Source: Candidatus Zambryskibacteria bacterium RIFCSPLOWO2_01_FULL_39_39 (GTDB lineage: Bacteria; Patescibacteriota; Minisyncoccia; Phycocordibacterales; WO2-35-19). Taken from it: a stretch of DNA of 35,765 nucleotides. The stretch lies in the NCBI GenBank assembly GCA_001823925.1, contig MHWB01000001.1, forward strand, positions 1 to 35,765. Direction: 5' to 3'. Both the position numbers and the translations under genes were made by a program. Under the pieces are notes generated by a model. It had not been told where the DNA came from and did not search any database. It saw nothing but the letters and a program-made list of their open reading frames with translations. Position 1 is the first letter of the stretch. The number at the start of each line of letters is the position of its first letter. Shown piece by piece: positions 1 through 35,765 of the stretch.

Positions 1-62
1 CGGTTCTTTGCCCTATAAGTTTTTACGAAATCGAGAACTTGAGTTTGCTTTTTTGTGAGCAT
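1..62 (-). CDS. lexA: LexA-like repressor, N-terminal fragment cut by window edge
   Basis: Reading leftward from an ATG at 62, the first 20 residues begin MLTKKQTQVLDFVKTY. This matches the start of LexA winged-helix domains (LTxKQxxVLDFIxxY). The gene runs off the window, so neither the rest of the DNA-binding domain nor the Ser/Lys self-cleavage domain can be seen. LexA represses DNA-damage genes and is inactivated by RecA-stimulated self-cleavage; uvrB, uvrA and uvrC lie 4-9 kb away in this window. A good promoter sits directly before the ATG. With only 20 residues the call rests on the N-terminal pattern alone; another winged-helix regulator is possible. Confidence 0.65.
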   Translation of the reverse strand, partial: MLTKKQTQVLDFVKTYRAKN

Positions 63-69
63 ATATAGT

Positions 70-98
70 ATTATAGAAAATAAATAGAAGGTATACAA
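70..98 (-). promoter_or_regulatory. Promoter of the lexA-like gene, leaderless type
   Basis: On the minus strand a TTGTAT -35 (98-93), a 17-base spacer and a perfect TATAAT -10 (75-70) are followed by only 7 bases before the ATG at 62. Transcription should start at or next to the start codon. The -35 lies inside an 11-base string AACTTGTATAC (101-91) that recurs at the uvrC promoter. Confidence 0.6.
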
Positions 99-159
99 GT
101 TAGTTTATCCACACCTCCTATTTCAAAGGTCGAAATTATTAATCAATAAGAATAAATTT

Positions 160-1092
160 ATGCGTTTGCGATTGATGGATAGAGGAACAGCCACAAGTGT
201 CGCATACGACACGGTAGAAAACGAAAAGATTTACGAAAGAGCAGTTGTTTGTATAAGAGAGAGTGACAGGATTTATAAAGTTATATCAATTTCTTCGAGT
301 GAAAGAGACGAAAGTATTTACGCTTTTTTCAATTATTGCACCAGAAATGATGCTCATATCGTTCGCTTTGAGCACAGAAACAGACGTGGCGGGGTACAGA
401 AAATAGATCCGTCACAAACTACTCACGAATTTATTGTTGATTCAAACGCAAAACTCTCAATACATAAAAGTGGTTTTGTGCAACTGTCGGGAAACAAAAT
501 AGAATCTGGTGTGGACGACATGACTGGAAAACCAAAAGGAATCGGGGTATTTTCTTCACCTCTTGATACACCGATAGAAAGTGGGCCGACTTTCGGATTT
601 CAATGTTGGGGGATAGATAAAGGTTTTACTGAATTGACCTCAAGAAAGAAGGGGGTTCAGTACATAATTTTGGATAAGGCCGAGAATGATTTTCGGTCGA
701 GAGAAATAGAGAAAAATAAACAACCGAATACCTATGTTTTGGAATTTTTCGTGTTTCCAAAAGCGGCATCTAGTTACGTCTACGAATATCGTGACAGAGG
801 GCCTCATATAAATCATGTAGTTCATAACTACCTGCACGAGCCAGGAGCTTTATTTGCACATCCGGTGGTGGATCTACGTTTCTTTGGTGGTGTAATCGCA
901 ATATCTCCATTTTGGAATTGGACTGGATTTGCAGACGATTCCGAGTTTGGGTATTGCATCGGCAGTCCGGGTGGAGCAGATTCAATACACGATAAAACAA
1001 AAGCAGGATATCAGTTCTTTTTGTTATGTCCTCGCAGTATTCCAGCACTTCAAAATAAGGCTGAAAAGTTTGACAAATTGGAGCGAGAATAA
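160..1092 (+). CDS. Hypothetical protein, 310 residues
   Basis: No family recognised. The product is soluble-looking: no signal peptide and no obvious membrane span. It is rich in charged residues at the N-terminus and in aromatics and glycine in the second half (for example FFGGVIAISPFWNW near residues 245-258, then a CIGSPGG stretch). No catalytic motif can be assigned. It is transcribed away from the lexA-like gene, with about 97 bases between the two starts. It lacks a clear ribosome binding site; AATAAATTT precedes the ATG. The open frame over 930 bases with no competing strong reading frame supports it being real. It is followed by the repeat remnant at 1146-1313 rather than by an operon partner. 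Confidence 0.6.
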   Translation: MRLRLMDRGTATSVAYDTVENEKIYERAVVCIRESDRIYKVISISSSERDESIYAFFNYCTRNDAHIVRFEHRNRRGGVQKIDPSQTTHEFIVDSNAKLSIHKSGFVQLSGNKIESGVDDMTGKPKGIGVFSSPLDTPIESGPTFGFQCWGIDKGFTELTSRKKGVQYIILDKAENDFRSREIEKNKQPNTYVLEFFVFPKAASSYVYEYRDRGPHINHVVHNYLHEPGALFAHPVVDLRFFGGVIAISPFWNWTGFADDSEFGYCIGSPGGADSIHDKTKAGYQFFLLCPRSIPALQNKAEKFDKLERE

Positions 1093-1145
1093 ACTTCCAA
1101 TAACATGATTGTGTTAGTGGATAGTCTCATGTAGACAGAAGAAGT

Positions 1146-1313
1146 TTAGACTGAATAATCCACCTCGTTCTTACCCTTCGTTGACTTCGGCTTCGGTACT
1201 TCAAACCATTGAGGGTGTTGCTTGAACATAGCCCGCAATTCACGTATGCTTTTATCAAGATCCTTGAACTTGAGCCATGTTTTTGGTTCAAACTTCCGGA
1301 CATCGTCTCCGCC
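1146..1313 (-). pseudogene. C-terminal remnant of an unknown protein, copy 1
   Basis: The minus strand reads GGDDVRKFEPKTWLKF, then KDLDKSIRELRAMFKQ, then HPQWFEVPKPKS, ending EVDYSV and a stop at 1148-1146. A clearly homologous tail lies at 3620-3823. No ATG opens this frame; upstream it runs into the long hairpin at 1285-1395. Both copies look like the preserved 3' end of a once longer gene, or a short domain carried as a repeat. The parent function is unknown. Confidence 0.6.
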
Positions 1314-1395
1314 TTCGGTCCGCAGTAGCGGACCTTCGGCGTGACGAAGTCCGCTAGAAGGGACGCGAAGGCGACCAGATGTCCAAGTTCGAGCC
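1285..1395. repeat. Long imperfect hairpin about 111 bases
   Basis: Nested inverted repeats span the whole segment. The outer arms are GGTTCAAACTTCCGGACATC (1285-1304) against GATGTCCAAGTTCGAGCC (1378-1395). Further in are GCCTTCG/CGAAGGC and GTCC/GGAC. The inner stem is TAGCGGAC (1326-1333) with GTCCGCTA (1349-1356), extended by TTCG/CGAA. The outer left arm is also the VRKFEP codons of the remnant gene, so the structure joins coding remnant and intergenic DNA. It could be a palindromic element or a structured transcript end; there is no T-run. Confidence 0.6.
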
Positions 1396-1435
1396 TTAGT
1401 GTTTGCAATGTATTTTGGCCCTAAAATTATTTTAT

Positions 1436-2020
1436 ATGAAAAAGGTGATTATAATTCCTGGTCTAGGAGATAAAGTAAAATGGACAAAAATAGCGACAAG
1501 AAATTGGCGCGAGCATGGAATTGAACCGATTATATATTCAATGAATTGGCATGATGGTGAAAGTTTTAAAATAAAATTAAACAAATTGGTTAAGCTCGCA
1601 GATAGTCTTTCAAAAGAGGGGTCTAAAATTTCAGTAATAGGTTGTAGCGCTGGAGCAAGTGTGGCTTTGAATTTATTTATTAAACGTCAAAATATTATTG
1701 ATAGAGTTGTCAGTGTTTGCGGAAGATTAAGAAAAGGTCACCAGACAGGTTTTAGATCACTAGAAACTAGAGCAAAAACAAGCCCCGCTTTTATGGAATC
1801 CGTTGAACTCTTTGAGAGTCAGGAGAAAAATTTAAATAAGGATCAAAGAAAAATAATTATGACAATAAGACCCTTGTTTGGTGACGAACTTGTCCCTTCT
1901 GATACCGCAGTTATTAAAGATGGGCAAAACATAACAGTACCAACAATTGAACACTCCCTCAGCATTTACATGGCTTTAAGTATTTTCTCTAAACCACTAA
2001 TTAATTTTTTGAATAAATAA
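1436..2020 (+). CDS. Alpha/beta hydrolase family protein
   Basis: A 194-residue protein starting MKKVIIIPGLGD. The opening beta strand followed by PGLG resembles an oxyanion-loop motif, and Gly69-Cys-Ser71-Ala-Gly73 is the nucleophile elbow (GxSxG). A late His in TIEHSLSIY is the likely catalytic His and a preceding Asp the likely acid. The size is near that of small RBBP9/YdeN-like serine hydrolases. Substrate unknown. I chose the ATG at 1436 over one 33 bases upstream because the hydrolase fold begins there and a TAAAAT box lies 8 bases before it. Its stop is 2 bases before the next ATG, so the two genes are probably co-transcribed. Confidence 0.75.
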   Translation: MKKVIIIPGLGDKVKWTKIATRNWREHGIEPIIYSMNWHDGESFKIKLNKLVKLADSLSKEGSKISVIGCSAGASVALNLFIKRQNIIDRVVSVCGRLRKGHQTGFRSLETRAKTSPAFMESVELFESQEKNLNKDQRKIIMTIRPLFGDELVPSDTAVIKDGQNITVPTIEHSLSIYMALSIFSKPLINFLNK

Positions 2021-2022
2021 AT

Positions 2023-2370
2023 ATGAATTCTTTAGAAAAATACAAAATATTATTTTTGGCAAATCTAGTTTTTATGGTGCATATTGCATTGGTCCTAGTA
2101 ATTTTATTTGGTTGGCATTTCGAATCTATCCACACTATCTACGTTTTAATCCTCATAATTACACTGATTTCTGAATTATTTTTAGGGTACTGTCTTTTAA
2201 CTAAATTGGAGTTTGATTTGCGGAAAAAACTTGATCCTGCTTTAAATTATGACTCTTCTTTTATAAGCTACTATGGTTACAGATTGCTTGGATTGAATAT
2301 CCCCGGTAAATATATTCGTTACCCAGCTATTATTTTTCTTGTGGTGTCCTTATTTATCGCTTTAAAATAG
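2023..2370 (+). CDS. Small membrane protein, DUF2784-like
   Basis: A 115-residue protein with about three hydrophobic helices: residues about 10-33, 38-60 and 98-114. After the second helix it reads YCLLTKLEFDLRKK, then a Tyr, then SSFISYY. This resembles the DUF2784 pattern CPLTxLExxLR...Y..xFI.xY, so I place it there tentatively. Function unknown. It starts 2 bases after the hydrolase stop, which suggests translational coupling and a shared role, perhaps at the membrane. Confidence 0.6.
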   Translation: MNSLEKYKILFLANLVFMVHIALVLVILFGWHFESIHTIYVLILIITLISELFLGYCLLTKLEFDLRKKLDPALNYDSSFISYYGYRLLGLNIPGKYIRYPAIIFLVVSLFIALK

Positions 2371-2391
2371 ATCCGTCTATGTAGATAAGTG

Positions 2392-2778
2392 TTAAATGCT
2401 AGAATCTATGGTCTTAAGATATTCCTTAATCTTCAGACGATTCTCGTTTTCTTGTTCAGACTTAAAATACATTTCTATAAAAATCACCTCGAGCTTTTGG
2501 ATATGGAAAAAATAAATAACACGTATTCCACTTTTTACACCTCTACCCTTAAGTGATCGGCAAGCAAATTTCTTTATTTTAAATACTTGATAAGTATCGG
2601 AACAGAAATCTGGAATCGGAAAAACAGCATGGTTGTCTATCTTTTTTAAGTGAAATAACTCTATCGCAGCTCTTTTAACAAGCCCTAGGTCTTCTAACAG
2701 ACTAGGGAATTTCTTAGCTAGTCTTTTGAGATCCTTATCAAAAGCATCAATTGAGTTATAAGTTATTTGTGGCTCCAT
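2392..2778 (-). CDS. RelE/ParE-fold toxin of a toxin-antitoxin pair
   Basis: A 128-residue basic protein. The N-terminal helices contain FDKDLKRLAKKFPSL. A beta-rich core follows, with YQVFKIKKFACRSLKG, then GIRVIYFFH and EVIFIEMYFKSE. This is the order expected for RelE/HigB-type mRNA interferases: helix pair, then strands with a conserved Arg in RVIYFF. RelE-type toxins cut mRNA in the ribosome A site, but activity here is inferred from fold and context only. It overlaps the 3' end of the antitoxin gene by 23 bases, so the antitoxin is made first from the same mRNA. Confidence 0.75.
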   Translation of the reverse strand: MEPQITYNSIDAFDKDLKRLAKKFPSLLEDLGLVKRAAIELFHLKKIDNHAVFPIPDFCSDTYQVFKIKKFACRSLKGRGVKSGIRVIYFFHIQKLEVIFIEMYFKSEQENENRLKIKEYLKTIDSSI

Positions 2779-3547
2779 CGTAGTCTCTTACAGAAGTATC
2801 GCCTGTACGGTAGAATACCGACTCATATTCAATTGGTTTACCATCTTCGGCCACAATCCAAGGTACATCTTTATGGGAATAATCCCGCATTTCTGAAGCA
2901 TTCTTATCAGAAAGACGTGCTAATACATCATCAATATGTTTGATTTCTTGGGCCGAAAGTTTAGATAAATTGGCTGATCTATGTGGTAGATATTTCGTTT
3001 GTTCTTTTTCAAAATACTTACTCTTAACCTCCTCGAGTTCATCCTGATCCATCATTTGTTTCGCAAGTTTAATGAATTCAACAGGTGTCGGTCCAAAATG
3101 ATTTTTTATATAAGTGGCTCCAACTAGTTGGTCTTCATATTTTTCGTAATAGTCAAAATCTATAAAGTAAAGAAGTTTATACAGCACCCCCATCCCCACA
3201 TTAGATTTGCCTCCTACTTTTTCTAAAATGTATAACAAAACTTCTTTGAATTTATCAAGTTTCTTTTGCGGGATGCTAATTCTGATAGTCTCCTCTTTCT
3301 TGAGGGTTTCCTTGAAAGTCTTTTTTATATCAACCTCAATTTGTTGGGTCGGACTACCTTTTATTAAAGAGTCTAAGGTAATCCCATATAAGTCAGAAAC
3401 AATTTTTGCTTGCGATAAAGTAAGGTCCTTTTCTCCCTTTTCTATCAACGAGTAAGAAGGCCTCGACAAATCAAGTTGTCTGGCCACTTCTTCCTGGGAA
3501 AAACCTTTTTTCTCTCGCAAGAGCTTTAACAACTCTGGCTTTATCAT
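2756..3547 (-). CDS. HTH-Panacea (SocA/DUF4065-like) antitoxin
   Basis: A 263-residue two-domain protein. Residues about 5-62 are an XRE-type helix-turn-helix (LLREKKGFSQEEVARQLDLS, then YSLIEKGEKDLTLSQA). After a charged linker, residues about 95-240 resemble the Panacea domain: VLYKLLYFIDFDYYEKY, then GATYIKNHFGPTPVEF and a C-terminal helical part with DYSHKDVPW. Panacea is established as an antitoxin domain that pairs with many unrelated toxins, often fused to a DNA-binding domain. Here it precedes and overlaps a RelE-like toxin gene. The HTH probably represses its own promoter, which lies immediately before the ATG. Confidence 0.85.
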   Translation of the reverse strand: MIKPELLKLLREKKGFSQEEVARQLDLSRPSYSLIEKGEKDLTLSQAKIVSDLYGITLDSLIKGSPTQQIEVDIKKTFKETLKKEETIRISIPQKKLDKFKEVLLYILEKVGGKSNVGMGVLYKLLYFIDFDYYEKYEDQLVGATYIKNHFGPTPVEFIKLAKQMMDQDELEEVKSKYFEKEQTKYLPHRSANLSKLSAQEIKHIDDVLARLSDKNASEMRDYSHKDVPWIVAEDGKPIEYESVFYRTGDTSVRDYDGATNNL

Positions 3548-3553
3548 GGTTAT

Positions 3554-3581
3554 AGTATATGCTTGTAAAGATTATTGTCAA
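3554..3581 (-). promoter_or_regulatory. Promoter of the toxin-antitoxin operon
   Basis: Perfect TTGACA -35 (3581-3576), 16-base spacer and TATACT -10 (3559-3554). The ATG follows after 6 bases, so the mRNA is predicted leaderless. It is the expected target of autoregulation by the HTH domain. Confidence 0.65.
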
Positions 3582-3619
3582 GATTACCTGTGAATAACTT
3601 TGACAACACCTGTTTTTAT

Positions 3620-3823
3620 TTAATTTACGGAGTAATCTACGGCATTTTGTCCCTTACCCGACTTTGGCTTCGGTACCTCAAACCATTCCGGATGAACTTT
3701 GTAGATTGCCCTTAATTCCTGTATACTTTTATCAATATCATCGAATTTGAGCCATGTTTGCCACCTTCGCACAAGGCTTCGGCGGGCCACAGTCGGTTCA
3801 AACTTCCGGACATCGTTACCGCC
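3620..3823 (-). pseudogene. C-terminal remnant of an unknown protein, copy 2
   Basis: The minus strand reads GGNDVRKFEP, then 12 extra residues (TVARRSLVRRWQ), then TWLKFDDIDKSIQELRAIY, then HPEWFEVPKPKS, ending DYSVN and a stop at 3622-3620. It is the diverged sister of 1146-1313. The extra 33 bases (about 3764-3796, rich in CTTCGGC) keep the frame. The remnant stops being alignable 3 bases before the uvrB start codon, so uvrB's upstream region is built from this repeat. Confidence 0.6.
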
Positions 3824-3825
3824 AT

Positions 3826-5964
3826 ATGAATTTTAAGATTAAAAGAGATTTTGAGCCAGCTGGTGACCAACCACAAGCGATTAAAAAGTTGGTGGAAGGT
3901 GTCAAAAAAGGTCTGAAACATCAGACTCTTTTGGGCGTGACCGGCAGTGGCAAGACTTTTACGGTGGCAAACGTTATCCAAGAAATTCAAAAACCGACAT
4001 TGGTTATCGCTCACAACAAAACATTGGCCGCCCAGCTGGCTCAGGAGTATCGAGAGTTTTTTCCCCAAAATGCCGTTCATTATTTTGTCTCATACTACGA
4101 CTACTACCAGCCGGAGGCTTATATGCCAGTCTCGGATACCTATATAGAAAAGGAAGCTATGATAAATGCGGAGATAGAACGTCTTCGGCACGCCTCTACC
4201 CAAGCACTCTTGACTCGCAAAGATGTGATTATTGTGGCCTCTGTCTCTTGTATTTATGGTCTAGGGTCGCCTTTGGAGTATGAAAAAGTAAATTTAAAAA
4301 TTAAAAAAGGTGATGATATTTCTCGAGCGGATTTTATCAGGAAGCTTATCGGCATCCATTTTGAAAGAACTTCAGCGGATTTGTCGCCGGGGCAATTTAG
4401 AGTGGTTGGTAACATAATAGAAATAATGCCGGTCTCGGAAAAGGTAGTTTATAGATTAGATATTTCAGATAATAAAATTGAAAGAATACAAAAAATAAAT
4501 GCAATTAGCAGAAGTATTTTAGAAGAAATAGAAGTATTATTCCTTTTTCCGGCGAAACATTTTATTTCTACTAAAGAGCAAAGTGAAAAAGCTTTCAAAA
4601 CTATCAAGGCGGAGCTCGCTTTGCGACTCAAACAATTTGAAAAAGAAGGAAAACTTTTGGAAGCAGAGAGACTCAAAAGACGCACCACCTATGATTTGGC
4701 TCTTATCCGCGAGATGGGGTATTGCAATGGCATTGAAAATTATTCTAGGCACTTTTCCGGCAAGCTTCCCGGTGAAGCGCCGGACACTTTGCTTTCGTAT
4801 TTTGGTTCGGATTTTATGACAATAATAGACGAGTCTCATGTGACCGTGCCACAAATAGGCGCGATGCATGCGGGGGACGAATCACGCAAACAGTCCCTGG
4901 TTGATTTTGGCTTTCGTCTACCAAGCGCCAAAGACAACAGACCTCTCAAATTTAAAGAATTTGAAGAGCGAGTTGGTCAAGTGATTTATACCAGCGCGAC
5001 TCCGGGCAAATATGAACTTGAAAAAAGTGGTTCAACGTCAAGTATTGGGCAAATGGTAGAGCAGGTGATACGCCCAACCGGCCTCATTGATCCGGAGATT
5101 TTGGTAAGACCGATTATTGAAAGTAAAATAACTCACCCCAACCCCTCTCTTACATTAAGAGAGGGGCGCGAACATTTAGAATCTAATTTTTCTGGTTCCC
5201 CCCTTAAGATAAGGGGGGCTAGGGGGGTTATGAAAAAAGATAAAGGTTACCCAGGTCAAATTGCGGATTTTATTATTGAGACAGAAAAAAATATCAAAGC
5301 TGGTGGCAGAGTCATCGCAACTACGCTCACCAAAAAAATGGCAGAAGATTTGTCAGAATATTTAAAAGAAAAGGGGATCAAAGCAGAGTATTTACATAGT
5401 GATATTAAAACCATTGAACGTATTGAAATACTCACAAATTTACGTAGAGGCACATTTGATTGTTTAGTGGGAGTAAATTTGCTTCGAGAGGGTTTAGACT
5501 TGCCGGAGGTAACTCTCATTGGTATTTTGGACGCTGATAAAGAAGGTTTTTTGCGCTCCGACACTTCCTTAATTCAAATCATTGGGCGAGCGGCTCGCAA
5601 TGTGCTTGGTAAAGTGATTTTGTATGCTGACACCGTGACCGGCTCTATGGAGCGGGCGATCAGCGAGACAAATCGTCGTCGTAGTATCCAAATCGCCCAC
5701 AACAAAAAACATGGGATTACTCCAAAAACTATTATAAAGAAAATTCAAGATATCACAGACCAACTTCGGAGCGATCATGAAAAGGCGGTGGCGGAACTTG
5801 TAAATATAGATAAAAATATTTTTGAAAAAGATACTAAAAAATTGAAAAAACTTATTACACAGAAAGAAAAACAAATGGAAGGCTCAGTAAAAATCTTAGA
5901 TTTTGAAACTGCCGCTCTATTGCGGGATGAGATTGAAGAACTTGAAAAATTGAAGATAAAATAA
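3826..5964 (+). CDS. uvrB: Excinuclease ABC subunit B
   Basis: A 712-residue UvrB, the helicase-like damage verifier of nucleotide excision repair; with UvrA it loads on lesions and then recruits UvrC. Visible motifs: RDFEPAGDQPQAI at the N-terminus, Walker A GVTGSGKT (37-44), the beta-hairpin region YYQPEAYMP, DEAD-type box IIDESH, TSATPG, helicase motifs TTLTKKMAEDL, GVNLLREGLDLPEV and IGRAARN, and a C-terminal UVR helix pair (FETAALLRDEIEEL) for UvrC or UvrA contact. I start at 3826 (MNFKIKRDFEPAG); an in-frame ATG at 3754 would add 24 residues derived from the repeat. No ribosome binding site is visible. Residues about 431-472 are an insertion absent from ordinary UvrB (VRPI to KGYPGQI). 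Confidence 0.97.
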   Translation: MNFKIKRDFEPAGDQPQAIKKLVEGVKKGLKHQTLLGVTGSGKTFTVANVIQEIQKPTLVIAHNKTLAAQLAQEYREFFPQNAVHYFVSYYDYYQPEAYMPVSDTYIEKEAMINAEIERLRHASTQALLTRKDVIIVASVSCIYGLGSPLEYEKVNLKIKKGDDISRADFIRKLIGIHFERTSADLSPGQFRVVGNIIEIMPVSEKVVYRLDISDNKIERIQKINAISRSILEEIEVLFLFPAKHFISTKEQSEKAFKTIKAELALRLKQFEKEGKLLEAERLKRRTTYDLALIREMGYCNGIENYSRHFSGKLPGEAPDTLLSYFGSDFMTIIDESHVTVPQIGAMHAGDESRKQSLVDFGFRLPSAKDNRPLKFKEFEERVGQVIYTSATPGKYELEKSGSTSSIGQMVEQVIRPTGLIDPEILVRPIIESKITHPNPSLTLREGREHLESNFSGSPLKIRGARGVMKKDKGYPGQIADFIIETEKNIKAGGRVIATTLTKKMAEDLSEYLKEKGIKAEYLHSDIKTIERIEILTNLRRGTFDCLVGVNLLREGLDLPEVTLIGILDADKEGFLRSDTSLIQIIGRAARNVLGKVILYADTVTGSMERAISETNRRRSIQIAHNKKHGITPKTIIKKIQDITDQLRSDHEKAVAELVNIDKNIFEKDTKKLKKLITQKEKQMEGSVKILDFETAALLRDEIEELEKLKIK
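5142..5218. repeat. Two palindromes inserted in frame in uvrB
   Basis: First palindrome: CCCCTCTCTT (5142-5151), 5-base loop, AAGAGAGGGG (5157-5166). Second: CCCCCCTT (5198-5205), 5-base loop, AAGGGGGG (5211-5218). The preceding ACCCCAA and the following CTAGGGGGG belong to the same type of repeat. They encode about 40 low-complexity residues (THPNPSLTLREGRE, then SGSPLKIRGARG) at a point where other UvrB proteins have a short linker. The frame is kept. Confidence 0.85.
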
Positions 5965-5982
5965 AAGTTTTCCACTTATTTT

Positions 5983-6012
5983 TTGACAGAACTTTTTTAA
6001 AATGAGTAAATA
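5983..6012 (+). promoter_or_regulatory. Promoter upstream of the small basic ORF
   Basis: Perfect TTGACA at 5983-5988 and a TAAATA -10 candidate at 6007-6012 with an 18-base spacer, 43 bases before the GTG start at 6055 and just after uvrB ends. Confidence 0.45.
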
Positions 6013-6054
6013 GTGAGCGGGTAGTACAAACTTGTTTTAGAGAGGTGATTATTG

Positions 6055-6177
6055 GTGTGGAAAAAACGGAATCGTCGACTTAGACAGCGACCACGAGCTC
6101 TCTGGCGTATTGGGACAAAGATCCCAAAGGCTAGCCCAAAACCAACAAATCAAATTGCTCTCAAGAAAGCTTCTTGA
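6055..6177 (+). CDS. Small basic protein candidate, 40 residues
   Basis: GTG-started frame reading (M)WKKRNRRLRQRPRALWRIG, then TKIPKASPKPTNQIALKKAS. About a third of residues are Lys or Arg. GAGGTGAT at 6042-6049 is a perfect match to the 16S anti-Shine-Dalgarno, 5 bases before the GTG. A promoter lies upstream and a terminator downstream, so it forms its own small transcription unit. The last codons coincide with a perfect hairpin: GCTCTCAAGAA, 3-base loop, TTCTTGAGAGC. The unit could be a nucleic-acid-binding small protein, a leader peptide, or a structured RNA whose reading frame is incidental. No family recognised. Confidence 0.4.
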   Translation: MWKKRNRRLRQRPRALWRIGTKIPKASPKPTNQIALKKAS

Positions 6178-6233
6178 GAGCGTACTAAACCAGCCACAGA
6201 GCTGGGAAAGCGGTAAGCATTTTTTGTACTCAC

Positions 6234-6264
6234 GGCCCGTCCTTTTGGATGGGCCAATATTTTT
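6234..6264 (+). terminator. Rho-independent terminator before uvrA
   Basis: GGCCCGTCC (6234-6242), TTTT loop, GGATGGGCC (6247-6255), then AATATTTTTT. It closes the small ORF transcript. Confidence 0.75.
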
Positions 6265-6277
6265 TGCAAAATTGTGT

Positions 6278-6333
6278 TATAATACCTCCTGCGGTTGGCT
6301 TTAATCCAACTTCACCCCTATAGGCGCAACCAT
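6278..6333 (+). promoter_or_regulatory. uvrA -10 box and leader with two hairpins
   Basis: TATAAT at 6278-6283 with no convincing -35. The roughly 65-base leader holds GTTGG/CCAAC and then CACCCCTAT with ATAGGTG. No ribosome binding site is visible before the ATG at 6354. Confidence 0.45.
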
Positions 6334-6353
6334 AGGTGTATTTATGTATATTT

Positions 6354-8969
6354 ATGACTAAGAAAGATACAAAAAAAGAAGATTTACTTATAGTAAAAGG
6401 GGCAAGGACTCATAATTTAAAAAATATTACAGTAGAGATGCCCCGCAACAAGATGATTGTTTTTACCGGACTTTCTGGATCAGGCAAGTCATCTTTGGCG
6501 TTTGATACTATTTTTGCCGAAGGGCAGAGGCGATATGTGGAGTCCCTCTCTTCTTATGCTCGTCAATTTTTGAGACAGATGCAAAAACCCGATGTAGATG
6601 AGATTGTCGGTCTCTCTCCGGCTATTTCTATTGATCAAAAATCGCGGTCAAATAATCCCCGGTCAACGGTGGCTACTATAACCGAGATTTATGATTACTT
6701 GCGCATTTTGTATTCACGGGTGGGGCACCCACATTGCCTCGTTTGCGGTGAGAAAATACAAAAACTTTCAAACGAAGAAATTAAAAATTTTGTTTTAGAA
6801 AAAGTAGCCGTCCAAAAGGCGGACTTTAAAAAAAATACTTCCAAAATTAAACTGCCTGTTTATGTAGAAATTTTTGCCCCCCTTATCCGCGGGCGCAAAG
6901 GTGAGTATTATCAACTTCTTTATGATTTGCTTGGAAAGGGGTATGCATATGTGCTGGTCGATGGAGTCCGCAAATCTCTGCGTGAGCAAATAATACTTTC
7001 AAAAAATAAACGTCACAGTATTGATGTTTTGGTTGATAGTATAAGTATCCTTGATTTCATAACAGATCCTAAGAGCGCAGAGGAAAGACTATCTGAAGAT
7101 TTGGAAAAGGCGCTATTAGAGTCAGAAGGTCAGGTCAAAATTGTGTTTAAAGATAGCTCTTTTTTCATGTCAAACAAACTCTCTTGTCCAAAAGATGGGT
7201 ATTCTTATCCAGAAATTGAGCCCCGTCTTTTTTCTTTCAACTCTCCTTATGGAGCATGTCCAGAGTGTAACGGTCTGGGGACCAGACACTTTTTTGGTAA
7301 AGAAGTTTGCCCGGTCTGTCTAGGTGCCAGACTTAGACCCGAGGCCCTGCATGTGACTCTCGGAGAGAGTCATCCTGAGCCTGCCGAAGGATTAAAAAAG
7401 AAAAGAATAAACATTGTTGAACTTGTCTCAATGTCTATCAAAGATGTATATGATTTTTTTGAGAAATTAAAATTAACAGAACGAGAAAAGAGTATTTCTA
7501 AAGTCGTCTTGCGAGAGATAGAGTCGCGACTTATTTTTATGATAAATGTGGGTATTGAATATTTATCTCTTGATCGCAGGGCGCACACTCTCTCTGGTGG
7601 CGAAGCTCAACGTATTCGTCTGGCTTCCCAGTTGGGCTCTGGCTTGGTTGGCGCTCTTTATGTCTTGGATGAGCCGACCATCGGACTCCACGCAAGGGAC
7701 AACGCTCGTTTGGTAGAGACACTCTTGGACCTTCGTGATTTGGGCAACACCATCATCGTGGTAGAGCATGATGAAGACACTATTTTTGCTTCGGATTACT
7801 TGGTGGATATAGGTCCGAAAGCGGGTATCCACGGTGGTGAAGTTGTGGTAGCCGGATATTTAGAAGATTTGTTAACTGCTAAAAGAAATGATTCTGGATC
7901 GGTAACCTTGGATTATTTGCGGGGGGACAAAGTGATTGAGATTCCCGAAAAAAGGCGTGAGGGTGAAAAAGGTGAAATTCAAATTCGTGGTGGCAAAATA
8001 TTTAATATCAAAAATTTAAATGTAGATATCCCGCTTGGGCGGCTGATGGCCGTGACTGGTGTCTCTGGATCCGGCAAGTCTTCTTTTGTTTATGAAATTT
8101 TGCACAAAAATCTGCAGGCGCGTTTTGAACGAAAATATCGTACAGCAGAAATATTTAACTGCAAATCATTTATAGGTACAGAGTATCTTGGACGCTCGAT
8201 ACTTATAGACCAATCGCCAATTGGTCGGACACCGAGATCAAACCCGGCGACTTATACCGGTAGTTTTACATTTATTCGCGATCTTTTTGCCGAGACGGCA
8301 GAAGCGCGAGCTCGCGGTTGGAAAGCCAACAGGTTTTCTTTTAATGTTAAAGGTGGACGTTGTGAAGTCTGTAGTGGTAACGGTGAGATAGAGGTGGAGA
8401 TGCACTTTTTGCCGACCGTTTATGTACCCTGCGATGTGTGTGGGGGTAAGAGGTTTATGAAAGAGACGTTGGAAGTCAGATATAAAAATAAAAATATTTA
8501 TGATGTCTTGAAAATGACAGTCGAAGAGGCACTCAAGTTTTTTGAAGATATCCCAGCTATTTCAGACAGACTGAAAACTTTAAACGAAGTGGGCTTAGGG
8601 TACTTAGAATTGGGGCAGTCAGCGACGACCCTCTCTGGCGGGGAAGCCCAAAGAGTCAAAATATCTAGCGAGCTTTATAGGCCTCATTTACAGAAAACTA
8701 TTTACTTACTTGATGAGCCAACTATTGGTTTGCATTATGAAGATGTCAAAAAATTAATTGAGATTTTACAAAAATTGGTTAACAAAGGGAACACGGTGAT
8801 AGTTATTGAACACAATATGGATATCATAAAATCTTGCGATTATGTTTTTGATATCGGTCCGGATGGGGGAAATGGTGGTGGACAACTCATCGCTAAAGGT
8901 ACTCCCGAGGAAGTGGCAAACAACAAAAATTCATATACAGGCAAGTATTTGAAAAAAGTTTTAAAGTAA
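6354..8969 (+). CDS. uvrA: Excinuclease ABC subunit A
   Basis: An 871-residue UvrA (E. coli has 940), the dimeric ABC-type ATPase that scans DNA for lesions and loads UvrB. N-terminal ABC half: Walker [10 protein letters not shown], signature [14 protein letters not shown], Walker [12 protein letters not shown]-terminal half: Walker [34 protein letters not shown]. The C-terminal zinc finger is intact (CEVC and CDVC about 20 residues apart). The first zinc-finger region is unusual: it reads [18 protein letters not shown], then ACPEC, losing one Cys of the first pair. About 100 residues between CPEC and the later CPVC are missing, leaving CPEC-x12-CPVC. A short in-frame insert ([14 protein letters not shown]) sits at residues about 337-350. 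A GTG at 6336 is an alternative start. Confidence 0.97.
7372..7392. repeat. Short palindromic insert in uvrA
   Basis: ATCCTGAGCCTGCCGAAGG followed by AT: ends ATCCT/AGGAT pair. It is of the type ATCCTgAGnnnnnnCnaAGGAT; a relative lies at 19132-19153. It encodes the HPEPAEG part of the extra segment, and the frame is kept. Confidence 0.65.
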
Positions 8970-8974
8970 AATAA

Positions 8975-9007
8975 ATAAAAAATGCCACGGCTGGAGGGTG
9001 CCGTGGC
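8975..9007 (-). terminator. Terminator of the minus-strand small transcript
   Basis: On the minus strand GCCACGG, a 10-base loop and CCGTGGC (9007-8984) are followed by ATTTTTTATTTATT. It faces the end of uvrA. Confidence 0.8.
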
Positions 9008-9229
9008 GGTTTCGAGTATGCCCTTTAATTTTGTAAACTGAAATTCAACTCATCCTCTCCATATCTTCGCTGGCTGCTATTTGTAAGAGCATACCCAGCA
9101 GGACACCTCTCCTGCTCATTTTTTTAGATGCCTTTCCAGACTTTGGTACGCTGGACTGACCACAAGCTCTGAGGTAAAGCAGTATGTCTCCGCATCCATG
9201 GAACGGGAGAAAACCCCAACTCGTATTCT
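8984..9229 (-). ncRNA. Candidate small RNA or two-small-ORF transcript
   Basis: A near-consensus promoter (9263-9236) and a textbook terminator (9007-8984) bound a unit of about 245 bases on the minus strand, between uvrA and uvrC. Internally GGGTATGC pairs with GCATACTC, and CAGCAGGA with TCCTGCTC. Two tiny frames are possible: MDAETYCFTSELVVSPAYQS followed by LERHLKK, whose TGA overlaps the ATG of MSRRGVLLGMLLQ, IAASEDMERMS. The overlap suggests coupling, but the first frame has no ribosome binding site. I do not recognise it as 6S, SRP or tmRNA. The long antisense frame through this region is not credible because it starts upstream of the promoter. Confidence 0.45.
9097..9125 (+). terminator. 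Terminator downstream of uvrA
   Basis: AGCAGGA (9097-9103), 6-base loop, TCCTGCT (9110-9116), then CA and seven T. It serves plus-strand transcription from uvrA and lies antisense to the small transcript. Confidence 0.6.
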
Positions 9230-9235
9230 GATAAA

Positions 9236-9263
9236 AGTATAGCATACCCACAAATTCTGTCAA
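9236..9263 (-). promoter_or_regulatory. Promoter of the minus-strand small transcript
   Basis: TTGACA (9263-9258), 16-base spacer, TATACT (9241-9236) on the minus strand. It is back-to-back with the uvrC promoter, with only about 25 bases between the elements. Confidence 0.65.
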
Positions 9264-9281
9264 GTATTTTTGTGTTTTGTA

Positions 9282-9293
9282 AACTTGTATACT
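9282..9293 (+). promoter_or_regulatory. uvrC -10 box and possible shared operator
   Basis: TATACT at 9288-9293 ends 6 bases before the uvrC ATG (leaderless type). It lies within AACTTGTATAC (9282-9292), the same 11 bases that overlap the -35 of the lexA-like gene. A LexA operator role is speculation. Confidence 0.4.
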
Positions 9294-9299
9294 TAAAAT

Positions 9300-10667
9300 A
9301 TGGCTCAAAATAAAGATATAAAAAAAATAATTTCTAAATTACCAGATACGCCCGGGGTGTATTTATTTCTCGGCACGTCGAAGCGTGGTGAAGGCGGCTT
9401 ACGTAAGAAAAAAGTTTTATATGTCGGTAAAGCGACTTCGCTTCGTGATCGAGTCAGGAGTTATTTTAATCAAGATATTGTAAATACACGAAGTCCGCTG
9501 ATTTCTAAAATGCTCTCAGAATTTGATGAAATAGAATACATAAAAACAGATTCAGTCTTGGAAGCGCTTGTTTTGGAGGCAAACCTCATCAAAAAATTAG
9601 AGCCCGAGGCGAACATAAAAGAAAAAGATAATCGCAGTTTTAATTTTGTCGTTATTACCAATGAAGAGTTCCCTCGGGTTTTGACAATGCGAGGCAGAGA
9701 GCTTGAAGAGTCAAGGTTGAACCTTGACATAAAAATAAAATATAAATTTGGACCATTTCCAAACGGAAGTCAGCTTAAAGAGGCCATGAAAATTGTACGC
9801 AAAATGTTTCCTTTTAGGGATAAATGTATTCCATCACTAAACCCCTTAATTCCCTCCCCAAAGGGTAGGGGAAAACAGATATCGGACACTTCTTCTTTCC
9901 CCCCATCCCCTTTGGGGAGGGGGCAGGGGGTGGGGTGTTTTAATCGCCAGATTGGGCTCTGTCCGGGTGTCTGTACTGGTGATATATCTCAAATAGAATA
10001 TGCCAAACAAATCCAAAATATCATTTTATTTTTTGAAAGTAATAAACAAAAATTGATTAAGAATTTGGGAAAACAGATGAAAGATTTCGCTAAAGCCCGC
10101 GAATTTGAAAAAGCTCAAAAAATTAAAAAAACATTATTTACCCTAAGTCATATTCAAGACATTTCTTTGATAAAAGATCAAGTGTCAAAGGGCGCCTTTG
10201 ACACTAAAAATTTTAGGATAGAAAGTTATGACGTTGCACATTTATCAGGGACGAATATGGTGGGGGTTATGACAGTAGTGGAAAATAGAGAAGTTAAAAA
10301 ATCTGATTATAGAAAATTTAAAATCAAATATAATTCAGGAGTAAACGACATAAAAGCGCTTTCCGAAATCCTCACTCGTCGCTTGGTGCACAAAGAATGG
10401 CCGATGCCAAATCTTTTTGTGGTAGATGGTGGGTTGGCGCAAAAAAGGGCAATAGAGAAAGTTTTAAGAGAAAACGGGGTACAAACACCGACCGTCTCAG
10501 TGGTCAAAAATGAAAGGCATAAACCCAAAGAAATTTTGGCAGATCGCGGGGCTTTGCTCACGAAAGGTAAAAAATGGTCTCAACTGGAGAGAGAAATTTT
10601 ACTCTCAAACTCAGAGGCGCACCGATTTGCTCTGAGTTTCCACAAACAGCTTCGCAGAAAATTTTAA
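9300..10667 (+). CDS. uvrC: Excinuclease ABC subunit C, short form
   Basis: A 455-residue UvrC, the nuclease that makes both incisions in nucleotide excision repair. N-terminal GIY-YIG domain: LPDTPGVYLFL, KVLYVGKATSLRDRVRSYF and NLIKKLEPEANI. A UVR motif (EFEKAQKIKKTLFTL) contacts UvrB. The C-terminal RNase H-like nuclease shows YDVAHLSG, VVDGG and NSEAHRFALSFH. E. coli UvrC has 610 residues; the tandem helix-hairpin-helix domain is absent here and the protein ends just after the nuclease. Two in-frame inserts are visible: SRLNLDI at about 138-144, just before YKFGPFPNG, and about 30 Pro/Gly-rich residues between DKCIP and CFNRQIGLCPG. It is predicted leaderless. Confidence 0.95.
   Translation: MAQNKDIKKIISKLPDTPGVYLFLGTSKRGEGGLRKKKVLYVGKATSLRDRVRSYFNQDIVNTRSPLISKMLSEFDEIEYIKTDSVLEALVLEANLIKKLEPEANIKEKDNRSFNFVVITNEEFPRVLTMRGRELEESRLNLDIKIKYKFGPFPNGSQLKEAMKIVRKMFPFRDKCIPSLNPLIPSPKGRGKQISDTSSFPPSPLGRGQGVGCFNRQIGLCPGVCTGDISQIEYAKQIQNIILFFESNKQKLIKNLGKQMKDFAKAREFEKAQKIKKTLFTLSHIQDISLIKDQVSKGAFDTKNFRIESYDVAHLSGTNMVGVMTVVENREVKKSDYRKFKIKYNSGVNDIKALSEILTRRLVHKEWPMPNLFVVDGGLAQKRAIEKVLRENGVQTPTVSVVKNERHKPKEILADRGALLTKGKKWSQLEREILLSNSEAHRFALSFHKQLRRKF
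9710..9728. repeat. Transposase-type 19-bp palindrome inside uvrC
   Basis: GTCAAGGTT, one central base, AACCTTGAC, followed by ATAAAA. The arms are identical to those of the palindromes at 14284-14306 and 14949-14971 around the tyrosine transposase. The ATAAAA that follows is shared with the 14284 copy. It encodes SRLNLDI, the same residues as the transposase's own C-terminus. Confidence 0.9.
9852..9921. repeat. Second palindromic insert in uvrC
   Basis: CCCTCCCCAAAGGG (9852-9865) is the exact inverse of 9908-9921, with weaker pairing continuing inward (TAGGGG with CCCCAT). It encodes LIPSPKGRGKQISD and then SFPPSPLGRGQGVG, placed between DKCIP and the conserved CFNRQIGLCPG segment. The frame is kept. 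Confidence 0.85.
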
Positions 10668-10710
10668 AAAAGGAAGTTTTAATTTTCAGATTTTATGCTA
10701 AAATGGCTTT

Positions 10711-11361
10711 ATGATTATTTCATATCAAGGGGTCCAGTCTTTTAAGGTCCAGTTTGGGGACACAGTTTTGGCGTTTGATCCAGTATCAAAGAAGTCCAAA
10801 TTTAAAGTCAGTAATTTTGGTGCTGATATTGCTCTTATTTCCTTAAATCATCCAGACATGAATGGCACTTCTCAGGTAAATAGAGGAGAAAAACAAGCTT
10901 TCATTATAAATGGCCCAGGCGAATACGAAATACAGGGAGTTTTTATAAAAGGGCTACCCAGCTCTTCTAATTACCCTTCAAATTTCTCAGGACAAGAGGA
11001 GGGGGCTAAAATCAATACCATATACACTGTCAATTTTGAAAACATGAACCTCTGTTTTTTGGGAGCTTTGGGTAGCGCTAAAATACCAAGCGAGACCAAA
11101 GCGGGGATTGACGGTGTGGATATACTTTTTGTACCCATTGGAGGTCCTTCGACTGGAATTTTGAGTCCAGCCGAGGCTTATAAGTTTGCAGTGTCGCTTG
11201 AACCTTCTATAATTGTACCCATGAACTTTGATGGCACATCTCTCAAATCTTTTTTGAAAGAAGGAGGTAGTGAAGGGTTAAAGCCAATCGAAAAATTGAC
11301 CGTGAAGAAAAAAGATTTGGAAGGTAAAGGTGGAGAGATTATCCTGTTACAGGAACAATAA
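10711..11361 (+). CDS. Metallo-beta-lactamase-fold protein, degenerate active site
   Basis: A 216-residue protein with the strand order of UlaG/YtnP-like MBL proteins: MIISYQGVQSFKVQFGDTVL, then AFDP, then ADIALISLNHPD, INGPGEYEIQG, TIYTVNFENMNLCFLGALG, DILFVPIGG and IIVPMNFDG. The metal-binding HxHxDH motif is reduced to SLNHPDMNG and later His residues are missing, so classic two-metal hydrolysis is doubtful. The role may be binding or structural. The predicted -10 (TAAAAT, 10699-10704) ends 6 bases before the ATG. It is followed 1 base after its stop by the next gene, forming a two-gene unit upstream of gyrA. Confidence 0.75.
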   Translation: MIISYQGVQSFKVQFGDTVLAFDPVSKKSKFKVSNFGADIALISLNHPDMNGTSQVNRGEKQAFIINGPGEYEIQGVFIKGLPSSSNYPSNFSGQEEGAKINTIYTVNFENMNLCFLGALGSAKIPSETKAGIDGVDILFVPIGGPSTGILSPAEAYKFAVSLEPSIIVPMNFDGTSLKSFLKEGGSEGLKPIEKLTVKKKDLEGKGGEIILLQEQ

Positions 11362-11362
11362 A

Positions 11363-11710
11363 ATGTTATTAAAAAAATACAATTCAATAATGGAAAAATC
11401 CGAAGAACATCGAAATAAATGGGCGCTTGGTTTGACCATCACTCTTTCGGTTCTTATTTTTAGTAGCTTCGCTTTTTATAAAGGATACTTAAGTTTTGGG
11501 AAAGAGAGTGTAGTGGCAGAACAAAAATCTAAAAATAATGTGGCGACTGCAGTTTCTCTGGACCTGGCTCCTTCACCTGTTCAAAGCACAAAAGAAACTT
11601 TTAAGGCTGCTTTTGGTGAAATCAATAAACAATATAAAGAATTTACAAGTTCACTCTCAGATGTTTTTGTCCCGTTTATTACTGGCATCGAGGTTTACGA
11701 AAGAAAATAA
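11363..11710 (+). CDS. Single-span membrane-anchored small protein
   Basis: A 115-residue product with one hydrophobic segment (about 23-40, LGLTITLSVLIFSSFAF) and a soluble tail containing KAAFGEINKQYKEFTSSL, likely helical. The ATG at 11363 lies 1 base after the preceding stop, which favours coupling with the MBL-fold gene; a further ATG at 11390 is an alternative. Orientation suggests a cytoplasmic N-terminus and an exported tail. Function unknown. Confidence 0.65.
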   Translation: MLLKKYNSIMEKSEEHRNKWALGLTITLSVLIFSSFAFYKGYLSFGKESVVAEQKSKNNVATAVSLDLAPSPVQSTKETFKAAFGEINKQYKEFTSSLSDVFVPFITGIEVYERK

Positions 11711-11723
11711 AAGATTATAAAAG

Positions 11724-11755
11724 CCTTGAAAATAAGGCCTGTTTTTGCTATAATA
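11724..11755 (+). promoter_or_regulatory. Overlapping terminator hairpin and gyrA promoter
   Basis: GCCTT (11724-11728), loop, AAGGC (11735-11739), then CTGTTTTT ends the upstream unit. The gyrA promoter lies in the same bases: TTGAAA (11727-11732), 17-base spacer, TATAAT (11750-11755). The ATG follows after 9 bases. Confidence 0.6.
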
Positions 11756-11764
11756 GATTTATAA

Positions 11765-14248
11765 ATGGCTAAGAAAGAAGACAAAAATGAAGACGCAGGA
11801 GGTGAAATAGATAAAATAGACGCTCATACGGGCGTTATTTCGCGTTCTATTGTAAGCGAAATGAAGAAGTCTTTTATTGACTATGCAATGTCGGTTATTA
11901 CCGATAGGGCTTTGCCGGATGTGCGTGACGGACTAAAGCCGGTTCATCGTCGCATTCTCTACGCCATGCATTCAATCGGACTTACCGCTTCCGCCAAAAC
12001 TCGAAAGTCGGCTGCGGTAGTGGGAGAGGTTTTGGCCAATTATCATCCCCACGGTGATGTCGCCGTGTATGACTCTATGGTAAAAATGGCTCAAGATTTT
12101 GCCACGAGATACCCGCTCATTATAGGGCAAGGAAACTTTGGCTCGGTTGATGGCGATAGTCCAGCCGCGATGCGTTATACCGAAGCCAAAATGGGTAAAA
12201 TAGCGGGGGAACTTTTAAAAGATATAAATAAAGAAACAGTCGATTGGGTACCAAACTATGATGCTACCAAAAAAGAGCCGAGCGTTTTACCCGCTACCGC
12301 CCCTCAACTTTTATTAAACGGTACACTCGGTATTGCCGTTGGTATGGCGACCAATATTCCTCCTCACAATCTCCGCGAGGTGGTAGATGCGACTGCTTTC
12401 CTCATAGATAACAAAGACGCTACTACCGAAGATTTATTACAGTTTGTGCAAGGACCCGATTTCCCATTGGGCGGAGTGATTTTTAATAGTAAAGATATCT
12501 TGCATGCTTATACCACTGGTCGTGGAGGCATAGTCGCTCGTGGGGTGGCGGAGATAGTAGAAGAAAAAAATACTTCTAAGATTATCATTACCTCGATACC
12601 TTATAGGGTAAACAAGTCGGCTATGATAGAAAAGATAGTTGAGCTTATCAAAGATAAAAAACTTGAAGGTATAAAAGATATAAGAGACGAATCGACCAAA
12701 GACATCAGAGTTGTCATTGAACTCAAAAGTAGCAGTCACCCACAAAAGGTTTTAAATTTTCTCTATAAACACACTCAGCTTGAAGATACTTTCCATCTAA
12801 ATTTGGTGGCTTTGGTGGACGGTGTGCCCCAGACTCTTTCTCTTAAAGGTATTTTGGAGGAGTTTGTGAAGCATCGACATATTGTGGTTAGACGTAGGAC
12901 AGAGTTTGATTTGAAAGAAGCAGAAGCAAGAGAGCATATTTTGCTTGGTCTCAAAAAAGCGTTAGATCATATAGACGAGATCATAAAGCTTATCAAAAAA
13001 TCTAAAGATGTAGATACAGCTAGGGCTAACCTGATGAAAGAGTTTAGATTTTCAGAATTGCAAGCAAACGCTATTTTGGAAATGAGACTCCAAAAATTGG
13101 CTGGCCTAGAAAGACAAAAGATAGAAGATGAACTTTCTGAAGTTCAAAGTCTTATGGCTGAACTCAAAAATATTTTGGCCAATCCCAAAAGAGTGCTTTC
13201 TATAATCAAAAAAGAGCTTTCAGATATTTCCGAAAAGTATGGAGATGACAGAAGGACCAAGGTGGTCAAGGGTGGCGTCAAAGTTTTGTCGATGGAAGAT
13301 ATTATTGCCGATGAAGAAAATACTCTGATTTTGACTGCTGGCGGATACGTAAAAAGGACTGGTCCAGATGAATACAAAAAACAAAAACGAGGCGGAGTAG
13401 GAGTGGTTGATTTGGATACCAAAGAAGAAGATTTTGTCACCAATTTCCTGACAGCCAGCACCCATTCTGACCTATTGTTCTTTACTGATCGTGGCAAGGC
13501 TTATCAAATAAAAATGTATGAATTGCCAGAAGGTAAACGTGCTACTCGTGGCAAATCTATTATGAACTTTATATCTCTCTCCGAAGGTGAGAGAGTTACT
13601 TCTATTTTGCCTATATCTGCGGATTTGAAAGAAAATAAAGACTTTTCTTTGATGATGGTGACCGAAGAAGGAACTGGCAAAAAAGTTTCCGCTAGCAGTT
13701 TCCATGATGTACGCTCGAGTGGTATTATTGCCATCAAACTTTCTCTAGGTGATAAACTAATTTCTGTTTCTGGAGTAAGCAAGGGCGACTCTTGTATGGT
13801 AGTCACATCTAAAGGTCAATCCATAAGGTTTAAAGAAGGAGATGTGAGAGAAATGGGTCGCACCGCCGGAGGTGTCAGGGTTATAAAACTAAAAAAGGGA
13901 GATAGAGTTATTGGTGCTCACCCAGTTCCTAAAGAGACTGAAAAAGACGCCGCCCTAGTTACTATGGGTGCCAATGGTTTTGGTAAAAAGACAGCTATCA
14001 AAGAATATAAGATTCAAAAACGAGGTGGTTCTGGTATTAAAACTAGCAATGTGACAGCCAAAACTGGCGAGATAATTGCATCTAGTATAGTGACTGGCGA
14101 GGAAGAAGAGGCAGTGGCAATGTCCAAAAAGAGCCAAGTTATCCGTTTAGGTCTTTCCGAAATACCGTCTCTCGGCAGATCTACCCAAGGGGTGCGTATT
14201 ATGAAATTGCGCGACGGCGACTCCATCGCCTCTTTCATTTGTCTGTAA
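11765..14248 (+). CDS. gyrA: DNA gyrase subunit A
   Basis: An 827-residue type IIA topoisomerase breakage-reunion subunit. N-terminal domain: [47 protein letters not shown] with catalytic Tyr138, then [18 protein letters not shown]. The C-terminal beta-pinwheel domain carries GyrA-box-like QKRGGVGV and QKRGGSGI, which favours GyrA over ParC. The position equal to E. coli Ser83 is Val99 ([10 protein letters not shown]), and Asp87 is kept. With GyrB it introduces negative supercoils; gyrB is not in the window. It is convergent with the transposase gene, 31 bases apart. Confidence 0.95.
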
Positions 14249-14279
14249 TTAGACAAAAAACTCCTATTTATCAACACAT

Positions 14280-14927
14280 TTAAATGTCAAGGTTCAACCT
14301 TGACATAAAATCTTTGTTCTTAAGAGCCAAAGTTTGTTTAATAAGATTTTCTTTATTTTCAAAAATATCAACAATAAAATCTTTGTAAATTATTGGTAAA
14401 TTTCTGTCCCTTATATAGTCATTGTAACTACTCCAGTCGTATTCTTCTGGTCTAGTAACCAGATTGCTTTTAACTGGATTCATATGAATGTAAGATGTGG
14501 TCCAAATAAGTTGCGGATTTGATTCTATTGGAACAGATTTGAAATTACCTTGAAATAAATGACCAACTCTTTTGTATTTTTTATTTATATACATTGAAAA
14601 ACTAGTGCAAATTTTTTGTATCAATAAAGATATTGAGACGTTAGATTTTTGCTCGATAAGTAAATGGAAATGGTTCGGCATAAGACAAAATGAGTGCAAC
14701 TTAAAAAGATCACCAGGGGATTTGGTTATCCTCACTCGTGATTTCGGAGATTGGGTCATGCCATTTTTATTTAAGTCATCCGATTTTATTCCAATTGCAA
14801 GACCTAATCTATAAAGAAAAGCTTTATAATCCTGTTTATCGCGAAATAAATTTTCTTTATTTGTGCCCCTGTTGTAAACATGGTAGATTTCTTTTTCTGA
14901 GAAGTTTTTGAAATCTCTTTTTTGCAT
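14280..14927 (-). CDS. REP-associated tyrosine transposase (Y1, HUH family)
   Basis: A 215-residue Y1 transposase. EIYHVYNRGTNKENLF opens the domain, the HUH metal motif is HFH in CLMPNHFHLLIE (His86, His88), and the likely catalytic Tyr is Tyr113 in SMYINKKYKRVGHLFQG. GNFKS, then YIHMNPVKSNL and YDWSSYNDY complete the RAYT pattern. Such enzymes nick single-stranded DNA at palindromic repeats via a 5'-phosphotyrosine. Palindromes lie on both sides of the gene. The downstream one forms the gene's own last codons (MSRLNLDI and stop). The segment between the N-terminal strand and the HUH strand (MTQSPKSRVRITKSPGD) is longer than usual. No partner tnpB is present. Confidence 0.9.
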   Translation of the reverse strand: MQKRDFKNFSEKEIYHVYNRGTNKENLFRDKQDYKAFLYRLGLAIGIKSDDLNKNGMTQSPKSRVRITKSPGDLFKLHSFCLMPNHFHLLIEQKSNVSISLLIQKICTSFSMYINKKYKRVGHLFQGNFKSVPIESNPQLIWTTSYIHMNPVKSNLVTRPEEYDWSSYNDYIRDRNLPIIYKDFIVDIFENKENLIKQTLALKNKDFMSRLNLDI

Positions 14928-14971
14928 ATAAATATTTTATAATATTTAATGTCAAGGTTCAACCTTGACAT
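14284..14971. mobile_element. RAYT element bounded by identical 23-bp palindromes
   Basis: Identical 23-base palindromes at 14284-14306 and 14949-14971 (AT, then GTCAAGGTT-C-AACCTTGAC, then AT) bracket the transposase gene. Apart from one central base each is perfectly symmetric, and both copies have the same central base on the plus strand. Both ends of each palindrome read CCTTGACA outward, so each carries -35-like TTGACA hexamers on both strands. Confidence 0.8.
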
Positions 14972-15025
14972 GTGGATTGGTGGAAGTAATTCACTTTTAA
15001 GAGTGCAGAGGCTTTTTAGTTTCTG

Positions 15026-15031
15026 TATAAT
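15026..15031 (+). promoter_or_regulatory. -10 box of the solute-binding protein gene
   Basis: Perfect TATAAT ending 6 bases before the ATG at 15038. It is of the leaderless type; the -35 is unclear. Confidence 0.5.
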
Positions 15032-15037
15032 AAAGCT

Positions 15038-16321
15038 ATGACAAAATTTCAGATAATTTTGATGGGAGTTTTTGCGGTGTTTTTGATTGGAGGCGTGATT
15101 GTATTTTCAACTTATAGGGGAAACTCCGGAGATGCCGTTACGGTTGTGGTCTGGGGCACCATACTTCAAACCGATTTTAATGAAATTATTCAAAAAACTT
15201 CTTTATACCAAAGCAAAGAATACAATGTCCAATATGTTGAAAAAACCGAAGAAAATTTTGACACTGATTTTATAGAAAGCTTAGCTTCTGGTGACGGTCC
15301 GGATATTTTTATGTTGCCTAGCTCTAAAATATTAAAACATCGCAACAAAATATTTGCCATACCATACAATGTTTTTACCCAAAGGCAATTCAAAGATTCT
15401 TTTATAGAAGGAGCTGAAGTTTATATGGCTCCAGAGGGCATAATGGCGCTACCCACATCAGTTGATCCATTAGTGATGTATTGGAATCGGTCTATATTTA
15501 CGGGGGTTAAAATCACCGAGCCGCCAAAATATTGGGACGAATTTTATAGTCTGGCCAATACTATATCTATCAAAGATGGCGCCCTAAACATTTTGAGGAG
15601 CGCAGTCTCCTTTGGTGAATTTGCAAACATATCAAATGCTAAAGAAATAATTTTGAATTTGGCGATGCAAGCTGGCACACCGGTCAGTATTTGGAGCGGA
15701 GATAGGGTGCAGACTGTTTTTGCCGACTCTTTTAATAAGCCGACTATCCCGGCGGAAGCTGCGGTCAATTTTTATACCGAATTTGGCAATCCAGCCAAAC
15801 CTTCCTACTCTTGGAACCGCTCTTTGCCAAATTCTACCAATTACTTTTTGGGGGGCGATTTGGCTCTGTATTTTGGTTTTGCCAGTGAGATTGGGAATTT
15901 GCAATTAAAAAATCCAAACTTAAATTTTGATGTGGCGACGGTACCCGTTTCTCGCGAGGGTGGCAACGGGGTCTCCTTTGCCAATTTCAATGCTTTATCT
16001 ATCACTAAATCATCAAAAAATCCGAGCGCCGCGTTTGCTGTGGTTTCTGTTTTATCCGGAGTAGAGGGAGCGACTGCCTTCAGCGAAACTTTGAAATTGC
16101 CTCCAGCAAGGCGAGATCTTTTAAACAAGAGACCTGTAAATGCATATGAGAGCGTTTTTTATGATAGTGCTATTAGGGCTAAATCATGGCTTGATCCAGC
16201 GCCAATTGAAACAGATCTTATATTTAAAAACATGATAGAATCAATTACAAGTGGTAGAGCTAGGACAGGAGAAGCTGTCGTGAGGGTCCAAAGGGAGATT
16301 TCTAGTTTGTTATCAAAATAA
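15038..16321 (+). CDS. Membrane-anchored extracellular solute-binding protein
   Basis: A 427-residue protein of the ABC sugar-binding type (SBP family 1). The N-terminal segment (IILMGVFAVFLIGGVIVF, about 5-23) is a signal anchor without a lipobox Cys. The mature part shows VTVVVWGT, FDTDFIESLASGDGPDIFML, ALPTSVDPLVMYWNRSIF and PPKYWDEFYSLAN, all typical of periplasmic-binding-protein folds. No permease or ATPase gene is nearby, so it is an orphan here. It may act as a surface ligand catcher or pair with a distant transporter. It lies directly upstream of the pilin-like cluster and is separated from it by a palindrome. Confidence 0.85.
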   Translation: MTKFQIILMGVFAVFLIGGVIVFSTYRGNSGDAVTVVVWGTILQTDFNEIIQKTSLYQSKEYNVQYVEKTEENFDTDFIESLASGDGPDIFMLPSSKILKHRNKIFAIPYNVFTQRQFKDSFIEGAEVYMAPEGIMALPTSVDPLVMYWNRSIFTGVKITEPPKYWDEFYSLANTISIKDGALNILRSAVSFGEFANISNAKEIILNLAMQAGTPVSIWSGDRVQTVFADSFNKPTIPAEAAVNFYTEFGNPAKPSYSWNRSLPNSTNYFLGGDLALYFGFASEIGNLQLKNPNLNFDVATVPVSREGGNGVSFANFNALSITKSSKNPSAAFAVVSVLSGVEGATAFSETLKLPPARRDLLNKRPVNAYESVFYDSAIRAKSWLDPAPIETDLIFKNMIESITSGRARTGEAVVRVQREISSLLSK

Positions 16322-16339
16322 CTTACGACCTAACCCCGA

Positions 16340-16364
16340 CCCCTCTCCTTGCGAAGGAGAGGGG
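16340..16364. repeat. Intergenic palindrome, relative of the uvrB insert
   Basis: CCCCTCTCCTT (16340-16350), GCG loop, AAGGAGAGGGG (16354-16364), preceded by AACCCCGA. It has nearly the same arms and left flank as the first uvrB insert. No T-run follows, so it is not an ordinary terminator. Confidence 0.75.
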
Positions 16365-16383
16365 AGAAAGAATAAAATAAAGA

Positions 16384-16794
16384 ATGAAGATAAGCAATAC
16401 AAATAAAAAAATAGACATTCTGCTACTGTTTCTGATTTTGTTTATTTTAATAATTCCTGTTTTTGTGAGTGCTCAAATTATACCGAACTGCAGTCCTAAT
16501 TGTGGTTACCAAGATCTTTTAAAACTTGTAAATAATATTATAAATTGGATTATAATGATTGCGGTGCCGGTAGCGGCTGGGGTTTTTGCTTGGGCTGGTT
16601 TTAAACTTATGACTACCGGTATCGCTGACGAAAAGTCAGCGGCCAAAGAAATGATCTGGAAAGTCTTTATAGGGCTAGTCTTTATTTTGGCTGCGTGGAT
16701 TATTGTGGGGACTATTATCAAGGCTTTGCTCAGAGATCCAAGTAGTGTGCCAATAGATATATCTATAAATAAATCAATCAATCTTTATGTTTAA
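16384..16794 (+). CDS. VirB2/TrbC-like pilin family membrane protein 1
   Basis: A 136-residue protein with a signal peptide (about 12-31, ending VFVSAQ), a CSPNC pair, then two hydrophobic helices. The first is in NWIIMIAVPVAAGVFAWAGF and the second in KVFIGLVFILAAWIIVG, with a short charged loop (DEKSAAKEM) between. This is the layout of T4SS pilin-like proteins (signal, helix, polar loop, helix) common in Patescibacteria. It is the first of seven such genes. Its stop overlaps the next start by 8 bases. Confidence 0.75.
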   Translation: MKISNTNKKIDILLLFLILFILIIPVFVSAQIIPNCSPNCGYQDLLKLVNNIINWIIMIAVPVAAGVFAWAGFKLMTTGIADEKSAAKEMIWKVFIGLVFILAAWIIVGTIIKALLRDPSSVPIDISINKSINLYV

Positions 16795-17200
16795 AAATAA
16801 AAAAAATATTTTAAGTTATTTTATTTCCGGAGTTATAATGATGGTTTTTATTGTTCCCATACTTACTTTAGCAGTTGACCCACCATCTCCCGGAGAGCTC
16901 AATCCTCCAGCGAAGGATGTTTCAATGAACATAAAAATAGAAAACCCATTCAAAAAAGACACCATCAAAGGTCTTATAGAAACCATAGTAAACGATATTT
17001 TGATACCTATTGGTGGGGTGGTAGCGGTGCTTATGATTATGTGGGCAGGCTTCCTCTATGTGACCGCGAGGGGGGACCCAGGTCAAATCAAAAAGGCGCA
17101 CGATGCCTTGCTCTGGGCGGTTATAGGGGCGGCTATACTTTTGGGCGCCTGGGTTATTTCAAAAGCGATTGGCGCGACCATTGATCAATTAAAAGCATAA
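16787..17200 (+). CDS. VirB2/TrbC-like pilin family membrane protein 2
   Basis: A 137-residue protein with a signal peptide (about 10-27, GVIMMVFIVPILTLA) and a Pro-rich mature start (DPPSPGELNPP). The helix pair is IGGVVAVLMIMWAGFLYVTA and LLWAVIGAAILLGAWVIS, joined by a basic loop (RGDPGQIKKAHD). It overlaps gene 1 by 8 bases, indicating coupled translation. It is closest to gene 1 in the tryptophan-glycine pattern (WAGF). Confidence 0.75.
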   Translation: MFKNKKNILSYFISGVIMMVFIVPILTLAVDPPSPGELNPPAKDVSMNIKIENPFKKDTIKGLIETIVNDILIPIGGVVAVLMIMWAGFLYVTARGDPGQIKKAHDALLWAVIGAAILLGAWVISKAIGATIDQLKA

Positions 17201-17222
17201 AATTAAAAATAATTAAAACAAG

Positions 17223-17525
17223 ATGGCAGCCGTAGCAGAACCCCAAAATCTAACCCAAATCATAGGACTCTTCATTAGTATAGGTCTTGCGGTTTTACCG
17301 TTTTTGGGTGCAGTTGCTTTTCTCGTGTTCGTCTATGGAGTGGCGAGATTTATAAAATCGGCTGGCAGTGAAAAGGATCTCAAAGACAGCAAAAATTTTC
17401 TTATTTGGGGGGTGGTAGGCCTCTTTGTTTTGGTGACTATTTGGGGCCTTATTTCTTTCCTCCGGAGCGAATTTGGTTTTGGTTCTGGGACTCCCGTCAT
17501 ACCGCAGATAAATTTTAAAAAATAA
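17223..17525 (+). CDS. VirB2/TrbC-like pilin family membrane protein 3
   Basis: A 100-residue protein without a cleavable signal peptide. Helices lie around LPFLGAVAFLVFVYGVARFI and LIWGVVGLFVLVTIWGLI, with the polar loop KSAGSEKDLKDSKN. It belongs to the subgroup with the YGVARFI and WGVVGLFV motifs shared by genes 4-6. Its C-terminal tail is short and Gly/Pro-rich. Confidence 0.75.
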   Translation: MAAVAEPQNLTQIIGLFISIGLAVLPFLGAVAFLVFVYGVARFIKSAGSEKDLKDSKNFLIWGVVGLFVLVTIWGLISFLRSEFGFGSGTPVIPQINFKK

Positions 17526-17530
17526 AGATT

Positions 17531-17833
17531 ATGATTGAACTTATAAACGCGGCTTTTAAAATAGTAACCAATATACTTGTGCCACTCGCTTTTGCTTTGT
17601 GTTTGTTCTATTTCTTTTGGGGGGTGGCCAAGTATATAAGGACGGGGGCTGGGAGCGAAGATGCCGCCAAAGAGGGTAAGCAGGTGATGGTTTGGGGCAT
17701 TGTCGGCATATTTGTAGCCTTTTCTATCTGGGGTATAATTACTTTTATAAGGAATGAACTTACGATACCAGATATAAAAAATATAGATAAACCCGGGATT
17801 GAATCATCGGATTCAACATGGTGGCTTGAATAA
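17531..17833 (+). CDS. VirB2/TrbC-like pilin family membrane protein 4
   Basis: A 100-residue protein. Helices lie around LVPLAFALCLFYFFWGVAKY and VMVWGIVGIFVAFSIWGIIT, with the loop RTGAGSEDAAKEGKQ. It has no cleavable signal. The coding DNA shares the 20-base string TTCTTTTGGGGGGTGGCCAA with gene 5, a sign of recent duplication. It begins 5 bases after gene 3. Confidence 0.75.
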   Translation: MIELINAAFKIVTNILVPLAFALCLFYFFWGVAKYIRTGAGSEDAAKEGKQVMVWGIVGIFVAFSIWGIITFIRNELTIPDIKNIDKPGIESSDSTWWLE

Positions 17834-17858
17834 TAACTTATTAAATAATTAAAATAAA

Positions 17859-18200
17859 ATGTTTAAAAAGATTTCCCTTACTTTTGCTTTAATCGCGCTA
17901 CCTATTTTTGCCAACGCCCAGTTTATATTGACAGAAGCCTTACTTAGTAACCTGAAAGATAATATAGTAGTTAGAATCCTTGTACCACTCGCATTTACCT
18001 TGGCTGTGCTGTTTTTCTTTTGGGGGGTGGCCAAATACATTTGGTCTTCGGGTGGCGACAAAGATGAAGGCAAAAAAATTATGTACTGGGGGGTGATAGC
18101 TTTGTTTGTGATGTCTTCTGTCTGGGGGCTTGTGGCCTTTATGCAGAGGGAATTAACAATACCGACGGGTACAACAGGTACTATCCCAACTATAAAATAG
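17859..18200 (+). CDS. VirB2/TrbC-like pilin family membrane protein 5
   Basis: A 113-residue protein with a clear signal peptide (SLTFALIALPIFANA then QF). Helices lie around LVPLAFTLAVLFFFWGVAKY and IMYWGVIALFVMSSVWGLVA, with the loop SSGGDKDEGKK. The tail is Thr/Gly/Pro-rich (TGTTGTIPT). It is the nearest paralogue of gene 4, sharing ELTIP after the last helix. Confidence 0.75.
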   Translation: MFKKISLTFALIALPIFANAQFILTEALLSNLKDNIVVRILVPLAFTLAVLFFFWGVAKYIWSSGGDKDEGKKIMYWGVIALFVMSSVWGLVAFMQRELTIPTGTTGTIPTIK

Positions 18201-18310
18201 TCTAGTTGGGGATTATCCCCATTGAACTATTGCCTTAAAAATGGTATCTTAAAGGGAATTAAAAATGGTCGTTCATTTTAATCAAAATTATTATAAGAAT
18301 TATTAGTTTA

Positions 18311-18344
18311 TCCCGTAAAAGAATTTTAATAGATTCTCACGGGA
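18311..18344 (+). promoter_or_regulatory. Leader hairpin before pilin-like gene 6
   Basis: TCCCGT (18311-18316) pairs with ACGGGA (18339-18344), and AGAAT with ATTCT inside it. The stem ends 12 bases before the ATG. Together with a TGGGGATTATCCCCA hairpin at 18207-18221 it fills the 156-base gap between genes 5 and 6. It may stabilise or control this mRNA. Confidence 0.5.
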
Positions 18345-18356
18345 CAAGAAAAAATT

Positions 18357-18707
18357 ATGAAAACAAAAACTAAAATCGGTGCATTGATTGTAGGAGCTTT
18401 GGCGCTTCCTATCACTTCTTTTGCCGCTTTGGGCAACATAGATACTTTGATTACTGATGTGGGCAATATAGTAAACAAAATCATCCCTATCGTCTTTGCC
18501 CTAGCCTTGCTTGGATTTTTCTATGGTTTGGTAATGTATATCTTTGGCAAAGAAGACAACAAAGATCAAGCCAAAAAGACTATGATCTGGGGGGTAGTCG
18601 CTCTCTTCGTCATGGCTTCTGTTTGGGGATTGGTAAGATTTATAGGCAATGCTGTTGGTATCAATCAAGACAGTGGTCCTGCTGTAGGTCCTCTTATTCC
18701 TAGATAA
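18357..18707 (+). CDS. VirB2/TrbC-like pilin family membrane protein 6
   Basis: A 116-residue protein with a signal peptide (IGALIVGALALPITSFA then ALG). Helices lie around VFALALLGFFYGLVMYIFG and MIWGVVALFVMASVWGLV, with the loop KEDNKDQAKKT. It has its own structured leader and its own terminator, so it is a separate unit from genes 1-5, possibly the most strongly expressed subunit (inference). Confidence 0.78.
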   Translation: MKTKTKIGALIVGALALPITSFAALGNIDTLITDVGNIVNKIIPIVFALALLGFFYGLVMYIFGKEDNKDQAKKTMIWGVVALFVMASVWGLVRFIGNAVGINQDSGPAVGPLIPR

Positions 18708-18732
18708 TCTCTTTAAAGTCTGTAATAAAAAT

Positions 18733-18759
18733 TGCGGGGGATAACTCTTCCGCATTTTT
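18733..18759 (+). terminator. Terminator after pilin-like gene 6
   Basis: TGCGG (18733-18737), loop, CCGCA (18750-18754), followed by TTTTTA. Confidence 0.7.
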
Positions 18760-18808
18760 ATTTACCCAGCGAAGCTTGCTTTGACCAGCGAAGTTTTAAC
18801 GAAGTGGG

Positions 18809-18836
18809 TTGCGAAGTTGGGTTTGTTTGCTAAAAT
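18809..18836 (+). promoter_or_regulatory. Promoter of pilin-like gene 7
   Basis: TTGCGA (18809-18814), 16-base spacer, TAAAAT (18831-18836), 6 bases before the ATG. It lies in a stretch with four GCGAAG/ACGAAG repeats (18769-18817). Confidence 0.5.
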
Positions 18837-18842
18837 ACAAGT

Positions 18843-19121
18843 ATGCTTGCTGCCACCATAACAGCCGTCACAGACCTTTTGGGCAAAATCGCCAATCTTA
18901 TTTTAAACCCACTTATTATACTTGGGTTTGTTGTCGCTACCGCCTTTTTATTTTATGGCATAGCGGAGATGATCTGGAAGGCAGATAGTAGTGATTTGGA
19001 AAAAAATAGAAATAATGTGAAATATGGGATCATCGGACTTTTCGTTATGTTTTCTGTATACGGTATTTTACGTCTGGTCTTAGGTACTTTCGGTATCACT
19101 TGTAGCGGGTTTTTCTGTTGA
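18843..19121 (+). CDS. VirB2/TrbC-like pilin family membrane protein 7
   Basis: A 92-residue protein without a cleavable signal. Helices lie around ILGFVVATAFLFYGIAEMIW and YGIIGLFVMFSVYGILRLVL, with the loop KADSSDLEKNRNN. The tail is GITCSGFFC with two Cys residues, not seen in the other paralogues. It is transcribed from its own leaderless-type promoter. Confidence 0.72.
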   Translation: MLAATITAVTDLLGKIANLILNPLIILGFVVATAFLFYGIAEMIWKADSSDLEKNRNNVKYGIIGLFVMFSVYGILRLVLGTFGITCSGFFC

Positions 19122-19131
19122 GCGAAGCGAA

Positions 19132-19153
19132 ATCCTGAGTGGAGTCAAAGGAT
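19132..19153. repeat. Palindromic repeat related to the uvrA insert
   Basis: ATCCTGAGTGGAGTCAAAGG followed by AT: end arms ATCCT/AGGAT with the same core pattern as 7372-7392. Here it is intergenic, just after pilin-like gene 7. Confidence 0.55.
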
Positions 19154-19162
19154 AAAAATAAA

Positions 19163-19188
19163 TAAAAAAAGGGGAGCTCGTGCTCCCC
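19163..19188 (-). terminator. Terminator of the 284-residue membrane protein gene
   Basis: On the minus strand GGGGAGC, 4-base loop, GCTCCCC (19188-19171), then seven or more T. Confidence 0.8.
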
Positions 19189-19195
19189 AATAACC

Positions 19196-20050
19196 CTATC
19201 TCGTCCTCATGTAGACTCTGATTTTAGCTGGTTCCCCAACACCACTAAACTTCAGGGTGTACGCTGTAACGTCTTTCTTCTCTCCCTTTTTTTCTATAAG
19301 ATTCTTGTCTCCATTTATTTCCGCTACATAATTTTGCGGAGAGTCGATGAACAGCCCATAGTTTCGCGGTACGGTCGGGATTTTAACCATCTCGCTAAGC
19401 TCGTCTTTTGGTGCTGTGCGATATGCCAGATTGAAAGACATGCCACCTAATCTCTCTGTCCAACAATCTGATGAAGACAGCCATCCTTCGACGCCGTCTT
19501 TTAGGTAGGTCTCTCGAGCCGCTTTCACCTTGTCCACAGAGTCAAATTCGTTTGCTGGCTGGCATGAGGCGATAGCCTGCAAAATCGGCTCTACGGCAAA
19601 CGTCTCTCTCATTACCTTTTCTGTGGCAACTTTTTGGTCGTATTCCTCTTTGGAGAGATCACCCTGTCTAATTTTGTACACAGCGGTGGTAATGAGCCCT
19701 CCCACAACCACTAGAGCAATGATACTTGCCAACTTGCTCGCGGTCTGGTTGTCTTCTTTGGTATCCTTTCCGGTTACCTCATCCTTTGTCTTGATGGTGC
19801 GAAGGTACAGCACCGCCCAAAATCCGAGGTTGAAACAAACGAGAGTGTACCACTTATAGTAAAGTACCTCCCACAACCACGGAATCATCGCCCAGACAAT
19901 GAAGTTGAAAATGCCGATTCCGACTGCGATGAGGATTTTGGTGTCTTTTATCCTCTTATCTCCCGATTGACTAAGAAGCCATTCTCGTAACTTTGGAAAT
20001 TTCCACAGGGCTGCGAGAAAAATTATAACGCTTGCAATAAACCAAGTCAT
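19196..20050 (-). CDS. Multi-span membrane protein, unknown family
   Basis: A 284-residue protein with hydrophobic segments at about 3-18, 39-62, 68-88 and 108-125, followed by a soluble C-terminal half of about 150 residues. That half contains two Cys (ASCQPANEF and SSSDCWTER) that could form a disulfide if exported. No family recognised. A strong ribosome binding site (GGGAGGATC) lies 6 bases before the ATG, unlike most genes in the window. It has its own terminator. It lies downstream of the SPFH gene on the same strand, separated from it by that gene's terminator. Confidence 0.65.
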   Translation of the reverse strand: MTWFIASVIIFLAALWKFPKLREWLLSQSGDKRIKDTKILIAVGIGIFNFIVWAMIPWLWEVLYYKWYTLVCFNLGFWAVLYLRTIKTKDEVTGKDTKEDNQTASKLASIIALVVVGGLITTAVYKIRQGDLSKEEYDQKVATEKVMRETFAVEPILQAIASCQPANEFDSVDKVKAARETYLKDGVEGWLSSSDCWTERLGGMSFNLAYRTAPKDELSEMVKIPTVPRNYGLFIDSPQNYVAEINGDKNLIEKKGEKKDVTAYTLKFSGVGEPAKIRVYMRTR

Positions 20051-20094
20051 TTTAAAGATCCTCCCGAATCTTCTACTATTTTAGCATAATGTAT

Positions 20095-20134
20095 GAAAAA
20101 GTCAAGCCGTCGTCCACCTTGGGTGGACGACGGC
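20095..20134 (-). terminator. Terminator of the SPFH gene
   Basis: On the minus strand GCCGTCGTCCACC, short loop, GGTGGACGACGGC (20134-20106), then TTGACTTTTTC. Confidence 0.75.
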
Positions 20135-20144
20135 TGGGAACCCA

Positions 20145-21326
20145 TTATTTAAGAGGCGTTAGTGAAGATGGGGTAAATTTCTCACTAAGTACGTTTACAA
20201 TTCGCGACAGTTCCATCGGAAGAACAATTGCTTTTCCTGCTGATAAGCCCTTTTCAAGAACTTCTAGCTGCAGAACAAATTGTCCGACAGTTGTTCCTGC
20301 GAGTTCTGCTAGCTTGGCAAAACCCTCTTGTCTGGCAAAGAGCAAAAGTCTCTCTGCATCGGCACGGCCGGCACCCTCTTGTGCGAGTTTGATCCGTTCC
20401 GAGAGAGCCTTAATTCTGGTAGCTTCTGCTTCACCGGCGGCGACTTCTTCGAGCCTAAACCTCTCAGCGTGAGCCGCGTAGATAACCTTTCCTTTATCTG
20501 CTTGTGCTTCACTCAGTCTCTTGGCTGTGCCCATACGAGTGATTTGCGTTTTCCTGATGTTGACGCCCCACGAACGAGTAGGATCTTCCTTATACCTATC
20601 ACTACCCGGGTCAGCTACAAAGTCTTCCACTCTCTTTTTGAGCCATTCATCCACATCTTCCATGTTGGCTATGGCTCTGGCGACAAATGATTTGCCCGCA
20701 TAAGTGATGAGGGCCGAAGTAGCCGCTTTTTGAATAAGCTCAATGGCTTCTGGCAAACTACCAGCTTTTCTTACGACAGCAATGTAACTGAAGATCTCGA
20801 ACCTCACTGTAAGGTGTGTTGCTGTCACAAGAGCCTCGGCGAGGGGATTATTCTTGAATCTTTCTATCTCAGCCTTTTTTTGTTCAGAGCTATCATAGTG
20901 GGCCGATTTGAGATCTGCCCAGTTGATATGGAGAGGCTCTTCAAAAAGAAACACAGAAGCTGAACTTTCGAGAGTTTTGGCTTTCTCTCTTTCTTCTGGA
21001 GTTAATACTCCTATTTCTATCTGGACTATATTTCTTGTCGCTGTCCGTATGTAGAACAACGGAAAGAAGGCAAAATATGGTCCTGATTCTAAATCACAAA
21101 TGGGCAGACCTAGGGTAAACATCGCTCCACGTTGGCGCTCATTGATGATGGTTGCACTTAGCACAAAATGAGCAAGACATATTGCCCCAGCAACTATTCG
21201 AAGGTCAATCTCGCTGGTTTCAACGAGGTATTGATACAAGGACGCTCCAAGAAACAGAGCAACATATATACCAACTGAGAGACCGAGTGAAGTAACTGAA
21301 ACCACAAGACCTGTATGTTTTTTCAT
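20145..21326 (-). CDS. SPFH/Band 7 domain membrane protein
   Basis: A 393-residue protein. Two to three hydrophobic segments occupy the first 65 residues (GLVVSVTSLGLSVGIYVALF; IVAGAICLAHFVLSATII). They are followed by an SPFH-type domain (GLPICDLESGPYFAFFPLF, VQIEIGVLTPEE, LTVRFEIFSYIAVV) and a long Ala/Glu-rich coiled coil (RLSEAQADKGKVIYAAHAER; GEAEATRIKALSERI) typical of stomatin/flotillin-like scaffolds. Such proteins oligomerise at membranes; the cargo is unknown. I start at 21326 because GGGAGGAT sits 4 bases before that ATG; an in-frame ATG 27 bases upstream has no such site. Confidence 0.8.
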   Translation of the reverse strand: MKKHTGLVVSVTSLGLSVGIYVALFLGASLYQYLVETSEIDLRIVAGAICLAHFVLSATIINERQRGAMFTLGLPICDLESGPYFAFFPLFYIRTATRNIVQIEIGVLTPEEREKAKTLESSASVFLFEEPLHINWADLKSAHYDSSEQKKAEIERFKNNPLAEALVTATHLTVRFEIFSYIAVVRKAGSLPEAIELIQKAATSALITYAGKSFVARAIANMEDVDEWLKKRVEDFVADPGSDRYKEDPTRSWGVNIRKTQITRMGTAKRLSEAQADKGKVIYAAHAERFRLEEVAAGEAEATRIKALSERIKLAQEGAGRADAERLLLFARQEGFAKLAELAGTTVGQFVLQLEVLEKGLSAGKAIVLPMELSRIVNVLSEKFTPSSLTPLK

Positions 21327-21407
21327 TTTATCCTCCCGACTTTCTGTAGTCAATGTTCCTTCCGCTCTTACTTATATCACATCTCACCAAAAAATGCAAG
21401 GAAAAAG

Positions 21408-21435
21408 TTGCGGGATTCAATAGGTATGTTAAAAT
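21408..21435 (+). promoter_or_regulatory. rnpB promoter
   Basis: TTGCGG (21408-21413), 16-base spacer, TAAAAT (21430-21435), 5 bases before the predicted RNA 5' end. Confidence 0.65.
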
Positions 21436-21440
21436 AGTGG

Positions 21441-21796
21441 CAGATTCTCATTCCGAGTAGTAGCCCCGTAAAATTGCTTCGCAATCACGGGGAGGAAAGT
21501 CCGAACACATACCAATTTAAATTGGAAAGGTAGTGGGTAACGCCCATCGGGAGCAATCCTAGAGATGCGAACAGTGACGGTTTTTTCTGAAAAGAAAAAA
21601 CCGCCCCGCGGAGCGAAAGCGAAGTGGGGCGAATCCAAATAGTAATATTTGGGGTGCAACGGCTAAATTCTTACCTGTGTGCAAGGCCGTACTTCTTGAG
21701 CAATCAAGATTTGTGCCGCTTGAGCCTAGTAGTAATATTGGGCCCAGATAAATTTCTATTTAGAAACAGAATTCGGCTTATGAGAATGAGAATCTG
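21441..21796 (+). ncRNA. rnpB: RNase P RNA, bacterial class A
   Basis: The catalytic RNA that trims tRNA 5' leaders. The P1 helix is formed by CAGATTCTCATTC at the 5' end and GAATGAGAATCTG at the 3' end. The conserved CR1 string GAGGAAAGTCC lies at 21492-21502, and CR5 (ACAGAATTCGGCTTA) lies near 21766-21780. The P3 helix is CCCCGT/ACGGGG with an ATTGC/GCAAT tip. GTAACGCCCATCGGGAGCAA and GAACAGTGA fit the specificity domain. A long GC-rich arm around 21573-21632 is the P12-type extension. The gene has its own promoter and terminator. Confidence 0.95.
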
Positions 21797-21804
21797 AATT
21801 ATGC

Positions 21805-21830
21805 AAAAGTCGCCCGTAAGGGCGACTTTT
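21805..21830 (+). terminator. rnpB terminator
   Basis: AAAAGTCGCCC, GTAA loop, GGGCGACTTTT, 8 bases after the RNA 3' end. Confidence 0.8.
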
Positions 21831-21847
21831 GCTAGTTATTAAGATAT

Positions 21848-21875
21848 TAAAAAAAGGAGACGGCGTACCGTCCCC
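21848..21875 (-). terminator. Terminator of the bitopic membrane protein gene
   Basis: On the minus strand GGGGACGG, TACG loop, CCGTCTCC-type stem (21875-21856), then TTTTTTT. Confidence 0.7.
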
Positions 21876-21876
21876 C

Positions 21877-22422
21877 TCATTCCTCTACCTCGAACTTTGC
21901 GTGCTCCCTAAGGAGCTTGAGAATCCGATTACGAACTCTTGTCCATGTGATCAGAGCTTCATCTGGTTCTAGTAATCCGTCGTACCGAGAAGACAACTTT
22001 TCTACAGCTACACCATGTGGGTCAACCCGTACCGTCTCTTTGATTATGTAGCTAGTCTCCTTGATTTTTGCTTCAACCACTCTCCGACTTTCTGCCGTCA
22101 TCGGTTGGTCGGTTCGGATATAAAGGAAGGCTTGCCCCTTAGACGACTTGAACTCGTCTTTTCCGCCCAGATGGATACTTGTTTCTTCTAGCCCGGTGTC
22201 GTAGTTGACCCCGTCTACCAAGAGCTTCTTTTTTTTGTCCTGTAGTTCTTCTTGTGCAGTTGTTGATTTCTCTTGGAATCTTTTTTCTATCTTGATGCTT
22301 GCTAGTATATAAATCGCAAGCCCAAAAATAATAAAGAAACAAGATAAAGTTAGGATGGTCAACCGCCTGTGGGTTAACCATCCTTGATTAGGGCTTTGGT
22401 GAGGGTAGATGTCTCGTGGCAT
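21877..22422 (-). CDS. Single-span membrane protein, unknown family
   Basis: A 181-residue product starting MPRDIYPHQSPNQGW. One membrane span at about 22-41 (LTILTLSCFFIIFGLAIYIL) is followed by a charged helical stretch (KIEKRFQEKSTTAQEEL). A compact soluble domain of about 120 residues contains FLYIRTDQPMTAESRRVV and LEPDEALITWTRVRNRILKL. I chose the ATG at 22422 because it lies 1 base after the stop of the 30-residue ORF upstream, giving coupled translation. The longer frame starting at 22455 would overlap that ORF. Function unknown. Confidence 0.65.
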   Translation of the reverse strand: MPRDIYPHQSPNQGWLTHRRLTILTLSCFFIIFGLAIYILASIKIEKRFQEKSTTAQEELQDKKKKLLVDGVNYDTGLEETSIHLGGKDEFKSSKGQAFLYIRTDQPMTAESRRVVEAKIKETSYIIKETVRVDPHGVAVEKLSSRYDGLLEPDEALITWTRVRNRILKLLREHAKFEVEE

Positions 22423-22423
22423 A

Positions 22424-22516
22424 TTAGTAAGGCCAGAACCAGATTCCGCCACCAAGGATGATCCAAGCGAGGATCATCGCGATAAAGGCATCTTTGATCG
22501 TGATACTTATGTTCAC
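22424..22516 (-). CDS. 30-residue membrane peptide
   Basis: A GTG-started frame reading (M)NISITIKDAFIAMILAWI, then ILGGGIWFWPY and stop: one hydrophobic helix with an aromatic end. AGGAG (22528-22524) lies 7 bases before the GTG, and a near-consensus promoter (22592-22564) is just upstream. Its stop is followed after 1 base by the ATG of the next gene. Promoter, ribosome site and coupling together make this small ORF credible. It could be a membrane regulator or subunit of the downstream bitopic protein. Confidence 0.6.
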   Translation of the reverse strand: MNISITIKDAFIAMILAWIILGGGIWFWPY

Positions 22517-22563
22517 TAGTCTTCTCCTGCCGCAGGTTGTGCGGTTATTTTACTTCTTTCCCT

Positions 22564-22592
22564 ATTATATACTATTTAAATAAATTTGTCTA
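22564..22592 (-). promoter_or_regulatory. Promoter of the membrane peptide operon
   Basis: TAGACA (22592-22587), 17-base spacer, TATAAT (22569-22564) on the minus strand, about 47 bases before the GTG start. Confidence 0.65.
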
Positions 22593-22595
22593 CTA

Positions 22596-22730
22596 TGTGC
22601 TGGGGAGGAGACTTGGTCACGCATAAAATTCTGCTGAATTTTTACTCGACCCCGACTCGGCTCGTCAGCCTCCGTCTTTCAAGTCAGCACAAATCTCCAA
22701 GTATTCGATTTGTGCTGGGGAGGAGACTTG
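22596..22730. repeat. 20-bp direct repeat of a tRNA-Leu 3' end
   Basis: TGTGCTGGGGAGGAGACTTG occurs at 22596-22615 and again at 22711-22730, where it is the 3' end of tRNA-Leu. The 95 bases between hold no gene; part of them pairs with the tRNA end (CAGCACAAATC/GATTTGTGCTG). Duplicated tRNA 3' ends are the usual mark of site-specific integration. Confidence 0.65.
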
Positions 22731-22795
22731 AACTCCTAATCCACAAGGGAACTAGTTCCTAAGACTAGCGCGTATACCAATTCCGCCACCCCAGC
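22713..22795 (-). tRNA. tRNA-Leu (anticodon TAG)
   Basis: Acceptor GCTGGGG/CCCCAGC, anticodon stem CTAGT/ACTAG around loop CTTAGGA (anticodon TAG), a long variable arm and T-arm sequence GTTCAAGTC. CCA is not encoded. Confidence 0.93.
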
Positions 22796-22811
22796 AATTT
22801 TAAATACCGAG

Positions 22812-22884
22812 TCCGCCCGGTAGGAATTGAACCTACGACCATCTCCTTAAGAGGGAGCTGCTCTACCAACTGAGCTACGGGCGG
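22812..22884 (-). tRNA. tRNA-Lys (anticodon CTT)
   Basis: Acceptor CCGCCCG/CGGGCGG, D arm GCTCAGTTGGTAGAGC, anticodon loop CTCTTAA (anticodon CTT), T arm GTAGG/CCTAC with TTCAATT. CCA is not encoded. Confidence 0.92.
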
Positions 22885-22941
22885 ATATTAAAAATATAGC
22901 ACAAAACTACTATATAAAAAAAGATTTTTTAAAATGAGAAT

Positions 22942-23424
22942 TTAATTGCAAGTAGTATCAGCATCTGGATGAGCTGTGATGTGGTCAATCGCCACCACTT
23001 CCTTTGCGACACCAGTCCAATCAACACACCAAAAATTTCCATTATTTAAGGAAGCGCTGACTGCGTATTCTGCAACAGTAGAAGAACATCTGATAGTGGT
23101 GCCTGCTGGATAGTTGGTTGTGGCATCTGTATATTGGACCATTCCAGAATCAACATCTTGGAACATTGAATCAGCAGTGGTGCAGTCAAGAAGAGTTCCG
23201 TCTATGTCTCCAGCGAGGCCACTGTACCCACCATTTGAATCTGAATACAATTCGGCAGAAGATCTGGCACTAGCTATCTGAGCCTTAACTTTTGCATTGG
23301 ATGCTCTGTCTCTGGCCACATTTAAACTAGCTAAAACTACCGAAGAAAGGATTCCTATAATTGCAATGACCACTAGAAGCTCGATCAGAGTAAACCCTCT
23401 ATTTTGTTTCCATACATTAGACAT
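22942..23424 (-). CDS. Type IV prepilin-like protein
   Basis: A 160-residue prepilin. It has a short basic leader, the prepilin-peptidase site RG|FTLIELLVVIAIIGIL, then a helix and a Ser/Ala/Asn-rich exported domain. The four Cys after the N-terminal helix may pair (LLDCTTAD, IRCSS, FWCVDW, TTCN). The prepilin peptidase cuts after the Gly and the subunit polymerises in type IV pili or competence pseudopili. No assembly ATPase, platform protein or peptidase lies in this window. Transcription from about 23460 is likely but no consensus promoter stands out. Confidence 0.88.
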   Translation of the reverse strand: MSNVWKQNRGFTLIELLVVIAIIGILSSVVLASLNVARDRASNAKVKAQIASARSSAELYSDSNGGYSGLAGDIDGTLLDCTTADSMFQDVDSGMVQYTDATTNYPAGTTIRCSSTVAEYAVSASLNNGNFWCVDWTGVAKEVVAIDHITAHPDADTTCN

Positions 23425-23581
23425 ATATTTTGTTTGATTTTTAAATATACATATATATTAACAGATTGCAGGGCAACAATAGTCAAACCTGTGAATTGTA
23501 ATATATGTGTGCAGTATTCTTGAATTAGTCCGAACGTATTTTGGCGAAAAAATCCCCCCGCGAAAATTCGGAAAGGCGGCG

Positions 23582-24205
23582 GAGCCGCACCGCTGACAAT
23601 TTCAAGTTTTTCTTTGGCGGCATTCTTCTTTGAATTCGATTATATTCCACAGCAACCATAATTAGAAACATGTCCATCACCAGTCATTTTCAATTTAAAT
23701 CCAGAACAAGTCCCTGGATTATAGTTAAGTACATAAAGAGTTTTACCACCAATGTTTTCAGTATCAACCGAGGACAGTACCTTATCCCAATTAACATCTC
23801 CCCCGGGTTTATCTTTAAAATTATCCAACTTTAGCCAATTATTGCCATATTGATCTAAAATTTTTCCCTCCGAGGTTTTAAGAAAATTAATGAAATCTTC
23901 TTTTGAGTTTATGGCAACATCAAATTTATATCTATCTTCTGGACCACAATTAGGAGATGTTCCCTTTGGGGAAGCACCAAATGGGTCGCCACTGAGATTA
24001 AATGGGGATTTTAGGAAAAATGAACTTAAGCCAACAATAAATACCACAATGATAATTCCATAAATAATTTTCTTGTCCATATGTATATTATAAAAAATTA
24101 TTTTTCGACTTTTATGATTAAAAAATTTTCTTCCCCCAAAATTAAAATATGGTTCGAGCCGATGTTTTTCTCCGGGTTCTTTTGCGGTTTTGAGCGGTGC
24201 GGCTC
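23582..24205. repeat. 13-bp inverted repeats around a small secreted-protein gene
   Basis: GAGCCGCACCGCT at 23582-23594 and its inverse AGCGGTGCGGCTC at 24193-24205 flank the 146-residue protein gene, about 600 bases apart. Nothing else links the two flanks, and no target duplication is seen. Confidence 0.4.
23640..24080 (-). CDS. Membrane-anchored exported hypothetical protein
   Basis: A 146-residue protein with an N-terminal anchor (residues about 5-22, IIYGIIIVVFIVGLSSFF). It is followed by an exported domain with four Cys (PNCGPED, GTCSGF, YGCCGI). The segment GDPFGASPKGTSP is encoded by a small palindrome (CCCATTTGG with CCAAAGGG) resembling the insert family in the cysteine desulfurase. 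The rest (FDVAINSKEDFINFLKTSEG) looks globular. No family recognised. Confidence 0.6.
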   Translation of the reverse strand: MDKKIIYGIIIVVFIVGLSSFFLKSPFNLSGDPFGASPKGTSPNCGPEDRYKFDVAINSKEDFINFLKTSEGKILDQYGNNWLKLDNFKDKPGGDVNWDKVLSSVDTENIGGKTLYVLNYNPGTCSGFKLKMTGDGHVSNYGCCGI

Positions 24206-24233
24206 ACATTTATTATAACATAAATTTCCTACG

Positions 24234-24318
24234 TGGTGCTCGGAGTGGGAGTCGAACCCACAACCCTTGCGGGACAACATTTTAAGTGTTGCGCGTATAC
24301 CAATTCCGCCATCCGAGC
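24234..24318 (-). tRNA. tRNA-Leu (anticodon TAA)
   Basis: Acceptor GCTCGGA/TCCGAGC, anticodon stem CAACA/TGTTG with loop CTTAAAA (anticodon TAA), a long variable arm and T arm GTGGGTTCGACTCCCAC. The 3' CCA is encoded. Confidence 0.94.
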
Positions 24319-24321
24319 ATA

Positions 24322-24600
24322 TTAAAATTTATACATCAAAATTGAATACAAAACAATCATTATTAAATTAAACCAAATACAATCTACTGAATAAATCTCA
24401 CTTTTTTCTTTTTTAATAATTTTAATTAAAGAATTTATAACAGGACTTATGTGAAAGATTAGTGGAAACAACAAAATCCATTTTCCAAAATTACCATAAA
24501 AAATAAGAACAACAAGTGTAAAAAAGAATATGGAGTTAAGGAACCAAATTGCATAGCTTGAATTTCTAAAGTATTTTTTTTCGACGGCGTACTCAATCAT
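24322..24600 (-). CDS. Small membrane protein between two tRNAs
   Basis: A 92-residue protein with about three hydrophobic helices (LNSIFFFTLVVLIFYG; WILLFPLIFHISPVI; LIMIVLYSILMYK) and a basic loop (KIIKKEKSEIY). It fits exactly between tRNA-Cys and tRNA-Leu with 1 and 3 bases to spare. AT-rich codon use matches the neighbours. No family recognised. It could be a chance frame, but the hydrophobic pattern is regular. Confidence 0.45.
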   Translation of the reverse strand: MIEYAVEKKYFRNSSYAIWFLNSIFFFTLVVLIFYGNFGKWILLFPLIFHISPVINSLIKIIKKEKSEIYSVDCIWFNLIMIVLYSILMYKF

Positions 24601-24601
24601 G

Positions 24602-24674
24602 AGGCCACGGAGGGATTCGCACCCTCGTGTAGCAGTTTTGCAGACTGCCGTGTTAGCTTCTTCACCACGTGGCC
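24602..24674 (-). tRNA. tRNA-Cys (anticodon GCA)
   Basis: Acceptor GGCCACG/CGTGGCC, anticodon stem GCAGT/ACTGC with loop CTGCAAA (anticodon GCA), T arm GAGGGTGCGAATCCCTC. CCA is not encoded. Confidence 0.92.
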
Positions 24675-24716
24675 TTTAAAGGTATTTTAGCTTTTATTGG
24701 GAGAAGTTTCAATCCA

Positions 24717-25058
24717 TTAGCTGACGGATTCGTTTGAAAGTTCATCAATCCTTTGTCTATTGTGTTCGCCGAGATCTATGCAGAAATCTATTTTTGGTGC
24801 GAAGCCAAAAGATTTTTTGGTCATTATAAATTGACGAAAATCATTTCTTCGGCGCATAGCAAATTCCAAAGCGGTGGCTTCTTTTTCTGTTGGTAGAGCG
24901 GTGAAATATACCAAAGCTCGTCTGCCCCTATCCAACATATCTACTCTGGTTATAGTAATAAGAGAATCTCTGTTTGATTCAATGCCGAAGTATTCTGCAG
25001 CAAATCTGGAAATAAGAGAAGCAGACTTTTCGTCTTTATGTTTTTTTATGGAGCGCAT
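24717..25058 (-). CDS. rbfA: Ribosome-binding factor A
   Basis: A 113-residue RbfA, a KH-fold protein that helps mature the 3' and 5' ends of 16S rRNA in the 30S subunit. Visible features: the early helix VSLISRFAAEYF-like segment (SLISRFAAEYFGIE), the strand SLITITRVDMLDRGRRALVY, the LEFAMRRRNDFRQFI helix, and the ending FCIDLGEHNRQRIDEL, the usual last motif (RIDELL). It lies 10 bases downstream of infB, the common infB-rbfA order. Confidence 0.85.
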   Translation of the reverse strand: MRSIKKHKDEKSASLISRFAAEYFGIESNRDSLITITRVDMLDRGRRALVYFTALPTEKEATALEFAMRRRNDFRQFIMTKKSFGFAPKIDFCIDLGEHNRQRIDELSNESVS

Positions 25059-25068
25059 GTGTTGTGGT

Positions 25069-26583
25069 TTAGTGAGATTCTTGTTTTATTAAAGATGTGG
25101 CTTTCAAAATATCTCCTGCCACCAACTCTATTTTTGACTCCAACATCATGCCAAATTCCTGACCTTCTTTTACTATGTTGGTTTTTATTTTTTGAGTTTG
25201 AAGCTCTTTTATTTTACCGGTGCCAATAATAGAATCTCTTCTTAATATTTCAACTACACCGCCTAATTTTATTTCTCCTTCTTCTATACGGCCCCCGAGG
25301 ACTTGCTTATCTTTGTTCTTACTGAATATTCTAATTATTTTGACTATGCCAGTCACAGTTTTCACCGTCTCTACTGGAGTATTTTCTTTTATTTTTTCTT
25401 TAACATAATCTATTAGTTCGTAAATTATTTTATATGTTTTTATTTCTGTATTATCACGCATGGCAAGCGCTTGAGCGCTTTTATCGGCTTCAATGTTAAA
25501 ACCCAATACCAAACTATTTTTTATATTGGCGACTTTGAGATCTTTTTCGGTAATATTGCCCACCCCTTTTGATATTATCTTCACAGCGATTTTGGGGTTC
25601 CTCAGCTTTAAAAGCTCATGTTCTATGGCATTTAATGATCCAAAAGTATCTGCCTTGACAACTACTTCCAAAAAAGCAGAATCGCTTGGGATATTTTCTT
25701 GATATTCTTTTATTTCTAAATCAATATTTTTGGCTGCAAATTCTAAAGCATCTTCTTTTTTCAACAAAGTTTTAAATTGAGAACCAACCGATGGCCCCGC
25801 ACTCCAACCTACTATTTTTACCGGACTGGAAAAACTTGCTTCTTGTAAATTTTCCCCTTTGTAGTTTTCTATCGCTCTTATGGGTGCGTATGCTCCATGA
25901 GTCGCCACAAACATCCCAGTCTTTAAAGTTCCATTTTTGATTAAGAGGGTGGCAGAAATACCTTGCTTTGGATTTAAGTCACTCTCTATTACAAAACCTT
26001 CGGCCAAAGCAGAAGGATCACCTTTTAATTCTTCAATGTCGGATTGCAGGGCGATCATCTCCAATAACTCGGGGACACCCTCTCCGGTTTTGCCGGAGAT
26101 TGCTACTATCGGCACTGTGCCGCCCCAGCCTTCTACTAGTATTCCATTTTCGGCCAAGTCTTGTTTGACTTTATCTAGATTGACCCCTGTCCTGTCTATT
26201 TTATTTAAGGCAACAATAAATGGCATAGAGCCTTTGGTGATACAGTTTAGCGCCTCAATGGTTTGCGGTTTTACACCGTCTTCTGCAGAAACTATAAGCA
26301 CTGCTATATCCGCTACTTGGGCACTCCGTTCTCTTACGGAACAAAAAGCTTCATGTCCGGGAGTGTCTAGAAAAGTCATTTTCCTCTCCTCTCCGGAAAC
26401 AGTCACCTCCGCTTCGTAAGCAGATACGTGTTGGGTGATACCGCCTGCTTCTTTTTTGGTAGTGTTTGTTTTCCTTATGTAGTCAAGCAGGGTAGATTTG
26501 CCATGATCAATATGACCCATCACCACGACGATGGGGGATCGCGACAATAGATTTCCTATTTCTTTTTTTGATGGAATTTTCAT
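25069..26583 (-). CDS. infB: Translation initiation factor IF-2, minimal form
   Basis: A 504-residue IF-2, the GTPase that brings initiator tRNA to the ribosome and promotes subunit joining. G motifs: GHIDHGKST, GGITQHV, DTPGHE, NKID, SGKTGEG. Domain II follows (ESDLNPKQGISATLLIKNG). Domain III includes VKADTFGSLNAIEHEL. The C-terminal fMet-tRNA domain contains VLGGRIEEGEIKLGG and QEFGMMLESK. The IF2-N domain and linker of longer IF-2 proteins are absent; the protein begins almost at domain G. It is the middle gene of DUF4446-infB-rbfA. Confidence 0.96.
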   Translation of the reverse strand: MKIPSKKEIGNLLSRSPIVVVMGHIDHGKSTLLDYIRKTNTTKKEAGGITQHVSAYEAEVTVSGEERKMTFLDTPGHEAFCSVRERSAQVADIAVLIVSAEDGVKPQTIEALNCITKGSMPFIVALNKIDRTGVNLDKVKQDLAENGILVEGWGGTVPIVAISGKTGEGVPELLEMIALQSDIEELKGDPSALAEGFVIESDLNPKQGISATLLIKNGTLKTGMFVATHGAYAPIRAIENYKGENLQEASFSSPVKIVGWSAGPSVGSQFKTLLKKEDALEFAAKNIDLEIKEYQENIPSDSAFLEVVVKADTFGSLNAIEHELLKLRNPKIAVKIISKGVGNITEKDLKVANIKNSLVLGFNIEADKSAQALAMRDNTEIKTYKIIYELIDYVKEKIKENTPVETVKTVTGIVKIIRIFSKNKDKQVLGGRIEEGEIKLGGVVEILRRDSIIGTGKIKELQTQKIKTNIVKEGQEFGMMLESKIELVAGDILKATSLIKQESH

Positions 26584-26604
26584 ATGATTTTTAGTTGTGG
26601 AATT

Positions 26605-27081
26605 TTAAACCTTGGATTTGGAATTTAAAATAGCCTCTCTTTCCTCCTCCCCCAATTTATGTTCACTCCCCCAATTTTGGAGTTGTTTGGCAAAAACATT
26701 TGTTCTCTCTCTGGTGTGCATGCTTGTTATGACTACTCCGTTTCCCTCTTCATCAGTGAGACTTACCGAAAAACTTTGGTTACCGCCAACACCTTCTCCC
26801 TGAAATGGGTTGAATCTCACGGTGGAAGCGTTCATTGTTTTCTTTTTTATTCTGTGGTCTAATGATTTCATATACTCTGTTGCTCCGGTTTTAAACTGTA
26901 CAAAGTCTTCTAATGTTTTGGTGTGCAATTTTAAGAGCTTTTCAATATCACTAGAATTGGCGCTTCTAAAAATCTTCTTAACTCGCACATGCATTAATAT
27001 AGAAAGAACAAGGGCCAACAAAGCCACCCCCAAGGTGATAAAAGGAATAAAAAAAACAACTAAACTCCAATCGATTGACAT
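26605..27081 (-). CDS. DUF4446 family membrane protein
   Basis: A 158-residue protein with one N-terminal membrane helix (LVVFFIPFITLGVALLALVL), a coiled-coil-like stretch (DIEKLLKLHTKTLEDFVQF), and the DUF4446 core. The core reads VRFNPFQGEGVGGNQSFS, then VSLTDEEGNGVVITSMHTRE, RTNVFAKQL and LGEEEREAI. Function unknown; the family is widespread. The ATG at 27081 lies 7 bases after a TATAAT box (27094-27089), hence predicted leaderless. First gene of the infB-rbfA operon. Confidence 0.82.
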   Translation of the reverse strand: MSIDWSLVVFFIPFITLGVALLALVLSILMHVRVKKIFRSANSSDIEKLLKLHTKTLEDFVQFKTGATEYMKSLDHRIKKKTMNASTVRFNPFQGEGVGGNQSFSVSLTDEEGNGVVITSMHTRERTNVFAKQLQNWGSEHKLGEEEREAILNSKSKV

Positions 27082-27088
27082 AGCAAAC

Positions 27089-27112
27089 ATTATACACTAA
27101 ATATGATATTAT
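27089..27112. promoter_or_regulatory. Overlapping divergent leaderless promoters
   Basis: The two start codons (27081 minus and 27120 plus) are 38 bases apart. On the minus strand TATAAT (27094-27089) is 7 bases from the DUF4446 ATG, with TTGGAT (27116-27111) as the -35. On the plus strand TATTAT (27107-27112) is 7 bases from the desulfurase ATG. Polymerases at the two sites would exclude each other. Confidence 0.6.
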
Positions 27113-27119
27113 CCAAAAT

Positions 27120-28394
27120 ATGGGAAAAAAAGGAAAAAGAGTGTTTTTAGATTATGCTTCTATTACACCCGTTGATTCTAAAGTAGAAGAAGAAATGAGA
27201 AAAGTCCAAAAAAAGTTTTGGGCAAATCCTTCTTCTTTACACACAGAAGGTGAGGAAGCCAAAACCTTATTGGAGGAAGCGAGGATAAATATCGCTCGGG
27301 TTTTGCGTTGTCGTGGGAGCGAATTATTTTTTACTAGTGGTGGTACCGAGTCTTTAAACATCGCCATTTTAGGTGTTTTGAAAAGCCAAGGACAGTTTTT
27401 CCAAGGGTCACCCTTGAAGACCCTTGCCCCAAAGGGTGACCCTTTAATCCTGCCCCATATTATAGTGGGAGCGATAGAGCATCCAGCAGTTTTAGAACCA
27501 ATAAAATTTTTATTAAAGAATAAAGAGGTGGAAGTTTCTTTTATTTACCCTGACCGAAGTGGAAGGATAAATCCTGAATCAATAAAAAAAGAAATAAAAG
27601 AAAATACTATTTTAGTTATAGTCCAACATGCCAATAATGAAATTGGCACTATAGAACCTATCCAAAAAATTTCTCGCATAATTAAAGAATTTAAGCAAAA
27701 AAATAATTTTAAATATCCATATTTTCTGGTAGATGCTAGTCAAAGCGCTCTTTATGAAGATGTCTCTTTGGAGCGACTGGGGGCGGACTTGCTTGTTTTG
27801 GACGGTATCAAAATCTATGGGCCGAGGGGGATGGGACTTTTGGCAGTCAAACATGGGGTTTCAATCTCCCCGATTGTTTTTGGTGGGGGACAGGAAGGCG
27901 GTTTGAGATCGGGAACAGAAAATGTGGCCGGTGCAGTTGGCCTCGCCAAGGCTTTGGAGATAGCAATGAAAATGAGAGAAAAAGAATCACTGCGCCTAAC
28001 GCGATTACGCGACTATTCTATTACCAAAATTATTAAAGAAATTCCAAACGCTTCTTTAAATGGCGGTTTAGAAAACCGTTTGCCTAATAATATAAATGTA
28101 TGTTTTGGTTCTGGTCCCAGAGGACTGCCCTTGAAGGATTTTGCCCCAAAGGGCAGTCCTCAAAGTAACCCTTTAGATTCCGAATTCCTAGTCATTAAAT
28201 TAGATACTTTGGGTTTTGCAGTCTCGGCTGCTTCGGCGTGTCATACTCTTTCGCTGGAAAATGGCTCTTACGTTATTGAAAGTCTGGGAAGGTCTGAGTG
28301 TGCTTCTTCTTCTCTGCGTATTACTTTGGGTCGCGATAGCAAAAAATCTGATTTAGATAAATTTATCTCTGCTCTAAAAAAAGTTATTAAATAA
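27120..28394 (+). CDS. Cysteine desulfurase, NifS/IscS-like
   Basis: A 424-residue class V PLP aminotransferase that takes sulfur from cysteine for Fe-S clusters or tRNA thiolation. Motifs: FLDYASITPVD at the start, FTSGGTESLNIAIL, VQHANNEIGTIEPI, LVDASQS, DGIKIYGPRG with the PLP Lys, GGGQEGGLRSGTENV, catalytic Cys in AASACHTLS, and SSLRITLG. Two in-frame inserts of the same kind are visible: residues about 95-108 (QGSPLKTLAPKGDPL) and 334-347 (RGLPLKDFAPKGSPQ). Neither occurs in ordinary NifS/IscS. No scaffold gene is nearby. Confidence 0.9.
   Translation: MGKKGKRVFLDYASITPVDSKVEEEMRKVQKKFWANPSSLHTEGEEAKTLLEEARINIARVLRCRGSELFFTSGGTESLNIAILGVLKSQGQFFQGSPLKTLAPKGDPLILPHIIVGAIEHPAVLEPIKFLLKNKEVEVSFIYPDRSGRINPESIKKEIKENTILVIVQHANNEIGTIEPIQKISRIIKEFKQKNNFKYPYFLVDASQSALYEDVSLERLGADLLVLDGIKIYGPRGMGLLAVKHGVSISPIVFGGGQEGGLRSGTENVAGAVGLAKALEIAMKMREKESLRLTRLRDYSITKIIKEIPNASLNGGLENRLPNNINVCFGSGPRGLPLKDFAPKGSPQSNPLDSEFLVIKLDTLGFAVSAASACHTLSLENGSYVIESLGRSECASSSLRITLGRDSKKSDLDKFISALKKVIK
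27403..27444. repeat. Palindromic insert 1 in the cysteine desulfurase gene
   Basis: AAGGGTCACCCTT (27403-27415), 16-base loop, AAGGGTGACCCTT (27432-27444). The arms are perfectly complementary over 13 bases, and each arm is itself nearly palindromic. It encodes GSPLKTLAPKGDPL; frame kept. Confidence 0.88.
28121..28160. repeat. Palindromic insert 2 in the cysteine desulfurase gene
   Basis: AGGACTGCCCTT (28121-28132), 16-base loop, AAGGGCAGTCCT (28149-28160): perfect 12-base arms. It shares with insert 1 CCCTTGAAG, 16-base loop length and TTGCCCCAAAGGG. The outer arm bases differ but co-vary, so pairing is kept. It encodes GLPLKDFAPKGSPQ. Confidence 0.9.
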
Positions 28395-28427
28395 AAATGC
28401 TCCGCACTCTTGCGAGAGTGTAGAGCG
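28392..28427 (-). terminator. Terminator of the 136-residue gene
   Basis: On the minus strand GCTC, CACTCT, CGCA loop, AGAGTG, GAGC (28427-28400), then ATTTTTATTT. Confidence 0.6.
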
Positions 28428-28433
28428 AGCACG

Positions 28434-28844
28434 TCAGTTGAAGTGACACCGCAGAAGACTAATAGTGTCGGGAATTGACTTGGTATACAGATTCAAAAAT
28501 GCTCGAGCAAAGGTTTCGTTCTCCTTTGCTTCTTTGCTTGTATTGGTGGCCTCTTTGAAGTAGTTCGCCAATACTTCCAGAAGTTTAATCTCCTCATCAT
28601 ACTGGCCGTAGTTGACAGCCCTAAATTCTTTGGTGATTTGTTCGAACCTGTTTTGCCATGGGGATACCACCTCAAAAAATTTTGTAACACCTGAAAGTGG
28701 CGGTAATTTTCGGATCACCCTAAGTTCTTCTCGCATTGCAAGGAGCTCGGGCATGAGCACCTTCAGCTTTCTTCTTGGCCCACTTATTGTGTCTCTGACA
28801 AACTTCATTAAGATCGTGCTCCTGATCAGTCCCATTGCCGTCAT
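28434..28844 (-). CDS. Hypothetical helical protein
   Basis: A 136-residue protein, no signal or membrane span, predicted mostly helical: basic N-terminal half (RDTISGPRRKLKVLMPEL), acidic helix (YDEEIKLLEVLANYFKEA) and a Leu-rich end. Ribosome site GGAAGGAG lies 5 bases before the ATG. A promoter is visible upstream on the minus strand (TTGGTA, 17 bases, TTATAA near 28890-28862). It has its own terminator. No family recognised. Confidence 0.55.
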   Translation of the reverse strand: MTAMGLIRSTILMKFVRDTISGPRRKLKVLMPELLAMREELRVIRKLPPLSGVTKFFEVVSPWQNRFEQITKEFRAVNYGQYDEEIKLLEVLANYFKEATNTSKEAKENETFARAFLNLYTKSIPDTISLLRCHFN

Positions 28845-28987
28845 AGAAACTCCTTCCGCCCTGTGTTATAACATTATTTATTTTAATTTACCAATTTAAT
28901 GATTTGAAATTGCTATTTTTTTATTTTAACTAAATAGGCCTCTGTGCTATCTTTCAGTTGGGAGTTTTTTGAAAGGATGTGAAAGCT

Positions 28988-29983
28988 ATGACTGATAGAT
29001 TGGCTAAGTTTGGCCCTATTTGGGGTGCATCTGGAGTGCAAGGTTTTTTTGGTGAAGGATATCCCCCTCACCGTTATTTGAAATTTTTTGGTCTCACTTT
29101 CGATGGGCTCACGTTGACAGCTAAGACTACAACTGCCCAGTCGAATAAGGGCAATATGCCAATGGAAAAAGATGGCATTACACCCCAAGAATTTCTACCA
29201 AGGTGTGTATATGTAAGTCCACGAAGTTGGCTTTATGGCTCGGCATTGAATGCGGTAGCCTTGAGTGGTCCGGGTATCAATTCTTTGATTGAAATGGGAG
29301 AATGGCAAAAACAAACTAGACCATTTTTTATTTCTATCATGGCGATTGGCAAGACTGTCCAAGAGAAGAATTTGGAGATGTCTACCTTCCAGGTTTACAT
29401 CGCCTCACTTTTGAAGTGGTGGCCGTTTTTACAGGATTTGTTGGGAGTTCAGATCAACTACTCCTGCCCAAATACTGGAGAAAACATGGAGGAAATGCTT
29501 CAAGAGTTGGTGGGTCAATCACAGAGAGATATGAATATGCTTGGGATGTTAGGTCTGCCACTTGTCCCAAAGATTAGCGTTCTGTTTCCTGTTGAATACG
29601 CGCAAGAAATAGGCAATGATCGATACTGTGCTGGACTCACGCTGTCCAATACCATTCCATGGGACGATCTTCCAAAGTTTGGCATTGATCGTCGGAAAAT
29701 ATTTGGGTCAGATGTTTCTCCGCTCATCAAGCGTGGCTTCAAACAGCCTGGGGGTTATTCGGGTAAAGAACTTTTGCCTCACGTAGCTCATTATGTAAGA
29801 GAGTTACGAGCGGCAGGTTTCCGCAAACATATCAATGCCGGAGGCGGGATCCTTGGGCCGTCTGATATAGATGTGCTCTACGATTCGGGAGCAAACTCCT
29901 TTTCACTGGGCTCTATCGCCTTCTTACGTTGCTGGCGAATGCGAGCGACCATTGCGCGAGCTTACAAGCTTTGTGCCAGATGA
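28988..29983 (+). CDS. pyrD: Dihydroorotate dehydrogenase
   Basis: A 331-residue FMN-dependent TIM-barrel enzyme oxidising dihydroorotate to orotate in pyrimidine synthesis. Landmarks: FGLTFDGLTLTAKTTT near the N-terminus, VQINYSCPNTGENM (the NxSCPN segment), LVPKISVLFP with the FMN/substrate Lys, LTLSNTIPW, GGYSGKELLPH, and INAGGGILGPSDIDVL with SLGSIAFLR for phosphate binding. AAAGGA lies about 10 bases before the ATG at 28988; an in-frame GTG at 28979 overlaps that site. It is followed by a terminator, then pyrC. Confidence 0.85.
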   Translation: MTDRLAKFGPIWGASGVQGFFGEGYPPHRYLKFFGLTFDGLTLTAKTTTAQSNKGNMPMEKDGITPQEFLPRCVYVSPRSWLYGSALNAVALSGPGINSLIEMGEWQKQTRPFFISIMAIGKTVQEKNLEMSTFQVYIASLLKWWPFLQDLLGVQINYSCPNTGENMEEMLQELVGQSQRDMNMLGMLGLPLVPKISVLFPVEYAQEIGNDRYCAGLTLSNTIPWDDLPKFGIDRRKIFGSDVSPLIKRGFKQPGGYSGKELLPHVAHYVRELRAAGFRKHINAGGGILGPSDIDVLYDSGANSFSLGSIAFLRCWRMRATIARAYKLCAR

Positions 29984-29998
29984 ATCGTATGAGTCTTT

Positions 29999-30031
29999 GC
30001 CGCGGTTTTGCATTTGCAAAACCGCGGCTTT
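29999..30031 (+). terminator. Terminator after pyrD
   Basis: GCCGCGGTTTTGC (29999-30011), ATTT loop, GCAAAACCGCGGC (30016-30028), then TTTCCTATTTC. A long perfect stem with a weak T-run. Confidence 0.7.
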
Positions 30032-30110
30032 CCTATTTCTGTTATTTATGGTAGAAGAAGGGTGGACTTGTCCGTTGAGAATTATAGTCCTAGAAAGAAA
30101 AGAGGAGAAA

Positions 30111-31163
30111 ATGCTTAGTAAAACTACATTAGTAGATGCCATGGTAAGCGGGCATTCACATTTACGTGAACCCAGAGAAATTACCGAACCTCTGGTGCGG
30201 TATTTAATCGAAGGTGGTGTGGATACCATATTACCCATGCCAAATACCGACAAAGGTCTTACGGACACAGAAAAGACAATGGATTACGTCAAGGTGGTGG
30301 AAGGGTGTGTACCACCAGGAGACGGACCTGTAAAAATTATCCCATGTATGATGCTTACTGAAAAGACTTATGTCCATGAATTACAGGAAGCGGCGCGGGT
30401 TGGGATTAGAGATGTCAAAGTCTATCCATTAAATCGCACTACCAAGTCTCAAAACGGTGTGCGTCATTACGGACGATTGATCCGACTTGTCAAAGTTTGT
30501 GCAGAGTTGGGGATAAGAACTCACTGGCATTTTGAGCACCCATGGATGCTTTTTGATAATCGGGATGCCGAATATATGTGTCTCCCAATTGCTGACATGA
30601 TGTTGAACGAAACTGATGCCGTCATCTTTTGGGAGCACGGAAGTGATGCTAGGTGTATTCCATTTTGGAAAGATCTGTCGAAAAGTAGGAGATTTGTTGT
30701 AACACTCAGTGCTCATCATTTAGCCACTAATGAGGATGCAACTTTTGGAGATGTTGGAGCGACTTGCAAACCTCCAATCAAGACTCGTCGCGATCAACGT
30801 GACTTGGTTCTTTTGGTGGATGAAAACAACCCGTGGGTTATAGCGGGTCCGGATGACGCTGCACATCCAATTGGAGTGAAGTATGTGGCTGGAACTCGTT
30901 GTGCCTGCGGGGCCTACACAGGACCATTTCTAATTGCGCTTTATGCGCATGCTCTATCACATCTGTTCAGTACTGTGGAAGGGATATCAGTATTCAACAA
31001 TTTTGTGAGTCGCTATCCTCGTAAATGGTTTGGCTTAGCCGAGGCTTCTCGTCAAGTCAAACTAATACACGAACAATTCAAAATTCCTCCGATCTACAAT
31101 GTTGGTCCATGGATAGTAGGACCGTTTTGGGCTGGCCAGACGATTGACTATACGATTGGATAG
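30111..31163 (+). CDS. pyrC: Dihydroorotase, PyrC type
   Basis: A 350-residue amidohydrolase that closes carbamoyl-aspartate to dihydroorotate, the step before pyrD. Metal ligands: His pair in SGHSHLRE; likely carboxylated Lys in VKVYPLNRTTKSQNGV; His in HWHFEHP and WEHGSDA. LSAHHLATNED, then CKPPIKTRRDQ and the catalytic Asp in AGPDDAAHP follow, and CACGAYTGPFLI resembles E. coli PyrC's Cys-rich segment. I start at 30111, where AGAGGAG lies 4 bases upstream; the frame is open further upstream but only through the pyrD terminator. The other pyrimidine genes are not in this window. Confidence 0.87.
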   Translation: MLSKTTLVDAMVSGHSHLREPREITEPLVRYLIEGGVDTILPMPNTDKGLTDTEKTMDYVKVVEGCVPPGDGPVKIIPCMMLTEKTYVHELQEAARVGIRDVKVYPLNRTTKSQNGVRHYGRLIRLVKVCAELGIRTHWHFEHPWMLFDNRDAEYMCLPIADMMLNETDAVIFWEHGSDARCIPFWKDLSKSRRFVVTLSAHHLATNEDATFGDVGATCKPPIKTRRDQRDLVLLVDENNPWVIAGPDDAAHPIGVKYVAGTRCACGAYTGPFLIALYAHALSHLFSTVEGISVFNNFVSRYPRKWFGLAEASRQVKLIHEQFKIPPIYNVGPWIVGPFWAGQTIDYTIG

Positions 31164-31168
31164 CCTTT

Positions 31169-31204
31169 GGCTCCGCCGTACATGTGGCGGGGCCAATTTT
31201 TTTA
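31169..31204 (+). terminator. Terminator after pyrC
   Basis: GGCTCCGCC (31169-31177), 8-base loop, GGCGGGGCC (31186-31194), then AATTTTTTTTATTG. Confidence 0.8.
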
Positions 31205-31248
31205 TTGTTTATTTATAATCGCTAATTGTTTTTGTTTTTTATTTTTGA

Positions 31249-31254
31249 TATTAT
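31249..31254 (+). promoter_or_regulatory. -10 box of the trypsin-fold gene
   Basis: TATTAT, 9 bases before the ATG at 31264. A short leader or none is predicted. Confidence 0.4.
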
Positions 31255-31263
31255 ATCTGTAAT

Positions 31264-32082
31264 ATGGAAGATCTTACTAAACATCAACTTATACTTATAG
31301 TGTTGCTCGTTACTTTCGTGACTTCTATTGCCACGGGTATTATTACTTTTACCCTACTTTCCGAAGCGCCAGTTGAAATAACTCAAAACATAAACCGAGT
31401 GGTAGAGAGGACTATTGAGCGAGTAGTACCAACAGAAGGAAAACCGGAGAAAGTAGTCACAACTGTGGTAATAAACGAAGAAGATCGGGTGCTTGAAGCT
31501 ATCGCCAAAAATGAAAAATCAATAGTGAGACTAAAGACACTTGGCGCTGATGGTTCGGAAGTGGTTACTGGTTTGGGTTTGGTTGTTTCATCTGATGGGG
31601 TGATAGTTGCTGATTTGCGAAGTTATAGCAACTCCTCTTCTTATTCGATTTTATTTTATGATGACAGGACTTATCCTATTGGAAAAGTTTTTGTTGATGA
31701 TAAGCTTGGCTTGGTTTTTATAAAAACTAATATCTCTCAAGGCGAAAGTCCTAAATACACTTTTTATCCGAGCACGTTTGGTAATTCTGATGGGCTTAAA
31801 ATAGGTCAGAGTTTGGTCTCTATAAGTGGTCGAGATTCAAACGCTGCTTCCATCGGCAGGATATTTCAGCTTTCCTTTGCAGAAGATAAAAAAACAATAA
31901 CAAATATACTTTCTGATATAAAAATTACCAAAAGTCACCCAGGTAGTCCCGTCCTTAATCTTTCTAGTGAGGTGGTGGGTTTGGAAGCTCCTTTGGGTGA
32001 ACTAGAAACTGAATATTCTTATATTCCCATAAACGTTGTAAAAGGGGCCACCACAAAAGCTTTAGAGGAATTGGCCAAGTAA
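31264..32082 (+). CDS. Membrane-anchored trypsin-fold pseudoprotease
   Basis: A 272-residue protein with an N-terminal membrane helix (LILIVLLVTFVTSIATGIIT), a charged stalk (residues about 42-72) and an HtrA-like serine-protease domain. Aligned by eye with DegP-type motifs all three catalytic residues are lost. GLVVSSDGVIVADLRSY has Arg or Leu where the His of TNxHV is expected. DDKLGLVFIK lacks the Asp of DLAVLK. KSHPGSPVLNLSSEVVG has Pro where the Ser of GNSGGP is expected. No PDZ domain follows. It probably binds peptides or scaffolds rather than cutting. It lies 56 bases upstream of clpB, which has its own promoter. Confidence 0.8.
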   Translation: MEDLTKHQLILIVLLVTFVTSIATGIITFTLLSEAPVEITQNINRVVERTIERVVPTEGKPEKVVTTVVINEEDRVLEAIAKNEKSIVRLKTLGADGSEVVTGLGLVVSSDGVIVADLRSYSNSSSYSILFYDDRTYPIGKVFVDDKLGLVFIKTNISQGESPKYTFYPSTFGNSDGLKIGQSLVSISGRDSNAASIGRIFQLSFAEDKKTITNILSDIKITKSHPGSPVLNLSSEVVGLEAPLGELETEYSYIPINVVKGATTKALEELAK

Positions 32083-32101
32083 TTTCTCGGCGGTGGACCA
32101 C

Positions 32102-32129
32102 TTGATTTAAGCCGGTTTTCTGCTATAAT
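32102..32129 (+). promoter_or_regulatory. clpB promoter
   Basis: TTGATT (32102-32107), 16-base spacer, TATAAT (32124-32129), 9 bases before the ATG. No heat-shock-type CIRCE repeat is seen. Confidence 0.6.
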
Positions 32130-32138
32130 GGCGCAATT

Positions 32139-34841
32139 ATGACACCATTTAATAATTTTACAACTAAAGCCAAAGAAGCAATCAGGAAGGCTCATGAGCT
32201 GGTGATTGAACGTGGTCAAAACCATGTAGGCCCATTGCATCTTTTGGCCGCTCTTATCTTGCAGGAAGAAAGTATGGTTGCTTCAATCCTTGATAAGATG
32301 GAGGTGGATATTATTTTACTCACTGACTCTCTTTTTGAGGCAATGGAAGGAGTGGCTTCTGGTAATACTGTCTCGCCCTCTTATCAGATTTTCCTTACTC
32401 CCGAGCTGGCGCACACTATTGAGCACTCTTCAAAAGTAGCCTCTGGGATGGGTGATGAGTTTGTCTCTACCGAACATCTGTTTTTAGCATGTTTGGATGT
32501 GCCGAGTGATGCCAAAGATATACTGACAAGATTTAAAATTGAAAAAGAAAAAGTTTCCTTTTTAATTCAAGAAATAAAACAGGGCAGACTTCCAGACACT
32601 AAAGCTTCACAAAAAAACAAAACTCTAATCAAATACACGCGCTCTCTTACCAAAATGGCTCGTGAAAATAAACTTGATCCGGTGATTGGTCGGGATGAAG
32701 AAATTTCTCGGATCATCCAGATTCTTTCTCGTCGCACCAAAAACAACCCGATCCTTATCGGTGAAGCGGGTGTCGGCAAGACGGCTATTGCTGAAGGTTT
32801 GGCTATGAGGATGGCTTCTGGCAATGTGCCAGAGTCTTTGAAAGATAAAGAAATTGTCTCGCTTGATTTGGGTCTTTTAGTTGCCGGGACTAAATATCGA
32901 GGCGAGTTTGAAGAAAGACTAAAAAATATAATAAAAGAAATTGAAAAATCAGAAGGCAAAATTATTTTATTTATTGATGAGATACATACTATTATTGGAG
33001 CGGGCAGTGCCGAAGGCTCGCTCGATGCTTCAAATATGTTAAAACCGCCACTTTCTCGTGGTGAGCTTAGGGCTATCGGCGCTACTACCATAAAAGAATA
33101 TCAAAAATATATTGAAAAAGATCTAGCACTCACACGTCGCTTCCAACCAGTTTTTGTAAGTGAGCCGGGGGTGTCCGACGCAGTCACCATTCTAAGAGGA
33201 CTCAAAGAAAAGTACGAGCTTTATCATGGCGTACATATCACTGACGACTCTATCAAGGCGGCAGTGAATCTTTCTTCCCGCTATATTGCTGACAGATTTT
33301 TGCCGGATAAAGCGGTAGATCTTATTGATGAAGCTGCTAGCCACCTCAAAATTTCACTTGAAAATATGCCACCAGTTTTGCAAGAAACCAATTCAAAAAT
33401 TATGAAGCTTGAGATTGAAAGAGAGGCTTTAAAGAAAGAGGCGGAAAATAAAAACGGTAAAGCAAAGACTCGTCTAAAAGATATAGAAAAAGAAATAGCT
33501 GATCTGAAAGAAAAAACTGCCGAGATTGATTTGAAATGGAAAAATGAAAAAGAAAGTGTGGGAGAAATAAAAAGAATCAAAAAAGAGCTCGAAACAGCTA
33601 GATTAGAAGCGGAGACGGCAGAAGCTCAGGCCAATTTAAGTAAGGCGGCAGAAGTGCGTTATGGTAAGATACCACTACTTGAAAAAGATCTTGATATCAA
33701 TATCAAAAAACTCAAAAAGCTGCAGAGTTCTCGTAGAATTTTGAAAGAAGAAATTACAGAAAATGATATTGCAAATATTGTGGCCAAGTGGACCGGCATC
33801 CCCGTCTCTAGGATGCTTGAAGAAGAAGCCGAAAAGCTCGGCAGGATTGAAACTTATCTAAAAAAACGTATTGTTGGTCAAGATGAGGCGATCAAAAAAA
33901 TTGGAGACACCATCAAACGCTCTAGAGCGGGTATTTCTGATCCAAATAAACCGATTGGTTCTTTCATTTTTTTGGGGCCGACTGGGGTTGGTAAAACCGA
34001 ACTTACCAAAGCTTTGGCAGAATTTATATTCAACGACGACAAGGCTCTTATAAGAGTTGATATGTCAGAATTTATGGAAAGACATTCTGTATCCAAGCTT
34101 ATAGGCGCTCCGCCGGGGTATGTTGGTTTTGATGAAGGGGGCGGACTCACAGAGATGGTCAGACATAGACCGTATTCAATTGTGCTTTTTGATGAGATTG
34201 AAAAAGCTCACCCAGAAGTTTTCAACGTGCTTTTGCAAGTTTTGGATAACGGCAGACTAACCGATGCAAAGGGCAGGACTGTAAATTTCAAAAATACCAT
34301 TATCATTATGACTTCAAATATTGGCGCTCAGTATATAGATAAGATGGAAAAAATGGGTTTTGGAGAAAGAAATAAAGATGGAGGGAAAGAAGGGGAGTAT
34401 GCCAATATCAAAGAAAAGGTTACTGAAGCTTTGAGAGACTTTTTCCGTCCTGAATTTTTGAACAGAGTAGATGATGTTGTTATTTTTGATATTCTTCCGA
34501 TGGAAGCCATCAGAGAAATAGTTAAAATCCAAATTGATTTGGTGCGGGAGAGGCTTTCGGCCAAAGAAATATCTCTAGAACTTACAGAAGAAGCTTATGA
34601 ATATTTGGCCAAAGAGGGATACAATCCACAGTATGGAGCTAGACCACTAAAAAGGGTGATTCAAAATAAAATACTAAACCAAGTGGCTTCCCTCATAATT
34701 TCTAAAGGTATTATGAAGGGTGGTATAGTTTCTGTCTCGGTTAAAGGTGGCGATCTTGTTTTTGATATCAAAAAAGGCCGTCGAGGCACTATCATCGAAG
34801 CCTCAATCTTGGATACTATTTCTACTGGAGTCGGGGTTTAA
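32139..34841 (+). CDS. clpB: ClpB-type AAA+ disaggregase
   Basis: A 900-residue Hsp100 protein. The N domain has two Clp repeats (FTTKAKEAIRKAHELVIE; HVGPLHLLAALILQEE). The first AAA+ module has Walker A GEAGVGKTAIAEGLA, Walker B IILFIDEIHT and ALTRRFQPV. A middle coiled coil of about 120 residues contains EVRYGKIPLLEKDL, characteristic of ClpB rather than ClpC. The second module has VAKWTGIPVSRML, Walker A GPTGVGKTELTKALAEF, VLFDEIEKAHPEVFN, and a C-terminal small domain with YGARPLKRVIQ. ClpB hexamers thread aggregated proteins together with DnaK. The spacing after the upstream pseudoprotease suggests independent transcription. Confidence 0.93.
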   Translation: MTPFNNFTTKAKEAIRKAHELVIERGQNHVGPLHLLAALILQEESMVASILDKMEVDIILLTDSLFEAMEGVASGNTVSPSYQIFLTPELAHTIEHSSKVASGMGDEFVSTEHLFLACLDVPSDAKDILTRFKIEKEKVSFLIQEIKQGRLPDTKASQKNKTLIKYTRSLTKMARENKLDPVIGRDEEISRIIQILSRRTKNNPILIGEAGVGKTAIAEGLAMRMASGNVPESLKDKEIVSLDLGLLVAGTKYRGEFEERLKNIIKEIEKSEGKIILFIDEIHTIIGAGSAEGSLDASNMLKPPLSRGELRAIGATTIKEYQKYIEKDLALTRRFQPVFVSEPGVSDAVTILRGLKEKYELYHGVHITDDSIKAAVNLSSRYIADRFLPDKAVDLIDEAASHLKISLENMPPVLQETNSKIMKLEIEREALKKEAENKNGKAKTRLKDIEKEIADLKEKTAEIDLKWKNEKESVGEIKRIKKELETARLEAETAEAQANLSKAAEVRYGKIPLLEKDLDINIKKLKKLQSSRRILKEEITENDIANIVAKWTGIPVSRMLEEEAEKLGRIETYLKKRIVGQDEAIKKIGDTIKRSRAGISDPNKPIGSFIFLGPTGVGKTELTKALAEFIFNDDKALIRVDMSEFMERHSVSKLIGAPPGYVGFDEGGGLTEMVRHRPYSIVLFDEIEKAHPEVFNVLLQVLDNGRLTDAKGRTVNFKNTIIIMTSNIGAQYIDKMEKMGFGERNKDGGKEGEYANIKEKVTEALRDFFRPEFLNRVDDVVIFDILPMEAIREIVKIQIDLVRERLSAKEISLELTEEAYEYLAKEGYNPQYGARPLKRVIQNKILNQVASLIISKGIMKGGIVSVSVKGGDLVFDIKKGRRGTIIEASILDTISTGVGV

Positions 34842-34888
34842 GGCTGGTAATAAACCAAAAATTTTGCTAAACTCTTTTAGTAATTATT

Positions 34889-34974
34889 GCGTCGGTGGTA
34901 GAGTGGTCAATTACAACAGACTGTAAATCTGTCGGCTTCGGCCTACGGAGGTTCGAATCCTCCCCGGCGCACCA
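34889..34974 (+). tRNA. tRNA-Tyr (anticodon GTA)
   Basis: Acceptor GCGTCGG/CCGGCGC with one G-U pair, anticodon stem ACAGA/TCTGT with loop CTGTAAA (anticodon GTA), a long variable arm (GGCTTCGGCC) and T arm GGAGGTTCGAATCCTCC. The 3' CCA is encoded. Confidence 0.95.
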
Positions 34975-35765
34975 CAAACGAACTAAACGGCTTTTTGGAA
35001 GCCAGAAGGTGGGACGCGCGAAGCGCGTCCCACTGATTTCCCCCCATTTTTCCAAACGAATTTGGAGTCCCGCCTTCGGCGGGACGGATTGTTTTTTCGC
35101 CAAGAAGCAGGTGCGAGCCAAAGATTTCTTTGGCACAGACCTTTTTCGCAAAAAGGTCTGAATCAGAAGCAATTTTGTCTATATTTTGTGCGACTTCTAA
35201 CCAGTTTTGGAAAGGTGCGAGCCAATCATTCTGCGTGTGTGAAAGAGAGGTCATTTCTTCTTCGAGCGACTTCTTTTGCAAAAGTAGTTTCCCTTTTTCA
35301 GCACGATAGATTTCCTTTTCAATATCTTGGTCAAGGTAGCCATTAAGAAGTCGCTCTAATCTTATTGAGATAGAAGAAATCTTTTCATTTTTTTCTTTCA
35401 CACACGCGGTCAAAGACGGGGCGGAATTTTTGTAGTCTTGCAAAGCAAGATGATTCAATTTCTCCGCCCAGTCTTTGGGCAAAGAAACTTTTTTGATTAG
35501 GGATGATAACTGCTCGTCCAATTTTTCCGAACGAAGCGACATTTCTTGACACTTAAAATCTTTTCTCTTTTTCGTGCAACGATAATATGTGTATTCGTGA
35601 ACATTCCCATTTTTCTGTCGCTTCGTTTTGTTTTCAGCAGTTATCATCATCCCGCATGAAGCACAGGAAATGAGACCGCAAAAAGGTTGGGGTTCGTTTT
35701 TCGGTTTGCGTTCAGGTTGTCCACGAAACTTCAACATTTCCTGTGCTTCATCAAAAAGTTTCTTT
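34943..35765 (-). CDS. Large serine recombinase, C-terminal part, cut by window edge
   Basis: The frame is open from the right edge (KKLFDEAQEMLKFRGQP) to a stop inside tRNA-Tyr. FCGLISCASCGMMITAE, then YYRC and DFKC form the recombinase zinc beta-ribbon. A long coiled coil (EKLDEQLSSLIKKV; ISSISIRLERLLNGYL; AEKGKLLLQKKSLEEEM) and the family-type ending ASDSDLFAKKVCAKEIFGS follow. The catalytic resolvase domain lies beyond the window. The last residues (VVRRGGFEPP) are read from the tRNA antisense strand, and the preceding 40 contain two palindromic inserts. The tRNA 3' end next to the recombinase suggests an integrated element extending to the right. Confidence 0.85.
   Translation of the reverse strand, partial: KKLFDEAQEMLKFRGQPERKPKNEPQPFCGLISCASCGMMITAENKTKRQKNGNVHEYTYYRCTKKRKDFKCQEMSLRSEKLDEQLSSLIKKVSLPKDWAEKLNHLALQDYKNSAPSLTACVKEKNEKISSISIRLERLLNGYLDQDIEKEIYRAEKGKLLLQKKSLEEEMTSLSHTQNDWLAPFQNWLEVAQNIDKIASDSDLFAKKVCAKEIFGSHLLLGEKTIRPAEGGTPNSFGKMGGNQWDALRASHLLASKKPFSSFVVRRGGFEPP
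35009..35033. repeat. GC-rich palindrome in the recombinase tail
   Basis: GTGGGACGCGC (35009-35019), GAA loop, GCGCGTCCCAC (35023-35033): perfect 11-base arms. It is read in frame as part of NQWDALRASHLL. Confidence 0.85.
35067..35085. repeat. Second palindrome in the recombinase tail
   Basis: GTCCCGCC (35067-35074), TTC loop, GGCGGGAC (35078-35085). In frame it encodes IRPAEGGTP. The PAEG residues resemble the uvrA insert (PEPAEG). Confidence 0.8.

Follow-up and report, generated by a model that had tools for sequence, protein, structure and literature searches.

In-frame hairpin elements in a cysteine desulfurase gene of Candidatus Zambryskibacteria, members of a candidate REPIN-like family

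Introduction

REPINs are inverted pairs of REP palindromes that form a hairpin. In the literature they are extragenic, their REPs are conserved and their spacers less so, and E. coli carries 69–235 copies. Compensatory changes between the arms have been called common (PMC3116915). REPs tagged with GTAG or CGTC are also found in frame inside genes of Opitutus terrae, Rickettsia conorii and other bacteria, both singly and as dimers; they encode 20–30 residues and favour genes for DNA synthesis and repair, among them uvrA, DNA ligase and tRNA synthetases (PMC3733652). A survey of the HuH superfamily describes a RAYT subclass, 2.4, with frequent REP insertions in coding sequence, inside the transposase gene itself (PMC6006769). 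Rickettsia palindromic elements (RPEs) are larger, ~150 bp (PMC10969869). In the open-access literature we found no paper that links RAYT/REPIN-type elements to Patescibacteria.

Here we describe two hairpin elements in a cysteine desulfurase gene of Candidatus Zambryskibacteria, in a stretch of 35,765 nucleotides (the window) from a 0.8-Mb genome (G000). They resemble REPINs in build, and they lie inside a gene.

Results

Two hairpins in a cysteine desulfurase gene

The features of the locus are the following.

27120–28394, + strand: NifS/IscS-like cysteine desulfurase gene, 424 aa, host of elements 1 and 2 (PF00266, E=8e-50)
27403–27444, + strand: element 1 hairpin, arms AAGGGTCACCCTT/AAGGGTGACCCTT, loop GAAGACCCTTGCCCCA (66.3 bits, covariance model R1)
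28120–28161, + strand: element 2 hairpin, arms GAGGACTGCCCTT/AAGGGCAGTCCTC, loop GAAGGATTTTGCCCCA (65.0 bits, covariance model R1)
27381–27400, + strand: putative left-arm remnant AAAAGCCAAGGACAGTTTTT (bases AAAAGCCAAGGACAG) before element 1 (DNA comparison at site 1)

By Pfam and NCBIfam the gene product belongs to the class V aminotransferases and is NifS/IscS-like; the top NCBIfam match, FeS_nifS, scores 292.8 bits and does not reach its cut-off of 530.75. The original prediction described two palindromes of the same layout in this gene, with compensating differences in their outer arms and an in-frame PLKxxAPKG reading, and the sequence agrees on each point. Both elements have 13-bp arms without mismatch, 16-nt loops and the common core CCCTTGAAG....TTGCCCCAAAGGG, the outer-arm differences compensate each other, and both inserts are read as PLKxxAPKG within the single 424-aa ORF. 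The window contains 17 strong hairpins compared to ~0.7 per dinucleotide shuffle, and the two elements fold 3.7–4.7 standard deviations more stably than their own shuffles (z –3.7 to –4.7, as DNA or RNA), so they are not products of chance. Rfam has no family at either element.

The desulfurase is present in 59 of 60 related genomes. In the alignment, the orthologues of congeners G001, G002, G003 and G006 and of G008 are shorter at site 1 and/or site 2, and all length differences between orthologues are multiples of 3 nt, which keeps the frame. Elements 1 and 2 are therefore insertions. That several close orthologues have no such segments also disposes of ancient, conserved protein loops without palindromic DNA. 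Relatives of the elements occur at site 1 in G004 and G005, and in G005 also at site 2; the site 1 element was probably acquired before G000, G004 and G005 separated. Judging from the DNA, AAAAGCCAAGGACAGTTTTT/AAAAGCCAAGGACAG upstream of element 1 is probably the remnant of a lost second element in the opposite orientation; in G004 and G005 a second, oppositely oriented element is intact just before the element 1 site, with the two elements adjacent. Other palindromes occupy the same or nearby desulfurase loops in several congeners. Another in-frame palindrome, CCCGCCCGCC..GGCGGG, is common to two congeners at one site in the C-terminal region and represents a further family. The desulfurase of G053 likewise has loop inserts.

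Whether both inserts fall in surface loops had been proposed as a check, and the AlphaFold model (pLDDT 86) places them in predicted disordered surface loops between ordered secondary structure. The element 1 insert lies between helix 75–89 and strand 113–117, with residues 93–105 at pLDDT below 50, and the element 2 insert between strand 324–329 and helix 354–363, with residues 332–344 and 346–351 below 50. The rest of the model is close to A. fulgidus IscS (4eb5, TM 0.82/0.92).

A dispersed family of inverted doublets

The exact core occurs only twice in the G000 genome, both times in the desulfurase gene, and a search of 148 genomes returned desulfurase copies only. In a named genome collection the core also matched Collinsella, Yoonia, Thalassobaculum and Dyadobacter, which may be chance. 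A hairpin search in sampled G000 stretches found a third copy with the same loop and a different stem, between secY and adk (names read from translation). For the family search we built a covariance model from nine copies that allows stem changes. It reveals 18 distinct copies in G000, 24 in G005, 13 in G007 and 8 in G004; G001 and G003 have a single copy each, and G002 and G006 have no copy. The census is based on searches and sampled genome stretches with distinct places counted by hand, since many copies are reported on both strands owing to the symmetric stem. G000, G005, G007 and G004 may form one clade (support 72/80). The covariance-model search in related genomes that had been proposed thus locates copies scattered over four genomes of the genus, and the original prediction of an element family that conserves pairing rather than sequence is supported; hairpin selection is one explanation of this pattern among three (see Discussion). 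That first reading did not contain the RAYT link, the doublet build, the other host genes, the 18-copy family or the known intragenic REP-type palindromes.

In an alignment of 45 distinct copies, which was fitted to the stem and is therefore biased in favour of pairing, 99% of stem cells are paired and two-sided changes affect 9 of the 13 pairs. We observed 117 two-sided stem cells compared to 31 in shuffles, and slid controls collapse. The loop GAA..TGCCCCA (15–17 nt) is conserved and the stem varies. Approximately half of the copies carry 4–12 extra outer pairs, and the total length ranges from 42 to ~58 nt. The arms are near-palindromes in their own right (AAGGnnnnnCCTT, 89% paired), and we therefore interpret the element as a doublet in which two small palindromes stand in inverted order. 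A GTAG/CGTC tag at the foot of the palindrome was not found: it lies near the end of 4 of 66 elements, with 9.4 expected at random.

The window also contains members of another, separate family of hairpins, CCCCTCTCCTT-nnn-AAGGAGAGGGG, at 5142–5166, 5198–5218 and 16340–16364; this family recurs in G000 both within and between genes (also loci L037, L038, L041 and L042).

Host genes and orthologous sites

Read in context, ~41 of the 66 copies lie inside ORFs, 21 in the sense and 20 in the opposite orientation, and across hosts the elements are read in different frames and in either orientation. The hosts encode conserved proteins; those identified by Pfam include lepA, topA, dus, uvrA, recO, folD, tatD, rsmA, ligA, leuS, recG, comEC, tsaD, gatB and miaA; some of these names are our interpretation of domain content. 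We infer priA as a further host from one Pfam match in G007 and shared flanks. Genes for DNA repair and recombination are prominent among the hosts (ligA, recG, priA, uvrA, uvrC, recO, topA and comEC).

Comparison of orthologues reveals the fate of single sites. With the insert, recG gains a net 39 nt in G000, G005 and G007, whereas eight other genomes have no insert; the stems differ among the three carriers, with perfect compensation in two of them. Approximately 12 nt are replaced between filled and empty sites, which are too diverged to define the element ends (target duplication). In G000, recG is split into two overlapping frames with a TGA (G000:C8:43492-45764), owing to a frameshift or an assembly error; it is a single intact gene in congeners. 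In one loop of ligA, G000 and G005 have one element and G004 and G007 another; G008 has a single unit there, and four other genomes have no element. Species also differ in the direction of the element at one and the same place in priA, dus and leuS, where it occurs in opposite orientations.

The recG insert is 75–86% identical among G000, G005 and G007, compared to 34–44% at the fourfold sites of the gene. Its codon differences are 5:0, 6:2 and 7:2 nonsynonymous to synonymous, and third positions are the same in 11–15 of 17. The ligA insert is identical at 53/53 positions between G000 and G005, with a fourfold identity of 0.41. Because identity in the inserts is far above that of synonymous sites and the differences are mostly nonsynonymous, it is the nucleotide sequence of the insert, not its peptide, that is preserved or renewed.

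Several palindromes are also inserted in uvrC within the window.

9300–10667, + strand: uvrC gene with several in-frame palindromic inserts (PF08459, E=4.6e-31; orthologue alignment)
9710–9728, unstranded: single unit GTCAAGGTTGAACCTTGAC, in frame in uvrC, the unit that also flanks the transposase (repeat pair 93% alike)
10181–10205, unstranded: single unit AGTGTCAAAGGGCGCCTTTGACACT, in frame in uvrC (uvrC alignment)

The central 21 nt of AGTGTCAAAGGGCGCCTTTGACACT equal the palindrome that flanks a RAYT gene at G000:C2 (reverse complement of ATGTCAAAGGCGCCCTTTGACAT). The uvrC segment PSPKGRGKQISDTSSFPPSPLGRGQGVG is encoded by CCCTCCCCAAAGGG/CCCCTTTGGGGAGGG palindromes (9852–9921); congeners are without it or have it in other forms.

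RAYT-like transposases and their flanking palindromes

The window also encodes a transposase with palindromes at both ends of its gene.

14280–14927, – strand: RAYT-like Y1/HUH transposase, 215 aa, NHFH motif (PF01797, 44.4 bits, cut-off 23)
14284–14306, unstranded: palindrome ATGTCAAGGTTCAACCTTGACAT at the 3' end of the transposase gene
14949–14971, unstranded: palindrome ATGTCAAGGTTGAACCTTGACAT (gene strand) upstream of the transposase gene

Its sole NCBIfam match is REP_Tyr_transpos at 65.3 bits, below the cut-off of 80. There is no PDB match by sequence; by fold the top PDB match is 4er8, a RAYT bound to a REP hairpin (TM 0.56/0.72). Y1/HUH genes of the RAYT kind are present in all congeners (PF01797 above cut-off), with four in G000, one of which is that in the window. 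Two transposase matches in G003 look like classical IS200.

Of 32 RAYT-like genes, 19 have a perfect palindrome within 130 nt upstream, compared to 35 of 305 other ORFs (P=3e-9); downstream, 14 of 31 have one, compared to 31 of 305 (P=4e-6). Element halves match the RAYT-flank units better than their own shuffles do. The flanking palindromes of the genus differ from each other, so a cognate RAYT/element pair is not fixed, and among the RAYTs of the genus we saw none with a complete GAA..TGCCCCA-loop doublet at its flank. Near-direct repeats, the palindrome followed by TGTGGTATAAT, stand on either side of several RAYT genes, as if there were a promoter at each end.

Full inverted doublets of the CAAGG..CCTTG type flank the transposase in three other genera of the order (L209, L210 and L214). 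This type outnumbers a reversed control pattern by 26 to 3 in G000 and by 41 to 2 in G005, and such palindromes are very abundant in other genera (50 in G053, 35 in G028 and 27 in G031); the phenomenon may be order-wide. Among the eight congeners, element number rises with RAYT number (rho 0.80, P=0.018, kinship ignored). Across 60 genomes of the order, single-unit count and Y1 transposase count show no correlation (rho 0.10, P=0.45).

Discussion

This family, with its in-frame insertions in loops, covarying stems and patchy distribution, and with RAYT genes flanked by related units, is best explained as REPIN-like doublets that are mobilised by RAYTs and tolerated in protein loops; we put the probability of this reading at roughly 0.72. 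The element would be non-autonomous and consist of two short palindromes of type CAAGGnnnnnCCTTG, inverted around a conserved 15–17-nt loop, ~42–58 nt in all, and would form a single hairpin when the DNA is single-stranded. RAYT-like Y1/HUH transposases are a class known to recognise single-stranded DNA hairpins, and those of the genus would copy, or once have copied, the units around the genome. An insertion would survive if its length is a multiple of three, it leaves the frame open and it falls in a surface loop of the protein. Coding sequence makes up more than 90% of the genome (sampled in G000), which leaves little free space and would thus restrict insertions to tolerated positions in genes. 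The desulfurase elements would later have changed their stems, gained or lost neighbours, or been replaced. That RAYTs of the genus move the doublets, and that the insert peptides are tolerated rather than used, is suggested by this pattern. The REPIN/RAYT reading is weakened by the lack of a doublet-flanked RAYT in the genus, of the tag and of an order-wide correlation, and by the copy number, 8–24, which is low for REPINs.

The same points would favour RPE-type selfish palindromes moved by another activity, with the RAYTs and their palindromes as a separate, look-alike system: the RAYTs of the genus have no exact flanking doublet, the GTAG tag is absent and the order-wide correlation is missing. 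However, half-elements match RAYT-flank units, two such units lie in the uvrC gene of the window, and inverted doublets of the same CAAGG..CCTTG build accompany RAYTs in other parts of the order, so we consider this explanation unlikely. A bolder form of the mobile reading is that element DNA in repair and housekeeping genes is actively maintained, through hairpin selection or RAYT-guided recopying at the orthologous site already occupied, as a domesticated network that rewrites protein loops. We regard it as similarly doubtful; were it true, the RAYT/hairpin system would perhaps regulate DNA metabolism genes in Patescibacteria.

Perfect and compensated stems may reflect selection on the hairpin, recopying by the transposase, or template switching that repairs the arms. 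Template switching during replication is a documented mechanism that homogenises arms, inverts spacers and gives multi-base compensated changes (PMC8794818, PMC8604942). The hairpins could have grown and been kept in place between inverted repeats by this process, with no transposition. The arms at recG do change in compensated blocks, and the flipped loops at priA, dus and leuS fit such a mechanism, but it is unable to spread one loop to ~18 unrelated places or to create insertions of 39–60 nt. As a full account it is therefore quite improbable; acting on the elements after insertion, it may well have contributed.

Still less probable is a local function of each hairpin in DNA or RNA, such as mRNA stability, pausing or regulation of repair genes, with selection keeping the pairing. 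The conservation of recG and ligA insert DNA above fourfold sites would agree with it, as would the many DNA repair genes among the hosts, but presence varies between close species, the two orientations are used equally over many sites and genes, and recopying would keep the sequence too. Ordinary protein loops with accidentally palindromic codons would give the similar PLKxxAPKG peptides of the two inserts, but are refuted for the window and can be set aside as chance, given the absence of the segments in several orthologues, the use of either orientation and different frames elsewhere, the hairpin z-scores of –3.7 to –4.7 and the covariation. We also rejected RNA-only elements on the 21:20 orientation and intrinsic terminators on the intragenic position of most copies.

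In genomes of 0.4–0.8 Mb that are more than 90% coding (as sampled in G000), genes are almost the sole landing space. Related species differ at the same loops of LigA, RecG, PriA and the desulfurase, which may be filled or empty and whose elements may be flipped or re-stemmed, so selection, recopying and template switching as sources of perfect arms become directly addressable. Apparent insertions in Patescibacterial proteins can be mobile DNA and not adaptive domains.

Comparison with known systems

The preferred reading, RAYT-mobilised doublets, places the elements close to REPINs, with which they share an inverted palindrome pair forming a hairpin, frequent compensatory changes and palindrome-flanked RAYT genes. 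A RAYT is present in the genome, a transposase gene is flanked by the units, and inverted doublets are dispersed. In contrast to literature REPINs, the loop is conserved and the arms vary, ~60% of copies are intragenic, and copies number 8–24 per genome. The elements work like REPINs; we do not file them as classical GTAG or CGTC REPs, because the foot tag, which defines those REPs, is missing and the location is mainly intragenic.

Like RPEs, they are palindromes in frame in protein genes at apparently tolerated positions, but they measure 42–58 nt and have linked RAYT genes; they are set apart by the description of RPEs, and the CGTC tag was sought and is absent. The transposases resemble RAYT subclass 2.4 in two motifs, NH[IFV]H and one like YIxNNP (YIHxNP here); the sequence is remote. 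With the intragenic REPs of Opitutus terrae, Rickettsia conorii and others the elements share in-frame insertion of single units and dimers, two inserts in one gene and a bias to repair and tRNA synthetase genes. Intragenic REPs that favour repair genes were already known in other phyla. What is new here is the Patescibacterial setting, the missing GTAG/CGTC tag, and orthologous loops that are filled, flipped or rewritten in their stems across species while their DNA is kept far better than synonymous sites.
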